Shown one piece after another: positions 1 to 64,000 of a stretch of DNA of 64,000 nucleotides. A program made the position numbers and the translations under genes. Numbering within the stretch: the first letter of the stretch is position 1; each line of letters begins with the position of its first letter. Below the pieces are notes generated by a model that was not told the origin of the DNA, ran no database searches, and worked only from the letters and a program-made list of their open reading frames with translations. The stretch is from Alteromonas pelagimontana (GTDB lineage Bacteria > Pseudomonadota > Gammaproteobacteria > Enterobacterales > Alteromonadaceae), in assembly GCF_002499975.2 (NCBI RefSeq), contig NZ_CP052766.1:992001-1056000 (forward strand), in the 5' to 3' direction.

Positions 1-19
1 TTTATTCGCGAGGACTGTT

Positions 20-604
20 ATGGAATTGGCTATAATTCTAATGATGCTGCTGATCGTAGTGGCATTGGGCGCTATGAAATTATCGGATCAGGGTGTTGCC
101 TTTCCTTTTCGTCGGAAAAACCAGCTTTTCACCCCGGTAGAACACACCTTTTTAACGCTCATAGAGCAGTCGATGGGACGAGAGTTCCGGATTGTCTGTC
201 GTGTCCGGTTAAGCGATTTACTCACGGTGCCTCAACAAACAAACAAAAAGCAGGCTAGCGCAGCATTGGCGCGGGCGTCTTCTCGTCAGCTGGACTTTGT
301 GCTTTGCGATAAAGAAGACATGACGCCAGTTCTGGCCATTGATCTTGTCCACAGCAGTGGCAAAGAAGGATATAAAACCCAACGCGACTGGTTTGTTAGC
401 GGTGCGCTTGATGCTGCGGGAGTTCCTCATGCGCGAATTAAAGTGCAATCCGGCTACAGTGTCGAAGAAATTCGAGAGTGTTTGGAAAACAAGTTAATTC
501 CTTATCGCAGAAAACTGCAACGCATAGCGCAGTTACCGTCGCACAATCCAGCGCCGCCTAAGCGCCCTACTCGTCCGATTCGCTCCAGCCGCGCGGCCGC
601 GTAA
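20..604 (+). CDS. DUF2726 domain protein, membrane-anchored
   Basis: Predicted protein of 194 residues. Residues 3-20 form a hydrophobic N-terminal segment, so it is probably anchored in the inner membrane with the rest in the cytoplasm. Residues about 35-155 resemble DUF2726, a family of unknown function with a nuclease-like fold in some annotations; the pieces FVLCDK, LAIDLV and AGVPHARIKV look like its core strands. The C-terminal 25 residues are rich in Pro and Arg and probably disordered. An AGGA-like ribosome site lies just before the start, and a hairpin terminator follows, so it may be a single-gene unit or the end of an operon entering from the left edge. No function is claimed. Confidence 0.8.
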   Translation: MELAIILMMLLIVVALGAMKLSDQGVAFPFRRKNQLFTPVEHTFLTLIEQSMGREFRIVCRVRLSDLLTVPQQTNKKQASAALARASSRQLDFVLCDKEDMTPVLAIDLVHSSGKEGYKTQRDWFVSGALDAAGVPHARIKVQSGYSVEEIRECLENKLIPYRRKLQRIAQLPSHNPAPPKRPTRPIRSSRAAA

Positions 605-621
605 GTTACTTTAATTTCTTC

Positions 622-660
622 GGATGGCAGCCGCCCCCAGGCTGTCGTCCTTTTCTTTTT
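622..660 (+). terminator. Rho-independent terminator after DUF2726 gene
   Basis: An 11-bp stem (GGATGGCAGCC with GGCTGTCGTCC, two G-U pairs) is followed by TTTTCTTTTT. It lies 18 bases after the DUF2726 stop codon. Confidence 0.8.
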
Positions 661-853
661 ACTGCCAGGCTTTATACTGTCTAATTTCAATCCTCAAAGA
701 GAAGTGTTTAGCTTAGAGAAACGTGACGCTGACTTAGCATTTTTCTATGCGGATTGATACAACCCCATCTACCCAACGTTGCGCACCTTCACAGGCAAAA
801 AATCTCGCTGTACGAGTGAACATGCAACACGCAGACACGGAACAAAAATAAGT

Positions 854-1552
854 ATGAGAATAGGAATATTAGGTGCCATGGACGAAGAAGTGGCATTGTT
901 ACAGTCTTCACTGGACAATTCATCTACCGTACAACACAAGCATCTTAGCTTTTGCCAAGGTACGCTGCATGGCGTAGAAATTGTAGTGGTCAGGTGTGGC
1001 ATTGGAAAGGTAGCAGCAACAATTGCTACTACGATACTTATAGAGCAGTTTTCGCCAGATTATGTGGTCAACACCGGTTCCGCTGGTGGGTTCGATATTA
1101 ACCTGAACATTGGTGATATCGTTATTGGCACTGAGGTCCAACATCATGATGTGGATCTTACCCACTTCGGTTACGCTCCGGGCCAATGTGCCGGCGGGTT
1201 GCCAGCCACCTATACCTGTGACAAAACATTGGTGGACGCAGCAAAAAAGGCAGCAGTTGTGCTGGAACACGTGCAAAATAAAACTGGTTTAATATGCACT
1301 GGTGATGCTTTTATAGGCTCTGATGAAGCCGCCCAGCGCCTGCGCAGTACCTTCGCCGCTATGAAAGCCTGTGAAATGGAAGGTGCAGCCATTGGCCAAA
1401 CCTGTTTTATGCTGCAAACGCCGTTTCTGGTGATCCGGTCACTTTCAGATATTGCTGGCAAAACATCAACTGTGTCGTTTCAGGAATACCTTCAAACTGC
1501 TGCAAAAAACTCGGCCCAATTGGTGATCGGCATGATAAAGGCGTTAGCGTAG
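854..1552 (+). CDS. mtnN: 5'-methylthioadenosine/S-adenosylhomocysteine nucleosidase
   Basis: Hydrolyses methylthioadenosine and S-adenosylhomocysteine to adenine plus the thioribose or S-ribosyl product, in methionine salvage and the activated methyl cycle. The start MRIGILGAMDEE matches the family start exactly, which is why I place it at 854 and not at an upstream in-frame ATG. Glu12 (in MDEE), the CEMEGAA segment and the SDIAG segment supply the expected catalytic Glu, Glu and Asp. At 232 residues it has the usual length. It is followed after 258 bases by a cobD-like gene and btuF, an order I recall from related marine gammaproteobacteria, which may point to shared vitamin B12 and methionine metabolism. 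Confidence 0.95.
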   Translation: MRIGILGAMDEEVALLQSSLDNSSTVQHKHLSFCQGTLHGVEIVVVRCGIGKVAATIATTILIEQFSPDYVVNTGSAGGFDINLNIGDIVIGTEVQHHDVDLTHFGYAPGQCAGGLPATYTCDKTLVDAAKKAAVVLEHVQNKTGLICTGDAFIGSDEAAQRLRSTFAAMKACEMEGAAIGQTCFMLQTPFLVIRSLSDIAGKTSTVSFQEYLQTAAKNSAQLVIGMIKALA

Positions 1553-1810
1553 CGCCCGTTGTGCACTGAGTCACCTAACTAACCTGAATCTTGGATAAGA
1601 AGTGTCGATTAAATTCATATTTGTACAAACGATAGCTTAATGGGCGTAATTTTAGTTAGCGATGACGGTATGTCATTTAGTGACGATATTTATGGGGATA
1701 GCAACGCGCGACTACGTCATAGCTGGCTATGACCAGCAAGCGCAACGATGACAGGCGCATAAATAGCGTTATTGAGGGGCGCTGCTTACCCAGGATCAGG
1801 ATAATTACTC

Positions 1811-2779
1811 ATGGAAGCTCTGCTTACCCACTCTTCATTACAAACGTTGCTTATTTTGCTAGCCGTTACGGCTGTTGACGGAATTTGGCGTTGGCCGCTA
1901 AGCAGCCATCCGTTAACCTTGCTGCGTCATCTTGCAGAGGGCATGGCAACCAAGGTACGCCCGTCCAGTCAAGATGGACGCACGCAGCACCGCATTTCCG
2001 GTGCATTAGGGGCTGGCGTGTTAATTGTTCCTTTCGTAGTGCTGATAGCGATGCTCGTGTATATGGCCGAGTATCCAGTCTTCTTTGAGGCAATTATAAT
2101 CGCAAGCATTATTGATTTTGGCCATATACGCTGGCGTTACCAGCGCGTAGTCACCGCACTGGGGCAACAGAAAAAGCTGCTGGCGCGGGATATGCTTAGT
2201 CATATTGTGGCTCGAGACTGTCACGCGCTGAGCGAAATAGGAATTGCAAAAGCGGCTATTGAGTCTCTTTTACTACGGTTCCACTACCAGTACTGTGGCG
2301 TCATTATCTGGTTTATATTAGCCGGCCCTGTCGCAGCTCTCACTTATCGAATGATATTGCTGTTCGCCTGGCAGTGGCATTGGCGCAGACCGGGTTTTCT
2401 TTATTTTGTACAACCGGTGCGTAATCTGGCTAAAGTGGCGGCATTTCTTCCGCTTTGTTTCAGCGCATTCTTACTTATGCTTGTCACCAACCCTTCTACT
2501 GCATGGCGGGCAGCAAAACGCAGTCCGGCAAAAGATACTACGTCAGTGCTGCTGGCTTTATTTGGTGGCGGCATGGGTATCAGGCTTGGTGGCCCGGTTA
2601 TGTATCACGGCTCCAAGTATCGCTATCCTCGTGTAGGCGGTCCGCGCGACGTAAGATATTCCGATCTGACCTATTGCCAACGCGCTATTACGCGCGCCAC
2701 CCTGCTATTGATCGCGCTAGCCAGTCTGTTGCTGCTACTTGTCTGGTTTATCAACCGACCATACGGAAGTTTACTCTAA
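1811..2779 (+). CDS. CobD/CbiB-family membrane protein (AmpE-like)
   Basis: Membrane protein of 322 residues with several hydrophobic segments. The C-terminal LFGGGMGIRLGGP motif and the ARD...AIESLLLR stretch are typical of the CobD/CbiB superfamily, which includes adenosylcobinamide-phosphate synthase and the paralogue AmpE. The classical CbiB motif around ESVAEN..D is not conserved here; instead the sequence reads LRFHYQYCGVIIWF. The synthase activity is therefore uncertain. Its stop overlaps the btuF start (TAATG), so the two genes are translationally coupled, and the partner supports a link to cobalamin uptake or salvage. I saw no cobalamin riboswitch in the 258 bases upstream. Confidence 0.75.
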   Translation: MEALLTHSSLQTLLILLAVTAVDGIWRWPLSSHPLTLLRHLAEGMATKVRPSSQDGRTQHRISGALGAGVLIVPFVVLIAMLVYMAEYPVFFEAIIIASIIDFGHIRWRYQRVVTALGQQKKLLARDMLSHIVARDCHALSEIGIAKAAIESLLLRFHYQYCGVIIWFILAGPVAALTYRMILLFAWQWHWRRPGFLYFVQPVRNLAKVAAFLPLCFSAFLLMLVTNPSTAWRAAKRSPAKDTTSVLLALFGGGMGIRLGGPVMYHGSKYRYPRVGGPRDVRYSDLTYCQRAITRATLLLIALASLLLLLVWFINRPYGSLL

Positions 2780-3597
2780 TGCATAAGCGGTTATTTTTTC
2801 TCACACTCACGGTCTTCTGTGCATCCATCATTAGTATCAATGTTGTAAGTGCAAAGGAAATGCGTATTGTGTCACTTTCTCCGCATCTTACCGAATGGGT
2901 GTACAGTCTAGGGCGCGGCGACTTTCTTGTTGGTGCCAGTCAAGCGAGTGACTATCCAGCAGCGGCAAAAGCCCTGCCCCGGATAGCAGACTTCAACGGT
3001 GCTGACATTGCGGCCATTGTCGCTCTCGAACCTAATCTTGTATTGGCGTGGGGTGGCGGCAATAAACCCCAGGACATTGCTCGATTAAAGGGGCTGGGGA
3101 TACCAGTTTTTATTTCTACGCCGTTGCAACCTGAAGATATCAGCCGCGAGCTGCGTAAGTTAGGTCCGCTGCTGGAGCGACAATCTTTAGCTGATAAACT
3201 AGCAGACGAATTCGACGCCGAGCTGGCAGCCATTACCCGCACCTACGATCTTCAGCCGGGAGTGTCGGTATTTTATTATATGTGGACACAGCCGTTAATG
3301 ACGGTAGGACCGAATGCATGGGCAAGCGCTTTACTTTCTCACTGTGGTGCCAGAACGTTGTTTGCTGACTCCCCGGTGGATTATCCTCAAGTGAGTATTC
3401 AGGAGGTTATTCGCCGACAGCCGGACTTTCTCGTCGCGGCCACTTCACAATCGATAGCCTCTCAGAAAGCTTATTGGCAACCTCACCGCAAGGTGCTGTC
3501 GGCTCCCCTGCTAATGGTAAACCCGGATATTTCCAGTAGATTTACGCTTCGGCTGTTGTCAGAGCTGGAAACATTGTGTCAGCAGCTGCATCCGTAA
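2779..3597 (+). CDS. btuF: Periplasmic cobalamin-binding protein (BtuF-like)
   Basis: Substrate-binding protein of a class III ABC importer, 272 residues. The N-terminal 29 residues (Lys-Arg, then a hydrophobic core ending VVSAKE) are a signal peptide. The mature part begins MRIVSLSPHLTEWVYSLG, the typical BtuF opening, and includes the two-lobe elements PRIADFNGADIAAIVALEPNLV and VNPDISSRFTLRLLSEL. The ATG at 2779 shares a base with the upstream stop, and the signal peptide fixes this start; longer in-frame readings would lose it. No btuC or btuD permease genes are in the window, so these must be elsewhere. Cobinamide or another corrinoid is also a possible ligand. Confidence 0.88.
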   Translation: MHKRLFFLTLTVFCASIISINVVSAKEMRIVSLSPHLTEWVYSLGRGDFLVGASQASDYPAAAKALPRIADFNGADIAAIVALEPNLVLAWGGGNKPQDIARLKGLGIPVFISTPLQPEDISRELRKLGPLLERQSLADKLADEFDAELAAITRTYDLQPGVSVFYYMWTQPLMTVGPNAWASALLSHCGARTLFADSPVDYPQVSIQEVIRRQPDFLVAATSQSIASQKAYWQPHRKVLSAPLLMVNPDISSRFTLRLLSELETLCQQLHP

Positions 3598-3723
3598 AAA
3601 GTAAAGGCGAGTGGTAATTCATCGGAAATTATTTCACTTTCGTCGGATAACGGTTATTATTATTCCTTAATCGGGCCCCTTTTTTAGCAACCCACTGCCA
3701 TTGACACCTTTACAGGTAACCTT

Positions 3724-4128
3724 ATGCGCCAGCTCTTTCTTATCGCTTTTGTTATCAGCAGTATTTTTGCGGCATCCACCCTGTATTGTTCTGCGCAGAT
3801 CCAACAAACTAAGCATGTGGAAGCGTCTGCTTTTTTGCTGGAGCGGGTAAAAAATGATGAATGGCTGCTGATTGACGTTCGCTCACCCGCAGAGTATCAG
3901 AAGGGTCATATTCCCGGCGCTATTAATATTCCGCACAGCGAGATTCAACACTACGTCAGCCAACTTCAAGATCACAAAAATACGCCTGTTATTATTTATT
4001 GCCGGTCAGGCCGGCGCGCCCAATTAGCAATCGAAACATTAAAAGCTGCAGATTTCAGTGATCTAAGTCATCTGGAAGGTGATATGATGGGGTGGTATGA
4101 TACTGGCTTGCCAGTAGATAGCATGTAA
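3724..4128 (+). CDS. Exported rhodanese-like protein
   Basis: Single rhodanese domain of 134 residues with an N-terminal signal peptide (residues 1-24, ending YCSAQ), so it should act in the periplasm. The domain spans residues 32-130: WLLIDVRSPAEYQKGHIPGA is the entry motif and the active-site loop CRSGRR places the catalytic cysteine at residue 93. Rhodaneses move sulfane sulfur, but periplasmic single-domain members are poorly characterised and the natural donor and acceptor cannot be told from the sequence. It stands alone between btuF and a DUF2721 gene, all on the plus strand. Confidence 0.88.
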   Translation: MRQLFLIAFVISSIFAASTLYCSAQIQQTKHVEASAFLLERVKNDEWLLIDVRSPAEYQKGHIPGAINIPHSEIQHYVSQLQDHKNTPVIIYCRSGRRAQLAIETLKAADFSDLSHLEGDMMGWYDTGLPVDSM

Positions 4129-4211
4129 TGTATTGAGCAATAATGTGTCGTGCAACGAGCATTTGTTATTTTTACCTTTACGACGAAAGAACCCCCACTA
4201 CCTGATTTCCT

Positions 4212-4601
4212 ATGATAATTGATATTGCTACACCGGCCATGTTGTTTCCGGCTATTTCTCTGCTGCTGCTGGCTTACACCAACCGCTTTTTGACCCTGGC
4301 CACCATCATCCGTAATTTTGCCAGAGAAGACAGGGATGAAACCACAGAAGCGCAAATCCGTAATCTCCGACAGCGCATTCAGTTTATTAAACGCATGCAA
4401 ATTGCCGGTGTTATGAGCTTCTTTTTATGTGTGGTGTCGATGCTGGCGATTTACCTGACCTACCAAACTGCAGGAAATTGGATTTTTGCCGCCAGTTTAG
4501 TGTGCCTGCTGTATTCGCTGTGGATGTCGGTAAGGGAAATTTTAATTTCAGTAGAGGCGCTGGACTTTCATCTTGACGGTATAAAAAAGAATGGGAAATA
4601 A
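4212..4601 (+). CDS. DUF2721 family membrane protein
   Basis: Protein of 129 residues with hydrophobic segments near residues 7-25, 63-82 and 88-107 and a charged cytoplasmic-type loop between the first two (AREDRDETTEAQIRNLRQR). This arrangement is that of the DUF2721 family, whose function is unknown. Its 3' end overlaps the following GNAT gene by 11 bases, so the two are probably co-transcribed. No strong ribosome site is visible before the ATG. Confidence 0.8.
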   Translation: MIIDIATPAMLFPAISLLLLAYTNRFLTLATIIRNFAREDRDETTEAQIRNLRQRIQFIKRMQIAGVMSFFLCVVSMLAIYLTYQTAGNWIFAASLVCLLYSLWMSVREILISVEALDFHLDGIKKNGK

Positions 4602-5175
4602 ACCAGCCTGCGCGCACATTGAGTACCAATTGCTGGCGCCGGAGCATTTTGCTGCCGTCATTAAATTAGGAAATGAGGTGCAGGGCGAGAATTACCTTAA
4701 CGCAGAATCTCTTGTTCAGATGTATGAAAAAAGCTGGCACAACGGCATTAATGCCAGCCTGGTGGCGTTACACCAAACCGCAGTGGTAGGCTTTCGATTG
4801 ACCTTTGCTCCGCACCATTGGCAACCTGACCAATGGTGCAGCCCTGGTCAGTGGCCCGTAGCTGCTGATAAAGTGTGTTACTTTAAATGCAACACGGTAG
4901 ATGAAAACCTGCAAGGCTGTGGCATTGGTAGCAAAATGTTGAGTATGGCCATCGAACAGGCCAAAAAGCAAGGTGCTGAGGCGGGTTTGGCACACATCTG
5001 GTTAGCCAGCCCTGGGAACAGTGCTTTTCGCTATTTCAGTAGTAACGGCGGAAAACTGATAAAGAAGCATCCAGGAAAATGGCGTCACGCTTCACTATTT
5101 GAAGGTTATATTTGCCCGGTCTGTCCCGGTCACTGCGAATGTGAAGCGGCAGAAATGATACTGCCTTTCTCATGA
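4591..5175 (+). CDS. GNAT family N-acetyltransferase
   Basis: Acyl-CoA dependent N-acetyltransferase of 194 residues. The acetyl-CoA binding motif A is visible as VDENLQGCGIGSKMLSMAI at about residues 101-120. The C-terminal 20 residues carry a Cys-rich piece (CPVCPGHCEC), which is unusual for the fold and could bind a metal. The gene overlaps DUF2721 upstream by 11 bases, and its stop overlaps the next ATG as ATGA, so it is tightly coupled to the FAD oxidoreductase. That pairing suggests an amine or amino acid substrate processed by both enzymes, but this is inference. Confidence 0.85.
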   Translation: MGNKPACAHIEYQLLAPEHFAAVIKLGNEVQGENYLNAESLVQMYEKSWHNGINASLVALHQTAVVGFRLTFAPHHWQPDQWCSPGQWPVAADKVCYFKCNTVDENLQGCGIGSKMLSMAIEQAKKQGAEAGLAHIWLASPGNSAFRYFSSNGGKLIKKHPGKWRHASLFEGYICPVCPGHCECEAAEMILPFS

Positions 5176-6500
5176 TTTATGACCCGTTAGTCAGTCATTC
5201 CGTTTCCCCTCAGGCACCTCACGTCCAAAGTTACTGGCGCGATACATTCACTCCCGTAGATTACCCGACACTGGTTAATGATCTGGAAACCGATGTATTG
5301 ATCATCGGTGCCGGTTATACCGGTCTCTCCGCCGCGTGTGAACTGGGCGATACCGAAGGCTTAGATGTAACTGTTATTGATAGTCATGCCATTGGTTTCG
5401 GCTGCGCCGGACGCAATGCCGGGTTTGTATTAAGTGGCAGCGGCCGTCTTAGTTTATCTGCCATTAAAGAAAAATGGGATCTCACCATTGCGCTAGGCAT
5501 GCAGCAGGAATTTGACGCTGCGGTTGAGCTGGTAAAAGATCGTGTTAATCAACATAATATTTCGTGCGACATGGTAAGCGGCACCTACCTAAAAATTGCC
5601 CACAATGAAAAGCAGGCGGAGGCGTTGTGCAAAGCCACCCCCTTACAAAACGAAACGTTTGGCACTGCTACCCGCTATCTCGATAAACAAGCCCTATACA
5701 ATCGCCTGCCTATAGCCAATGCCTACGGTGCAATTGAACAGCCAGGGCTGGCGCTACATCCATTGAAGCTGATTGACGGTTACGCCCGAATAGCGGCATT
5801 AAAAGGGGTAAGGCTACTGACTCATACCCCGGCATTAAGTATAAAAAGTGTGGCCGGTGGGCACATAATTGCCACTCCCCGCGGCACCATCCGCGCGAAA
5901 AAACTGCTGATTGCCAGTAATGCTTATACTCCGCGGCATTTTCATTCTCTGGTAGACGGCCGCCAGTTTACGGTGCAATCAAGCATATTGGTCACCAACA
6001 AACTCACCGCTCAGCAACGAGCCGCTACGGGGTTATCCAAGCCATTAACCATGATGGATACACGGATGATGAAGTTTTATTACCGTACATTACCCGATGG
6101 CAGAATACTATTTGGCGGGCGCGGTGCTGTTACCGGCAAGCAAGGCGACATCCGTGTTTCAAAGCAGCGACTTTACAATGCGATGGTGGCAAGTTTTCCT
6201 GCATTAAAGGAAAGTAAGGCCGAATATTTTTGGAGCGGCTGGGTAAGCGTGGCGTTGGATAACATGCCCAGAATCTACTATGACGACAGCCAAAATATCG
6301 GTTACGCCATGGGCTACTGCGGCTCAGGCGTCTCGTTTGCCAGCCTCGCCGGCACTCGATTGGCCCAGCGACTAAATGGAAAGCGCTTAAATCAGGCGCT
6401 TCCCATTTACGCGAACCCGCTACCCAAATTCCCGTTACCGAGCCTGCGTCGTTTAGGGTTAGCCGCGCTATACGGCTGGGCAAATTTATCGCAGAGATAA
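5172..6500 (+). CDS. FAD-dependent amine/amino-acid oxidoreductase (DAO family)
   Basis: Flavoprotein of 442 residues in the D-amino-acid oxidase fold family, closest in style to gamma-glutamylputrescine oxidase (PuuB). The dinucleotide motif GAGYTGLSAACEL is at residues 46-58, followed by DSHAIGFGCAGRNAGFV, a typical FAD ring contact region. The C-terminal GYCGSGVSFASLAG segment is the second FAD contact. It would oxidise a C-N bond with release of peroxide or transfer of electrons. No puuA, puuC or puuD partner is present, so the polyamine assignment is not secure. The ATGA overlap with the acetyltransferase gene argues for coupled expression. Confidence 0.85.
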   Translation: MIYDPLVSHSVSPQAPHVQSYWRDTFTPVDYPTLVNDLETDVLIIGAGYTGLSAACELGDTEGLDVTVIDSHAIGFGCAGRNAGFVLSGSGRLSLSAIKEKWDLTIALGMQQEFDAAVELVKDRVNQHNISCDMVSGTYLKIAHNEKQAEALCKATPLQNETFGTATRYLDKQALYNRLPIANAYGAIEQPGLALHPLKLIDGYARIAALKGVRLLTHTPALSIKSVAGGHIIATPRGTIRAKKLLIASNAYTPRHFHSLVDGRQFTVQSSILVTNKLTAQQRAATGLSKPLTMMDTRMMKFYYRTLPDGRILFGGRGAVTGKQGDIRVSKQRLYNAMVASFPALKESKAEYFWSGWVSVALDNMPRIYYDDSQNIGYAMGYCGSGVSFASLAGTRLAQRLNGKRLNQALPIYANPLPKFPLPSLRRLGLAALYGWANLSQR

Positions 6501-6531
6501 TACTAATCCGCATCAATGCCGATTAGTATTA
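6498..6531. repeat. Palindromic intergenic repeat, copy A
   Basis: Perfect 11-bp inverted repeat (TAATACTAATC ... GATTAGTATTA) around a 12-base loop. It begins on the last bases of the oxidoreductase stop codon. There is no T-run, so it is not a standard terminator. Copy B at 23637-23666 has the same outer sequence and spacing, which suggests a dispersed palindromic element family. Confidence 0.7.
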
Positions 6532-6721
6532 CAGCTCCTGCTTCAATGCCAGCAATTCCTGTTGCTTCTTCAGGAATCTGAGTTCGCGTTTTTGCGCCCA
6601 CCAATTGAATCCTGCTACCGAAACATGTATGTTAGAAGCTGGAGACAGCATCATTATACAACAAGCTGGGCTTTGTCGTTCTACAATACGCGCTAAGGGA
6701 TTTCGAGAAATAAGGATGTTT

Positions 6722-7114
6722 ATGAGAAAATATATTTTTGGTCTGATTCTGGTTTTAGGCGTTGGCTGTTCCTCATCGCCAAAACAAATGACTCTTGCAT
6801 CGCAACCCGCCGACATATCACTTGATGAACTAGAGCAGTATTGGGAGATGAAATATGAATCCTTTAGCTTCGACTCTTCAGCGGAATATAAGAACCGGCC
6901 AAAGGGTTACGTAAAGATCCGGTATTTAATAGATTCAACTGGTAACGTGTTTGAACCTAAAGTTGTTGAGTCAGAACCATCTGGAGTATGGGATGACCAA
7001 GGAATGGAAGCAATTAAAGAGCTAAAATATCTGCCTTCAAAAGACAACCCTACTAAGATCCCAGTGTATGTTACTACTGAATTTCAATTTAAAGAAGTCT
7101 TAGAGCAGCGTTGA
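6722..7114 (+). CDS. Lipoprotein with TonB C-terminal-like domain
   Basis: Protein of 130 residues. The signal sequence MRKYIFGLILVLGVGC ends in a lipobox with Cys16, so it should be lipidated. The rest resembles the TonB C-terminal domain: GYVKIRYLIDSTGNVFEPKVVESEP, then a short helix (MEAIKELKYLP) and a final strand (PVYVTTEFQF). It lacks the membrane anchor and proline-rich linker of true TonB, so it is unlikely to energise receptors by itself. I use the ATG at 6722 because TAAGGA sits 6 bases upstream; an ATG two codons earlier is also possible. Confidence 0.8.
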   Translation: MRKYIFGLILVLGVGCSSSPKQMTLASQPADISLDELEQYWEMKYESFSFDSSAEYKNRPKGYVKIRYLIDSTGNVFEPKVVESEPSGVWDDQGMEAIKELKYLPSKDNPTKIPVYVTTEFQFKEVLEQR

Positions 7115-7234
7115 GTCCGATTCCTGTTAAAAAGTAATAGCCACTTCTGGCTGCGTTAGCAGCCAGAGCAAATTCCTGTGATAAATATTATTATTTCGTT
7201 TGTCTGTGGCATGCTTTCAAAGTTTAAAACGGAA

Positions 7235-7929
7235 CTATTGGCGTAGTCCGTAAAGAAACACGCAATTGTCCGCAAAGTCATCTACGTTCATCGGCGATAA
7301 TTTTATAAATACGATCTCACTCACTTTATCCCTGTCGGTAAAGCGGGAAATCTCGAAATAGTGATCAGCGTATTGAGAACCTTGTTTCTTAAGTTCTAGA
7401 TACGGATATTGACGGTATTTCCACGTGCCGTTTAGCGGTCCAGTACCCAGTAAAGAACTGTCCTTGCCAACAAAATCGTAATTGCCATTTTCCATAAGCC
7501 TAAGCGAAAGCCCACTACAATTTTCGCCGATAAAGTTGTGAATCAGGTCCTGTCGAAAAATATCGGAAGCGCCAGCAGGATTATCAGGTAATAGAAAAAT
7601 GGCGAGCGAGTCTTTATTGTACCAATGATTTCCTGCCGTCATGGCCTGAGCTCTATGTATTGACATTCCTGCTTCGGCTGCGATTTGCTCCACTTGATTT
7701 ATCATGCTGGGGTCGTTTAGGAACAGGGAGTAAATAATCGTTTTTGGTTGATAGCGGTTGGGAAGTCAAAGTCGTTTAATTTAACTTTATACTCTTTGCT
7801 ACGAAGTTGCTGAATAAGCGCTGTTTTTTGTTCATCGGACAAGTATTTACCATACAAATAAACCGTCGGCTGACTGGCACAGCCAGCTAGGAATAAAACT
7901 AGAAAAATGAGTGATCCTTTGCCTTTCAC
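7235..7929 (-). pseudogene. Frameshifted lipoprotein gene of unknown function
   Basis: Two adjacent minus-strand frames make one protein of about 230 residues. The first part (from 7929) starts MKGKGSLIFLVLFLAGC, a lipoprotein signal with the lipobox LAGC, and runs to about 7745. There the frame is lost at a run of five A (minus strand); adding one A continues it as NQKTIIYSLFLNDPSMINQVEQ, in phase with the second part ending at 7235. Without repair the first frame stops at 7717. The second part has an internal ATG at 7705, but no ribosome site is apparent. I do not recognise the family. It may be a true pseudogene or a sequencing error at the homopolymer. Confidence 0.75.
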
Positions 7930-7950
7930 CAGCTATTCCTTTTTAAACGT

Positions 7951-7980
7951 ATAATACTAGTCACATTGATGTGTGCTCAC
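7951..7980. repeat. Possible degenerate palindromic repeat
   Basis: TAATACTAGTCACATTGATGTG resembles the left arm and loop of the palindromes at 6498 and 23637 but its right arm is lost. It may be a decayed member of the same family; evidence is weak. Confidence 0.35.
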
Positions 7981-8070
7981 CCAGCGCGGGAGTTTTTCAA
8001 CTTTCGACAAGCCAATTTCCTGAAGGTGTAGTGGGGCTAAATCGAACGCATTTGGCACAGCTCAAAAGCT

Positions 8071-8101
8071 GAAAAAGCCGCCTTTTAGTCCCAGGCGGCT
8101 T
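8071..8101 (-). terminator. Terminator of tyrS
   Basis: On the minus strand a 9-bp perfect stem (AAGCCGCCT/AGGCGGCTT) is followed by a short U-run. It lies about 35 bases beyond the tyrS stop. Confidence 0.85.
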
Positions 8102-8134
8102 CACAACCATTAGTAATGATTAAACAATCTGCGG

Positions 8135-9337
8135 TTAGCTTTCCAGCGTTATTCTGGCGAACTTACGTTTACCCACTTGATATACCTGTTCTCCGGTTTG
8201 AGTAATAATCAGACGGCTATCTTCAACTTTATCGCCGTCAATTTTTACCGCACCCTGTTTGATCATGCGCATTGCGTCAGAGGTGGACGCCACCAAATCG
8301 GCTTCTTTTAATAAATTGCCGATGGCGATACCATCTGCAGGCAAGGTAATCGAAACCTCTGGCATGTCGTCTGGAATAGCATTTTTCTGAAAACGCTGAA
8401 TAAAATCCTGATACGCGGCTTCGGCGGCATCCTCATCATGAAAGCGGGCAATCAGTTCTTTTGCCAATAAAATTTTGGTGTCGCGGGGATTGGCTCCAGC
8501 TTCCACTTGTGCTTTTAGTTCTGCTACCTCTTCTAAAGGACGGAAGCTGAGCAGGTCGTAATAACGCCACATCAAATCATCAGACACTGACATTACTTTG
8601 CCAAACATCTCATTGGGTGTATCGGTTATACCGATATAATTGTTCAGCGACTTAGACATTTTCTGAACGCCGTCGAGGCCTTCCAGCAGCGGCACCATTA
8701 CAATCGCTTGTTGCGCTTGTCCGTTTTCTTTTTGCAGTTCTCTTCCCATCAACAGGTTAAAGCGTTGATCAGTACCGCCAAGTTCAACATCCGCTTCAAG
8801 CGCAACCGAATCCCACCCCTGCACTAGTGGATACAAAAATTCGTGAATGGCGATAGGCTGGCCATTAGCATAACGCTTTTTAAAATCATCGCGTTCCAGC
8901 ATACGGGCCACTGTCTGACTGGCTGCCAGTTTTATCATCCCGTCAGCACCCAGTTTATCCATCCACTCGGAATTAAAGCGGATTTGCGTCTTGTCAGGGT
9001 CCAGAATTTTAAAAACCTGTTCCTGATACGTTTTTGCGTTTTCCAATACCTGATCTTTGCTTAAAGGCTTGCGTGTGACATTTTTCCCTGTAGGATCGCC
9101 AATAAGGCCTGTAAAATCACCGATCAGGAAGACCACGTTATGGCCAAGTTGCTGAAAGGAACGCAGCTTATTAATGAGTACCGTATGACCTAAGTGTAAG
9201 TCAGGTGCGGTTGGGTCAAAGCCGGCTTTTACCGTCAGCGTTTTACCTGATTTGAGTTTTTGAATTAACTCCTCTTCAGGCAGGATATCGTCGGTACCCC
9301 GTTTTATTTCAGCTAATGCTGTTTGCCAGTTACTCAT
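8135..9337 (-). CDS. tyrS: Tyrosyl-tRNA synthetase
   Basis: Charges tRNA-Tyr with tyrosine; cytoplasmic class I synthetase of 400 residues. The HIGH-type motif is HLGH in [15 protein letters not shown], and the KMSKS loop reads [11 protein letters not shown], so this is the TyrZ-like subgroup and not the E. coli TyrS type, which has KFGKT. The C-terminal 60 residues ([20 protein letters not shown]...) are an S4 RNA-binding domain. I start at 9337 ([11 protein letters not shown]), five codons inside the longest frame. The neighbours are an M23 peptidase and anmK on the opposite strand, a common gammaproteobacterial arrangement. Confidence 0.95.
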
Positions 9338-9529
9338 GGATTTGCTCCGCACCTTACGTCATTCACGTTATTACCAGGCTCGGCATTTTACGCATGAGAA
9401 TGAACCAATGAAAGGTTTGCGAATCAAAAACCGGATTCTGACAAGACATTCTACGATAAAAGTTGTTTTTTTGAGCAGCCGGTGTAGAAAGTCGATAATG
9501 AACACGATATTCTCGGGCTGGGCTGTACT

Positions 9530-10849
9530 ATGAGAAAGAAATTAAAGACTACCGTGGCTTCTACTATGTTGAAAAATTTACCCAAACCACATCGCACCGG
9601 ATTGGCACTTGCCACCCTCGTTTTAGGTGGATTAATTCTTCTTCCATCCGATCCGGTAGAAGCGAGCCGTCATCAGGAAGCCTTTGTTCTTGATGCAGGC
9701 GTACGCTACCCGTTGGAAATGAAAGTTATTGATTCCCCCGATGTAACGCTTAAAGAAGAAGAAAGCAACTGGCAGCTTTACAAGGTTGGCAGTGGCGATA
9801 CCTTAGCGCAGATATTTAAGCGCGCGGGTTTCTCCGCAAGAGATACCTACAATGTCACTCAGGCCGGCGAGCTAGCTAAGACGTTGGTAACACTCATTCC
9901 TGGTGACGAACTTTATCTTTTAGCAGATGACAAAGGCGCGTTTGCTGGCTTAAAGTACAGCGTGTCGCCTACTGAAACGTTGCATATTAAACCCGAAGAA
10001 GGACAAGACAAACTGGTTGCCGATCTGGAAACCAAACATGTCGATATTCGTTATAACTTTGCTCAGGGTGAAATTGATAGCAGCTTTTGGAATGCGGGCG
10101 TTACCGCCGGCTTATCCAGCAATCAGATAATGCATCTGGCGGGAATATTTGGCTGGGATATCGATTTTGCAGTAGGTATTCGCAGTGGTGATACCTTTAA
10201 TATCGTGTTTGAAGAACATTACATTGATGGCGAGTTTGTTGGTTACGGTGATATTGTCGCTGCCGAATTCGTGAACCAGGGCGAACAATTTACCGCTATT
10301 CAGCATTCTGATGGCAATTACTATACGCCTGAAGGTCGTAGCATGCGTAAAAGCTTTTTGCGCGCCCCTATTAACTTCAAGTACGTTAGTTCCAATTTTA
10401 CCACTGCGCGGTTCCACCCTGTTCAGAAGCGCTGGAAAGCACACCGGGGCACCGACTATGTTGCCGCTATTGGCACACCGGTCATGGCTGCTGGCGATGG
10501 TAAAGTAATCGAAGCCAGTTATAACAAGTTTAACGGCAACTATGTCTTTATTCGCCATGGCGATAAATATGTAACCAAGTATCTGCACTTTAAAAAACGT
10601 GCGGTTAAAGTGGGTGATGTTGTTAAGCAAGGTCAGACCGTGGGTTACCTCGGTAACACCGGTATGGTAACTGGCGCGCATTTACACTATGAGTTTCTGG
10701 TAAACGGCGTGCACAGAAATCCCAGAACTGTCGAACTGCCAAAGGCGCGTCCTATTGCAGAAAGTGAACGCGCGGCCTTTATGGAAATTGCCGAAAATAG
10801 GCTGAATCAACTGGGTACCACCAAGCGCATCATGTTAGCAATGAAGTAA
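9530..10849 (+). CDS. Murein DD-endopeptidase, LysM-like/OapA + M23 peptidase (MepM-like)
   Basis: Envelope protein of 439 residues that should cut peptide cross-links in peptidoglycan. Residues 20-40 are a membrane anchor or uncleaved signal. An OapA/LysM-like region follows (YKVGSGDTLAQIFKRAGFS, about 84-102). The peptidase domain is at about 295-400 with the Zn ligands His-x(3)-Asp in HRGTDYVA and HxH in GAHLHYEF. These are the expected lysostaphin-type residues, so it should be active. It is divergent from tyrS and lies 4 bases before anmK, so growth of the wall and recycling of its sugars are probably co-expressed. A second ATG at codon 13 is an alternative start. Confidence 0.92.
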   Translation: MRKKLKTTVASTMLKNLPKPHRTGLALATLVLGGLILLPSDPVEASRHQEAFVLDAGVRYPLEMKVIDSPDVTLKEEESNWQLYKVGSGDTLAQIFKRAGFSARDTYNVTQAGELAKTLVTLIPGDELYLLADDKGAFAGLKYSVSPTETLHIKPEEGQDKLVADLETKHVDIRYNFAQGEIDSSFWNAGVTAGLSSNQIMHLAGIFGWDIDFAVGIRSGDTFNIVFEEHYIDGEFVGYGDIVAAEFVNQGEQFTAIQHSDGNYYTPEGRSMRKSFLRAPINFKYVSSNFTTARFHPVQKRWKAHRGTDYVAAIGTPVMAAGDGKVIEASYNKFNGNYVFIRHGDKYVTKYLHFKKRAVKVGDVVKQGQTVGYLGNTGMVTGAHLHYEFLVNGVHRNPRTVELPKARPIAESERAAFMEIAENRLNQLGTTKRIMLAMK

Positions 10850-10853
10850 GCCT

Positions 10854-11978
10854 ATGGCCTACTTCATTGGTTTGATGTCAGGTACCAGCATGGACGGCGT
10901 AGACGCCGTTCTTTGTGACATTTGCGCTGATCACATCAATACTATAGCGGCTGCCTCCGTTGCCTTTGACGAAGGTTTACTCGCTACTCTGCACCAGCTT
11001 TGCGCACACTCCGCTAACGAAGTTAACCTAATGGGTCAGGCTGACCGCGACATTGCTTATGCATTTCATCAGGCGGTTGAGGCTGTGCTTAAAACATCAG
11101 GTATTAAAAGCAGCGATATTGTGGCACTGGGCTCCCACGGCCAAACCATTCGTCATTTCCCCACCGGATTACCACAGCAAAACGGTTTTGCTACACCTGG
11201 ATTCACATTGCAAATTGGCGATCCTCATACTCTTGCCGTGCTGAGTTCCATAGACGTAGTAGCAGATTTCAGACGTAAAGATATTGCGCTTGGAGGCCAG
11301 GGCGCGCCTCTTGTGCCAGCATTTCATCGTGCGGTTTTTGGTGGCGATGTTGGCCGGGCAGTGGTGAATATTGGTGGTATTGCCAATATCAGCGTTTTAC
11401 CCGCAGATACTAACGCCCCCATTATCGGGTTTGATACCGGGCCGGGCAATACATTAATGGACGTCTGGTGTCGTAAGCACACCGGCAATAGTTATGATGC
11501 CGACGGGGCGTGGGCTGCGTCAGGTGTTGTACACGCACAGCTGCTATCCCAAATGCTTGAGGATAAATATTTTGCGCTGCCATACCCTAAAAGCACGGGG
11601 CGAGAGTACTTCCACAGCGGCTGGCTTTATCAGTTCCCATTGGTTCATCAGTTGTCGCCCCAGGATGTACAAGCCACGCTGTTAGCGTTAACCACTCACA
11701 GTATCTGCAACGCTATCAACTTGTTTCCCTCCCTCAGCGAAGTGTATATTTGCGGCGGTGGTGCTTTTAATTTGCATCTAATGCAAACCCTGCGAGAAAC
11801 TCTTTTGAATGTCACAGTCAGTAGTACCGATACGCTGGGTTTACATCCTCAACATGTTGAAGGTGCTGCATTTGCGTGGCTTGCCTGGGCATTCGTTAAT
11901 CGTCATCCGGGAAATGTGCCTTCCGTGACTGGTGCTAGCCGCGAAGCCGTACTCGGCACGCTAACGCCAGCTCAATAG
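10854..11978 (+). CDS. anmK: Anhydro-N-acetylmuramic acid kinase
   Basis: Converts 1,6-anhydro-N-acetylmuramic acid plus ATP to N-acetylmuramic acid 6-phosphate in cell-wall recycling; cytoplasmic, 374 residues, normal length. The N-terminal FIGLMSGTSMDGVDAVLCD is the family signature with the ATP phosphate loop. VADFRRKDIALGGQGAPLVP carries the substrate-binding and catalytic Asp region, and ICGGGAFN the second nucleotide contact. It starts 4 bases after the M23 peptidase stop, and the two form an operon. Confidence 0.96.
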   Translation: MAYFIGLMSGTSMDGVDAVLCDICADHINTIAAASVAFDEGLLATLHQLCAHSANEVNLMGQADRDIAYAFHQAVEAVLKTSGIKSSDIVALGSHGQTIRHFPTGLPQQNGFATPGFTLQIGDPHTLAVLSSIDVVADFRRKDIALGGQGAPLVPAFHRAVFGGDVGRAVVNIGGIANISVLPADTNAPIIGFDTGPGNTLMDVWCRKHTGNSYDADGAWAASGVVHAQLLSQMLEDKYFALPYPKSTGREYFHSGWLYQFPLVHQLSPQDVQATLLALTTHSICNAINLFPSLSEVYICGGGAFNLHLMQTLRETLLNVTVSSTDTLGLHPQHVEGAAFAWLAWAFVNRHPGNVPSVTGASREAVLGTLTPAQ

Positions 11979-12037
11979 TTTCACTCTTAGCTCCACCAGC
12001 TATGAAGCACGTGCCAGTCTGTACCATAATGAGCTAT

Positions 12038-12478
12038 TTATGCTTTAAGCTTCGAGAGCTTCTCCAGACACGCTACCCATCCTTGCTGATGTTGATCTCT
12101 TTCCTGCTCATTGCTAAAGCCGCTGTGAATCAACGTTAGGTGAGAGGTATGTGCATCTACCTCTTCAAAGCTCACATTCACGCTCGTCATCACGCTTTCT
12201 TCCTGATTATCTTCCCACGCCCACGAAAACATTAAGCTCTCGTTGGGCCTGATGGTCGAATATTCGCCAGTTAAAACATACTGCACACCTGACGGTTCCT
12301 GCATGGTGATACGGTAGCGTCCAGCTTCTTCAAAATTAGACATAACCTGGGTAATGATAATGTTCCCCGGGGCGAACCACTGCACCAACAATTCGGTTTT
12401 GTGAAAAGCCTCAAAAAGATGGGTGACAGGCATTGCAAGGGTAGCACTAAGAGAAAAATCGAACACACCGATACTCAT
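12038..12478 (-). CDS. SRPBCC / AHSA1-like domain protein
   Basis: Protein of 146 residues with the START-like SRPBCC fold of the Aha1 C-terminal family: AMPVTHLFEAFHKTELLVQWFAPG at the start, an ESLMFSWAWEDNQEES strand pair in the middle and a long C-terminal helix (QHQQGWVACLEKLSKL). Such proteins bind hydrophobic ligands or act as small stress factors; a ligand cannot be named. It lies 34 bases downstream of the PLP-enzyme gene in the same direction and could be co-transcribed. Confidence 0.82.
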   Translation of the reverse strand: MSIGVFDFSLSATLAMPVTHLFEAFHKTELLVQWFAPGNIIITQVMSNFEEAGRYRITMQEPSGVQYVLTGEYSTIRPNESLMFSWAWEDNQEESVMTSVNVSFEEVDAHTSHLTLIHSGFSNEQERDQHQQGWVACLEKLSKLKA

Positions 12479-12512
12479 AAAAAGAATGGTAATTAAGTAT
12501 CGGCAATCCTGG

Positions 12513-14291
12513 CTATTCCTGCAACACCTCAGTCATGCTCGCCACGCCGCCGTGATACTGCTCGCACACCTGCATGCAGACCCGCCGGTAAATGTCATCT
12601 ATTTCTGCAGGGGCTAAAAAAGCCGCACAAAATCCCGGGGCGGCGGGCTCAATAAAATGTCGAGCAGCTAAAATAAACTGTGCCATTAGCTGTTTAACGT
12701 TGTCGGTTCCCATCGCAATGCGCATGGTAGTCAGCTCAATTCCCGCCTTTTTCTGTTCCTCCGTACTCAGTTCTGAATGTGACGTTAGAGCCGGGCAAAG
12801 AATAATGGTGTTGGTTTGGCCAATACTCACCTGATGACTAAATGCAGGCTCCAGCGAATCAAAGAAGGAGGTAAATACTGCTTTGGAAAGCTGAGCCGGT
12901 GCCATATCAACAGTGAACAACGGACACGGCCAGCCGTTATTATGCAACTGCTCCCGTAAGCTGGCATTTTCATGTTTGGCTACAGCATGGCTGTTCACCC
13001 TGATTTGCGGATGCGCATTAAGAAATTCGGTGAAAATCAGTGTATTGATGACTTTGGACATTAAACGCTGCTCCAGCGTTTTCATGCCGTTAAGTACATC
13101 AAACGCTTTTTCAGAATCGAGAAAGGCGCCTTTAATGTAATACACATCCCAAAACAGTGTCTGCGACCACTCCACACCGTTCATACTGCTACCTTTCGGC
13201 TGGAACATACGATAAGTTTCGCCAATAACCACACCCGCTGTCGTTGCACCGCTGCCACAGATATCCTTGGTATAACTGTGCATCACATAATCGGGACGCG
13301 CCATTTTGTCTGGATGCTGTAACGGCTGATGTAATACCGGCGTGGCAAGGGTGGAATCCAACATGACCAAAGCGCCCACAGCATGAGCTTCTACGGTAAT
13401 ACCCGGTACGTCCAAAACATACCCGTGCGGATTGCACGGCGATTCCAGATAAACATGTAAACTTGCACCTTTATCCAAACGGCCTTGATTCTGCTGGCGA
13501 GTATCTGCAAGAAAACGGCTGAATTCTTCTTTGGTGTAGCCGTCGAACCAGGCGATTTGAATATTTAGACGGTTCTCTCTGGCAAAGTAATCATGCAGCA
13601 GTTGATAAACGCCTCCGTACACGTTTCGAGAGACAATTAACACGTCACCGTGCGTCAGCACATTGGACAGCACCCCGTCGATAGCGGCCATTCCCGAGTT
13701 AAAATTCCACGCCAGATAATCGCCAGCATAAGGACCAGCCTCAAGATCGACAATGGCATTTGCCAGAGAAATATTGGTCGGATTTAACAGGCGTGAATAA
13801 ATCTGGTGCGTGGCCTCCTTACCTTGAAAGGCATCATCTACCCATTCGGTGCAGGCATAGATATAAGTTGCCGTTCTTACCACCACTGGCGTCGCCGAAA
13901 ACAACGCGGTCACATTATCGAATAACGGATAATGCCCTTGCGCGCCATTGCCAGAAGATAGACTCTGATAGGTTTTTCGAAACGGGTTTTGTAAGGTATC
14001 AAGAACTTTGGCCATCTGAAAAGACAGAAACTTTTTAGCATTAAAATAAGCCATTCTGTCTTCTTTACCCAGAGTTCCAAGCGTTTTGTTGGTAATATCC
14101 CAAAGCGACATAACATCCGATTGGGCGTCATACAGGTGGCTGGCGGTGCGACTAAGCGCTTGACCGTAGTCGCTGTTTTCATCGATACCAAAATGGCGCA
14201 GTTGCTCACTGACCAGTTCGGCCACAGATGAGGCTTCAGAAGTATTGCGGCGCGGAGAAAGCACACGGGCGTGTTGCAGGGTATCTGTCAT
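12513..14291 (-). CDS. Large Cys/Met-metabolism-type PLP enzyme
   Basis: Fold-type I pyridoxal-phosphate enzyme of 592 residues, related to cystathionine gamma-synthase/methionine gamma-lyase. Visible landmarks: IYSRLLNPTN at about 164-173, the ESPCNPHG turn at 283-290, LDSTLATPVLHQPLQ at 311-325, and the PLP lysine Lys342 in SYTKDICGSG. It is about 190 residues longer than usual members: the N-terminal 120 residues are an extra helical region, and the C-terminal part is also expanded. The exact reaction is unknown; a C-S lyase or synthase is the family expectation. It is transcribed divergently from a 2-hydroxyacid dehydrogenase gene, with 107 bases between them, so the two may share regulation. 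Confidence 0.8.
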   Translation of the reverse strand: MTDTLQHARVLSPRRNTSEASSVAELVSEQLRHFGIDENSDYGQALSRTASHLYDAQSDVMSLWDITNKTLGTLGKEDRMAYFNAKKFLSFQMAKVLDTLQNPFRKTYQSLSSGNGAQGHYPLFDNVTALFSATPVVVRTATYIYACTEWVDDAFQGKEATHQIYSRLLNPTNISLANAIVDLEAGPYAGDYLAWNFNSGMAAIDGVLSNVLTHGDVLIVSRNVYGGVYQLLHDYFARENRLNIQIAWFDGYTKEEFSRFLADTRQQNQGRLDKGASLHVYLESPCNPHGYVLDVPGITVEAHAVGALVMLDSTLATPVLHQPLQHPDKMARPDYVMHSYTKDICGSGATTAGVVIGETYRMFQPKGSSMNGVEWSQTLFWDVYYIKGAFLDSEKAFDVLNGMKTLEQRLMSKVINTLIFTEFLNAHPQIRVNSHAVAKHENASLREQLHNNGWPCPLFTVDMAPAQLSKAVFTSFFDSLEPAFSHQVSIGQTNTIILCPALTSHSELSTEEQKKAGIELTTMRIAMGTDNVKQLMAQFILAARHFIEPAAPGFCAAFLAPAEIDDIYRRVCMQVCEQYHGGVASMTEVLQE

Positions 14292-14398
14292 TTTTATATT
14301 CTCATGTTACGGCGTTTACATGAATTTAAATTGCCTGCAACAATTTAGAAACCATTGCCATTTTTTTGCTGCCCCACAAAAGGAAAGAATTCTTTACT

Positions 14399-15364
14399 AT
14401 GACCAACTATGCGCCTTCTGCCCCGCTTTCTGTTACGGTACTTAGTGCCAGAGCTATCGACTATCAGGAACTGTTAAACAAGGCTGATTCCCCGGATGTT
14501 TGCATTGCGCAGTGTGCAGATTCTGCAAACGATATTGACCCGCAGAACGTGACGATATTGCTTGCAGACCCAGGTCTTGCAGTACAAGTTATTCCTGAAT
14601 GTAACAAACTTGTTTGGTGTCAGTCGACATGGGCAGGAAATGCGCCGCTGCTTAAGCTGGCAAAGCAAGACTATCAGCTAACCGGGGTAAAAGGCGTTTT
14701 TGGTGCACAAATGCGGGAGTTTGTATTTGCTTACATGCTGCATTTTTCCCGCAATATTGACGCTTTTAGAGCAGCTCAAACTCATACTCAAACAGATAAA
14801 TGGTGCTCACCTGATTATTCGCGCCTTTGTGGTAAAACGCTGGGAATCATGGGGGCAGGTTCTATTGCAAAAGCGCTGCTTCCTGCCGCAAAGATTTTCA
14901 ACATGAACATAATTGGGCTTAATAACAGCGGTGATCCCGTTGAAGGATTTGACGGTATTTTTACTGCGGTGGACAAAAAAGCATTTGCCGGACAATGCGA
15001 TTACATTGTGAACCTGCTGCCCGATACGCCGGCCACCCATAATATTATAGACAGCGATTTTTTTAACGCGACTAAACCTCATTCTGTTCTTATTAACACC
15101 GGCCGCGGCAGCGCCATTGATGATGATGCCCTGTTACATGCCCTCAACAATAATCAGTTACAGGCAGCGGTGCTCGATGTATTTTCAGTTGAGCCGCTAC
15201 CCGATGTACATCCGTTTTGGGCTCATCCGAAGGTCTGGGTTACTCAACACTCTGCCGCGGAATCCTTTCCAGAGGATATCATCAATATATTTCTTGAAAA
15301 CGCAGCCCGCTTCCAAAACAGCGAGCCGCTTAAATATCAATTCGATTTTGAGAAAGGCTATTAA
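14399..15364 (+). CDS. D-2-hydroxyacid dehydrogenase family protein
   Basis: NAD(P)-dependent oxidoreductase of 321 residues. The nucleotide-binding motif is GIMGAGSIAKALLPAAK near residue 150; the catalytic Arg is in INTGRGSAIDD, the Glu in VFSVEPLP and the His in VTQHSAAE. It would interconvert a 2-keto acid and a D-2-hydroxy acid, probably glyoxylate/hydroxypyruvate-like, but the substrate is not set by the sequence. I start at 14399 (MTNYAPSAP) because AGGAAAG lies about 11 bases upstream; an ATG 11 codons earlier lacks such a site. Confidence 0.88.
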   Translation: MTNYAPSAPLSVTVLSARAIDYQELLNKADSPDVCIAQCADSANDIDPQNVTILLADPGLAVQVIPECNKLVWCQSTWAGNAPLLKLAKQDYQLTGVKGVFGAQMREFVFAYMLHFSRNIDAFRAAQTHTQTDKWCSPDYSRLCGKTLGIMGAGSIAKALLPAAKIFNMNIIGLNNSGDPVEGFDGIFTAVDKKAFAGQCDYIVNLLPDTPATHNIIDSDFFNATKPHSVLINTGRGSAIDDDALLHALNNNQLQAAVLDVFSVEPLPDVHPFWAHPKVWVTQHSAAESFPEDIINIFLENAARFQNSEPLKYQFDFEKGY

Positions 15365-15368
15365 CAGA

Positions 15369-15941
15369 TTAACGGCGAGGATCTGTCGCTGTAATTTCGA
15401 TACGATCCACATGCTGCTCACGAAACGCTTTAAGGTGGTCTAATCCTTTAAGTGTGTGTAGCTGCCGGAATTCTACCCAATCGATTAATGTGTACAAGCA
15501 AACGGAGGGGTAATCCCAGCCATCAAATTGCCCGTCGGCTACTTGCTGGTTTAGCACCTGCAATGAGGTTGCGATCCGCTCCTTTTGCAGCCTTACAAAA
15601 AGCTTATCGTCACTAGCCTCAATTTCCGAACGTTTGAGTAAAAACAGTTCGACAAAGGAATCATTGACGGCATCTATTAAGCTCAGCTGGTTTTCCTGAT
15701 CCCAGGTTAATGCAGAATAATCAAACTTCGCGGTAAGATAGCTAAAAATGACCCGCGAATCGTAAATCACTTGTCCTTCATCATCCAGACAAGGTACTTT
15801 CATTATTGGGTTTTTTGCCGCCAGAGTCTCTCGTCCTTCACCTTCGAATATGTTCAGGTTTAAAAATTCGTGAGGAGTTTGCGACAGTAAGATGCGGATA
15901 CGTCTGACGTAAGGAGACGTAAGAGAGCCGTATAATTTCAT
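15369..15941 (-). CDS. Glutathione S-transferase family protein
   Basis: Protein of 190 residues with a thioredoxin-fold N-terminal domain (MKLYGSLTSPYVRRIRILL, then KVPCLDDEGQVIYDSRVIFSYL with the cis-Pro region) and an all-helical C-terminal domain. This is the GST superfamily; the SPYVRR start resembles the stringent starvation/GST-like subgroup with a Ser near the thiol site. It may detoxify electrophiles with glutathione. Its 3' end converges on the dehydrogenase gene with only 4 bases between stops. Confidence 0.85.
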   Translation of the reverse strand: MKLYGSLTSPYVRRIRILLSQTPHEFLNLNIFEGEGRETLAAKNPIMKVPCLDDEGQVIYDSRVIFSYLTAKFDYSALTWDQENQLSLIDAVNDSFVELFLLKRSEIEASDDKLFVRLQKERIATSLQVLNQQVADGQFDGWDYPSVCLYTLIDWVEFRQLHTLKGLDHLKAFREQHVDRIEITATDPRR

Positions 15942-15973
15942 AAGCCAAAACCTTCTTGTATGGAACGTAATTA

Positions 15974-16011
15974 TACCAGTCAGCAGTGATAATTGATCAC
16001 TGCTGCTGGTA
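15974..16011. repeat. Long intergenic hairpin upstream of GST gene
   Basis: ACCAG-T-CAGCAGTGAT pairs with ATCACTGCTGCTGGT through a 4-base loop region, giving a stem of about 15 bp with one bulge. It sits 33 bases upstream of the GST start and well downstream of erpA. There is no T-run. It could be an operator, an attenuator or a mobile palindrome; I cannot decide. Confidence 0.55.
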
Positions 16012-16192
16012 GTTTATACCGTGTACGCACAAAGAATCGGCAGCTTACAGTAGTTATAATGTCGTCGGCCGATAGATCCAGATTTGATTAGAATAAAGCA
16101 AGGTGGAGACAGTCTCAGTGAGCATGCGTTAACACTCGATAGTTGCACGCCCACCGGTGATGACTGGCGGGATAAAAGCGGCGGAATTAACG

Positions 16193-16537
16193 CTAAATAC
16201 TAAAACTTGCACCACAGCCACAGGTAGTAGTGGCGTTGGGGTTCTCCACTAAAAAACGCGAGCCTTCCAGACCTTCCACGTAATCCACCACTCCGCCAAC
16301 AAGATATTGCAGGCTCATGGGATCGACTACCAGGGTTACACTTTCTTTCTCGATAGTCATGTCGCCATCGTTTACCTTTTCGTCAAAGGTAAACCCATAT
16401 TGGAAGCCAGAGCAACCGCCTCCGGTAACGTACACCCGCAGTTTCAAATTTGGATTTTCTTCTTCCGTAACCAGATCTTTAACTTTTCGCGCCGCGGCAT
16501 CGGAAAATTCAATGGGCAAAGCCATTTCTACAGACAT
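16193..16537 (-). CDS. erpA: Iron-sulfur cluster insertion protein ErpA
   Basis: A-type carrier of 114 residues that hands 4Fe-4S clusters to apoproteins such as isoprenoid-synthesis enzymes. The three conserved cysteines are present in [11 protein letters not shown] and TTCGCGASF at the C terminus. I start at 16537 ([13 protein letters not shown]); the longest frame adds 16 residues that are not part of the family, and a ribosome site (AGAGG) is placed for this ATG. Confidence 0.95.
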
Positions 16538-16637
16538 ATAAACCTCTTTCTCAAATTGGTGCAGTACACCTTTGACTGTGCGCAATTATCTAATACTTGA
16601 GTAATTCTATCAACTATTACCCAAGTATGTTTGGTTA

Positions 16638-17381
16638 TCAGTTATGTGCTGGGACTGTATCAGTAGATTCAGGTTGCTCGTCGAATACCTGACTCCACGG
16701 AAACCGCCGCATATAATCGCCACGTTTAGTGGTGTATTGATAAACCTCAGAAGCAAATTCAATAAATTCAGGAACAAAATTTTCCGGTAGCTGAAAAGAC
16801 ACATTGACGGTTTGAAAATATTTAAAACGGTAAACGACCGGCCCTTCCGGTAAAAACTGCGGTTGGCCGGGCTCAATTACAGCAGGTTTACCATCCTGGC
16901 TTCCTTTAATCCGGATGAACAAGTCCCCTTTAACAATGGCTTTATTCTGGCGCTGCTGCAATAACACCAGGCTCAGCCTGTAGAACCTTTCGCTTGCCGC
17001 TGCCACTACCTGCAAACCATCAACTAAGAAGCCATCCTGGGTGAGTTCCGGCGCCATCACGTTTTGATAAAACGCTAATTGTTCCTCCAGACGCCGCACA
17101 GTCGATATCGCCTCTTGCCTCTGTTGGTGTGCGGCACTGGTAACATTTTTTTCCAGTGCCAATTCCACTTCTAGCCGGCTCACCCGAAGGTTGAGAATAT
17201 CATTTTCGGCTTTTAACATCTGCGCAGTTGTCGTGGCATTTTCATATGCCAGTGTGTTTTGCTTATGCTGATAGCCCGCAAGTTGATACCCAAAGAATAC
17301 CATGGCTAGCATTATAGTAATCAGCAACAGTGAAAAGCGATAACCGCCTACGTTTTTCTGTAGTTCCGCTAACTTCATCAT
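16638..17381 (-). CDS. DUF6776 family membrane protein with coiled coil
   Basis: Protein of 247 residues with a single membrane segment at about 17-34 and short cytoplasmic tail. Residues 45-105 are a coiled coil (MLKAENDILNLRVSRLEVELALEK...), followed by a beta-rich domain (residues 120-220). This arrangement matches DUF6776, of unknown function, which I recall next to erpA in Alteromonadales. It lies about 100 bases upstream of erpA on the same strand, so co-transcription is likely. The periplasmic domain suggests an envelope role. Confidence 0.78.
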   Translation of the reverse strand: MMKLAELQKNVGGYRFSLLLITIMLAMVFFGYQLAGYQHKQNTLAYENATTTAQMLKAENDILNLRVSRLEVELALEKNVTSAAHQQRQEAISTVRRLEEQLAFYQNVMAPELTQDGFLVDGLQVVAAASERFYRLSLVLLQQRQNKAIVKGDLFIRIKGSQDGKPAVIEPGQPQFLPEGPVVYRFKYFQTVNVSFQLPENFVPEFIEFASEVYQYTTKRGDYMRRFPWSQVFDEQPESTDTVPAHN

Positions 17382-17492
17382 TTATCTCGTGTCGGCCAAG
17401 ACGGCAATACATTAAGCAATCGGCATATAAGCATAGGAAAAGTAAGCACTTGTGGTAAGCTATTCGCATCTGCCGTCAATCTCTTCTAAGCC

Positions 17493-19169
17493 ATGCGTCT
17501 TTCGCGTCTCAGACAAGAACTTGCTCATCCACGCACCTCGGTGCAAGTGTGTCTGCTCGGCATCGTCGGAGGCTTAAGCGCCGCTGCTCTGATAATCCTA
17601 TTGCGACTCTGCGTTGAATGGGTGCAACATAAAGGCCTTGCTCTACTTACGCAATACTTTTCTGAAGACTGGCCGGTCATGTTTTTTATGCCTCTTTGTG
17701 CTGTCGCACTTATGCTGATTATCGCATTTATCACCGGGTTTAAACATTATCGAATGGGTATCCCCTTTATTATTCACCGGGTGAAGCATCACTACGGCCA
17801 GGTTCCCATACGTACCACCATCAATCAATTTTTCGGCGGCATGTTGGCGCTGGCAGGAGGGTTTGTCGTTGGCCGGGAAGGTCCTTCTGTGCACCTTGGC
17901 GCTGCAGGCAGCAGCTTTCTTGGTCAATGGCTGCGACTGCCCTACAACAGTATTCGAATTTTAGCAGGTTGCGGTATTGCGGCAGGGATTGCCGCCTCTT
18001 TTAACACACCTTTTGCGGCTGTGATATTTGTAATGGAAGTAGTGTTAAGAGAATACAAAATCCATATTTTTGTGCCCGTAATGCTGGCTGCGGCATGCGG
18101 GTCGGTGCTGACTCGCATGGTGTTTGGAGAGGTAAACGAACTATCTTTTCTCTCTTTCGCGGTGTTCAGTGAATGGATGTACTTATACCTGATTCTTTTG
18201 GGCATTGTACTGGGAATGCTCGCAACCCTGTTTAACACTCAGCTCATGCGTATTATGCGATTCTTCCGCCCCCTAAACATGGCGTGGCGGTTAATATTGG
18301 CAGCGCTTATCACCGGAGGTGTAGGTATAATTTTACCTGAGGCCATGGGCGCCAGCTTTATCGATGTGGAACACCTTTTTACCGAACAGCCTGGTACTGT
18401 TGTACTTATTTCAGTGTTACTAGCCAAATTTGTGTTAGCGGTGTTTGCCATTGGGTTGGGTGTCCCAGGTGGTATTATGGGGCCGGTGATGATAATCGGT
18501 ATGTTGGCCGGGGCCGTGCTGTTGTTGCCGTTGCAGCCTTTCGTAAACGTAAATGAACTTACCAGCAGCTTTGCATTATTGGGGGTAGCCGGAATGCTAA
18601 CCGCAGTGCTACATGCGCCACTGGCCGCGTTATCGGCGGTAATGGAGTTATCTTACAGCCCCCAGATAATTCTTCCGGCCATGCTGGTTATCGTTCCTGC
18701 TTATGTCACAGCCACCCAGTTTTTGGGTAACCGCTCTATCTTTATTCAACAACTGGATTATCAGAATCTTCCCTATGCGATTACTTCAATACGCGAAGCG
18801 TTGGAAAAAACAGGAGTGCTTGCTGCTATGGCCACTGAATATAAACTGTTTCGCGATGCGCCGGAAAAAGCCATTGAAGATTATCTTTCTGAAAATCCTA
18901 CTCACATTGTGGTGCAGCAGTCTCAACTGGAGTTAGAAATTCAGTATAAACTGGTACAGTATGATGTAAGCCTGGAGCACAACGCCCAGCCACTTTCGTA
19001 CTTGCAGATGGAAGGCCTCAGTGCGCAGACAACGCTGCATGAAGTGTATGAAAAACTAAAAAACAGCCGCTCCGGCGCTATTTATGTTTACGATAGTGAA
19101 CCCCACGAAATTCTGGGAGTAATCACCTGGAATGTATTGCAGACTTTTTTGCAACGCGCTCAATATTAG
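17493..19169 (+). CDS. ClC-family chloride channel/antiporter with CBS region
   Basis: Integral membrane protein of 558 residues. The ClC selectivity motif GREGPSVHLGAAG at about 127-139 includes the gating glutamate, and FAIGLGVPGGIMGPVMIIGM is the second filter region (GxFxP-like). About 10-12 membrane helices are followed by a C-terminal cytoplasmic part from residue about 430 with CBS-like sequence (ISIREALEKTG..., PHEILGVITWNVL). It moves chloride, possibly in exchange for protons. Family members in this group (ClcB-like) are thought to help acid or osmotic balance; this is family knowledge. Confidence 0.92.
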   Translation: MRLSRLRQELAHPRTSVQVCLLGIVGGLSAAALIILLRLCVEWVQHKGLALLTQYFSEDWPVMFFMPLCAVALMLIIAFITGFKHYRMGIPFIIHRVKHHYGQVPIRTTINQFFGGMLALAGGFVVGREGPSVHLGAAGSSFLGQWLRLPYNSIRILAGCGIAAGIAASFNTPFAAVIFVMEVVLREYKIHIFVPVMLAAACGSVLTRMVFGEVNELSFLSFAVFSEWMYLYLILLGIVLGMLATLFNTQLMRIMRFFRPLNMAWRLILAALITGGVGIILPEAMGASFIDVEHLFTEQPGTVVLISVLLAKFVLAVFAIGLGVPGGIMGPVMIIGMLAGAVLLLPLQPFVNVNELTSSFALLGVAGMLTAVLHAPLAALSAVMELSYSPQIILPAMLVIVPAYVTATQFLGNRSIFIQQLDYQNLPYAITSIREALEKTGVLAAMATEYKLFRDAPEKAIEDYLSENPTHIVVQQSQLELEIQYKLVQYDVSLEHNAQPLSYLQMEGLSAQTTLHEVYEKLKNSRSGAIYVYDSEPHEILGVITWNVLQTFLQRAQY

Positions 19170-19220
19170 CCGTAATCGCAGGCTTACGTTCGATGCAAAT
19201 TTAATGATGAGGCAGTAATC

Positions 19221-19646
19221 ATGATACTGTGGTTTAAAGCATTACATATCTTTTTTATGGTCGCCTGGATGGCGGGCATTTTCTATTTACCCCGGCTATT
19301 TGTGTATCATGCAGGTACCGATAATCAAGCTGTCAAAGATCAATTCAAGGTAATGGAACGGCGCTTGTGGTTTTTTGTCACGCCATTTGCTTTTCTTACG
19401 CTAATTTTCGGGCTTCTACTTATTTATACGTACGGCGTCGAGTGGCTTAAAGCATCGGGATGGCTGCACCTGAAATTAACGCTTTTACTTGCAGTTTACG
19501 GGTATCACTTCTATCTATATAAACTGTTGAAACAATTTGCCCGTGACGCAAATACACACAGCACACGCTTTTACCGGTTTTTAAATGAAGCGCCTGTTAT
19601 CGTATTACTGATAGTTGTGATCCTCGCAGTAGTAAAACCGTTTTAG
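19221..19646 (+). CDS. hemJ: HemJ-like protoporphyrinogen IX oxidase (CopD-related)
   Basis: Small inner-membrane protein of 141 residues with four hydrophobic helices. MILWFKALHIFFMVAWMAGIFYLPRLFVYH carries the conserved His8 region and the YLPRLFVYH motif of HemJ, and the second half has GWLHLKLTLLL with the conserved Lys. HemJ oxidises protoporphyrinogen IX to protoporphyrin IX in haem synthesis. The family overlaps with CopD in annotation, but the length and motifs favour HemJ. It follows the ClC gene by 51 bases. Confidence 0.85.
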   Translation: MILWFKALHIFFMVAWMAGIFYLPRLFVYHAGTDNQAVKDQFKVMERRLWFFVTPFAFLTLIFGLLLIYTYGVEWLKASGWLHLKLTLLLAVYGYHFYLYKLLKQFARDANTHSTRFYRFLNEAPVIVLLIVVILAVVKPF

Positions 19647-19744
19647 TACTTAAATGAATTGCGGTCCAGCTTATTGCAATATGGCTGGTGAAAACAGTCG
19701 GCACCAGGATGTTCGCCAACTGCCACCTTAAATTGAGGGCAAAC

Positions 19745-19927
19745 ATGGACGTAAATAATCAACATCTTAAAACACTGCTTGAGCGCACTGATACGGCTTT
19801 TCGGGAGCTTCTTAAAGAGCCTGATTCTTACGATCTGAACATCGCCTATGAAAAAGCCAAAGAGGAACTTGACAGCTATATTGTGTCACTGCGTCAGACC
19901 CTGGCGCAGCGCGCACTGCAGCGTTAG
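19745..19927 (+). CDS. Small hypothetical helical protein
   Basis: A 60-residue reading frame with an ATG at 19745, preceded by GAGGG a few bases upstream. The sequence (MDVNNQHLKTLLERTDTAF...) is charged, strongly helical and contains no Cys or Trp, as expected of a small cytoplasmic protein. It lies between hemJ and a convergent UPF0149 gene. I do not recognise a family. Confidence 0.6.
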   Translation: MDVNNQHLKTLLERTDTAFRELLKEPDSYDLNIAYEKAKEELDSYIVSLRQTLAQRALQR

Positions 19928-19978
19928 TCGCCCCCTTCCCCCTGTCAGCAAGCGAGAAACTTTAAATACGGCGAGCGC

Positions 19979-20653
19979 TTATTTCGGCGGATTAAACATT
20001 TCAAATTGGTTCGGAAGCGCCTGCGCCAACTCACCCGCCAGCCTCACGTACTCTGCTAACATTGACGGAAGCTGCTTATACAAGATGGGAAGATTATCTT
20101 CCAACGCGCTGACTTGAGCTTCGTCTCTTGCTGCTTTAGCTAATTCCACATCAGCTAACAGAGTAAATAGTTTCAGACACCGCCGCAGCCGTTTTGCGGG
20201 ATCTTCACCTGTCGCCAGAGGCGCTTTTTCAGGCTTTTCCTGCGCCAGCTTCCACGCTTTTTGCCAACAAGGCTCAAGTTGACGATGCCCCTCCAGCAGC
20301 CCGGTTAGCCAATGCTCCAAGTTGCGGCGGCCGGCCTTTTCCTTCGCCCATTTACAACCTTCTGGAAGCAGCTTATTTTCATCGCGCATATTCTGTAAAC
20401 AATCGCGCAATGTATTCATTAATCCGTCTGCCAGGTTATCAATAATATGCGTACTAAGCGTATTGCCCTGCCCCTGAATTAACCAAGGCATCCACACTTC
20501 GGGAAGAGGAATATCGGGAGCCGTGGCAACAGCAAAAATGAAGCCTCGAGTGAAATACTCATCCGGCAATAGAGTGGCTACTTCCTGATTTGCATATAAA
20601 TGCTTTAAATCGCTCAATCTTACGCTCCGATCTTTATGCTTGCGGCTACGCAC
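19979..20653 (-). CDS. UPF0149 (YgfB/YecA-like) family protein
   Basis: All-helical protein of 224 residues. The piece DEYFTRGFIFAVATAPDIPLPEVWMPWLIQG (about residues 31-61) matches the conserved entry of the UPF0149 family (hydrophobic GF..A.A.AP..I.P..WMP.L). The C-terminal 120 residues are longer than in YgfB, but the SEC-C metal-binding tail of YecA is absent. Function is unknown. It is convergent with the preceding small gene and divergent from the NRAMP gene. Confidence 0.7.
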   Translation of the reverse strand: MRSRKHKDRSVRLSDLKHLYANQEVATLLPDEYFTRGFIFAVATAPDIPLPEVWMPWLIQGQGNTLSTHIIDNLADGLMNTLRDCLQNMRDENKLLPEGCKWAKEKAGRRNLEHWLTGLLEGHRQLEPCWQKAWKLAQEKPEKAPLATGEDPAKRLRRCLKLFTLLADVELAKAARDEAQVSALEDNLPILYKQLPSMLAEYVRLAGELAQALPNQFEMFNPPK

Positions 20654-20757
20654 AGTTCCTCGTTATGCTGACATTTCAACAGCGCCGTAATGGGTGACAA
20701 CTACCTTTGTCACTGAAGCAAAGCATAACAACAAAGCTGAAGAAGTGATAATCGAGC

Positions 20758-21954
20758 ATGGCAAAAGATAAATCGGGTTACATCATCGCTGCGGCGTTCA
20801 TCGGCCCCGGCACTGTAACAACAGCCAGTTTAGCCGGAGCCAATTTTGGCTTTCATTTGGTGTGGGCGCTGCTTTTTTCCATAGTGGCTACTATGGTATT
20901 ACAAGATATGGCCGCCAGACTAGGCGTTGCAACGGGTAAAGGACTGGCTTCAAATTTGCGAGACATGGCTACAGCGCCATGGCTACAAAAGCTGTTTACG
21001 CTACTAATCATTGCTGCAATTGGTATCGGCAACGCAGCCTATGAATCAGGCAATCTCACTGGCGCCGCTATTGGCCTAAACGCCTTCGCAGACTTAGGAA
21101 CCGGTACCTGGGCGCTACTGTTAGGCGTTCTGGCCGTCATGCTTATGTGGACAGGTCGTTATCGGTTGATCGAAACCGTACTTGTTGTACTGGTGTTTAT
21201 TATGGCGCTGGTGTTTGTACTCACCCTGATTTTTACTAAGCCTGATTGGCAGGCTATGTTTTTACAACTGTTATCACCCCAACTCGACGTTGATACCATT
21301 ACTATGGTGCTTGCGCTGATCGGTACCACAATCGTGCCCTACAACCTTTTCCTGCACGCTTCCTTGGTCGCCAAAAATTATCAAGGTGCTGAAAAAGCGG
21401 CAGCGATTCGAGCCAGCCGCCGGCAATCGGCAATTGCTATTGGTGTAGGCGGACTTATTACACTGGTAATAGTTGCAACAGCAATGATGGCGTTTTTTCA
21501 TCAGGCCGCCACTATGGATGTCACAAACATGGGCAACCAGCTCTCGCCAGTGTTAGGAGAGTGGGCTCAGTGGCTCTTCGCTATGGGTTTATTTGCTGCC
21601 GGACTAACCAGCGCTATTACCGCTCCGTTGGCAGCGGCTTTTGCAGTTTGTGGTGCACTAAATTTAAAGGAAGATTTAACGAGCTGGCCGTTTCGCGCTA
21701 TCTGGCTTGCAATAATTATTACCGGAGTGGCTATTGCCGCAGCCGGCTTTAAACCTTTGGCAGCCATTGTCTTTGCCCAAGCCGCCAATGGCGTACTACT
21801 TCCTGTGATTGCCGTTTTTTTGCTGATAGTAATGAACAAGAACAAGCAGCTAGGAGCATTCAGAAACGGTACCACCAGCAACCTGCTGGGGCTACTGGTG
21901 GTAACTGTAGTGGTTTGTCTAGGGCTCTACAAACTGGGATCGTTATCTATCTGA
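20758..21954 (+). CDS. NRAMP-family transporter lacking canonical metal ligands
   Basis: Integral membrane protein of 398 residues with about 11 helices and the NRAMP fold. In ordinary MntH proteins helix 1 has DPGN and helix 6 has a metal-binding Met (MPHN). Here helix 1 reads GPGTVTTASLAG (residues 16-27), with no Asp or Asn at the motif, and helix 6 reads IVPYNLFLH (192-200), with Val in place of Met. The transported ion is therefore unlikely to be Mn2+ by the standard mechanism. NRAMP-related proteins with altered sites exist for other ions such as Mg2+ or Al3+; which applies here is unknown. Its 3' end overlaps the convergent malY-like gene by 12 bases. Confidence 0.85.
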   Translation: MAKDKSGYIIAAAFIGPGTVTTASLAGANFGFHLVWALLFSIVATMVLQDMAARLGVATGKGLASNLRDMATAPWLQKLFTLLIIAAIGIGNAAYESGNLTGAAIGLNAFADLGTGTWALLLGVLAVMLMWTGRYRLIETVLVVLVFIMALVFVLTLIFTKPDWQAMFLQLLSPQLDVDTITMVLALIGTTIVPYNLFLHASLVAKNYQGAEKAAAIRASRRQSAIAIGVGGLITLVIVATAMMAFFHQAATMDVTNMGNQLSPVLGEWAQWLFAMGLFAAGLTSAITAPLAAAFAVCGALNLKEDLTSWPFRAIWLAIIITGVAIAAAGFKPLAAIVFAQAANGVLLPVIAVFLLIVMNKNKQLGAFRNGTTSNLLGLLVVTVVVCLGLYKLGSLSI

Positions 21955-23094
21955 TGCGCGGTTCCCTGCCAGGCGAGACAATATATTTTCCAACATAGCT
22001 CGGCTGCAGCCATAGTTAATCCGAAAACACTCTGATGCATGAAAATCTGCGCCGGGAGAGGGTCCGACCCCGCGGTTTTCAGCCCACTGTTGTACACTGC
22101 TGACCTGTAATTCAGTAGCGTCAACCCAGGCCAGAAAGGTGGCTTCGGGTTTTAACATACGCAGGCCAGAGACGGCGTTTACTACCTCAAAAACCCGATC
22201 CCGGTTGCCGCGAAGGTAGTCAAGTTGCGCCCGATGCCAGTCATCACATTGCGTGAACGCGGCCTGTGTAGCTACTAGTCCCAGTACATTTACCCAGGGT
22301 ACCATGCCTGCAGTTGCCTGAGTAAATTGCTGGCGCAATTTACGATTCGGGATAATAGCAAATGCCGCACCTAAGCCAGCCACGTTAAAAGTTTTACTAG
22401 CGGCCATTAAGGTAACACTGTTATCTCGTAACGCGGCCTCACGACCAGCAGGCAGATGTTTACACCCTGGTTCAAGCACAAGGTCACAGTGGATTTCGTC
22501 AGAACATAACAAGACATTGTTCTGCTCACAGATCTGCGCAACCTGATCCAGTTCTGTTTGCGTCAGCACTGAGCCTACAGGATTCATCGGGTTGCACAGG
22601 ATCAACAACTTACACTTAGGATCTGCCGCCTGGGATTCAAGTTCATTAAAATCCAGCGTATGTCTGCCGCCAACTTCAACTGTGCCAATATCCACCCGTT
22701 CAAGATTATTCAGCTTCGGCGCAGCCAGAAGTGGTGGATAATTGGGCGTTTGTACCATCACTTTGTCACCGGGCTCGCAATACGCCTTACAGGCCGCATT
22801 AAAAGCGGGCACCACACCGGGCATCCAGACAATCCACTCAGCAGAAATTTGCCAATCGTGTTTATCCTTTAGCCATCTAACAACCGCTTCGTTGGCTGGA
22901 GTATGCTGGCCAGGAAGCACGTATCCCATGTTACCGTGCTCCACTTTTGCCTGCAGCGCATCCAGTATAGGCTGTGCGCAGCGGAATTCCGTATCGGCCA
23001 CCCAGGCAGGTATGATGTCTTGTCCTTGATATTTCTGCCATTTGAAAGAATAAGTATTTTCACGGGAGGGGGTATTGTCAAAATCGAACGGCAC
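21943..23094 (-). CDS. MalY/PatB-type cystathionine beta-lyase
   Basis: Fold-type I PLP enzyme of 383 residues. The N-terminal MPFDFDNTPSRENTYSFKWQKY and IPAWVADTEF segments are the MalY/PatB signature. CNPMNPVG is the substrate/cofactor turn, SDEIHCDLV holds the PLP-contact Asp, and the lysine is in LMAASKTFNVAGL. It would cleave C-S bonds of cystathionine or related thioethers. Length is normal for the family. No malT-like partner is seen nearby, so metabolic and not regulatory function is more likely. Confidence 0.9.
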   Translation of the reverse strand: MPFDFDNTPSRENTYSFKWQKYQGQDIIPAWVADTEFRCAQPILDALQAKVEHGNMGYVLPGQHTPANEAVVRWLKDKHDWQISAEWIVWMPGVVPAFNAACKAYCEPGDKVMVQTPNYPPLLAAPKLNNLERVDIGTVEVGGRHTLDFNELESQAADPKCKLLILCNPMNPVGSVLTQTELDQVAQICEQNNVLLCSDEIHCDLVLEPGCKHLPAGREAALRDNSVTLMAASKTFNVAGLGAAFAIIPNRKLRQQFTQATAGMVPWVNVLGLVATQAAFTQCDDWHRAQLDYLRGNRDRVFEVVNAVSGLRMLKPEATFLAWVDATELQVSSVQQWAENRGVGPSPGADFHASECFRINYGCSRAMLENILSRLAGNRASDR

Positions 23095-23174
23095 GCTTTC
23101 TTCCTGTATTTACGAAAAACCTTAGAAACAGTGTAATGATTCGTCTAGATGCTTACCAGAGGTGAGTGGAAAAT

Positions 23175-23558
23175 TCACTCGCCTTTTGCTGCAATCGCTA
23201 CAACTTTATTCACCACATCCTCAACGACAAAAGGCTTCGCCAGAAAGTGAGTCGCCCCTAGTTCTTTGGCCCGCATGACAGTTTCGCGAGTCGTATCAGC
23301 AGTTAATAAAATAAAAGGAATATTTATGTGTGCAGAACGACAAGCCTGGAGCAATGATAGGCCATCATACTCGGGCATCCGCTGATCACTTATCACAACG
23401 TCCAGGGTGCCGGCAGTTTGTTTAAGTAAAAATTCACGCGCTGCTTTACTGCGGGAAAAGGCGTATACCGTTGCGGATAGCTGTTGCTCTAGTCCCTGGG
23501 TGATTAATTCAAGTGTAATAGAGTCATCTTCAATAACGGCAACTGTAATGTTTTTCAT
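23175..23558 (-). CDS. Single-domain response regulator
   Basis: Receiver domain only, 127 residues. The acidic pair is at Glu10-Asp11-Asp12, the phospho-acceptor is Asp58 (in VVISDQRMPEYDG), Thr is in ILLTADTT and the Lys in LAKPF. It has no output domain, so it must act by protein contact, as CheY-like proteins do. There is no kinase next to it; the window has NtrB, and a kinase elsewhere is likely. Confidence 0.88.
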   Translation of the reverse strand: MKNITVAVIEDDSITLELITQGLEQQLSATVYAFSRSKAAREFLLKQTAGTLDVVISDQRMPEYDGLSLLQACRSAHINIPFILLTADTTRETVMRAKELGATHFLAKPFVVEDVVNKVVAIAAKGE

Positions 23559-23636
23559 GGCAAGTCGTTCTGGTGCAGATATTATCTAGAGGATAAGTGC
23601 TGACATTATATATGCAAGGATTCTTGCGCAGACTTT

Positions 23637-23666
23637 ATACTAATCCACCTTAATGTGGCTTAGTAT
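23637..23666. repeat. Palindromic intergenic repeat, copy B
   Basis: ATACTAATCCAC and GTGGCTTAGTAT form a 12-bp stem with one mismatch around a 6-base loop. The outer sequence TACTAATCC...TTAGTATTAC and its spacing are the same as in copy A at 6498. The inner part has compensating differences, consistent with a palindromic family kept for its shape. Confidence 0.65.
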
Positions 23667-23707
23667 TACTAGGTCCTAGTGAGCAGCATCATATAATGCG
23701 CATAAAC

Positions 23708-23743
23708 AAAAAGGGCGCTGGTACTTAATACCAGCGCCCTTTT
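23708..23743 (-). terminator. Terminator of typA
   Basis: A 14-bp perfect stem (AAAGGGCGCTGGTA/TACCAGCGCCCTTT) with a 5-base loop lies just after the typA stop; on the minus strand it ends in a U-run. It could also work in the other direction. Confidence 0.92.
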
Positions 23744-23757
23744 CAATTTCGTAATGA

Positions 23758-25587
23758 TTATGCTTTTGAGCGAGACGCCCGTTTACGATCGTTTTCCGTT
23801 AACAGCTTTTTGCGAATACGGATGCTCTTAGGCGTCACTTCTACCAGTTCATCTTCATCAATAAACTCTAACGCTTGTTCAAGAGACATCAATACTGGCG
23901 GCACCAGGGTTTGCGCTTCGTCTGTGCCTGAAGCACGAACGTTGGTTAATTGCTTACCTTTCAATGCATTTACCGTTAAGTCATTGTCACGGCTATGGAT
24001 GCCGATAACCATACCTTCGTAAACTTCCACACCATGACCGATAAACAAACGGCCACGCTCCTGCAAGTTAAACAAGGCGTTAGTCAACGCTTTACCAGGC
24101 GCGTTCGCAATCAGCACACCGTTTTTACGCTTGCCGATTTTGCCGCCTTTATGCGGACCGTAGTGGTCAAACGTGTGGTACAACAAACCTGAACCTGACG
24201 TCATTGTCATAAATTCAGTTTGGAAACCAATTAAGCCACGGCTGGGGATGATGAAGTCCATGCGTACACGGCCTTTTCCATCTGGTGACATGTCACGCAT
24301 TTCTGCTTTACGCAGACCCAACTGCTCCATAACAGACCCCTGATCTTCGTCTTCGACATCAATAGTCAGACTTTCAAAAGGTTCCTGCAACTGGCCGTCA
24401 ACTTCTTTAAGAATAACTTCAGGACGAGATACCGCCAGTTCGTAGCCTTCCCGACGCATATTTTCAATCAGGATACCCAAGTGAAGTTCACCACGGCCTG
24501 ATACGCGGAATTTGTCAGGGTCGTTCATTTCTTCAACACGTAGTGCCACGTTATGAACCAGTTCTGCTTTCAAGCGGTCAAGAATATTACGCGAGGTTAC
24601 GTATTTACCTTCTTTACCGGAAAACGGCGAGGTATTAACCTGAAAGGTCATAGTCACTGTGGGTTCATCTACCGTTAACGGCGGTAAAGCTTCTACGGTA
24701 TTCACGTCACAAATGGTGTCGGAAATTTTCAGTTCACCAAGGCCGGTAATAGCAATAATATCTCCGGCATGAGCCAAATCGACATCATGACGATCAAGAC
24801 CAAGATAGCCTAATACCTGACCTACCTTACCATTACGCTTTTTACCCTCAGCAGTAACAATCGTGACTTGCTGGTTAACTTTAACATTACCGCGGGCCAC
24901 ACGCCCAATACCAATAACGCCAACGTAAGAGTTGTAGTCCAGCTGTGAAATTTGCATCTGAAACGGTCCATTCGGATCCGTCTGCGGCGCTTCTACTTGA
25001 TCGACGATAGTTTGGAACAACGCCGTCATATCAGGCTCTTGTTTGTCAGCATCCAAAGATGCCCAACCATTCAGAGCAGATGCATAAACAACCTGGAAAT
25101 CCAATTGTTCATCTGTCGCGCCAAGGTTGTCAAACAAATCGAAAACCTGGTCCATAACCCAATCAGGACGCGCACCGGGTTTGTCAATTTTATTGATAAC
25201 AACAATTGGCTTTAACCCTTGAGCAAAAGCTTTCTGCGTTACAAACCGTGTTTGTGGCATTGGGCCTTCCTGAGCGTCAACCAGCAACAGCACAGAATCA
25301 GCCATAGACATTACCCGCTCTACCTCGCCACCGAAATCAGCGTGTCCTGGGGTGTCCACAATATTAATGCGGTAATCGTTCCAGTTGATAGCGGTGTTTT
25401 TAGCTAAAATCGTAATGCCGCGTTCTTTTTCAATGTCGTTAGAGTCCATGACTCGTTCCTGGACTTCGCCGCGGCTTTCCAGGGTGCCTGACTGCTGAAG
25501 CAGTTTATCAACCAAGGTAGTTTTACCGTGGTCAACGTGCGCGATGATCGCGATGTTTCTTAATTTCGTAATATCAGTGGTAATCAT
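23758..25587 (-). CDS. typA: Translational GTPase TypA/BipA
   Basis: Ribosome-associated GTPase of 609 residues with normal length. G1 is AHVDHGKT, G3 is [10 protein letters not shown] and G4 is [15 protein letters not shown] is the switch region. EF-G-like domains III and V and the TypA-specific C-terminal domain follow ([20 protein letters not shown]). It helps 50S assembly and translation under cold and stress conditions. It is divergent from glnA, a conserved arrangement. Confidence 0.97.
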
Positions 25588-25890
25588 GGAGTTAGAGCCT
25601 GTTTAAATCGGCGCGAGTGCAAGGAGATATGCCGCGAAGATTTGATTGCTTGATCTGAACAATAAAAATGTGCGCGGATTGTACAGAAAATCCGTTGCAT
25701 TTGCGCATCTTTTTTTAACGAATTATTTTTACGCGAGGAACCTGTATAAAGCAAAACCCGACACCATCTGTGACATGTTCAGAAAATCTCCTGTAAGCAG
25801 TAAATTATAGAAGCGGCAGTAGAATCTGCAAATGCAGTAGCGATCGTTTGTAGATTCCTCTAGTCTAAGACATCAGCGGCCGCACCGCTT

Positions 25891-25926
25891 GCACGATTAT
25901 GGAACAACCAAGCACCAAATTGGTGC
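25891..25926 (+). promoter_or_regulatory. NtrC (GlnG) enhancer sites for glnA
   Basis: GCACCAAATTGGTGC at 25912-25926 is a perfect palindrome with the NtrC pattern GCAC-N7-GTGC. A weaker half-matching site (GCAC-N5-TGG) starts at 25891. They lie about 90-125 bases upstream of the expected sigma-54 start site, the right distance for enhancer action through DNA looping. Confidence 0.85.
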
Positions 25927-25989
25927 GAATTATTTCTGTATTGGTGGATTCGCTTCGGGCTATGCTTGATGGGCGGGCTTTTGTGCAGC

Positions 25990-26005
25990 TGGCATGAATA
26001 TCGCT
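25990..26005 (+). promoter_or_regulatory. Sigma-54 promoter of glnA
   Basis: TGGCATGAATATCGCT has GG and GC separated by exactly 10 bases (25991-25992 and 26003-26004), the -24/-12 pattern of sigma-54. Transcription would start near 26016, 60 bases before the glnA ATG. The rest of the 488-base typA-glnA gap also must hold the typA promoter, which I did not locate. Confidence 0.85.
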
Positions 26006-26075
26006 TCAAAATTTCTTATCTTGTTGGGGTGAAAATTTTCACTCTGCATTTTTACATAAAAACCTGGAGGACACG

Positions 26076-27485
26076 ATGTCAGTAGAAAAGGCATTAGAAC
26101 TGATACAAGAGAGTGAGGCGAAATTTGTAGATTTACGCTTTACCGATACTAAAGGGAAAGAACAACACGTATCTATCCCTGCATCCCTTGTCGACGAAGA
26201 ATTCTTCGAAGAAGGAAAGATGTTTGATGGTTCTTCTATTTCTGGATGGAAAAGCATCAACGAATCAGACATGGTCCTAATGCCGGACCCAACCACAGCG
26301 GTGTTGGATCCGTTTGCTGAAGAAACGCAGGTAAATATCCGGTGTGATATTCTTGAGCCAAATACAATGGAAGGTTACGATCGTGACCCGCGCTCAGTTG
26401 CGCGCCGTGCGGAAGAATACTTAAAGTCGACCGGTATCGGTGACACAGCCTTTTTTGGTCCGGAACCAGAATTCTTCCTGTTTGATGATGTAAAATTCCA
26501 CACTGATATGGCAGGCTCATTCTTTAAGATCGATTCTGCAGAAGCAAAATGGAATTCAGGTGAAGATTTTGAAGGCGGTAACATGGCTCACCGTCCTGGT
26601 GTCAAAGGCGGTTATTTCCCTGTACCTCCTGTAGACAGTGCGCATGATACACGTGCAGCAATGTGTCTGGTAATGGAAGAAATGGGTCTGCGCATTGAAG
26701 CTCACCATCACGAAGTGGCTACCGCAGGTCAAAATGAAATTGCCTGTGAGTTTAATACGCTGGTTAAAAAGGCGGATGAAATTCAGATCTATAAGTATGT
26801 GGTCCATAACGTTGCTCACGCTTATGGCCAAACAGCCACCTTTATGCCTAAGCCTATTGTCGGCGACAACGGTTCAGGTATGCATGTTCACCAATCCATT
26901 TCTAAAGATGGAAAGAATATCTTTGCTGGTGATAAATATGCGGGTCTGTCAGACGAAGCGCTGTTCTATATCGGCGGCATTATCAAGCATGCTCGTGCGC
27001 TTAATGCATTCACCAATGCATCGACTAACTCATACAAGCGCTTAGTGCCTGGCTTTGAAGCACCGGTAATGCTGGCTTATTCCGCCCGCAACCGTTCGGC
27101 TTCAATTCGAATCCCTTACGTTACGAGTGACAAAGCGCGCCGTATCGAAGTGCGATTCCCTGACCCAACTGCCAACCCTTATCTAGCCTTTGCTGCAATG
27201 ATGATGGCGGGTCTTGATGGTATTAAAAACAAGATTCACCCTGGCGACGCCATGGATAAAGATTTGTATGATTTGCCTCCTGAAGAAGCGAAGGATATTC
27301 CAACCGTAGCCGATTCACTGGAAATGGCTTTGCAAGCGTTGGATAATGATCGCGACTTCCTGAAAGCAGGCGGCGTTATGACTGATGACATGATTGATGC
27401 GTATATCGCGCTTAAATATGAAGAAGTCCTTACATTGAAGATGTCTACTCACCCAGTTGAGTTTGACTTGTACTACAGCGTATAA
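26076..27485 (+). CDS. glnA: Glutamine synthetase type I
   Basis: Makes glutamine from glutamate, ammonia and ATP; cytoplasmic dodecamer, 469 residues as usual. DGSSISGW at residues 51-58, [22 protein letters not shown] and [17 protein letters not shown] are the active-site elements. Tyr398 in [11 protein letters not shown] is the adenylylation site of the GSI-beta type, so activity should be controlled by GlnE. AGGAGG-like sequence precedes the ATG. Transcription is from a sigma-54/NtrC promoter and ends at a strong hairpin. Confidence 0.98.
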
Positions 27486-27510
27486 ACTCTTCGTTATCCA
27501 TAATGATACC

Positions 27511-27534
27511 AAGCCCGCTTATGCGGGCTTTTTT
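27511..27534 (+). terminator. Terminator of glnA
   Basis: AAGCCCGC and GCGGGCTT form a perfect 8-bp stem with a TTAT loop and a T6 tail, 26 bases after the glnA stop. Confidence 0.95.
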
Positions 27535-27590
27535 GTGACTGTCTGATTGTACTAATATACGTTTAACGGTTTTTCTACTATGCTACGGTT

Positions 27591-28124
27591 ATGATTACAG
27601 TGCTTCGTTTTACCACACTGCTACTGGTGCTACCTGCAGTAGTTTTTGCCACTCATGCTGAGCAAGAACCACTCTATAAAGTGGAGCTTGAAGACGGCAC
27701 CGTTCTGTATACTGACACTTCTGTTAAAAACAGCGAACCCGTGGAACTTGATGCGACCACTCAAAATACCACTGATAAGCTCGCCAATCCGGTCTCCCCC
27801 CCTTCGCCTCCCGCGTCAGACAATGCCAGGCAGTACTCTGTCAGTATTATTTCCCCCCAACCAGAGGCGACCATTCGTAACAATAGCGGTAATCTGACTA
27901 TTCAGGCACAAGCATCCCCTAAAGCCAAAGCGCAATATCAACTTTGGCTCGACGGTAACGCCATACAGCGCAATAACTCTGGCACATTCTCGCTAACGGG
28001 TATCGACCGCGGCGCTCACTCCTATTCCGTCCATTTACTCGATAATAAGGGCAAGACTCTTGCATCTACCGAAGTTCAGACACTGTACCTGCATCAGGCT
28101 TCAGCGTTAATTAATACGAACTAG
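27591..28124 (+). CDS. DUF4124 domain protein, exported
   Basis: Protein of 177 residues with a signal peptide (residues 1-21, ending VVFATHA). YKVELEDGTVLYTDT at 28-42 is the DUF4124 motif, followed by a Pro/Ser-rich linker and a beta-sandwich-like region from about 80 (VSIISPQPEATIRNNSGNLTIQAQ). It is periplasmic or envelope-bound, of unknown function. Placement between glnA and glnL is a recurring feature in this order of bacteria, but its link to nitrogen control is not established. Confidence 0.8.
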   Translation: MITVLRFTTLLLVLPAVVFATHAEQEPLYKVELEDGTVLYTDTSVKNSEPVELDATTQNTTDKLANPVSPPSPPASDNARQYSVSIISPQPEATIRNNSGNLTIQAQASPKAKAQYQLWLDGNAIQRNNSGTFSLTGIDRGAHSYSVHLLDNKGKTLASTEVQTLYLHQASALINTN

Positions 28125-28219
28125 CGGTCAATTGTAGCGCACGCCCCGCACCATAGAAGAACATGATAATTTTTCTCTGCGGCGTAATATTCCCGCTCAG
28201 TTGGCAATATTAGGTATAA

Positions 28220-28236
28220 TGCACCAAACAAGTGCA
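28220..28236 (+). promoter_or_regulatory. NtrC site overlapping the glnL promoter
   Basis: TGCAC-N7-GTGCA lies immediately after TATAAT at 28215-28220 and just before the glnL ribosome site. An NtrC dimer here would cover the transcription start and repress glnLG, as known for glnLp in enteric bacteria. The -35 element is not clear. Confidence 0.75.
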
Positions 28237-28252
28237 AGGAGACGCGCTCGGC

Positions 28253-29335
28253 ATGCAAGCCACCGAGTTTGAAATGAATAACCTCTTAAATAATCTCAAT
28301 ACCGTGTTGGTAATGATTGATGACAGGTTAAACATCGTGTACGCCAATCACGCCAGCGAAGCCTTATTTGAAACCGGCACCAAGCAGCTCTATGGTCATC
28401 CGCTGTCTGATTTTTTTATGCCCGATTCAATTAATAAGGCACGGCTACGCGCTGCTTTAAGACGCGGTGAAGACTTTACCGAAAACGAAGTACGGTTAAG
28501 CTTTAAAGACAATCGCTTCGTACTGGCTGATTTAACCGTCACTAACCTACAAACAGAAGAAGGGCCGCGTCTTCTTTTCGAAGTGCGGAAAATTGATCAG
28601 CAGCGGCGTATTTCCCGTGAAAATCAGCAAAACGCACAACACTTTGCTGCTCGGGAGTTAATTCGGGGTCTGGCCCATGAAATTAAAAATCCGCTTGGCG
28701 GTATTCGTGGCGCCGCACAGTTGCTGGAAAAGGAACTGAACGATGATGAGCAGAAAGAATTTACGCAGATGATCATCGAGCAGTCCGATCGGTTACGGAT
28801 GCTGGTCGATCGCTTGCTCGGACCGAACTCCCTCCCCCGCTTGAAGTGGAGTAATCTGCATCAAACGCTTGAGCGAGTGCGGAACCTGATGAAGGTCGAT
28901 TCTGATACACCCATTACTATCATCCGTGATTATGATCCCAGCATCCCTGACGTTCGGGTTGATCAGGATATGATTCAACAGGCTGTGCTGAATATTGTTC
29001 GTAACAGCGTGCAGGCGCTGAGTGAATCGCAAACCGCTAACCCGCAAATTCGTTTAATAACCCGCGTCGGTCGCCAGATGACTATTCAAGGTCAGCGCCA
29101 TGCCCTCGTTGCGAAAATCCAGATAGTTGATAACGGCCCCGGTATTCCGATGGCAATTAAAGACACGCTGTTTTATCCGATGGTGAGTAGCAAACAAAAT
29201 GGCAGCGGGCTTGGTTTGTCCATTGCACAAACGATGATCAACCATCACAGAGGAAAAATTGAAGTGGACAGCCATCCTGGTCACACTGCATTTGTCCTTT
29301 ACTTACCCATAGACAGAAAGGAGTCGGAAGAATGA
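28253..29335 (+). CDS. glnL: Nitrogen regulation sensor kinase NtrB
   Basis: Cytoplasmic histidine kinase/phosphatase of 360 residues that controls NtrC in response to PII. A PAS domain covers residues 5-110. The phospho-acceptor His is in RGLAHEIKNPLGGIRGA, followed by the N box (NIVRNSVQA), DNGPGIP and the G2 box (GSGLGLSIA) of the ATPase domain. The ATG at 28253 is chosen because AAGGAG sits 10 bases upstream; a GTG at 28232 lies inside the NtrC operator. The stop overlaps the glnG ATG. Confidence 0.95.
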   Translation: MQATEFEMNNLLNNLNTVLVMIDDRLNIVYANHASEALFETGTKQLYGHPLSDFFMPDSINKARLRAALRRGEDFTENEVRLSFKDNRFVLADLTVTNLQTEEGPRLLFEVRKIDQQRRISRENQQNAQHFAARELIRGLAHEIKNPLGGIRGAAQLLEKELNDDEQKEFTQMIIEQSDRLRMLVDRLLGPNSLPRLKWSNLHQTLERVRNLMKVDSDTPITIIRDYDPSIPDVRVDQDMIQQAVLNIVRNSVQALSESQTANPQIRLITRVGRQMTIQGQRHALVAKIQIVDNGPGIPMAIKDTLFYPMVSSKQNGSGLGLSIAQTMINHHRGKIEVDSHPGHTAFVLYLPIDRKESEE

Positions 29336-30744
29336 ATAACGAGTCCGTATGGATCGTGGATGATGACAGCTCCATCCGCTGGGTGTTACAAAAGGCGCTT
29401 CAGGCCGCCAATATTGCCTGTTTATCTTTTGAAAATCCCGAAGATCTTCTTTTACAGTTGCAAAGCGGACAAAGCCCAGAGGTTATTATCTCTGACATTC
29501 GTATGCCTCAGATGGACGGAATGACCCTGCTCAAAGAAGTTCATGACATTGAGCCGACGATTCCTGTCATTATTATGACTGCTCATTCTGATTTAGATAG
29601 CGCCGTTAACGCCTATCAAAGCGGGGCATTTGAATACCTTCCCAAGCCCTTCGATATTGATGAAGCTGTTACATTAACGCAGCGAGCGTTGGCTCATGCC
29701 CGGGAACAGAGCCGTCAAAACCAGGCACCGCCTGATGAGACAGTACCAGAAATTATCGGCGAAGCACCCGCCATGCAGGAAGTTTTTCGTGCTATTGGTC
29801 GGCTTTCCCGTTCCTCTATCAGCGTGCTTATTAATGGGCAGTCTGGCACCGGCAAAGAGCTTGTCGCTCACGCCTTACATCGCCATAGCCCAAGGGCTGC
29901 CAGTCCATTTATCGCACTCAACATGGCAGCAATTCCGGCAGATTTGGTAGAGTCGGAATTGTTCGGACACGAAAAAGGGGCGTTTACCGGGGCCCAGACA
30001 GCGCGGCAAGGCCGGTTTGAACAAGCTGATGGCGGCACTTTATTTCTGGATGAAATAGGTGATATGCCGCTGGATGTGCAAACCCGCTTGTTGCGGGTAT
30101 TGGCTGACGGACAGTTTTATCGCGTAGGCGGACATCAATCAGTTACTGTCGACGTGAGAATCATAGCCGCCACGCATCAAAATTTGGAAAAAAGGGTAAC
30201 AGAAGGAAAGTTTCGCGAAGATTTATTTCATCGCCTGAACGTTATCCGTATTCATATTCCGTCCCTTTCTGAGCGACGCGAAGATATTCCCCTGCTTGCC
30301 CGGCATTTCCTTCGCCGGGCAGCGAAAGAACTGAATGTTGAAACCAAGTTATTAAGCAAAGAGGCCGAAAAAGTAATGGCAAAACTGGCTTGGCCCGGCA
30401 ACGTGCGACAACTGGAAAACGTTTGCCGATGGCTGACAGTAATGGCCAGTGGTCAGGAAGTGTTACCCAGCGATTTACCACCGGAAATTCATAGCGATGG
30501 CACCATTGAAAAAGCGAGTGGACAAGCTGGGGAGTGGCCAGACATGTTGGCCAAGTGGACGGACAAATTACTTCGGGACGGCCATTATAATATTCTAAAC
30601 GACGCTATGCTGACATTTGAAAAAGTCATGCTGGAGCGGGCACTTCACTACACTCATGGGCACAAGCAGGATGCAGCAAAACGCCTGGGCTGGGGTCGCA
30701 ATACGCTTACCCGTAAGCTAAAAGAGCTTGATATCAACGCCTAG
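29332..30744 (+). CDS. glnG: Nitrogen regulator NtrC, sigma-54 activator
   Basis: Response regulator of 470 residues. The receiver domain has Asp55 as phosphate acceptor (IISDIRMPQMDG). The AAA+ domain has the Walker A loop GQSGTGKE, the sigma-54 contact loop GAFTGA and Walker B LFLDEIGD; a Fis-type helix-turn-helix forms the C terminus (QDAAKRLGWGRNTLTRKLKEL). It activates glnA and represses its own operon through the sites noted. Overlaps glnL by 4 bases (ATGA). Confidence 0.97.
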   Translation: MNNESVWIVDDDSSIRWVLQKALQAANIACLSFENPEDLLLQLQSGQSPEVIISDIRMPQMDGMTLLKEVHDIEPTIPVIIMTAHSDLDSAVNAYQSGAFEYLPKPFDIDEAVTLTQRALAHAREQSRQNQAPPDETVPEIIGEAPAMQEVFRAIGRLSRSSISVLINGQSGTGKELVAHALHRHSPRAASPFIALNMAAIPADLVESELFGHEKGAFTGAQTARQGRFEQADGGTLFLDEIGDMPLDVQTRLLRVLADGQFYRVGGHQSVTVDVRIIAATHQNLEKRVTEGKFREDLFHRLNVIRIHIPSLSERREDIPLLARHFLRRAAKELNVETKLLSKEAEKVMAKLAWPGNVRQLENVCRWLTVMASGQEVLPSDLPPEIHSDGTIEKASGQAGEWPDMLAKWTDKLLRDGHYNILNDAMLTFEKVMLERALHYTHGHKQDAAKRLGWGRNTLTRKLKELDINA

Positions 30745-30751
30745 CTAAATC

Positions 30752-30777
30752 AAAAGAGGCAAAATTCGCCTCTTTTG
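30752..30777. terminator. Bidirectional terminator between glnG and HD-GYP gene
   Basis: AAAAGAGGC and GCCTCTTTT form a 9-bp perfect stem with A and T ends on both strands, between two convergent genes. Confidence 0.88.
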
Positions 30778-30791
30778 CTCTGTAGAACAAA

Positions 30792-31967
30792 TTAGCTGCT
30801 TTTAGTTAATAAGGTTGTCATGGCCTGATTAAAGGTGCGTAACCACTTCATACTGAACTGGCCTTTAGCTTGCCGGTTAATAGCAATCACCGCTTCTTTC
30901 TTGGAGAGTTGCTTGTCTTTATTGTGGGATCGGGAGTGTGTCATTGCGTCGTAAGTGTCTAAAATTGCTAATAGTTTCGCTCCATCGCAAATATCATCTT
31001 CTTTTAATCCCAGCGGGTAACCGCTGCCATCTATCCGTTCATGATGTTGCATAACAATTTTACGCGCATGATCCCACTGATCCAGATGCTCAAGCAACCG
31101 CGAGCTTTTATAAACATGGGAGCGCATTAAGTTAAATTCATTTTCCGCATACGCTTCGGTTTTGTTAAGCAGAGATAACGGCATAAATGCCATTCCAAAA
31201 TCATGCACATAACAAGCAACAGAAAGTTGGTCGTCGTCTATGGGACTGTCGGCCTGATGATTGATATATAACGCCAGCTTGGCAATACGATCGCCTCTTC
31301 CCACCCAGTAGTTAGAGCGATGTTCTATGGTCTGCATCAGATCGCGGAAAAACAACATGTCGGCGCGCTTTTCGCCGCTGATATCTTTCAAAATGCCAGT
31401 GTTGGCAACGGTCGCCGGGGGGCCTGAGTTCTTGTCAGACGATTTATCTCTATTACCATCGCTGCGGATATCCAGCTTCGGGTTCAGCAACAATACCGCA
31501 TCTGTCAGTAATTGTTCATGAGCGCTGTGATTAGTAGGCGTGATACGAGCAATCGCCATGGCAAGCTGTTCATGCAGCGTCTGGTCGTATTCTGTGCGCC
31601 CGGCTGCCATAATACTTTCAACAAAGGCTTTTACGCGGTCCATTGTCAGCAGTACCAAATCGCTCATGGTACTGGTGTATTCAACTTGCCCTTTGCGAAG
31701 ATAATCGAGCAAGTCTTCCACATGCTGTAACAACGGAAGCAACGGTGTAAAGTTAACTAACCCCAAATCGCCTTTTATGGTGTGAATTGACCGAAACAGT
31801 GAGCGTTGCAGTTCATTATCAGTAGGACGTAACTCTAATTCAATGAGCGTTTGCTCACTGGCTTCATACAGTTCGTTGATTTCCTCCATCAAATCATTAA
31901 GGATATCTTCTTCAAGTTCTTCTGGAACAAATGTCTGCATGGCTTTTACCGCTTTTATAGGTATCAT
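30792..31967 (-). CDS. Hpt domain - HD-GYP phosphodiesterase fusion
   Basis: Protein of 391 residues with two signalling modules. Residues about 10-125 are an Hpt domain with the phosphorylatable His in SIHTIKGDLGLV. Residues about 205-391 are an HD-GYP domain: the metal-binding HD is in CYVHDFGMAF, and the GYP motif in HHERIDGSGYPLG is intact, so cyclic-di-GMP hydrolysis is expected. The linker (150-200) is Ser/Lys-rich. A phosphorelay would thus set c-di-GMP levels. The start at 31967 has no clear ribosome site; an ATG ten codons in is an alternative. Confidence 0.88.
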   Translation of the reverse strand: MIPIKAVKAMQTFVPEELEEDILNDLMEEINELYEASEQTLIELELRPTDNELQRSLFRSIHTIKGDLGLVNFTPLLPLLQHVEDLLDYLRKGQVEYTSTMSDLVLLTMDRVKAFVESIMAAGRTEYDQTLHEQLAMAIARITPTNHSAHEQLLTDAVLLLNPKLDIRSDGNRDKSSDKNSGPPATVANTGILKDISGEKRADMLFFRDLMQTIEHRSNYWVGRGDRIAKLALYINHQADSPIDDDQLSVACYVHDFGMAFMPLSLLNKTEAYAENEFNLMRSHVYKSSRLLEHLDQWDHARKIVMQHHERIDGSGYPLGLKEDDICDGAKLLAILDTYDAMTHSRSHNKDKQLSKKEAVIAINRQAKGQFSMKWLRTFNQAMTTLLTKSS

Positions 31968-32105
31968 TGATGTTATATCACTAAGCTATCGGTTACGCTA
32001 ACCGTGGCTTTAGTACTATCGTCTGGTTATTAATAACACTGATCGGACATGTGAGGCCTGTTCTATATTTTATACTGCGCCGCAAAATTTATAAAAGGAC
32101 CCGAA

Positions 32106-32831
32106 GTGCTCGCAATTTTACGCATTATTGTACTCCTCGTTGCATTTGTTTTTATTAATATCATTGTTTTTGTCGTTTGTGTCTGCCGCCCTTTTCACCG
32201 TAACAACGTAAACTTTGCCGGCCAAATGTACGCTCTGCTGGCGAACATTTTGGGCTTGAAGGTTATTGTGAAAAAATCATCGGCTATCAAACGTGAAGAA
32301 GCTTATGTTTTTATTGCCAACCACCAGAACAGTTATGACATTGTAACCATTTGCAAGGCAGCGTTGCCTGGAGTGGTCACCGTAGGCAAAAAAAGTCTTA
32401 AATGGATCCCGATATTTGGCCAGATTTACTGGTTATCCGGCAACATTATGATTGATCGCAAAAACACAGGCAAAGCGCGCGATACCTTGGCTTTGGCGGG
32501 TCAAAAAATTAAAAAGAAAAAAACCTCTGTCTGGGTTTTTCCCGAAGGCACACGCAGTAATGGCCGCGGCTTATTGCCCTTTAAATCTGGTGCTTTTCGT
32601 CTGGCTCGCACCACTGAAGAACCTGTAGTAATGGTGGTAGCTAGTAATCTTCACAATAAGGTAAAATGGAACCGGTGGAATAATGGCGTAGTGCTGGTTG
32701 AGCTTTATGCCCCACAAAGATTGACGGATGAACACACCATCAAAGAGTGGACCGATATCTTCTATAAGCAGATGCAGCAAAAAATGTCCGAACTAAACGC
32801 TCAGGTCGCTGAAATCGAAAAAAACAGTTAA
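32106..32831 (+). CDS. plsC: 1-acyl-sn-glycerol-3-phosphate acyltransferase
   Basis: Inner-membrane enzyme of 241 residues that adds the second acyl chain to make phosphatidic acid. The catalytic HX4D motif is NHQNSYD and the acceptor-binding FPEGTRS motif follows; residues 1-25 form the membrane segment. GTG start at 32106, 7 bases after AAAAGGA. Length is normal. It is followed by rraB after 32 bases in the same direction. Confidence 0.94.
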   Translation: MLAILRIIVLLVAFVFINIIVFVVCVCRPFHRNNVNFAGQMYALLANILGLKVIVKKSSAIKREEAYVFIANHQNSYDIVTICKAALPGVVTVGKKSLKWIPIFGQIYWLSGNIMIDRKNTGKARDTLALAGQKIKKKKTSVWVFPEGTRSNGRGLLPFKSGAFRLARTTEEPVVMVVASNLHNKVKWNRWNNGVVLVELYAPQRLTDEHTIKEWTDIFYKQMQQKMSELNAQVAEIEKNS

Positions 32832-32863
32832 ACTTACGCTAACAGAAGCCGCAGATAAATTTT

Positions 32864-33256
32864 ATGACTCAATTTGAAGAACGAGAAGAATGGTACGAAT
32901 TTAATCAGGAAACTATAGACGCCCTGATTGAAGACGGTAGCGAAGCCGATGCGGATTATACTATTGAGCATCACTTTGCCAGTAACCAATTCGATCAACT
33001 GGAAAAAGCTGCGGTAGATGCCTTTAAAGCAGGATTTGAGGTTTCCGACGCGGAAGAACTGGTCTTAGATGACGGCGGCATTGTGTTCTGCTTTGACGCC
33101 GTTGTGGAACGTAAGCTCGAGCGGTCGCCTTTGGACAGAGATATTGATACCTTGTTGAAGATAGCCGACAAACATAAAGTGCATTATGACGGCTGGGGTA
33201 CGTATTTCATGCCTAACGATGGCGAAGAGTTCGATGAAGATTATATAGATGACTGA
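32864..33256 (+). CDS. rraB: Ribonuclease E inhibitor RraB
   Basis: Acidic protein of 130 residues matching Rra[23 protein letters not shown] at the start, the central [15 protein letters not shown] and [23 protein letters not shown]. It binds RNase E and changes the range of RNAs degraded. Composition (many Asp/Glu, acidic tail [10 protein letters not shown]) fits the family. The RNase E gene is not in the window. Confidence 0.92.
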
Positions 33257-33317
33257 TTCAGACGGCCGGATCGTTTTGTCCAAAGATTTCAACCAGTATT
33301 TATCCCTGCTCTGACGA

Positions 33318-34043
33318 CTACGGTTCGCCGTATGTAGCCGCCAATTTAATGGTGTGAGTAAGCACGTGGCTGTCTCCAACTTCCCCGTGCCCTGGTATTA
33401 CCAGGCTTATATGTGGATATTGCTGCATCACATTTTTTACCGATTGCGGCCACTCAGATACAAATGCATCACCGGTATAGCCTAAACTATCGGCCTCTGT
33501 CGCACGGGTTAAGCACCCGCCCACCAAAATATTATCTTCTTCCAGCCATACCACCACATTGTCTTTTGTGTGTCCCGGCCCAGGATAATAAACTTCAATG
33601 TGTGATTCTATTTGAGTGGGAGTTCCTTCGACTGCATGCTTTGCGACAGCTTTGTGATTTGCTTCCAGCAACCTGTTGGTCAGTCCCAGCGCGTAAGTGG
33701 CAACACCAGCCGTGTTTAGCACAGCCATTCCTGCCGTACGATCATCATGATAATGCGTTGAGATACTTTTGCTGATAGGTTTTCCCATTTCCTCAGCCCA
33801 CTTAAGCAGCGCGATTGTTTCTTCAGCAGTCCAGGGTGTATCGATCAGCACGCTGTGATCGTCGTGGAGCAAGATTACGCCATTTGAGGAGACCAAACCA
33901 AATCCTTCAACATTTTTATAAGAAATGTGCAGAAATACGTTGGTCTTCAGCTGGGAAATTTCCATTTCAGGGACGGGGGCCGTAACAGCCCAGACAAAAA
34001 ACTGTGAAAGCAGTAACGTAATCAACGATATCAGCCGTATCAA
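33318..34043 (-). CDS. Subclass B1 metallo-beta-lactamase
   Basis: Exported zinc hydrolase of 241 residues with a signal peptide (residues 1-20). All six B1 zinc ligands are present: His97, His99 and Asp101 in STHYHDDRTAG, His158 in PGPGHTKDN, Cys177 in VGGCLTRA and His219 in IPGHGEVGD. The PGPGHTKDNVVVWL and GGC segments resemble the IMP-type enzymes more than general MBL-fold hydrolases. It should hydrolyse beta-lactams, including carbapenems, but substrate range is unmeasured. Neighbours (rraB, a surface protein) are ordinary chromosomal genes, with no integron or transposon signature, so it looks resident. Confidence 0.88.
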   Translation of the reverse strand: MIRLISLITLLLSQFFVWAVTAPVPEMEISQLKTNVFLHISYKNVEGFGLVSSNGVILLHDDHSVLIDTPWTAEETIALLKWAEEMGKPISKSISTHYHDDRTAGMAVLNTAGVATYALGLTNRLLEANHKAVAKHAVEGTPTQIESHIEVYYPGPGHTKDNVVVWLEEDNILVGGCLTRATEADSLGYTGDAFVSEWPQSVKNVMQQYPHISLVIPGHGEVGDSHVLTHTIKLAATYGEP

Positions 34044-34149
34044 TATGGTGCTCCAGCAAGCAAAATTTTAAGTTAAGGAAGGTTTCAGTTTTCATTCATG
34101 TTTGCCCAGCCACAATGTGCTTACACTATTTCTGTACGAAGGGAAGACA

Positions 34150-34890
34150 ATGAAACGAAAAAATTCAACCCGACTAGCTGTTATGACTGCATTACTGTTA
34201 GCGGCAGGTTTATCATCTACTGTACAGGCTGCAGAAGGCGTTGCCAAGATAAAGGAATTTCAGTTTGATAAACCTGTCGATCCTGTTGCGGCTGCAAATC
34301 ACCACAATAGCAAAAAAGTTAAGCCTTCAATTTCCTCTTTTCCGTCAAAAAGCCGGGAACGTGTGGCGACTTACGAAGAAGCTGATTTTTGGATTTTCGA
34401 CAGCTGGACGTCAGTCAGTGCCGACTACGACTATGACGGTTACTATACATGGTTTAGTGTAGAGTTTGATGCCGATACCGTGTATGCAAATGTGCCGGTG
34501 TACGCGGTCATTTATCTGGGAGATGAGCAAAGTTTTCAGTCAGTGCATGTGTCTTCCGTGTTTCATATTTACGGTGAGGACAGTAACGACAGCTTTGTTG
34601 TTGAAACCGAATTGGTTACCGGCTATGCGCCGTATGAATATGATGTAATGGTGGAGCTTTACGATGCCAATACTGATGAGCTTATCGCCATGACTGACGG
34701 CTACGACGACGCCGACCTTGCGTTTTTAAGCCTTGAAAGCAATGATTACGATGAGCCTTATGTTGAGGAAGAAACAGTGGTGGTTGTCGAACAGCATGGT
34801 GGCGCCTTAACTCTCCCTGTACTTGCCGGATTGATGGGGTTTATATATTGGCGTCGAAGAATTGCGCAACGGCCAGCAACAATAAACTAG
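34150..34890 (+). CDS. Choice-of-anchor H family surface protein
   Basis: Exported protein of 246 residues. Signal peptide 1-28 (ending STVQAAEG), then a beta-rich acidic domain with many Tyr and Asp (DYDYDGYYTWFSVEFDADTV). The C terminus GGALTLPVLAGLMGFIYWRRR is a Gly-Gly, hydrophobic helix, Arg cluster sorting tail of the GlyGly-CTERM/rhombosortase style. The domain is the one called choice-of-anchor H, found with different sorting tails. I start at 34150, after AGGGAAG, where the signal peptide begins. The biological role is unknown; a processed cell-surface protein is likely. Confidence 0.78.
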   Translation: MKRKNSTRLAVMTALLLAAGLSSTVQAAEGVAKIKEFQFDKPVDPVAAANHHNSKKVKPSISSFPSKSRERVATYEEADFWIFDSWTSVSADYDYDGYYTWFSVEFDADTVYANVPVYAVIYLGDEQSFQSVHVSSVFHIYGEDSNDSFVVETELVTGYAPYEYDVMVELYDANTDELIAMTDGYDDADLAFLSLESNDYDEPYVEEETVVVVEQHGGALTLPVLAGLMGFIYWRRRIAQRPATIN

Positions 34891-34948
34891 TTTGCTGAAC
34901 GCTGCGCTTTTTCAACCTTAAATATTTGCTGTTGTTGGCGAGGTAAAC

Positions 34949-36560
34949 CTACACGGCAAACTTGTTAGTGAGAACGCGTAAATTTTCTGCCAGACGCGCC
35001 AGCTCGGAACTTGAGGAGCTAGTCTGACTTGCTCCAGCAACAATTTCAGTATTGAGATCTTTAATCCTTACCAGACTACGATCGACTTCGTTGGATACAG
35101 TGGCCTGCTGCTCGGCAGAAATTGCAATGGCATCGTTTTGCTCACTAATTCGAGCGACTGACTGAGCTATCTCATTCAACGCCTCTCCCGCTGAAGTCGC
35201 TACTAGCAGCGTTTGTTTAGCCGAATTTTGACTGGTTCCCATTGAGTCTACTGTGGTCTTCGCACCAGCCTGAATCGAGTGGACCATAGTTTCTATTTCC
35301 TGCGTCGATTCCTGGGTGCGGTACGCCAAGGCTCTTACCTCGTCTGCCACCACCGCAAAGCCTCTACCCGATTCGCCCGCTCTAGCCGCTTCAATAGCCG
35401 CATTTAGCGCCAGCAGGTTGGTTTGATCTGCAATAGTACCAATGACATCCAGAACGCCGGAAATCTTCTGGATTTCCTGTACCAGATCATCAAGTCCAAT
35501 AACGGTTGCATCCATATTTTTTTAAAACCGCCTGGACTTCAGATATCGTGTTCTGTACCTGCATTTTACCCGTGCTTGCTTTCTGATTAGCGTTTTCAGA
35601 TTCTTTCGATGTGCCCACTGCATTTCGGGCAACCTCTGCAATTGCTGCTGTGAGTTCGGTTACCGCAGAAACCGACATTTCCAGCTGTTGGTTTTGCTCG
35701 TTAATCCCATTATTCGACTGCTGAGTAACGATACTCAACTCTTCTGACGTAGAAGCCAACATATCCGAAGATTCTTTTATCTCTTCTATTGCGTGTCTTA
35801 AGTTTGACTGCATCTGAACTAGCGCCGCAACCAGTTGCGCCAGTTCATCGTCGCCGTCATCTTCAATAGGTTGCGTTAAATCACCGTTGGCAATACTTTC
35901 TGCCGCCGACAACGCCACCCGGGTAGGACGCAGAATACTTTTTGTGAACAGCGTCGCCAGCAGAAATACCAGCACAATTGACATCAGCAAGATGATGCCT
36001 AAAAACATAAGAGACTGATCATACACCTGATTTGTCTGATCATCGCTATCTCTAATCCGTTGTTTCTGAAAATCCACCAGAGACCTGACATCGTTGGTAA
36101 CGGCTTCTCGCAACATCTTCATTTCCTGATTCTGCATAAGCAAAGCCTCGTCCAGTCCCGCTGTATCCAGCAATGTCATCTGTTCAACTTGCAACGCAAA
36201 AAAACGACTAATATCTCGTATGAGAGCATCGGTTAGCGCTTTTGCTTCTTCAGCTTTGGCGAGTTCACTCATTCTGTTGAGCTGGTCGCTCAGCTGGGTT
36301 TTAGCCTGCGTAAGTATCCGCTCATACTCAATTCGTTCCTCAGCGCTAGTTGCACTTAAAATGTTGGAATTCTGCAATCGGTAATTTAGGAAGCTGGTTA
36401 AAATTCCTGCCGAAGCCTCAAGGGCGGGCACCCGGTGGTTTGCCACTACAGAGATTTCATCGTTAAGATGAGAGAGTCTCATTATAGACAGTGCTGCGAC
36501 TACCAGCACAATCAAGCCAATAAGGCAAAAAGCAAAAAGCAAACGCAGATCTTTTCCCAA
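34949..36560 (-). pseudogene. Methyl-accepting chemotaxis protein with a frameshift
   Basis: A chemoreceptor of about 535 residues split in two frames. The 5' part (from 36560) has a membrane helix at 10-30, a four-helix-type periplasmic sensor, a second helix near 187-205, HAMP and the first signalling helix. At 35517-35523 a run of seven A (minus strand) breaks the frame; with six A the reading continues as [17 protein letters not shown] into the second frame. That part holds the conserved hairpin tip ([19 protein letters not shown]) and ends at 34949. Unrepaired, the receptor lacks its CheA/CheW-binding tip. It may be a pseudogene, a phase-variable site or a read error. Confidence 0.85.
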
Positions 36561-36749
36561 TCGAAATTTTTCTCAACATAAATATTTGGCTCCGATTATC
36601 TTTTTATAAATTTCGCCTTCCCTGGCAGATTAACGTAGATTATAAAGTCGCTATCTTAAATGTAGGCGATAAAGAGTTTTATGCCTCCTAAGATTTAGCT
36701 ATCGGCTGTCATACAGAAATATTTGGTTGGAAACGGCTGGCGGCACGCT

Positions 36750-36784
36750 AAAAAAAACCACCGGCCTTGGGCCGATGGTTTTTG
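36750..36784 (-). terminator. Terminator of the pepA-holC-valS operon
   Basis: On the minus strand AACCATCGGCC pairs with GGCCGGTGGTT and is followed by eight U. It lies just after valS. Confidence 0.92.
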
Positions 36785-36819
36785 AACAGAGCTTAAAATT
36801 TTGGTCTATCAACGCGGTC

Positions 36820-39594
36820 TTACAATGCGCTAATAGTGGTGTATTGCTCTTTCAGTTTCGACAGTTGCTTTTTCGCATCTTCAAGTTTTGCGCGTTCTTT
36901 TTCAATAACAGCTTCTGGTGCGTTACTAACAAATTTTTCATTTGAAAGCTTGCCGTCTGTACGTGCCACATCTTTTTCCACTTTGTCCATGGCTTTAGAA
37001 AGACGGGCCAGTTCAGCATCCTTATCGATAAGACCGGCCATGGGTATCAGGATTTCCATCTCCCCCACCAGCGCTGTAGCACTCGCTGGCGCTTCTTCAC
37101 CAGCAGCTAAAATTTTAGCCGATTCTAATCGGGCAAGCTTATCCAAAAATCCGCGAGCCAGATCAAGGCGACGTTGGTCGTCCTGACTAACGTTGCGCAG
37201 CAAAGCGCTAAGGGGCTTGTTCGGGCTGATATCCATTTCTCCGCGAATATTACGAATACCTACAATAAACCGCTTCACCCACTCAATATCACTAAGCACC
37301 TGATCGTCATCTTTGCTGGCATCAACCTGCGGGAAAGACTGTACCATAATGCTGGCGTCTGCCGGTACTTTCACTGCGCTTAACGGCACCACCCGCTTCC
37401 AAATTGTTTCCGTAATAAACGGCATGAATGGATGTAATAGGCGAAGCAGGCTTTCCAGTACGTTGATCAATGTATGACGGGTACCGCGCTTTTCTGCTTC
37501 GCTGCTGGTGTCGCTGTTAAGTACCGGTTTGGTTAATTCAAGATACCAATCGCAGAACTGATTCCAGGTAAATTCATAAAGGGTCTGTGCCGCAATATCA
37601 AAGCGATAATCTGCCAACGCGCTTTCGAATTCTTTTAGCGTCTGCTGAAATTTGGCCCAAATCCAACGATCTGCCAGACTTAAAACAATATCACCGCCCT
37701 CGCGGCCGGTATCCTCTGTCTCTGTGTTCATCAACACAAACCGGGACGCGTTCCAGATCTTGTTACAAAAATTACGATAGCCTTCAACCCGGCCCATATC
37801 AAAATTAATATCCCGGCTGGTAGACGCCATGGCAGCAAAGGTAAAACGTAATGCGTCGGTGCCATAGGCATGAATGCCTTCCGGAAACTGTTTACGAGTA
37901 CGTTTAGCAATTTTTTCTGCTAACTGAGGCTGCATCATTCCCGACGTACGTTTGTTAACCAGCGACTCAATATCAATACCATCAATCAAATCAATAGGGT
38001 CGAGCACGTTGCCTTTTGACTTGGACATTTTGTCGCCATTTTCATCGCGAATAAGACCGGTAATATAAATATCTTTAAAGGGAATTTGGCCAGTAAACTT
38101 CTTCGTCATCATAATCATTCTTGCTACCCAGAAGAAAATAATATCAAAACCCGTCACCAGTACAGAAGAAGGAACAAAAGTCTGTAGCTCTGGTGTATTT
38201 TGCGGCCACCCCATGGTCGCAAACGGCCATAATGCGGAGGAAAACCAGGTGTCGAGCACGTCTTCATCCTGGCGAAGCGTAACGTCGGCAGACAAATTAT
38301 GGTTAGTGCGCACTTCTTCTTCAGTGCGAGCCACATAAATATTGCCTTGGTCGTCATACCACGCGGGAATGCGATGGCCCCACCACAACTGGCGGGAAAT
38401 ACACCAATCCTGAATGTTGTGCATCCACTGATAATACGTTTTATTCCAGTTTTCAGGAATAAAACGTATTTCGCCTGACTCCACGGCTTCAATTGCCGGT
38501 TTCGCCAGCGATTCCACCGCCACATACCATTGATCAGTTAGATAAGGTTCGATAACGGCGCCAGTGCGATCACCCCTCGGCACTTTTAACTTGTGGTCTT
38601 CTATCTTGACCATCGCACCTTGCGCTTCCAAATCAGCCACAATCTGCTTACGGGCCTCAAAGCGATCTAAACCTTGATACGCTTCTGGTGCCTCGCGATT
38701 AATTTTAGCATCATCGGTAAGAATGTTGATCATAGGCAGGTCGTGGCGCTTGCCCATATCGTAATCATTGAAGTCATGAGCAGGCGTAATTTTTACGCAT
38801 CCGGTACCAAATTCCGGATCGACGTAATCATCGGCAATAATAGGAATAAGGCGACCGGTAATCGGCAGCTTAATTTCCTTGCCAATGAAGCTTTGATAGC
38901 GCTCATCATCAGGATGAACAGCCACTGCAGTGTCGCCCAGCATGGTTTCAGGACGAGTGGTGGCTACCACTAACTCACCGCTTCCATCTGCCAATGGATA
39001 ACGCATGTGCCACATGAACCCCGCTTCTTCTTCATTCAGAACTTCTAAATCAGACACGGCGGTATGCAGTACAGGATCCCAATTGACCAATCTTTTCCCG
39101 CGGTAAATCAGCCCTTCTTCATGTAGTTTTACAAAAACTTCTGTGACCGCCGCAGACAAATTTTCGTCCATGGTAAATACTTCGCGGTCCCAATCTGCAG
39201 ACGTTCCCATACGGCGCATCTGTTGGGTAATGGTGCCGCCACTGTGTTCTTTCCACTCCCAGATTTTCTTCAAGAACTCTTCACGCCCTAAGTCGTGGCG
39301 AGTTTGGCCCTGGGCATTCAATTGACGTTCCACTACCATCTGGGTAGCAATACCGGCGTGATCAGTGCCCACCTGCCATAATGTATTGTTACCTTTCATG
39401 CGGTGGTAACGCGTGAGGGCGTCCATTATAGTTTGCTGAAAGCCGTGCCCCATATGCAGGCTTCCGGTCACGTTAGGTGGTGGCAGCAAAATACAATACG
39501 GGTCTCCGCTCCCCGAGGGCTTGAACAGTCCCTTTGATTCCCATTGCTGGTAACACTGCTGTTCAATCGATTGCGGCTCGAAGGTTTTGTCCAT
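36820..39594 (-). CDS. valS: Valyl-tRNA synthetase
   Basis: Class I synthetase of 924 residues that charges tRNA-Val and edits threonine. HIGH motif is HMGH in [13 protein letters not shown]; the editing domain (residues about 190-330) has [22 protein letters not shown] is in [13 protein letters not shown]; the C-terminal coiled coil ([21 protein letters not shown]) binds tRNA. Start at 39594 (MDKTFEPQ) matches the family; four codons upstream are excluded. It follows holC by 8 bases, the standard pepA-holC-valS operon. Confidence 0.97.
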
Positions 39595-39602
39595 ACTTAC
39601 TC

Positions 39603-40031
39603 TCAATTGTCGGCCGATTGAAACTGCATACTACAACCGGCTTGCTGATATTGTTTATAACGGATCCGCGCCGCCTTTTTAGCCTCTTCGGCATGGGGCA
39701 CGAAATCGATAATGTGTTGATAATGGTTTAGTGAGCTGAGCATTTTTTCGCTCAAATTAACCACCATATTGCGGCGTGATAACTGAGATTCTTCCCAGCA
39801 AATTTCCACCGGCGTACCTGTAGGCGGCCCTTCTCCCACCATGTTATGCGGCACAAAGCGATCGGCAGGTAACTGCCAAAGCAAGTCATCCACAGTTTCT
39901 GCCGCTTGCTGGGATGCGCACAGCACCGCACAACGTTGCTTGCGGGAATAAGCCTCAGCAATCAGATTGCATGCTTTCACCGCCGCAGCGTTATTCTCAT
40001 CAGGCAGTGAGTAAAAGGTCACCTGCGGCAT
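39603..40031 (-). CDS. holC: DNA polymerase III chi subunit
   Basis: Chi subunit of the clamp-loader complex, 142 residues. It links the loader to single-strand binding protein. The opening [12 protein letters not shown] and the central [27 protein letters not shown] match the HolC fold. It lies between pepA and valS with 6- and 8-base gaps. Confidence 0.94.
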
Positions 40032-40037
40032 TTAGGG

Positions 40038-41543
40038 TTAATCCTCTTGCTTCACGCCTGCACGGTTCATCAGGAACTGTGTCAACATAGGTACCGGACG
40101 GCCTGTTGCGCCTTTGTTTTTGCCGCTACGCCATGCAGTGCCAGCAATATCCAGATGCGCCCAATTGTACTTCTTGGTAAAACGAGATAGGAAACATGCC
40201 GCAGTGATAGACCCAGCCGGGCGTCCGCCAAGGTTAGTCATATCGGCAAACGGGCTTTCCAGTTGCTCTTGGTAATCATCCCAGATTGGCAGGCGCCAGG
40301 CGCGATCAGAACTTTGTTCTGAGGCGTTGAGTAATTCATGTGCCAACGGGTTATGCGAACTCATCACACCAGTTGCATGGTGCCCTAACGCAATAATGAC
40401 GGCGCCGGTTAGCGTGGCAACATCAATCACCAGTTCAGGCTCAAAGCGCTCAACGTAGGTGAGAGCATCACATAGCACCAAGCGGCCTTCAGCATCGGTG
40501 TTAAGTACTTCTACCGTTTGCCCCGACATGGTAGTTAAAATGTCACCAGGGCGATAAGCTTTGCCGTCAGGCATGTTTTCACAGCCTGCCAAGACGCCAA
40601 TAACGTTAAGCGGTAAATTAAGCGCAGCAATGGTATGCATAGTACCCAGCACTCCTGCCGCACCGCCCATGTCGTATTTCATTTCATCCATGCCTTCGCC
40701 GGGTTTAAGAGAGATTCCCCCCGCATCAAAGGTTAAGCCTTTCCCCACCAGCACAATAGGGGCCTGGTCAGGACGGCCGCCGCGGTGATGAATGACACTC
40801 ATCAAAGATTCATTGTCGGAGCCGCGTCCTACCGCTAAATAGGCCTGCATTCCCAGTTCAGCCATCTGAGCTTCATCGACCACTTCAGCGGTCACTGAGT
40901 CATGCTCATTAGCTAACTGCTGAGCCTGCGACCATAAATAGGCTGGATTACAGATATTTGGCGGCATGTTAGCCACATCGCGGGTAACTTTCGCGCCTTT
41001 CGAAATCGCCAGCCCATGCTCAATAGCTCGCTCGCCCACAGTCAATTCACGGCGGGTAGGTACATTCAACACGATTTTCCGCAGTGGCCGGCGCGGCTCG
41101 CCTTTTTTGGTTTTTAGCTGCAAAAAGGTGTAAAGAGAATCTTGCGTAGCTTCAACTGCCTGACGGACCTTCCAGTAGGTATCCCGTCCTTTAACATGAA
41201 GTTCGGTCAGAAAGCAGACGGCTTCCATTGACCCGGTTTCGTTCAGCGTTTTAATTGTTCTGGCAATAATCTGCTTATATTGACGTTCATCCAGCTCACG
41301 TTCTTTGCCGCAACCTACCAGCAATACTCGCTCGCTTAAGACATTGGGAACATGGTGAAGCAGCAGCATTTGGCCGGGTTTACCTTCTAAATCACCCCGG
41401 CGCAGCAAATTGCTAATATAGCCTTCGCTAATCTCGTCGAGTTGCTCAGCGACAGCAGTTAAGCGTCGTGGCTCGAACACGCCCACCACGATACAGGCAC
41501 TACGTTGTTTTCCCGGACTGCCACTCTTTACACTAAACTCCAC
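40038..41543 (-). CDS. pepA: Leucyl aminopeptidase (aminopeptidase A)
   Basis: Dizinc M17 aminopeptidase of 501 residues. It also serves as an accessory DNA-binding protein in XerCD recombination and carAB control in E. coli. The metal-binding signature [16 protein letters not shown] and the catalytic [14 protein letters not shown] are intact. I start at the GTG at 41543, because [18 protein letters not shown] then follows as in E. coli PepA and GAGGTG sits upstream; the longer frame begins with a Cys-rich, non-family stretch. Divergent from lptF. Confidence 0.97.
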
Positions 41544-41808
41544 AATAACACCTCGCTTTTTACTTTCTTGGATTGCATGAACACAAAATCCCGTAACGTT
41601 TTGTGCTGCTTTATGTTTTAATACGCAGCCAAACTTGCAGGTAGAACGTGTAACGCATAGTTTCCTCAACTATACTAGAGGACGCGCGTTATGCGCAGAT
41701 TTCATGCAAACGGTTTGTTAATTTACAGCCAAAACTTGTAAAAACAGTAAGTTTACTCAAAATTGTGCTTTCTTTCACTATAAATCCAAATTTTCCAGTA
41801 GAGGCGAA

Positions 41809-42912
41809 ATGCTGATATTCCGCTATTTGATAAAGGAAACTTTGAAGTCTCAGCTGGCTATCTTCTGCATATTGATGGCCATATTTATCACTCTGCGCTT
41901 CGTGCGGGTATTGGGTGATGCATCAGATGGCGATATTCCCGCCGGTCTCGTGCTTGGCTTCCTTGGTTTGTACGCTCCCATTCTCGCATCCTTGGTGCTC
42001 CCGATCAGCGCCTATCTGGGTATAATGCTAGCGCACGGGCGAATGTATGTTGATAGTGAAATGACAGTCATGCGCGCGTGTGGCATCAGTGAATGGTATA
42101 TCACACGGGTGATGTTGTTGCTGTCTGTATTCATTATGATAATTACCGGCGTGATTACCCTGTATTTGGCGCCCACAGCGGCTGAGAATGAATATCACCT
42201 ACGTGAGAAGGCCCGCTCTGAAGCGAGTTTTTCTGCCATTATTCCCGGCAGATTCCAACAAACCGGTAATGAAAAAGCAGTGATTTTTGTTCACGATATC
42301 AATTCCAGTGACAATACATTGCAGCGTGTGTTTTTGTCGCAACATCAAGCAGAACTCACTGAATCAAAAGTGCGGGTAGTTTATGCGCAAAGCGGCAATA
42401 TCAAGAACAATCCTGATGGCACGCGAAACCTTGTTCTTAAAAAAGGCGTGCAATACGAAGGCGTGCAGACCCAAAAGAATTATCGCAAAGTGGCTTTTGA
42501 TGAGTATCAAATTCAAATAGCGGATCAAGCGCCGGATCAACAACGACGGAAAGTCAGTGTGTTGCCTACCGATGAACTGTGGAATGATGATTCCATAGAG
42601 GCTCGAGCCGAATTGCAGTGGCGTATTGCTATTCCTTTATCTATTCCTTTCCTTATGCTGATTGCGGTGCCTTTAAGCGCAGTCGATCCACGGCAAGGGC
42701 GTTTCGGTAAAATGTTTCCTGCGATTCTGCTTTACCTGGGCTACTTTTTGTTATTGCTCGCCAGCCGCCGGGTACTTGAAGATGGCAAACTTCCCATTCA
42801 ACTCGGGCTGTGGTGGGTGCACGGAATTATGTTGATAATTGGTATGACATTAATTGTTCGAGATCGCAAAACCGGCACCCAGCTGCGCGCGAAGCTGCTA
42901 GGGAAGAAATGA
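41809..42912 (+). CDS. lptF: LPS export permease LptF
   Basis: Inner-membrane subunit of the LptB2FG extractor that lifts lipopolysaccharide from the membrane; 367 residues. Three membrane helices at each end flank a periplasmic beta-jellyroll domain (about residues 130-260). MLIFRYLIKETLKSQLAIF is the family start and the coupling region SAYLGIMLAHGRMYVDSEM is present. It overlaps lptG. Confidence 0.96.
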   Translation: MLIFRYLIKETLKSQLAIFCILMAIFITLRFVRVLGDASDGDIPAGLVLGFLGLYAPILASLVLPISAYLGIMLAHGRMYVDSEMTVMRACGISEWYITRVMLLLSVFIMIITGVITLYLAPTAAENEYHLREKARSEASFSAIIPGRFQQTGNEKAVIFVHDINSSDNTLQRVFLSQHQAELTESKVRVVYAQSGNIKNNPDGTRNLVLKKGVQYEGVQTQKNYRKVAFDEYQIQIADQAPDQQRRKVSVLPTDELWNDDSIEARAELQWRIAIPLSIPFLMLIAVPLSAVDPRQGRFGKMFPAILLYLGYFLLLLASRRVLEDGKLPIQLGLWWVHGIMLIIGMTLIVRDRKTGTQLRAKLLGKK

Positions 42913-43973
42913 TGTTTAAAATACTCGACCTTTACATTGCCCGTACCCTGCTGGGAACCGTCACCGTTACCCTTTCAGTATTAATAGGACTCAGCGCACT
43001 GATTAAGTTCGTTGAACAACTTCGAAAAGTCGGTGAAGGCGACTACGATATGATGATCGCGGCATTGTACGTGCTGCTCAGCCTGCCCCGTGATTTAGAA
43101 GAATTTTTTCCTATGGCAACGCTGCTCGGCGGCCTCATTGGCATGGGCCTGCTGGCGAGCAACAGTGAGTTGGTCGTTATGCAGGCTTCTGGCCTTAGCC
43201 GCTGGAATATTATCAACTCGGCGATGAAATCCGCTGTGGTAATGATTCTTTTTGTTATGGCTGTGGGCGAATGGGTAACGCCGCTGAGCGAAACAAAAGC
43301 CAAAGAGCTTCGCACAGAAGCTATTTCTGGCGGAAGCCTGTTTTCCTCTGACCAACTGGTATGGGCAAAAGATGGCGATCATTTTGTCAGTATTGGTCGC
43401 GTGATCACCAGAGAATCGTTGCAAGATATTAATATTTTCAGTTTCAATGCTGATCTTACACTCGATAGTATCACCTATGCCCGCCGCGGAAGCTTTGATG
43501 GCAAGGCGTGGTGGCTTAATACTGTTAGCGTAACCACCTTCTCCGAAACTGAAATCAATATTGAAAATGAACCCAGGGTGCGATGGGCTTCTACGCTTAC
43601 ACCGGATAAGCTAGGCATTGTTGCGGTTAAACCTGAAGCGCTTTCTATCCGCGGGCTGGTAGAATATGTTCAATATCTTGATTCCAACGATCAGGATAGT
43701 TCCCGCTACGAGCTGGCGTTATGGCGTAAAGTGCTGCAACCCGTCTCTATTGGCGTAATGTTGCTGATGGCGCTTTCGTTTATCTTCGGCCCCTTACGTA
43801 GCGTGACCATGGGAGCGCGAGTGATTATGGGAGTATTGGTCGGGTTTGGCTTCTTCATCTCCAACGAAGTGTTTGGTCCGATTAGTCTGGTATATGAACT
43901 ACCGCCCTATTTAGGCGCATTGTTACCCAGCCTGATTTTCGGTGCAGTAGCAGCCTTATTGCTTCGACGATAA
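42912..43973 (+). CDS. lptG: LPS export permease LptG
   Basis: Partner of LptF, 353 residues, same architecture: helices, a beta-jellyroll (about 130-265), helices. MFKILDLYIARTLLGTVTV opens the protein and LLGGLIGMGLLASNSELVVMQASG is the coupling helix. The ATG at 42912 overlaps the lptF stop (TGATG); an ATG one codon upstream is equally possible. It ends 36 bases from a convergent RDD gene, a common arrangement. Confidence 0.96.
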   Translation: MFKILDLYIARTLLGTVTVTLSVLIGLSALIKFVEQLRKVGEGDYDMMIAALYVLLSLPRDLEEFFPMATLLGGLIGMGLLASNSELVVMQASGLSRWNIINSAMKSAVVMILFVMAVGEWVTPLSETKAKELRTEAISGGSLFSSDQLVWAKDGDHFVSIGRVITRESLQDINIFSFNADLTLDSITYARRGSFDGKAWWLNTVSVTTFSETEINIENEPRVRWASTLTPDKLGIVAVKPEALSIRGLVEYVQYLDSNDQDSSRYELALWRKVLQPVSIGVMLLMALSFIFGPLRSVTMGARVIMGVLVGFGFFISNEVFGPISLVYELPPYLGALLPSLIFGAVAALLLRR

Positions 43974-44009
43974 TGCTCTTGCAAACTTTGGGGCAACTCA
44001 GAAAGCGGC

Positions 44010-44546
44010 CTACCAGCTCTTGTGATCGTTCGCCGCTTTTGTCAGATGTACGACTTCAGTCTTTGCCAATCTATCTTGCAATGATTGTTTATGTTTAATA
44101 TCAAACAATACCAGTAATGTGCCCAACCCGCCTAAAGAAGCAAGTAGTCGAATAATTAAACGCTTCCAGGTTACCGGCTCTTCTACCGTACTGAAAATAC
44201 GCAGCCTCCAGGCTCGCATGCCGATAGTTTGGCCGCCATGGCGCCAAAACCACAGAAAGAATCCCACTACCCATATCCCTACCCACACTTGAATTAATGC
44301 CTGGTAGCCGGGCGAGGATTGTATAAGTTCAGAGGGATTTTCAAAGCCACTTGAATCCAAAACCCCGTTGGACAACAAAATGACGATAGTAACAATCATA
44401 ACCATCGCCGCGCACATCCCTACTGCTACTGCCACCAAAGTGTCGTACACCATGGCAAGTAAACGCCGGAAGAAACCGGCACGCCTCTCAACGCGGTTTT
44501 CTTCTTTTGTCGCGGCAACATCTTTTTTCTTCACAGCAACACTCAC
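44010..44546 (-). CDS. RDD family membrane protein
   Basis: Protein of 178 residues with the RDD domain: RRAGFFRRLLAMVYDTLVAVAVG holds the Arg-Asp pair at the first helix, and GGQTIGMRAWRLRI the conserved helix break. Three membrane helices are seen. RDD proteins are often annotated as transport-related; some work in ion exchange, but the role here is unknown. It sits next to lptG as in many gammaproteobacteria. Confidence 0.85.
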   Translation of the reverse strand: MSVAVKKKDVAATKEENRVERRAGFFRRLLAMVYDTLVAVAVGMCAAMVMIVTIVILLSNGVLDSSGFENPSELIQSSPGYQALIQVWVGIWVVGFFLWFWRHGGQTIGMRAWRLRIFSTVEEPVTWKRLIIRLLASLGGLGTLLVLFDIKHKQSLQDRLAKTEVVHLTKAANDHKSW

Positions 44547-44833
44547 TCCACACTAACTGTCTTTTTGGAAACCGTATAGTTTGCCACACTAAGAGCAAAC
44601 GCAAAATCACAATAATCTGCGTATTCTCGTCACTTCTGTTAATGCACAGATGCACTCCCCCCCACCCAGCATTACCTTGAATAATAAATAACCAGTTAAC
44701 CTCAATAATCCCGTAGAAATAGAAAAAATACTTGTAAGCCCCTCTCACAGCGCTATAATGCGGCTCCTGTTGAGGCATATACGCGAATGATTGCGCAATG
44801 TTCTTACAGCGAAGCTTTAATAAGAAAAGTAAT

Positions 44834-44918
44834 GCCAGTGTGATGGAATTGGTAGACATGACGGATTCAAAATCCGTTGCCTTCGGGCGTGGCGGTTCGA
44901 GTCCGCCCACTGGTACCA
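44834..44918 (+). tRNA. tRNA-Leu (anticodon CAA)
   Basis: Sequence of 85 bases that folds as a class II tRNA with a long variable arm. The anticodon stem ACGGA/TCCGT encloses TTCAAAA, giving anticodon CAA. The T-loop GGTTCGAGTCC is standard, the acceptor stem pairs GCCAGTG with CACTGGT (one G-U), and the CCA end is encoded. It reads UUG codons. A copy of its 44866-44891 section is found 4.7 kb away. Confidence 0.97.
44866..44891 (+). repeat. Putative attachment site, left copy (within tRNA-Leu)
   Basis: This 26-base stretch, from the anticodon loop through the variable arm of tRNA-Leu, is repeated exactly at 49548-49573 in the same direction. Site-specific integrases often use tRNA anticodon-loop segments as crossover sites. 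Confidence 0.65.
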
Positions 44919-44943
44919 CTCTTTGCAAGAGATTTTAGCTTCT

Positions 44944-44969
44944 AAACCGACTTTACCATCGGTTTTTTT
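44944..44969 (+). terminator. Terminator of tRNA-Leu
   Basis: AAACCGA and TCGGTTT form a 7-bp stem with an 8-base loop, followed by a run of T. It lies 26 bases past the tRNA. Confidence 0.85.
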
Positions 44970-45007
44970 GTAGCCGGAAATAACCATTATTACGGACTTG
45001 AGTCCGA

Positions 45008-45917
45008 CTACCAGTTCGCCTTTGCCTCACTCATGTATACACGCCAGACAAACCCAATCCCGAAGCTATAAACAATATCCTTCTCGTAAAGAGGACTATC
45101 CTCGTTAGCGGATCCTTGATTGAATTGCACTGATGCCCCCCAAAAAGCCACGCAAATTTTTGACCATCGGAAATGCCAACCCAGCGGAAATTTCGGCGCC
45201 TAAATAACCACCTTTAGCATTGTAGGCTGGCCTGTAATCTGTTGCATACTCTGGCGCAAACTCGTAAAAATAATCGTGCAGCTTTTCTGTACCCCAGGTC
45301 ATCCGTGCCGCAAGGCTGAGTCCGGTATCTGGGAGAAAAACGCCACGTTGTTGATACCTTATTGTCGGTTCAAGTACGTAGCCTCTGCTATTAAGTCCGC
45401 TAAAATCAGTTGAGAACACGGCTCTGGTATGCATACGGGCATTGAGCCTAGCCTTGCCGCCGCCCTCAAACTTAAAGTCTTTTATTTTACATAAAAATTG
45501 CGGGCCTACTTCGAACATGTAGTCGAGCTCCGGCATCCCTTCACGCACACTACCTTCTTCACTTTCTGCTGAAAAAGCGCCACTCACACTCACATCGACT
45601 TCAAGGTTATTCTGTTCGACAAATACGGCGCGGACACCACCTTGCCCTCCAATCCGGAATATATCGCCGCGGTATATGGCATATGGGAGTGCCAATGTAA
45701 CAAGGTACCTCTCGCCGGATGCCGGGTAGTTGGGTACCTCGGCCATGCCGCCGCCAACGCCAACTTCCCAAAGAGGTTGTGTTTCATTGAGCCTTTCAAA
45801 TCCGGTTAAATTACGGTTAGGAGAATCATCTGCACTAACGTCCTCGACTTCTGCCCAAGCGGTTGGACTAATGATTGCTAATGCACTGAAACACATGGTT
45901 AATGTGAATTTATTCAA
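45008..45917 (-). pseudogene. MipA/OmpV-family outer membrane protein, frameshifted at 3' end
   Basis: The main frame (45105-45917) gives 270 residues with a signal peptide (1-22, ending PTAWA) and the MipA/OmpV start: LWEVGVGGGMAEVPNYPASG, then LPYAIYRGDIFRIGGQGG. It stops early at 45105 after FLGGISAIQSRIR. Leaving out one base near 45110-45120 restores the family ending ANEDSPLYEKDIVYSFGIGF and continues to a stop at 45008, with the final beta strand. MipA-type proteins sit in the outer membrane and were linked to murein enzymes and polymyxin or zinc responses in some species. As read, the last strand is lost, so the protein may not assemble. Confidence 0.8.
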
Positions 45918-46558
45918 TAGTTAACCCTCTGAGAATGCCATCTCTAATGAGTGAATCGATAGCACAGATGGATTAATAGATCTTTATACTGGCTTATTTG
46001 TATCAGAGATTTTTGAATTAGAAACGTTGTTGATTTTAATGAGAGCAATTGAATACTAATCGCCTCTGAGGCGGTTCTTTGTCGCGGCGTTTTTTTAATT
46101 GCCCAGTAGGCCAGAACGCCGAAAGACACCTAAAACCACAGTGATGAATTCAATTGTCCGCTGGCGGATGTTTCGCATTCATGGATAAAAAATCTCTTGC
46201 CTTCAAAGACTTGCTGTCCGAGTGGTGGCCCGGCCAAAATCTGGCCTCTGGTACCTTTCTTTTCAAGTCTACAGAAGAGAGAAACATTAAGCCGACAAGA
46301 GCCGTTTTGTTGTGTCTGAACGCTACCTTATTAAGAGCACGCCCAAGGCATGGCGACCGAGTGATCATGAAAAATGCTATTGACCGGCCCCTTCAGCGTA
46401 TGAAAGTGGTAATATACCGCTTAAAGCACATCAGCCAAAGCCCCCTACCACCATGAATCTGGATGATGTCAATGCGCTCCTTCAAGCGCTTTGGGGCAGG
46501 CTTTAAAAAAACCAGCCGTTGGTTGAAGTTGAACGAATGCGTTTTTTATTTGGAATTC
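45918..46558. other. Island interior without a convincing gene
   Basis: 641 bases between the MipA-like gene and selO. One plus-strand frame, 46154-46456 (100 residues, MSAGGCFAFMDKKSLAF...), and an overlapping minus frame are open, but neither has a family I recognise or a good ribosome site. The stretch may hold remains of a lost gene. Low AT-rich patch near 46000. Confidence 0.45.
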
Positions 46559-48262
46559 TTATGAAGAACAACTGTAATGGGATATCCCGCCAACGCCGAA
46601 TAATTCCTGAGGGCGTAACCGGTAGAATTTCTTTTCTACCGCTTCTGATTGTTCCTCAAAAGGTTTGGTCAAGACTTCCTGCATCTCTTTAATAAGTGCA
46701 AAATCCCCATCCTCTGCCTGTTGATAGGCTGGCACTACCAGCCATTCTCGCCAAATATATTTCGGGTTAACTCGCTTCATCCGTTGCGAAATGATGTCAA
46801 TAGAATTGCGGTTATCAATCTGCGTGCGCCACTTTTGAAGCCACTGGTCCCATTGCAGGTTTGATTCATCTGTGGCTTTTTTATAAAAGCTTTTACTGAT
46901 GCTTGTAATGTCATTGGGGATTGTCGAGAGTTCCCGAAAAAAGATGGTGTAGTCGACAGGGGTTTGCGCCATTAACTGTAAAAGCTGAACAGTGAGTTCT
47001 GAATCGTAAGCGGCAAGTCCCAGTTTGGAGGCCCACATCGTTTGCAGCTTCTCTTCCATAACGGCAGGAAAACCTGAACGTATCTCATCGAGCTGAGCTA
47101 AAGCAGTAGGATGTGATTGCAGAACAGGCTGCAATGCCGAACAGAAACTCCCGAAGTTCTTTTCAGCAGCAAATGGCTGGTTAAGGAAAGAAAAATGGCG
47201 ACCACCGCCGGTCCAGGACTGATAGAAAGGATCGAAGCGTTCACAAAAACCGAACGGCCCATAGTCCAACGTAAATCCTCCCCCGGCACAATTATCACTA
47301 TTAAAGTTGCCTTGGCAGTATCCCACACGAATCCAGTCAGCGACTAGTGATGTAAGCCGATCCCGAAACGCCATAGCCAATTGCAATGTTTTTTCTGCAA
47401 TGGGAAGGTCTTCATTTATCTCGATTTTGTACTCTCGCTCGATTAAATGCAAAACAATCATCTCAAGCTCTTTCATTGCGCCAGGATGCGCGTTGCTGCG
47501 AGCACGACGGCCAAACAGTTCCAATTGCCCAACACGCAGAAAAGAAGGCGCAACACGTGTTGATATAGCAACGGGGTTTGACACCATAACTTCCGGATCC
47601 GCCGATTTTGACCCAGGCAAATACCATGGACGTTCAACGCTTTCCGACTCAGAAGTAAACAGGCATAGCGACCGAGAGGTAGGAACGCCAAGCGCGTGCA
47701 TATGCTCTTGCGCCAGAAATTCTCTGACACTTGAGCGCAATACTGCTCTACCATCTGCACCGCGACAATAAGGGGTGCGTCCGGCCCCTTTTAGCTGCAT
47801 TTCCCACCGTTTACCATTAGCAACAACTTCTAGAACGGAAATCGCGCGACCATCTCCATAACCATTGCCGGTTTGAAAAGGACATTGCTGGATGTACTCG
47901 TTACCATAAATTGAGAGCGCATACCCTGTTGCCCAACCAATGGGCCGCATTGGTTCTGGTACATGGGTAACATCACCGGAAAAAAATCGGGCAAAATCAT
48001 TTGTCAGCGCGAGACTGTCATCTACCCCTAATTCGCGAAATAGCTCTTTACTATGAGCAATATATTTAGGATTGCCTATAGGCGTTGGCTTAACAGGGAC
48101 ATAGTGGCCTGAGAAAACCTGGCGCGGGCGGTAGTCCTCACCGGATTGAGTGGCTTCAGGATCAGGGCTGAGAGTATCCAGCAAAGAGTAATCTGCTAAC
48201 TTAGCAAGATCATCAAACCTGAATATTTTTGTAGGAAAATCATTAGTTTTTAAATTAGCCAT
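46559..48262 (-). CDS. selO: Protein adenylyltransferase SelO (YdiU)
   Basis: Pseudokinase-fold enzyme of 567 residues that transfers AMP to Ser, Thr or Tyr of proteins; in E. coli it supports oxidative stress resistance. The [36 protein letters not shown] region has the inverted nucleotide-binding Lys/Arg/Glu residues, [22 protein letters not shown] is the catalytic and metal-binding loop (Asp-Asn, DYGP), and the C-terminal SCSS holds the Cys that is selenocysteine in animals. It lies inside the tRNA-Leu island, which is unusual for a gene normally kept in the core genome; it could be an added or moved copy. Confidence 0.93.
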
Positions 48263-48635
48263 GTGCTTAAAAGGCCCTTTTGTCGCTTAGGTTCTAGCGA
48301 TATTTTCGGTAAATGAGGCTTGCGCCAGGAAACGGTCGCAGCAACGTGCCGCGTTCACTTGTGTAAAGCCGTTCTATATAGCTGCAATACGAGGAAAGCT
48401 GACTGAAAGTTCTTGGTCTTTTTGTCAGCACGATGAGAGCACGGCACCAGCACAAGTATCTGGCTCTGTCAAAACAACAGTTAAAAGATGCCGATGATCG
48501 CGCCACATTAAAACAAATTATATAAGCAACGGGTTCGGGAGTTCGATTTCTTTGCATGATTCGGAATATAGAAAAGCCGGATTAGGTTTTCTTGCTAGAT
48601 ACCTCTATTTGGCCAAGATTAAATTTAAGCCACTA
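48263..48635. other. Gap between selO and the IS element
   Basis: 373 bases with only short open frames (for example 48294-48557 minus). I recognise no domain, tRNA or clear hairpin. It must contain the selO promoter. Confidence 0.5.
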
Positions 48636-49514
48636 GAGTCTGTTGATCTTTGCTGTACATATTTTATTCAGCATACATCGGTAACCACATCATAATAAAA
48701 GCCAGAGATACCATCGAATGGTAGTTTCTGGCTAGTTTTTCATATCTCGTCGCAATGGCCCGATATTTTTTCACTTTCAAAAATGCATTTTCAACAAGGT
48801 GGCGATATTTGTATAGACACCAGTCCATATGCGCATTACCACGCTTTTTATTCGCCTTTCTCGGGATGTTAGATACTGTACCTGTTGCCTCAATGGTCTC
48901 TCTCAAACCATCACTGTCATACCCCTTGTCTGCCACAATTATTTCGGCTGCCGGCGAGTTGAACACTAATGACTCGGCAAAGCGTACGTCATGCGCTTGC
49001 CCACCCGATAATTCAAAATAGACAGGTAATCCTCCACTATCCACTGCTAAGTGGATTTTCGTCGAGTTCCCGCCCCGGCTTTTGCCTATCGCTTCATCAT
49101 GATCACTCGCAGCACCGCACCCGTGTTGATGTGTTTTAACGATACTGCCATCGAGAAACAGCCATTGGGTATCACTGTCGCGGCTTAATATTTCAAACAT
49201 ATAGGCCAACACACCCTTTTTCGACCATAAATTGAATCGCCGGAAGATGGCGCTCCAATCACCAAACTCTGAGGGTAAGTCACGCCATGGAATACCTGTT
49301 CTCATACGATAAAGTATTCCTTCAAATGTCATTCTGTGTTCCGGCTTTGAATAGACTCGGCCACTCAAATACATTACGCGGGATAGCATCGCCCATTGGG
49401 CATCTGTTAACATAGTTCTCGGCATGTTGATTTCGGTATTGTTTGTTTTTGGCGAAATGGATTATACCAGTCTTCATGCCGTTTATTTTTTATACCACAA
49501 AGATCAACACGCTC
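48636..49514 (-). mobile_element. IS5-family insertion sequence (IS427/IS1031-like)
   Basis: About 879 bp with imperfect inverted ends: left GAG-NN-TGTTGATCTTTG and right its complement CAAAGATCAACA-NN-CTC, 12 of the inner bases identical. TA flanks both ends (CTA|GAG and CTC|TAA), consistent with the short TA-type target duplication of this group. It carries one intact transposase gene. Size is normal for the group, so it may still be active. Confidence 0.88.
48664..49425 (-). CDS. IS5-family transposase
   Basis: DDE transposase of 253 residues. The N-terminal DUF4096-like domain (MPRTMLTDAQWAML...TGIPWRDLPSEFGDW) is followed by the catalytic core: Asp92 (LDGSIVK), Asp166 (VADKGYDSD) and Glu212 (RHLVENAFLKVKKYRAIATRYEK). 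The DDE triad and the K/R signature are intact, with no frameshift, so the enzyme should be active. It is carried by one complete element at the right edge of the tRNA-Leu island. Confidence 0.95.
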   Translation of the reverse strand: MPRTMLTDAQWAMLSRVMYLSGRVYSKPEHRMTFEGILYRMRTGIPWRDLPSEFGDWSAIFRRFNLWSKKGVLAYMFEILSRDSDTQWLFLDGSIVKTHQHGCGAASDHDEAIGKSRGGNSTKIHLAVDSGGLPVYFELSGGQAHDVRFAESLVFNSPAAEIIVADKGYDSDGLRETIEATGTVSNIPRKANKKRGNAHMDWCLYKYRHLVENAFLKVKKYRAIATRYEKLARNYHSMVSLAFIMMWLPMYAE

Positions 49515-49547
49515 TAATTTTAACATGGAAAAAATTTACACTATCTT

Positions 49548-49573
49548 TTCAAAATCCGTTGCCTTCGGGCGTG
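49548..49573 (+). repeat. Putative attachment site, right copy (tRNA-Leu remnant)
   Basis: Exact 26-base copy of tRNA-Leu 44866-44891. The following 25 bases keep partial likeness to the tRNA 3' end (AGCCCGCTGGTGCA against CGCCCACTGGTACC), as expected for a decaying tRNA fragment. It lies 33 bases past the IS end. Confidence 0.65.
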
Positions 49574-49705
49574 TAGGACCGTTAAGCCCGCTGGTGCATT
49601 CTTCTTTAAAAAGCACTTTACATCGATGGAAGTCTGTCGCTGCCCCCGTCAGTGGAACAGAAGTGCAGATGTGCCGGCGCGTCTGTTTAACGCGCCGAAC
49701 GAACT

Positions 49706-51595
49706 TTAGGCATGCCTTGGACTTATTTTAAATTGTTGCACCACGCTTTGTAACTCCGTAGCCAATTGCGCCAATGAATTACTGGTTTCCAGAGTTTGAG
49801 AGGCCGCTTCTGTAGAAGACTTTGCGATGTCGTTGATATTAACGATATTGCAATTGATTTCTTCGGAAACGATTTTTTGTTCGTCTGCGGCACTGGCAAT
49901 CATGTAATTTTTTTCACTAATGGCTGATACCGCAAGGGTAATTTGTTCAAGCGCATGACCAGCTATATCTGCTTTTTCCACGCCGCTATCTGCCAGGTGG
50001 CGGCTTTGCTGCATAATCTGTACGGCAGACCCGGTTTTTTGCTGTAAACGCTCAATGATAGTTCTAATTTGATCTGTGGAGTCATGACTCCGCGATGCCA
50101 GCGTACGCACTTCGTCGGCGACCACTGCGAAACCTCGTCCCTGTTCACCGGCTCTGGCCGCTTCGATCGCCGCATTAAGGGCAAGCAAATTAGTCTGCTC
50201 GGCAATTTCGCTAATCACCTGAAGTACCGTAGAGATGTTCGCAGCCTCATCCTTTAGCGCATTTATCTCCTGAGCCGTTTTTTCTACCTGTTGCGCTAGC
50301 TCGCGGATGCCGTTGACTGCATCATTTACCAACTGAGTCCCTTTCTTTGACTCGGTGTCTGCTTGTTTAGACGCAGCAGCGGCTTCTGAAGCCGAGTGAG
50401 AAACATCTTGTACGGTGGTTGTCATTTCATTCATTGCCGTTGCCACCGACTCGGTTTCGTGTTGCTGCCGATTGACGCCGTCACGGGTACTCGCCGTAAT
50501 AACGCTCAGTTCTTCAGCGGCGCTACTTAACATGGTAGTAGACTGATACACCTCATACATTGACTCTTCAAACCGTTCAAGCATTTGATTAAGCGCTTTA
50601 CCAACAGCGTTAATTTCATCTGCCCCATCATACTTATAGCGCTGAGAAAGGTCCTTATTATCACTGATATTTTGCATCAGACCGGCTAAGTATTTAACGG
50701 GCTTGGAGATGCTAAGGGATACAAAAACAATTACTATAACAATTAATATGACGGCCAACGCGCTTATTAATGTCGAGAAAAAATTGGTCGCAGCGCGGTA
50801 TTCATCTATCTGTGTGGTGACCTGTTCTGATAACTCAGTCAAAATTGATTCTGTAGCATGAACCGTACGCCTTACCTCCCCAATCAATCCTTGATCGCTG
50901 GTTAATCCAAGTACATTCTGACCTTCAACAAAGGCGTGGAAGTGACGCTGATAGTCATTCATCAGGCTCGCAATTTGACTGCTAGCCAGTGCGGAAAGAT
51001 TACTTTGACGCAAGGTTGTGTTGAAATCCGCAAAGGCATCATCAAAGCTCGCTTTGTATTTCATATCCTCGCGCAGCATAAAGTCCTTTTCATGGCGTCT
51101 GAGCATCAGCATGTCAGCTTCTAGCGCGGTATTCCCGAGTTGATTTACCTGATCTTCGACATTCCGTACAGCGTCTCGCAGGGTGCCGTAAATTCCTGCC
51201 TCCGGTGTCAGACCAAGCGCAATGTTCTTTGCCACAAAGACATTAAACGTTTTCTTATACTCAGCTAAAATCGCTTTTAACTGGCTGGCTTCATGTGCTC
51301 CGAAACCAGCGCGCTGTAATCCCTGTTGCAGCGTGTTTACCTCAGATACCAGCGAATCATAGTCGGCGTTAAAGTCTTCTTGATAATCAAGGTCCTGTCG
51401 CAGGAGAAAATCTTTCTCATCACGTCTGAGGGACAACATTCCATTATTGACTTTATAGATACCGACTTCGAGAAGACTAAGGTTACTCAGCTTTGCTCCT
51501 GTCACGTTCTGTAACAGTGTCATACCCACCATACCCGTAAAAACAAGCGCGCTAATTAATATAAGTTTGTTGCGAATACTAGACAAACTGATCAT
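49706..51595 (-). CDS. Methyl-accepting chemotaxis protein with HBM sensor
   Basis: Chemoreceptor of 629 residues. Membrane helices at 10-28 and 275-298 flank a periplasmic sensor built of two similar helical modules; [20 protein letters not shown] and [20 protein letters not shown] are matching pieces, the mark of the helical bimodular (HBM) domain that binds organic acids in known cases. HAMP (about 299-350) and the signalling domain follow with the intact tip [32 protein letters not shown]. No pentapeptide CheR tether is present. It may sense a TCA-type acid, but this is family inference. Confidence 0.93.
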
Positions 51596-52112
51596 AAAAC
51601 CTCTTCAGGAAAAACTATCTGGTGCACCCACAGCCTAAGAACCTTCGAAGCTTAGCTACTGGTGCTTATAAGACAAGTAATGACTGGCCGATTTACCACA
51701 CCAGCCATTGTTTATTATCTGTTACCTATGACAAAGAGTGTATCGGAGCAGAGGGTCCACTACTTGAGCTTTTTTCCTGAATAAACTTTAATGCAACGTG
51801 CTCCAGGCAATAAAATCCTCTACCAGCAATGATATACTGTGCCTGCCATGAAACTGAAAAACAGTAAGCGGAATAAATTACTGCCTATATTGTGCGTATT
51901 CTGCTAAAAGTGACACCCGTTCTGTGCATCGAGAACAGGTTTTAGTGCTTGTAAACCCACTCAGAGTGAAGCAACCCCGCCACTTGTGATTGCCGCAAGC
52001 CTCTGGAGTGGTTCTAAGCAATGCCTTTTGCAGTATCATGCAATTGGTGTTTAGCGGCTTGAGCAAGCGCTGCTGCTAGCGTTGCGCTTGTTCTCATTGC
52101 TCGGCATCAAAA
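51596..52112. other. Non-coding gap upstream of chemoreceptor
   Basis: 517 bases between the chemoreceptor start and the LysR remnant. It should hold the chemoreceptor promoter. An inverted repeat CAAGCGC (52064-52070) with GCGCTTG (52084-52090) is present without a T-run. I see no gene. Confidence 0.5.
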
Positions 52113-52890
52113 ATGAACCCGGATTCAGCCAGTATTAGAGCGTTAAAACTCTTCATTGAAGCCGTCTTTAGTTTCCCGGGTGATAACGCAGTTGGAGGAA
52201 ACGCTTGGGTATCAGCTATTTTAACGAAATACCCGAGCTGTGATCCCTACAGAATCGGGGCGCATGTTTATCGAATACGCCCGTTCCGCATACCACTCCT
52301 TGGCTTGCAGATTTTTATCGCAGATATTCGAAAATAAAAATCGACTTAACTCTTACTGATGAATACATTGATCCTCATACGGACGCAGCAGATATCATCA
52401 TTCGTATTGGCACACTTTCAGACTCATCGTTAAGAGCAAGAGAGTTGGGAAAACAAACCTACTATTTAGCTGCATCTCCAGATTACGTAGCACAATATGG
52501 AAAGCCTCAGTCGCCTTCTGATTTGGCAACTCACCGTTGCCTTATATACAGTGGGTACTCAGGTAACAATCAATGGTATTTTAAAAGTCTCAATCAATCG
52601 TGGTATCAGCAATCATTATCTCCCTCTCTTGTTTCAAATAATGCGGAAGCCCTGCTCGTTTCTGCAATCAATGGTATGGGGATTATCCTGTTCCCCGATT
52701 GGTTAATAGGTAAGTATCTGAAGGAAGGTAAGTTGATAAGCCTGCTAGGAAAGTATGAAGTTGCCATAAAAAAAGAGCCACAAAATATCAGTGCACTTTA
52801 CCCTCAGGCTCGCCACCATCGTTAAACGTTCGGTGCTTTATTGATTATTTAGTAGAAGTGTATGGTTCTCCACCCTACTGGAGATATTAG
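52113..52890 (+). pseudogene. LysR-type regulator, heavily decayed
   Basis: Pieces of one LysR protein are scattered over all three plus frames. 52113: IRALKLFIEAV, the start of the DNA-binding domain. About 52166: SRVITQLEETLGYQLF, then a stop, then RNTRAVIPTESGRMFIEYARSA, the rest of the helix-turn-helix and wing. About 52295: WLADFYRRYSKIKIDLTLTDE, joining 52445-52825 (YYLAASPDYVAQYGKPQSP...). A last shift near 52822 leads to FIDYLVEVYGSPPYW, ending at 52890. Two inner parts are missing (about 15 and 40 residues). It cannot make a working regulator. Confidence 0.85.
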
Positions 52891-53014
52891 CCCGGGAGGC
52901 ATGCTTTAGGAATGAAAATGCTTACTTATTGTCTAATGCCAGTTTTCCTTCAGCAGGGCCTATTTAAGCCCGGTTGAAGGGAATATATCTTTCGCTCATT
53001 CCTCATTTATAACG

Positions 53015-53413
53015 CTATTGCACAGAAGAATGTATTTCAGTTTCAACTGACTCCATCAGCTTATGAATGGGGCACTTTTCCGCAATGTCCTTTAACAGAT
53101 GGCGTTGCTGTACACTGAGTTCGCCGTTAAGTTGAAGGTTCACATTGAGTCTGTAAATACCGCTTTTTTCCTTACTGTTATCCCGCGTAATTTCGATATC
53201 CACGCTGGTAAGAGAAATATCTTTGCGCTTTGCGTACATTAACAGAGTAATAGCCTTGCAGGCTGCCAGAGAACTGTCATAAAGATCGTGAGGATCAGGT
53301 GCGTTGTCTTCACCTCCCAATGATGCAGCAACATCGGCAAACAAGGTATGCTGGTGAATGCGTATAGTTTGTAAATAGGTACCGGTTTCGCTTTTATGTA
53401 AAATAACGCTCAT
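53015..53413 (-). CDS. OsmC-family peroxiredoxin-like protein
   Basis: Protein of 132 residues in the OsmC/Ohr superfamily. The two redox cysteines are Cys52 (SLAACKAITLLMYAKRK) and Cys114 (AEKCPIHKLM). It is closest to the YhfA/OsmC-like subgroup, which reduces organic hydroperoxides or acts on thiols. It is 17 bases from a pirin gene on the same strand, so they are probably co-transcribed. Confidence 0.88.
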   Translation of the reverse strand: MSVILHKSETGTYLQTIRIHQHTLFADVAASLGGEDNAPDPHDLYDSSLAACKAITLLMYAKRKDISLTSVDIEITRDNSKEKSGIYRLNVNLQLNGELSVQQRHLLKDIAEKCPIHKLMESVETEIHSSVQ

Positions 53414-53430
53414 AAGTTATTCCTGAAGGT

Positions 53431-54348
53431 TTAATTTGTAGGAAAGGGAATGAACTCTTTTACATCATCAACTACTTGAGGAAAATTTCCCGCCAACCAT
53501 TCCTGTTTGGCCTGTTCTACACGCTCTTTTCTACTGGAGATAAAATTCCATTCGATAAAACACTTACCCATTTTCTCACCACCGATCAGCGCAATTCTTG
53601 TTTCTTCTGTGGCTTCAATTTCCACCCCTTCAGCCGCCGATAACACCACCATGGCAAATTCTGGTATCACTCTGTCTTTTATTTTTAAGCCGCCTTTAGC
53701 AACGTAAATGGCGCGCTCTTCACAGTTGGGCAACACTAACGTTTGAGTGGTTTGCAGATGAGCCTCAACATACAAGGTTTCTGCGTATGTCAGTACCGGA
53801 GAAGTTAAACCATACGCGGAACCCATTAACACGCGTACAGCAACATCGTTGATATGAGTTTGAGGAATATTTGCAGCTGGATAATGATAAAAAGCAGGGT
53901 CAATTTCTTCATCTTTTTCCGGCAACGCCAGCCATAACTGCAGACCATGCAAAGTATGATCAATATGCTTTACTTCAGGGCGTTCGCGCTCAGAATGCGT
54001 AATACCTTTACCGGCGACCATTAAATTAATATCGCCCGGGGTGATGGTGGCGAGGCTTCCCAGGGAATCCCGATGCAGAATTTCACCTTCAAATAAATAC
54101 GTCACGGTCGCTAAATTTATATGCGGATGTGGGCGTACATTAATACCCGACCCTGCAGGAAAATGTGCCGGCCCCATATGATCGAAAAATATCCACGGCC
54201 CGACCATTTGACGCTCTTTTGTGGGAAGCGTGCGACGCACGGAAAAGTCCCCTAAATCTTTTGCTCTGGGCTGAATGATTATTTCGATTGCGTTACAGCC
54301 CTTATCAACATCGCAATCTAATTCTATTTGGCTTGTTTCAATACTCAT
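53431..54348 (-). CDS. Pirin family protein
   Basis: Bicupin protein of 305 residues. The N-terminal cupin has VGPWIFFDHMGPAHF and RPHPHINLATVTYLFEGEILHRDSLG, with the metal-binding His-x-His and the following Glu/His; the C-terminal pirin domain follows. Some bacterial pirins act as quercetinases, others bind regulators; the activity here is unknown. I start at 54348 (MSIETSQIE), where AGGGAAG lies 6 bases upstream. A further 29 residues in frame look non-native. Likely in an operon with osmC. Confidence 0.9.
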   Translation of the reverse strand: MSIETSQIELDCDVDKGCNAIEIIIQPRAKDLGDFSVRRTLPTKERQMVGPWIFFDHMGPAHFPAGSGINVRPHPHINLATVTYLFEGEILHRDSLGSLATITPGDINLMVAGKGITHSERERPEVKHIDHTLHGLQLWLALPEKDEEIDPAFYHYPAANIPQTHINDVAVRVLMGSAYGLTSPVLTYAETLYVEAHLQTTQTLVLPNCEERAIYVAKGGLKIKDRVIPEFAMVVLSAAEGVEIEATEETRIALIGGEKMGKCFIEWNFISSRKERVEQAKQEWLAGNFPQVVDDVKEFIPFPTN

Positions 54349-54477
54349 GCGTTTCTTCCCTGTAAATGAAGTTTTCATCTGTTTGGCAACATAACCGACT
54401 GCCAGATAATTAATGATAGATGAAGTTAATATCAAAAATACTTCACAACTGTGTTCGCGACTATAAAAATTTACTTA

Positions 54478-55680
54478 TCACGTGGCATCTTCTGACGCGT
54501 GCAAGGGACGCGATGCAGACTTTTTCAAAAAAACCAATAATGCCAGTAGCGGCAACGCACTTCCCATAATCGCCACCGCAAACCATCCGCCGTACGCGTA
54601 GAGCGCACCAGCCATTGTCGAGCCCGCCGCACCACCAATAAAGATACTGGTCATGTACAACGCATTCAGACGGCCGCGACTATGAGGATCGAGGGCGTAA
54701 ATCTCGCGCTGCCCTAATACCATGTTCATTTGCACGGCAAAGTCCAACAACACTCCGGTTAGGGCCAGAAACATCAGCCCGAACGGCAGGTTGAATAAGC
54801 CTGGAACAAAGCTGACCGCTGCCAGAATCATCGCCAGCTTAGACATTTTCTCAGTAAGCCCTGCGTCTGCCAAACGTCCGGCCATGGGCGCAGCAATGGC
54901 GCCTATCGCTCCCACCAGCGCAAAAATCGCAATTTCAGTTTGACTCAAATTGTAACGTTCAGATAAAAACAGCGGCGCGGCAGTCCAATATAAACTAAAG
55001 GCGGCAAACATAAGCCCTTGATAAAAAGCGCGCTGACGCAGCAACGCATACCGTTTAAACAAATGTGCGAGTGAAGCCACTAATTGCCGATAGCTGACCT
55101 TATGCTGCGGCTGATGGGAAGGGATCGTAAAAATTACAACAACAGCAATTATCAGCATCAACACTGCGGCACAATAGAACACGGCGCGCCAGCCAAAGTG
55201 ATCGGCAATAAGACTGGATACCGGTCTTGCCAGTAATATCCCTAACAGTAAGCCACTCATGATGTTGCCCACTACCCGGCCGCGATTCTCCTCGCGCGCC
55301 AGATGCGCAGCCAGGGGTATTAATATCTGCACCGATACCGAACTGAAGCCGATAAGCGTGGACATCAGCAGTAAACCTGCCGGACTATCCGTTAGTGCCA
55401 TACCGACAAGACTAGTAATAGTCACGGCAAGGGTCGCGAGCATTAACCGCCGGTTTTCCAGCAAATCTGCCAGTGGTACCAGAAAGAACAGCCCTAACGC
55501 GTAGCCTATCTGGGTCAGCGACACGATAAATCCGGCGTTGGCAGTAGAAATTCCTACATCCGGCGCGATTAACTCGATAATAGGTTGGGCATAATAAATA
55601 TTGGCAACAATTGCACCGCAGCAAATAGAAAATAGTGTGACTAACGTACTGCTAAGTACCGGTTGAGCTTGAGCTGTCAT
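54478..55680 (-). CDS. MFS transporter (drug/metabolite exporter type)
   Basis: Major facilitator protein of 400 residues with about 12 helices. The opening LVTLFSICCGAIVANIYYAQPIIELI resembles the YnfM/AraJ-type exporters, and motif A-like PLADLLENRRLML lies in the loop after helix 2. It would export a toxic or surplus compound with protons. I start at 55680 (MTAQAQP) because the longer frame adds 48 residues with no membrane topology. Located upstream of pirin and osmC on the same strand. Confidence 0.88.
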   Translation of the reverse strand: MTAQAQPVLSSTLVTLFSICCGAIVANIYYAQPIIELIAPDVGISTANAGFIVSLTQIGYALGLFFLVPLADLLENRRLMLATLAVTITSLVGMALTDSPAGLLLMSTLIGFSSVSVQILIPLAAHLAREENRGRVVGNIMSGLLLGILLARPVSSLIADHFGWRAVFYCAAVLMLIIAVVVIFTIPSHQPQHKVSYRQLVASLAHLFKRYALLRQRAFYQGLMFAAFSLYWTAAPLFLSERYNLSQTEIAIFALVGAIGAIAAPMAGRLADAGLTEKMSKLAMILAAVSFVPGLFNLPFGLMFLALTGVLLDFAVQMNMVLGQREIYALDPHSRGRLNALYMTSIFIGGAAGSTMAGALYAYGGWFAVAIMGSALPLLALLVFLKKSASRPLHASEDAT

Positions 55681-56031
55681 AATGTTCTCCAGATAAACTA
55701 TGGTTACACTCACAGTTCCAAACATGCAATTACCTGATTGCTCTTCGATGCAGCACCAAGAGAGAAAATAAACTTGCTGGAATAATGAGCTTTGGTATTG
55801 AGAATCCTGCTCACCAGCTCTCAATACACTTATAGTAAAGCGCCTTATACCTGCAGAGAATCCTCTTTAAATGCAAAACGCTATTGCGATTGACGCAATG
55901 CACTTATTAACAACTGGACGTTGCCTTACTTGGGCGCAACCAGAGAGAGTTTACAATTACAAAAACAGCGCCCACTGAAATAGTGAGCACTGACGACATT
56001 GAAACTTTCACAGCTCAGGCTGACGCTATTA
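55681..56031. other. Gap between MFS and OYE genes
   Basis: 351 bases. It holds the MFS promoter. At 55871 a plus-strand ATG opens MQNAIAIDAMHLLTT, similar to the first residues of LysR proteins (compare the regulator at 61018), but the frame soon ends. It may be the stump of a lost divergent regulator. Confidence 0.4.
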
Positions 56032-57126
56032 TTATTTTATTGGTGAGGGCATACCATGTGGTGAAGAGCGCAGATATTGCGGTGGTGCCGTCACTTGCTC
56101 ACCCAATTCGGCAGCGGCATGCCATACCCAGTGAGGGTTGTACAGGATCCCTCTCGCCAGCGCAACGGCATCAGCCTGACCAGAAGCAATAATATTATCG
56201 GCCTCTGGCGCATCAGTGATAAGCCCCACCGCGATAACCGGAATGTTAACAGCCTGCTTAATAGCCGTTGCGAACGGTATCTGAAAACCTGGCGCCACGG
56301 GAATCTGCTGTAAGGGGCTTAAGCCGGCGGTACTCACGTGAATAAATTGACAGCCTCTTTCTTCCAGCGCTTTTGCCAGCACCAAGCTTTGTTCTACATC
56401 CCATCCACCAGTCACCCAATCTGTAGCAGAGATGCGTACACCCAAGGTTATATTATCTGATACCGCCGCTTTTATTTTATCAGTAATTTCCAGCAATAAG
56501 CGCATCCGATTTTCAAGGCTGCCACCATATTGGTCGCTCCGCTGATTAGCTAGAGGCGATAAAAACTGATGTAATAAATAGCCATGAGCCGCATGCAGTT
56601 CAATGGCTTCGATACCAAGACGCTCCGCTCGTTTTGCCGCTTCAACAAAATCGGTAATAATTTCGGTAATTTGTTCAGGAGTCGCGGCGTCTGGGGCGGG
56701 TTCCTCATCACCATAAGGTAAAGCGGAGGGAGCAATAGTTTGCCAGCCATGGGGGTTATCGGGCGTAATTACCTTCCCGCCGTCCCAGGGTTTTTGTGTC
56801 GATGCTTTACGCCCGGCATGCGCCAATTGTATGCCAACAGGCATGGAAGAATATTTTCTTACTGCTGTTAATGATGTAGCCAGCGCGCGTTCCGTTCTAT
56901 CATCCCACAAGCCTAAATCCGCATAGCTAATTCGACCTCGGGGATTAACAGCCGTCGCTTCTAAAATCAACAAACCCGCCCCAGATAAAGCCAATCTTCC
57001 CAGGTGAATGGTATGCCAGTCAGTAGCGGCACCGTCTTCTGCAGAATACTGGCACATAGGCGCAATAATAATGCGGTTTGATAATGTTAGATTGCCCAGG
57101 TTAAGGGGTTGAAACAGATGGCTCAT
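56032..57126 (-). CDS. Old yellow enzyme family NADH:flavin oxidoreductase (YqjM-like)
   Basis: FMN-dependent ene-reductase of 364 residues. IAPMCQYSAEDG gives the Cys characteristic of the YqjM/XenA class, QLAHAGRKAS and HAAHGYLLHQFLSPLANQRSDQYGGS hold the His and substrate-binding elements, and the C-terminal ADAVALARGILYNPHW the phosphate site. It reduces C=C bonds of enones, maleimides or nitro compounds with NAD(P)H, a way to neutralise electrophiles. A lysR-tail duplicate precedes it. Confidence 0.92.
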   Translation of the reverse strand: MSHLFQPLNLGNLTLSNRIIIAPMCQYSAEDGAATDWHTIHLGRLALSGAGLLILEATAVNPRGRISYADLGLWDDRTERALATSLTAVRKYSSMPVGIQLAHAGRKASTQKPWDGGKVITPDNPHGWQTIAPSALPYGDEEPAPDAATPEQITEIITDFVEAAKRAERLGIEAIELHAAHGYLLHQFLSPLANQRSDQYGGSLENRMRLLLEITDKIKAAVSDNITLGVRISATDWVTGGWDVEQSLVLAKALEERGCQFIHVSTAGLSPLQQIPVAPGFQIPFATAIKQAVNIPVIAVGLITDAPEADNIIASGQADAVALARGILYNPHWVWHAAAELGEQVTAPPQYLRSSPHGMPSPIK

Positions 57127-57187
57127 TAAATTCCTTAGAAATTGTTAATTGCCGAGACAACCAGCGGCTCGGTTACGCGCTGTTTTT

Positions 57188-57362
57188 CGTCAATACATTG
57201 TGTGCGACACAGGCAGATATAATAGGGGCATTTATATGTGCAGAGAATACCGTGCAGACGCAAAACATTGTTGCTTATTTCGCAAAACCCCCTGTCAGGC
57301 GGAGAGTCTTGACTAAACGTCTATTGAGGATCCGACTTCAATAGGTGCGTAACAAAATCGAT
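57188..57362 (+). repeat. Direct repeat copy 1 (lysR tail + spacer)
   Basis: 175 bp almost identical to 58389-58561 in the same direction. Most differences are in the first 30 bases and at one C-run. The right 40 bases match the 3' end of the lysR gene (minus strand, FIDFVTHLLKSDPQ and stop), but the rest of the gene is absent, so this copy is a fragment. Confidence 0.92.
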
Positions 57363-57645
57363 GAAAGAAAAGACGCTCACGAAGGCTACGAGGTGTTCAC
57401 GAATCATTGTGGTTTTGATTTTTACCGCTGTGTTAATCGTTTAGAAATAGAATAGTTAGATAGCAATGATATTCCGATTAAGAAAAAAAGCGCCCCAATG
57501 CACGTCCCTTCTACCTAGCTTCTGTGGCGAACATCAGGTGCTTTATTAGTCTGTCGTCGGTGGAAGTAGCTACAATACTTTATGCCAGTGTTTAGCGTTT
57601 AGATTTAAGAGCAAATCAACCCTAACCCATGACTGTTTATAGAAT

Positions 57646-57674
57646 AATATTCGCCTATTTCCTTGGCGAATATT
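57646..57674 (-). terminator. Terminator-like hairpin after DUF378 gene
   Basis: AATATTCGCC and GGCGAATATT form a perfect 10-bp stem 3 bases after the DUF378 stop. The U-run is poor, so it may act by structure alone. Confidence 0.6.
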
Positions 57675-57677
57675 TTC

Positions 57678-57920
57678 TCAGGTGGTTTTCGACATCTTCG
57701 TGCAAGTAAATATCATCCATACTGCAGATAATCCAACGAGCGTGTAAACGATGCGTGAAAGCACGGACATCTCTCCAAAGATGGCAGCCACTAAATCAAA
57801 GCTTAGTAAACCCACCAAACCCCAGTTTATACCACCCACAATTACCAACACCATGGCAATCCAATCTACGGCAGTCAGACCGGTGCGCCGTTCAGTAGTA
57901 TGAGTATTCGTTGTCGCCAT
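57678..57920 (-). CDS. DUF378 family small membrane protein
   Basis: Protein of 80 residues. GLTAVDWIAMVLVIVGGINWGLVGL is the DUF378 signature with its first helix; a second helix is at about 52-70. It is an inner-membrane protein of unknown function. It is the only clear gene in the segment bracketed by the two direct repeats. Flanking DNA is AT-rich compared with neighbouring genes. Confidence 0.88.
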   Translation of the reverse strand: MATTNTHTTERRTGLTAVDWIAMVLVIVGGINWGLVGLLSFDLVAAIFGEMSVLSRIVYTLVGLSAVWMIFTCTKMSKTT

Positions 57921-58388
57921 ATCATAATCCCTTTATTGTGTTTATTGAATGTGCCGATACTTTCTGTAGAAAGAAAACGGCGGTGAAGTTTCGGTTGGAT
58001 AAATGCAACCACCGTGCCCACTTATTAAGTGTAGATAGATATTCAGGTGAAGCAAATAAAAGAAAATTTAAGCAAATTTTTTATGAAAAATTTACCGGGT
58101 TCTTGAAAAAATTTGTGTCTGCAACTTTTAAATTCGAACACAAAAAGCTGTAGAAAATTTTATTGTGAAGCATATTTTTGATAAAAATAATGCGAGCTCA
58201 TTGTCTGGAACATCTAATACAAGAAGATGCTTACACTCGGATTTATACGAATGCGAAAAGCGAATACACTTGTTTGATTCTTTTGCCGAAACAGTAATTT
58301 TATTACCATGCATTAGCTCTGTTCGGTTTTGCCTTTTGATTTTACTCAATCTGACGGGGCTTTTTAGTAATGGCGCTATTTTGGGTGT
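57921..58388. other. AT-rich segment with an uncertain open frame
   Basis: A plus-strand frame opens with GTG at 58165 and runs to 58515 (116 residues, MKHIFDKNNASSLSG...), ending inside repeat copy 2. The matching part of copy 1 keeps the same frame for 40 codons with two silent changes, a faint sign of coding, but I know no relatives and there is no ribosome site. The 240 bases before it hold the DUF378 promoter region and are AT-rich. Confidence 0.35.
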
Positions 58389-58561
58389 CGTCAATTGTTT
58401 GAGTGCGACGCAAGCAGATATAATAGGGGCATTTATATGTGCAGAGAATACCGTGCAGACGCAAAACATTGTTGCTTATTTCGCCCCCCCCTGTCAGGCG
58501 GAGAGTCTTGACTAAACGACTATTGAGGATCCGACTTCAATAGGTGCGTAACAAAATCGAT
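58389..58561 (+). repeat. Direct repeat copy 2 (overlaps lysR 3' end)
   Basis: 173-bp partner of 57188-57362. Its right third is the true 3' end of the lysR gene at 58520-59428, so this is the parental location and copy 1 the duplicate. Confidence 0.92.
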
Positions 58562-59428
58562 AAATGCACTAGTCCGTTTTGAACCACGATGATTGGGCAG
58601 ATAAATTGCAGAAATTGCAGAGCTGGCGCTGTTGGGGCTTACCTGGTAAGTGCTGAGCATTTGCATCAGCCTGCCATCAATTACATCCTGGCGGATTAAC
58701 CACTCCGGCAGCAAGGCAATGCCCTGCCCGCCAAGAGCCACCTGGTGTAAAACCTCCACATTATTGCTCTTCAGCTTTCCCTTTACCGGTATACGCTGTT
58801 CTTCTTTGTTAGCAAGAAAAGTCCACATAAACTGGCTGTTGCCATAGTCATAACGCAAACATTGATGGTGCAGCAAATCAGCTGGCTCGTGCGGTTGCCC
58901 ATATTGATGAATATAAACAGAGCTGGCAATCACGAGTCGTTTAAATGCTCCTATCTTTCGGCTGACTAAATCTTCCATGGGAGCTACAGATCCCAACCGG
59001 ATAGACACATCAATGCGCTGCGTGGATAAATCCACGACGTCATCAGTTAATACAATGTCCAGGTCGAGCTTTGGGTGGCGATGTAAAAAGCTACCTAAAT
59101 GTGGGGCAATAACATGACGACCAAACGACATCGGCACGGTTACCCGTAGCGGACCCGACACTTCCTCTTGCGAGTCTTTAACCAGTTCATCGGCTTCTAA
59201 GACGCTGTCGATGATTTTTCTCGCATTTACATAATAGGTCATACCCGCTTCAGACACCGTAACCTGTCTGGTTGAGCGATTAAGTAATACCGTGCCCAAC
59301 TCAGCTTCAAGCGCATCAACGATTCGGGTAATGGTAGAAGGCGCGACGGAAAGATTACGTGCTGCTTGCGAAAAACCTTTGGCATCTACCGTTGCTACAA
59401 ACATTTTTAACGCTAAAAATTTATCCAT
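58520..59428 (-). CDS. LysR-type transcriptional regulator
   Basis: Regulator of 302 residues. Helix-turn-helix at 1-60 (FLALKMFVATVDAKGFSQAARNLSVAPSTITRIVDALEAELG), substrate-binding domain from about 90, and the C-terminal IYLPNHRGSKRTSAFIDFV typical of the CrgA/DmlR-like group. It is divergent from doxX with 339 bases between and lies upstream of the old yellow enzyme gene. It could control either; electrophiles or quinones are plausible inducers by context only. Confidence 0.92.
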   Translation of the reverse strand: MDKFLALKMFVATVDAKGFSQAARNLSVAPSTITRIVDALEAELGTVLLNRSTRQVTVSEAGMTYYVNARKIIDSVLEADELVKDSQEEVSGPLRVTVPMSFGRHVIAPHLGSFLHRHPKLDLDIVLTDDVVDLSTQRIDVSIRLGSVAPMEDLVSRKIGAFKRLVIASSVYIHQYGQPHEPADLLHHQCLRYDYGNSQFMWTFLANKEEQRIPVKGKLKSNNVEVLHQVALGGQGIALLPEWLIRQDVIDGRLMQMLSTYQVSPNSASSAISAIYLPNHRGSKRTSAFIDFVTHLLKSDPQ

Positions 59429-59767
59429 TTTAATCCATGCTTACTGGGGTCTGCCGGTCAGACTTGATGTCTTCAACGGCCCCCTTACACTTAATGCCGT
59501 TCACTTTACGGTAAATCTTACCAGCAGCGCAATTACGTATTCGTCAGCTAAAAATAAGCTAACCAACTGAGCGAAGTTTACCTCGCCTTAAACGCTTTTT
59601 TCACCCCACCCGCACATTCAAAAATATTGAACTATCAATGCAAATTGTTCTGATTTTAATTAATTCAAAAAGGTCTATATTACATTCATCAGCAGAGGCA
59701 AGGGTTCGGTCAGAAAAGAATGTAGCAACCCGGTTCGAAATATTTTAACTAAAGGGAGACAATAACC
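59429..59767. other. Intergenic control region of lysR and doxX
   Basis: 339 bases between divergent genes; it should hold both promoters. TATATT near 59676 may be a -10 element for doxX. Several T-N11-A patterns occur in the AT-rich middle, as wanted for LysR binding, but I cannot single one out. AGGGAG precedes the doxX ATG. Confidence 0.5.
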
Positions 59768-60217
59768 ATGTTCAAACAAAATTTCACTAAATTAACCGCT
59801 TCCCATGCAGGCTTTGCGCCGGTGGCACTGCGTATTCCTATTGGCATCACATTTATCGCCCACGGCGCACAAAAACTCTTTGGTGCTTTTGGGGGTTACG
59901 GGCTTGAAGGAACCGGGCAATGGATGGCGTCAATCGGGTTGGAGCCGGGCTACCTGATGGCATTGATGGCAGGTAGTGCAGAATTTTTCGGCGGTCTGTT
60001 CATTCTGCTTGGTTTACTCACCCGGCCAGCGGCGTTGGTGCTGGCGCTGGCGATGCTGGTAGCCATATTTACTGTGCATATTACCAACGGGTTTTTTATG
60101 ACCGGTAACGGCATTGAGTTTGGCCTGGCGCTTTTAGCCGCTTCAGTGTCATTGGTGGTTTCAGGTAGTGGCAAACTTGCTCTCGATGCTCTTATCAACA
60201 AAAAGCTTCAGGCTTAA
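59768..60217 (+). CDS. DoxX family membrane protein
   Basis: Protein of 149 residues with four helices. LRIPIGITFIAHGAQKLFGAFGG at about 22-44 and MAGSAEFFGGLFILLGLLTRPAAL are the DoxX signature. DoxX-type proteins are linked to quinone or thiosulfate redox and oxidative stress responses, but activity is not established. It is followed by a pirin gene after 23 bases, most likely one operon, divergent from lysR. Confidence 0.9.
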   Translation: MFKQNFTKLTASHAGFAPVALRIPIGITFIAHGAQKLFGAFGGYGLEGTGQWMASIGLEPGYLMALMAGSAEFFGGLFILLGLLTRPAALVLALAMLVAIFTVHITNGFFMTGNGIEFGLALLAASVSLVVSGSGKLALDALINKKLQA

Positions 60218-60240
60218 TTCAATTTTTAAGGAAAATTATT

Positions 60241-60936
60241 ATGATTAATATCAGATTAGCTAACGAACGCGGCGCAGCAAATTTTGGCTGGCTTGACAGC
60301 AAACATACGTTTTCTTTTGGCTCGTACCATGATCCAAAACATATGGGGTTTTCCGCTTTACGCGTAATTAATGATGATACTGTTACCCCTGGCGCAGGCT
60401 TTGGTACCCACGGGCACCGCGATATGGAAATTATCAGCTTTGTTACGAAAGGAATCATTGCCCATAAAGACAGCATGGGCAATGTGCAGGAACTACCAAA
60501 AGGCGAGTTTCAACTCATGTCTGCTGGCAGTGGCGTCACACATAGCGAGTACAACGGCTCCGGCACTGATATGCTCAAGTTTCTTCAGATATGGATAGAG
60601 CCTGAGACTAAAGGTGGCACGCCGGGCTATCAACAAAAGGATTTTGGACAGCAGCAAGGCTTGACAACCATCATTACTCCAACAGGTGAGAATGGCACGC
60701 TGAAAATAAAGCAGCAAGCCACGCTTAGACAGCTCTACCTTGCGCAAGACACTGCAGAAAAGCTAACGATTGAAGATAGTCGCAAAGTGTATATTCATGT
60801 GGTTGAAGGAGAACTGCAGGTAAATGAAAAGACACTTAATGCTGGCGACGGCGCACAAATTGCCGATTTGGCCACTTTGGATTTACGCAACCAAAATGAG
60901 CAACAAGTTCTTGCTTTAGTGCTTGAATTGCCGTGA
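60241..60936 (+). CDS. Pirin family protein (YhhW-like)
   Basis: Bicupin of 231 residues. The N-terminal cupin GFGTHGHRDMEIISFVTKGIIAHKDSMG contains His-x-His and the later His of the metal site; TLRQLYLAQ opens the second half. This is the short YhhW type, whose E. coli member cleaves quercetin in vitro. It differs from the 305-residue pirin at 53431, so the cluster has two distinct pirins. Same strand as doxX. Confidence 0.92.
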   Translation: MINIRLANERGAANFGWLDSKHTFSFGSYHDPKHMGFSALRVINDDTVTPGAGFGTHGHRDMEIISFVTKGIIAHKDSMGNVQELPKGEFQLMSAGSGVTHSEYNGSGTDMLKFLQIWIEPETKGGTPGYQQKDFGQQQGLTTIITPTGENGTLKIKQQATLRQLYLAQDTAEKLTIEDSRKVYIHVVEGELQVNEKTLNAGDGAQIADLATLDLRNQNEQQVLALVLELP

Positions 60937-61017
60937 TATATGCGATCTTGCTGGGCTATTTCAGGTTGTAATACAGCCGGTAAAGTAGCTCAGCTTTTCT
61001 TTAGGGATGATAAGATA

Positions 61018-61911
61018 ATGCGCCACGCCATCACCTTCGATGCAATCAGAGTTTTAGAAGCCATTTCGCAGGAAGGCAGTTTTGCTGCCGCTGCCGCAAA
61101 GTTAGCGAAAGTTCCTTCCGCTATTACCTATACCATGCAAAAGCTTGAAAGCGATTTAGGCGTGTTAATTTTCGACAGATCTAAAAAACGAGCAGCACTG
61201 ACTTCTGCAGGAAAATTAGTGCTGGAAGAAGGCATTGCATTATTACAAGCCTCCGCACGACTGGAAGAAAAGGTGCATCAGCTTGAATCTGGCTGGGAAT
61301 CAAAAATCACCATTGCCAAAGATACGCTGATCCCGGATGCGCAGTTGCTGGCACTTATCGGCGGTTTTTGTCATCTTGATAAGCAGGTTGAAATTACCGT
61401 TATTGAAGAAGTGCTGGGTGGCGGCTGGGACGCGTTGTACACCAAGCGCGCCGACATTGCCATTGGACTGACCGGCGAGTTACCCAAAGGTCAGTTTGAT
61501 ATAAGTGAAATGGGAACCATTGAATTTGTGTTCGCGGTTGCCAGACACCATCCGCTAGCTGATTTTGTGGGTCTGCTTGAACCCCAGCATATATTGCAGT
61601 ATCCCAGTATTATAGTCGCCGACAGTTCGCGCACCTTACCGGGGCGTTCTTCCGGATTATTTGACAGTAAGCAAGTTATCCGCGTAAGCAGCATGCAAAG
61701 CAAGATTCAAGCGCAGGTGCTTGGCGTGGGCATAGGCTTTTTACCACTGCATTTGATTAACGCGCAACTCGCAAGCGGAGAGCTGGTGGCAAAAGCCTCC
61801 GCGATACCTCGCCCACCCATTCCGGCTTACTTTGCCACTGTAAAAGGCAAACGCGGCAAGGCGTTAAACTGGATTTGCCAGGAATTGCAGCAACAGCAAT
61901 GGTTTAAATAA
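61018..61911 (+). CDS. LysR-type transcriptional regulator
   Basis: Regulator of 297 residues. DNA-binding region 1-62 (ITFDAIRVLEAISQEGSFAAAAAKLAKVPSAITYTMQKLESDLG), substrate domain from about 90. The ATG at 61018 gives the family start; an upstream in-frame ATG at 60940 adds 26 odd residues. It follows pirin by 81 bases and may belong to the same transcript or control doxX-pirin. The ligand is unknown. Confidence 0.92.
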   Translation: MRHAITFDAIRVLEAISQEGSFAAAAAKLAKVPSAITYTMQKLESDLGVLIFDRSKKRAALTSAGKLVLEEGIALLQASARLEEKVHQLESGWESKITIAKDTLIPDAQLLALIGGFCHLDKQVEITVIEEVLGGGWDALYTKRADIAIGLTGELPKGQFDISEMGTIEFVFAVARHHPLADFVGLLEPQHILQYPSIIVADSSRTLPGRSSGLFDSKQVIRVSSMQSKIQAQVLGVGIGFLPLHLINAQLASGELVAKASAIPRPPIPAYFATVKGKRGKALNWICQELQQQQWFK

Positions 61912-61945
61912 ACAAACTTACATCTTTAGCGCCAGGATAAATTTT

Positions 61946-63142
61946 ATGCTTGCATCAAAACCTTCAATTGAAAAGCAACAAGGGCAACTGCATCGTTTAT
62001 TTAAGATCCGACTGAAACCTATGTCGCCACGGGATATGCAACAGGAACATCGTGCTGCTACCCCCTTAGAACTACTTTTTGATTTGGTTTCAGTTATTGC
62101 CATAGCAGCGGCCGCAGCAGGGTTGCATCACGCACTTGCTGAAGCTCATTATATTGACGGAATATCAAAATACATTGCGGCAATATTCGCTATCTGGTGG
62201 GCGTGGATGAATTACACCTGGTTTGCTTCCGCCTACGATAATGACGATCCGTTGTTCAGACTATTAACCATGGTCATTATGGCGGGTGCCCTAACCTTGG
62301 CCGCAGGCATCTCACAGTTTTTCGAGCAGCTGGATTTTGGTCTGGTAGTCATGGGCTACGTGATTATACGATTGGCAATGGTCGCACTTTGGCTAAGAGC
62401 GGCAAAACATGATAGAGCCAGAAGAAAAACCACCTTAAGCTATGCCGTCGGCATTGCCTTAGTACAGTTATATTGGGTTGGGCTGCTATTGGCAGACATG
62501 TCATCATTGAGCTTATTTTTCGGCGGTTTTGCTATTGGAATAGGGTTAGAACTGTCTGTGCCAGCACTTGCAGAGCGCCATGGCACCACTCCCTGGCATC
62601 GTGACCATATTGTCGAGCGATATGGTTTGCTCAATATTATTGTGCTGGGCGAAACTCTTTTAGCCGGCTCGATGGCCCTCAATCAGATAAACCTGGATAA
62701 CTTTGATACTCGCTTTGTTTATTTGGCGATTTCATCTCTGGTTATTTTGTTTTCGCTGTGGTGGTTGTATTTTTCCCGTGAAGAACAACTGCAACACAAG
62801 CAATTAAAGCTGGCACTTATTTGGGGTTATGGCCACCTGGTTATTTATCTGGCTGGCGCAGCCGTGGGAGCAGGGTTTGCCTTACAGGTAGATATTCTGG
62901 CCGGTCACTCCACCACCTCAATATTAATCGCTCACTATGCAGTGGCAATTCCCATTGCTGCTTATTTTGGGGGAATATGGTTTGTAAGGGATCGGTACGT
63001 TCTTGGCTCTGCGGCTAAAGGTATTTTACCGTTGTTTGCATGCCTTATAATAATTTCTCCGCCGCTTGTAGGGTTAGGGGGTGTAGCATGTTTAACCGTA
63101 ATGAGCGTATATCTACGCAATCATTTAGCCTCCACACAATGA
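61946..63142 (+). CDS. Low temperature requirement protein A (LtrA) family
   Basis: Membrane protein of 398 residues with about 10-11 helices. The LtrA signature is in RAATPLELLFDLVSVIAIAAAAAGLHHAL and HIVERYGLLNIIVLGETLL. LtrA was named from Listeria growth in the cold; its molecular function is not known. It lies 34 bases after lysR and may be the last gene of the operon. Confidence 0.88.
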   Translation: MLASKPSIEKQQGQLHRLFKIRLKPMSPRDMQQEHRAATPLELLFDLVSVIAIAAAAAGLHHALAEAHYIDGISKYIAAIFAIWWAWMNYTWFASAYDNDDPLFRLLTMVIMAGALTLAAGISQFFEQLDFGLVVMGYVIIRLAMVALWLRAAKHDRARRKTTLSYAVGIALVQLYWVGLLLADMSSLSLFFGGFAIGIGLELSVPALAERHGTTPWHRDHIVERYGLLNIIVLGETLLAGSMALNQINLDNFDTRFVYLAISSLVILFSLWWLYFSREEQLQHKQLKLALIWGYGHLVIYLAGAAVGAGFALQVDILAGHSTTSILIAHYAVAIPIAAYFGGIWFVRDRYVLGSAAKGILPLFACLIIISPPLVGLGGVACLTVMSVYLRNHLASTQ

Positions 63143-63313
63143 CCAGTTTTATTTTGCGTAGTTGTTGTAGACGGCCCAGACAGAAATCTTTGCCTGCTAC
63201 TAACACCGCAATCAATGTGTTGATTCCAGTTACCACTGTTCATTTTCCAAGGTAGCGAAAATGATGTACTCCTATCACGGCTGAACCCCGCCAAAATAAT
63301 TCTTCTCTCTCCC

Positions 63314-63342
63314 GCCGACATTCCCGCATCGGCGAGCTTTTA
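63314..63342 (+). terminator. Probable terminator after ltrA
   Basis: CGCCGA and TCGGCG form a 6-bp stem with a 10-base loop, followed by AGCTTTTATT. Moderate strength. Confidence 0.55.
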
Positions 63343-63413
63343 TTCATCTGATAACACCTCGACAATCACAGAACATTTTTTTAACTTTTTTATGACAAGG
63401 CCTTTCCTTTTGG

Positions 63414-63427
63414 TGCCACCGGTGGCA
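63414..63427. promoter_or_regulatory. Palindromic operator upstream of GH28 gene (LacI-like)
   Basis: TGCCACCGGTGGCA is a perfect 14-bp palindrome with a central CG, the pattern of LacI-family operators. It ends 2 bases before a possible -35 box, where a repressor would block RNA polymerase. Confidence 0.65.
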
Positions 63428-63429
63428 TA

Positions 63430-63457
63430 TTAACACAACCTTAACATTAGATAGAAT
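63430..63457 (+). promoter_or_regulatory. Putative sigma-70 promoter of GH28 gene
   Basis: TTAACA and TAGAAT separated by 16 bases, ending 14 bases before the ATG. Weak match with short leader, so confidence is limited. Confidence 0.4.
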
Positions 63458-63471
63458 ACATTGAGTTGTTT

Positions 63472-64000
63472 ATGCAAAGGTTCTCCGGCAAATACAATTT
63501 ATTAAGCTGCTTGCTCATCATCAGCGCGCTTTCGATAAAAAACGGCGTTGCTAATACCGATGCTGACTGGGCTCTGGCTGATTCGATTGTAAAGGAAATT
63601 CAACAACCGAAAATACCGGATCGCACTTTTACCGTCACTGATTTTGTCACCAACGGCGAATCATCCGATCATCAGGCAGCCATTCAGTCAGCTATCAACT
63701 CAGCTAGTGAAGCAGGCGGCGGCAAGGTGGTACTACCTAAAGGTAAATGGTTTAGCCGCGGCCCCATTCAACTTAAGAGTCGCGTGAACCTGCATCTGGA
63801 AAAAGGCGCAACCCTGTTGTTTTCTGCAACGCCAGCAGATTATTTACCCGTTGTGAAGACCCGCTGGGAAGGCACCGAAGTGTTTACCTATTCGCCTTTG
63901 ATTTACGCTGCCAATGTGGAAGATGTCGCCATAACGGGTAAAGGTGTTATCGACGGCAACGCCGATTCTGCCTTTATCGACTGGGTTAATAAGCAGGACA
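63472..64000 (+). CDS. Polygalacturonase-like glycoside hydrolase GH28 (partial)
   Basis: The first 176 codons of a gene that leaves the window on the right. Residues 1-28 form a signal peptide (hydrophobic LLSCLLIISALS, then NGVANTDA). The mature part starts the right-handed beta-helix of family GH28: DHQAAIQSAINSASEAGGGKVVLPKGKWFSRGPIQLKSRVNLHLEKGATL and ITGKGVIDGNAD. It would cut galacturonan in pectin, or a related polymer. The catalytic Asp residues lie beyond the edge, so activity cannot be judged. Promoter and operator-like palindrome lie upstream. Confidence 0.88.
   Translation, partial: MQRFSGKYNLLSCLLIISALSIKNGVANTDADWALADSIVKEIQQPKIPDRTFTVTDFVTNGESSDHQAAIQSAINSASEAGGGKVVLPKGKWFSRGPIQLKSRVNLHLEKGATLLFSATPADYLPVVKTRWEGTEVFTYSPLIYAANVEDVAITGKGVIDGNADSAFIDWVNKQD

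Follow-up and report, generated by a model that had tools for sequence, protein, structure and literature searches.

How did part of a tRNA-Leu(CAA) gene come to be repeated exactly, 4.6 kb away from the intact gene, on the far side of two protein-coding genes and an insertion sequence? The locus lies within the window, the whole stretch of 64,000 nucleotides that was analysed in this marine Alteromonas genome, and the sequence-only reading of it had proposed a single integrated element that entered at the anticodon loop and was later trimmed by loss of its integrase. In the present work, we have compared this locus with those of other Alteromonas species, each represented by one genome. Our analyses indicate that the repeat is the mark of integration into a specific site of Alteromonas, the anticodon loop of tRNA-Leu(CAA), and that the segment consists of two tandem relic units (viz. 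mipA with a first tRNA fragment, and selO with a second), not of one trimmed island.

The tRNA-Leu(CAA) target and its repeat

ARAGORN predicts a single tRNA in the window, an intact tRNA-Leu(CAA) gene on the forward strand (44834..44918), which is the target and whose allele is equal letter for letter to that of G044. A 26-mer within this gene (44866-44891) recurs exactly at 49548-49573, as had been reported, where dinucleotide shuffles of the window give an expectation of 0, and the 20-nt core of the repeat has exactly 2 copies in the whole 4.3-Mb genome (G000), both at these sites. With the intact tRNA at one end and its 3' part repeated directly at the other, and with content that differs among congeners at the same locus, the segment has the layout of a tRNA-targeted island. 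The sequence-only reading was right to place the attachment site in the anticodon loop, and the 7-bp overlap is probably the loop itself, TTCAAAA (44866-44872). A sequence seen by eye upstream of the tRNA (TTGTAA..TATAAT; 44733..44759, forward strand), which resembles the pre-tRNA sequence of congeners of the same class, may be a functional promoter. No relic of a tRNA 5'-half is present upstream of the window tRNA: the best ungapped match in the 274 bases upstream is 15/39, and shuffled controls gave a mean of 17.8 and a maximum of 23.

Two relic units behind the tRNA gene

The cargo of the first unit is a mipA/ompV-like gene on the reverse strand (45011..45917; PF06629). Close to the C terminus its frame is interrupted, since one frame matches residues 1-260 of the G003 protein and another matches residues 246-302, so that the earlier description of it as a frameshifted gene holds. 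The DNA from 44965 to 46315 aligns at 76.6% over 1352 columns with the block behind the tRNA-Leu of G003, where the order is tRNA, mipA, decayed fragment. Part of what had been left as unassigned DNA between the repeats proved to be a second decayed tRNA-Leu 3'-half, carrying a T-loop insert and the remains of the tRNA terminator (fragment 1; 46186..46315, forward strand). It was found by nhmmer using a profile built without the window (46189-46315, E = 2.8e-17), and its first three bases, from 46186, are extrapolated from the start of the profile. It is from this second 3'-half that the presence of two relic units follows. No recombination arm of the kind described below is detectable before fragment 1 (arm score -28.0 bits).

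The second unit carries, on the reverse strand, a selO-like gene belonging to the second SelO type of the genus (46559..48262), correctly named in the earlier reading (PF02696), which is in a single frame and compares with that of G022 at 66.8%. It ends in fragment 2, a displaced tRNA-Leu 3'-half recognized by both the exact repeat and the profile (49548..49596, forward strand), in which the core TTCAAAA (49548-49554) begins the exact repeat and a degenerate T arm and acceptor end come after it. The weakly conserved tRNA 3' end that had been noticed there is supported by a profile of congener fragments (49548-49596, E = 5.9e-5); the pooled fragment search, at E <= 1e-3, does not contain it. 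Directly before fragment 2, a matrix scan locates 31 nt (49517..49547, forward strand) of the arm that stands ahead of displaced 3'-halves in congeners. They rank first among about 127,900 sites when 24 arms make up the matrix and fourth among 127,940 when 37 do, and the 21-mer of arm and core at this place is the only match in G000 with up to 2 mismatches. The IS5-family element (48636..49514, reverse strand) is confirmed by an IS4/5-type transposase (48664-49425) and has TA on both sides and terminal inverted repeats that match at 19/25 positions; what had been overlooked is that it splits the arm. The other end of the arm, left of the IS (~48623-48635), is a weak match scored at the best of 25 offsets, and its score is reached at 363 of 127,970 sites.

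A gene for a methyl-accepting chemotaxis protein forms the right flank (49706..51595, reverse strand; ORF domain scan), and no match to it at E <= 1e-100 was obtained in 58 other Alteromonas genomes, where scoring covered up to 21 candidates per genome. Nine ORFs from 44010 to 51595 were scanned, and apart from the IS transposase they include no recombinase, in agreement with the absence of an integrase reported before, and the segment therefore lacks the integrase of its own that defines a self-mobile integrative element.

Displaced tRNA halves and recombinases in other Alteromonas genomes

Displaced tRNA-Leu 3'-halves are found in 29 of the 57 Alteromonas genomes read, G000 included. A conserved 45-nt arm precedes 38 of the 46 fragments (score >= 10 bits against a matrix that excludes identical arms), 44 of which lie outside the window, though arms from related species are non-independent samples; the other 8 fragments score below 10 bits, and 5 of 127,912 window positions reach this score, fragment 2 being one. 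Exactly TTCAAAA starts 39 of the 46 fragments, whose anchor point had been shifted to any TTCAAAA close by. When the pattern was scanned across the family, 12 of 295 genomes had a match and the reversed control pattern had one in 4 of 295, so that the evidence for spread is modest. Nine loci were read besides that of the window, and five of them run into a tRNA-Leu 3'-half up to the CCA end (L129 in Alteromonas; L131, L132, L134, and L135 in other genera), this continuation being absent or partial in the remaining four. The 21-mer of arm and core had 0 matches in viral_contigs.

As far as the contigs allow placement, a tyrosine recombinase of a 428-450 aa family (c5) is located inside the tRNA-Leu islands of eight genomes (viz. 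G004, G005, G019, G043, G047, G051, G052, and G055), joined in several congener islands by a second recombinase (c32), and broken copies of c5 are present in those of G054 and G060. The search for integrases at the same tRNA in relatives, which the sequence-only reading had suggested, was thus positive. The islands of G047, G054, and G060 had been candidates for integrase-free islands and were rejected as such, their c5 proteins being tyrosine recombinases that the PF00589 model misses; for the first 24 genomes, PF00589 matches were covered up to E ~4e-16, and weaker ones are possible. PF00589 has 9 matches in G000, which is therefore not free of recombinases, and none of the 5 listed is near the window; relatives of c5 or c32 are absent from this genome at E <= 1e-30. 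No NCBIfam model scores c5 above its cut-off, and a phage search with c32 returned 131 records, all below 60% identity.

Some of the insertions at this tRNA are small cassettes without a recombinase that are nearly identical in distant species. One of 2.9 kb is 99.2% identical in two species (G010 and G066), whose alignable flank is 68.0% identical, and two further pairs show 95.5% for the cassette vs. 70.2% for alignable flank or core (G010 and G041) and 97.1% vs. 77.3% (G040 and G067). Certain small cassettes hold toxin-antitoxin pairs; the toxin-antitoxin/TPR cassette of G066, searched against plasmids, gave no match. In G004, G019, G051, and G052, and not in the window, a 5'-half is left behind and a complete tRNA is carried on the element. 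Joining 5'-halves to 3'-halves gave a perfect tRNA-Leu(CAA) in all five pairs, the stretch shared being TTCAAAA for each of the five 5'-halves, and in three the rebuilt tRNA differs from the functional, island-borne allele. Judged from these sequences, the larger congener islands appear to bring a replacement tRNA, and small cassettes without their own recombinase appear to use the same site.

Origin of the segment

We consider it likely that the segment as a whole is what remains of two insertions that entered tRNA-Leu(CAA) site-specifically, at its anticodon loop, and were probably driven by c5, with the units moved in trans. Strand exchange would occur within the 7-bp loop TTCAAAA, catalysed by a tyrosine recombinase, c5 being the most probable cognate enzyme. 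The incoming circle would consist of arm, TTCAAAA, tRNA 3'-half and cargo, and its insertion would rebuild the tRNA at the left end and move the old 3'-half to the right end, behind the arm. Repetition of this event would yield an array of tRNA, cargo, 3'-half, cargo and 3'-half, in which mipA would be the cargo of unit 1 and selO that of unit 2, the small units lacking a recombinase and relying on one provided in trans. At present the array is immobile, since the genome contains no relative of c5 or c32, fragment 1 is decayed and the arm of fragment 2 is interrupted by the IS. Its arrangement is old, judging by the values for the two genes: mipA matches its relative at 82.0%, a little above the 75.6% of the core, and selO at 69.9%, near the core value of 70.8%.

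Several points count against this model: fragment 1 has no recognizable arm, 8 of 46 fragments fall below 10 bits, the larger matrix ranks the window arm fourth and not first, the fragments were re-anchored and the arms are non-independent, G000 has PF00589 matches of its own, and selO may be resident. No empty site, with 44919 joined to the DNA after 49600, and no circular form was seen.

The earlier proposal of a single conventional integrative island whose own integrase was later deleted is possible, though somewhat doubtful. Congener islands at this tRNA do carry c5, several also c32, and broken c5 copies are present in G054 and G060. The anticodon-loop site and the displaced 3'-half of that proposal stand; however, two fragments are present instead of one, and the form of it that allows one island only was rejected when the profile search revealed the second. 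Since near-identical recombinase-less cassettes are common to different species at the tRNA-Leu site, a missing integrase, as among the nine ORFs scanned here, need not mean loss.

It is unlikely that mipA and selO are resident genes, with the fragments derived from other insertions and the order produced by inversion or by homologous recombination between tRNA copies. SelO of this type occurs in many congeners, and selO may for this reason have been resident and drawn into a rearrangement; in ten of them it is located, by coordinates, 17-100 kb downstream of the same tRNA and on the strand of the tRNA, opposite to that in the window. In addition, selO is as divergent as lptG, mipA is closer than the core by a small margin only, and mipA is found to the right of the fragments in G004 and G022. 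Against this, the window shares blocks in the same order with two congeners: G022 (tRNA, UvrA-like ATPase, selO on the reverse strand, arm, 3'-half) likewise has selO between the tRNA and an arm with a 3'-half, and G003 likewise has mipA between the tRNA and a decayed fragment.

That the fragments represent trailer repeats of the kind seen in some tRNA operons, with no link to integration, is very improbable. Trailer units with tRNA 3'-end sequence do lie within 600 bases of the tRNA in 18 of 57 genomes, and they have in common the T-loop insert seen in fragment 1. However, these units start at profile position 15 or later and thus lack the anticodon-loop part, which both window fragments retain, or retain as a relic, and fragment 2 has an arm and sits 4.6 kb away. 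Rfam gave no match for the window fragments, the trailer region L116 matching only below the curated cut-off, and folding of the trailer-unit consensus gave 4 pairs and no covariation.

A chance repeat was rejected as virtually impossible on the shuffle expectation and the genome-wide count of the core, and the break point recurs across the genus.

Relation to known systems and significance

CIMEs (cis-mobilizable elements) are flanked by attL and attR, lack a recombinase and accrete at one att site. The segment likewise has att sites at both ends and no recombinase, its arm now being split by the IS, and the cassettes of other species suggest CIME-like mobilization by a related element. Integron cassettes are also small, and a tyrosine recombinase brings them into a single anchored site. 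Some of them, like those at tRNA-Leu, hold toxin-antitoxin pairs; here, in contrast, the site is a tRNA gene and no integron integrase model scores above its cut-off (75.7 bits for c32, against a cut-off of 265).

Islands at tRNA-Leu in Alteromonas have been published: in A. australica H17, GI5 has the last 52 nt of its tRNA-Leu directly repeated at the far end, and fGI1 grows by addition of cassettes at a tRNA (PMC4119200). The additive fGIs described there share with the window the genus, a single Leu-tRNA target and the far-end tRNA repeat, whereas the window units are small and decayed. The window is an old relic of a known kind. The part of that account available to us makes no mention of the conserved arm, the 7-bp overlap, 5'-halves, transfer of recombinase-less tRNA-Leu cassettes, or a carried tRNA and its exchange, and to this extent the system behind the window is a variant that is new. 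As described in part of PMC3146451, 16 of 31 ssrA-specific islands of Dehalococcoides carry an integration module; like the units here they stand in tandem behind one RNA gene, each bounded by a fragment of that gene and with a conserved motif next to the repeat, but they target the T-loop of the tmRNA gene and use serine recombinases. In the tRNA-dependent lysogeny of mycobacteriophages, a short core lies within the tRNA, the tRNA is split and the element supplies a complete one of the same isotype; phage Gaia, for instance, uses a core of 8 bp in tRNA-Leu(CAA) and brings its own gene for this tRNA (PMC10865867). This resembles the 5'-half islands of G004, G019, G051, and G052, which may or may not be phages, and not the window. 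Tycheposons, as defined in the portion of PMC10872708 at hand, have a tRNA at the border and a tyrosine recombinase, which the window unit lacks. A literature search on islands carrying an intact tRNA gave no match.

These comparisons make it plausible, at what we judge to be about even chances, that Alteromonadaceae keep a tRNA-anchored system in which a single tyrosine recombinase family, c5, moves many small recombinase-less cassettes into and out of the tRNA-Leu(CAA) anticodon loop, across species, by means of the 45-nt arm, and the larger c5 islands swap the tRNA allele of the host, the window being its fossil. If cassettes without a recombinase do cross species via the arm and the 7-bp loop, genomic islands and integrons would stand less far apart, and part of the island DNA that lies at tRNA genes without an integrase could be explained as mobile and not broken. 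The tRNA swap would likewise represent a route for exchanging a translation gene between species.

The 26-bp Repeat and Its Target tRNA

The 26-bp exact repeat from which the sequence-only reading had inferred a tRNA-Leu(CAA) island is borne out by our analyses: exact copies are located at 44866-44891 and 49548-49573, the number expected in shuffled sequence is 0, and a 20-nt core recurs exactly at these 2 sites only in the 4,314,189-base genome (G000), not at many unrelated loci. The first copy is housed in the sole tRNA gene of the window, tRNA-Leu(CAA) (44834-44918), and starts at base 1 of the anticodon loop, TTCAAAA; the 2 remaining tRNA-Leu-like matches in the genome are UAA and CAG. The features described between the repeats were likewise recovered, namely a gene of the MipA family whose frame is broken close to its end, one of the SelO family, and an element of IS4/5 type. 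The nearest named relatives retrieved with LptG are from Alteromonas. The spacing from the RDD gene to the tRNA is 287 bases in the window; in several congeners (L033:1923-7733, L047, L048, and others) this interval holds a gene cluster encoding a TonB receptor, a sigma factor, an anti-sigma factor, and DUF4331, cadherin-like and HupE proteins.

Displaced tRNA 3'-Halves and the Conserved Arm

The tRNA was used as a query against 59 Alteromonas genomes, and the partial copies among the matches listed are of two sorts, which either start at tRNA position 33 or end at about position 40. Loci were read in 57 genomes, including G000 and leaving out G023 and G059. An intact tRNA-Leu(CAA) was identified by ARAGORN in the loci of 54 of these 57 genomes, the exceptions being G005, G020, and G064; the loci read from G005 (L037, L038) and G064 (L108, L109) contain halves only, which draft gaps may explain. 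A profile built from 12 displaced 3'-halves, with the window excluded, detected 3'-halves in 29 of the 57 genomes, G000 among them. The resulting set of 46 fragments (44 outside the window) was obtained after one duplicate row was dropped and the window fragment at 49548-49596 (fragment 2) was added by hand. An exact TTCAAAA start is shared by 39 of the 46 fragments and a 45-nt arm scoring at least 10 bits precedes 38 (identical arms kept out of the matrix), counts that are not readable as a probability because a nearby TTCAAAA, where one exists, was used to re-anchor the fragment and because related species do not provide independent arms. The same score is reached at 5 of 127,912 window positions, including fragment 2 at 10.8 bits.

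At least one trailer unit is present within 600 bases after tRNA-Leu(CAA) in 18 of the 57 genomes (e.g., L116:1742-1982, L051:14387-14566, and L110:1566-1797). These units consist of an insert like TCCGAGTGTCGGCCCA, a tRNA 3' end including CCA and, in the majority, a terminator; a search for covariation within the unit found none, and many displaced 3'-halves have the TCCGAGTGTCGGCCCA type of insert in their T-loop as well. On contig C40 of G047 (L127:265-503), a tRNA-Leu 3'-half lies ~80 bp after a tRNA-Phe gene, with an arm-like stretch carrying TTCAAAA 1.1 kb past it, and this locus is possibly a second site.

Two Relic Units in the Window

The profile built without the window also gave a match at 46189-46315 (E = 2.8e-17). 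This is fragment 1 (46186-46315), a decayed 3'-half that has kept a T-loop insert and the remains of a terminator. The stretch 44965-46315 is 76.6% identical over 1,352 aligned columns to G003, in which mipA and a decayed fragment are likewise found behind the tRNA, and the window selO and the surroundings of fragment 2 are alignable with G022, where the order is tRNA, UvrA-like ATPase, selO on the minus strand, arm, and 3'-half. The ATPase-selO block of G046 is 93.3% identical to that of G022, and no 3'-half was detected there. On account of the second fragment and these alignments, we conclude that the window contains two relic units, one of mipA with fragment 1 and the other of selO with fragment 2. 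The earlier interpretation as an integrated island is correct as to the kind of element, though not complete. Under a matrix of 24 arms, the 31 nt that lead up to fragment 2 are the top-scoring of about 127,900 sites; under one of 37 arms they come fourth of 127,940. This arm is interrupted by the IS (48636-49514), and its other part, left of the IS, is a weak match equalled or exceeded at 363 of 127,970 sites; the arm matrix found no arm before fragment 1.

Two Classes of Islands and Exchange of the tRNA

The islands fall into two classes. In the first, cargo, arm, and displaced 3'-half come in this order after an intact tRNA; in the second, a tRNA 5'-half lies about 115-130 bp ahead of the intact tRNA and a 3'-half at the far end. 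The window is of the first class, since no 5'-half was found in the region upstream of its tRNA. Five half-pairs of the second class (G004, G019, G051, G052, and, across two contigs, G005) were joined. The 5'-half extends through TTCAAAA in all 5, and every joined tRNA is identified by ARAGORN as Leu(CAA) and matches letter for letter an intact allele found in one or other genome of the set. The joined tRNA differs from the genome's own functional tRNA in G019, G051, and G052 and is the same in G004; the loci read from G005 lack an intact copy. Hence, these larger islands split the host tRNA and bring their own complete copy (L035/L036, L048/L049, L089/L090, and L091/L092), the functional allele differing from the one rebuilt of the halves in 3 of these 4 islands. 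The shared 7 bp, TTCAAAA, make up the entire anticodon loop and agree with the 6-8 bp overlap of tyrosine recombinases. The shared backbone of the larger islands (L073:9959-15879) encodes a Mrr-type nuclease, a NYN/LOTUS protein, DUF2787, DUF6641, the c32 recombinase, and an AAA ATPase that somewhat resembles IetA (score below the NCBIfam cut-off).

Recombinases of the Larger Islands

The search for integrases at the same tRNA in relatives, proposed with the sequence-only reading, was positive: two recombinases, c32 and c5, lie in the larger islands. The c32 proteins are XerC/D-like (PF00589). The c5 proteins (428-450 aa; e.g., L084:11715-13001), a tyrosine recombinase family of tRNA-Leu islands, are matched by PHROGs as integrase (E = 1.7e-26 and 3.8e-32), and site-specific or tyrosine-type integrase is the annotation of their named homologs; scans of two members gave no Pfam match at E ≤ 1e-3 (L049) and no NCBIfam match over the cut-off. 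Relatives of c5 (E ≤ 1e-30) are present in 23 of 59 genomes and those of c32 in 15 of 59. To the extent that the contigs show it, c5 copies of at least 78% identity are placed inside the tRNA-Leu islands of G004, G043, G047, G051, G052, and G060 (split); that of G055 shares a contig with a tRNA 3'-half, and the G054 island has a pseudogene. More distant copies occur in the islands of G005 (56%) and G019 (53%), and others are found elsewhere, on a contig unlinked to the tRNA-Leu site (G064), or are broken (G003, G008, and G023). Neither c5 (E ≤ 1e-30) nor c32 relatives were found in G000, which has 9 PF00589 matches, the 5 listed being far from the window, and 12 of the 29 fragment-bearing genomes have no c5 relative at E ≤ 1e-30.

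Recombinase-Less Cassettes Shared Between Species

G010 and G066 share a cassette that encodes a ParE/Phd-type toxin-antitoxin pair and a TPR protein, with 99.2% identity over 2,855 bases of G010; of the 1,500 bases upstream, 706 are alignable, at 68.0% identity. At the right end, identity ceases just past TTCAAAA, and the remaining 3'-half is a different allele in each host. The same cassette of G010 is 95.5% identical to that of each of G041, G053, and G058, their lptG-RDD DNA being about 70% identical to that of G010. G040 and G067 have a transglutaminase cassette in common at 97.1% identity (core 77.3%). Between G049 and G047, a 10.9 kb metal-efflux cassette, of which 2 genes were named (one for cation efflux, one for an outer-membrane efflux protein), shows 96.8% identity; the DNA upstream of the tRNAs of these two genomes is not alignable. 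The islands of 14 genomes gave no PF00589 hit among the matches listed, with a model that misses c5. Homologous recombination is an unlikely vehicle between such unlike flanks, and we therefore infer that a recombinase was supplied in trans.

Age and Origin of the Window Units

The window mipA is 82.0% identical to that of G003 (core 75.6%) and selO 69.9% identical to that of G022 (lptG 70.8%). Neither is clearly closer to its relatives than the core, and the units are therefore old, or inherited. SelO of the window type is present in many congeners and, as read from coordinates, lies 17-100 kb downstream of tRNA-Leu(CAA), on the tRNA strand, in ten; hence, the window selO may have been resident before it was captured or inverted. 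Two SelO types are found in the genus, and the G000 genes are at C1:1038676-1040106 and 2381165-2382493; the second type, to which the window gene at 1038676-1040106 belongs, is patchy and in several congeners lies downstream of tRNA-Leu(CAA). To the right of the island, the gene for a methyl-accepting chemotaxis protein (MCP, 49706-51595) was unmatched at E ≤ 1e-100 in 58 further genomes of Alteromonas (up to 21 candidates scored in each), so that an empty site was not demonstrable.

Relation to Known Elements

Passages of earlier reports describe islands bounded by tRNA repeats (PMC10872708; PMC7771536). The closest system is that of the Dehalococcoides ssrA islands, 31 in number, 16 with an integration module, and with a motif beside the repeat (PMC3146451), and the nearest relative of the 5'-half class is tRNA-dependent lysogeny (PMC10865867). 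For Alteromonas, the passages cited here mention neither the 45-nt arm nor the exact 7-bp overlap, and neither transfer without a recombinase nor the tRNA swap, the subscription literature being mostly outside the search. The window itself is a worn member of an already known kind of element, and the system behind it is a new form of that kind.
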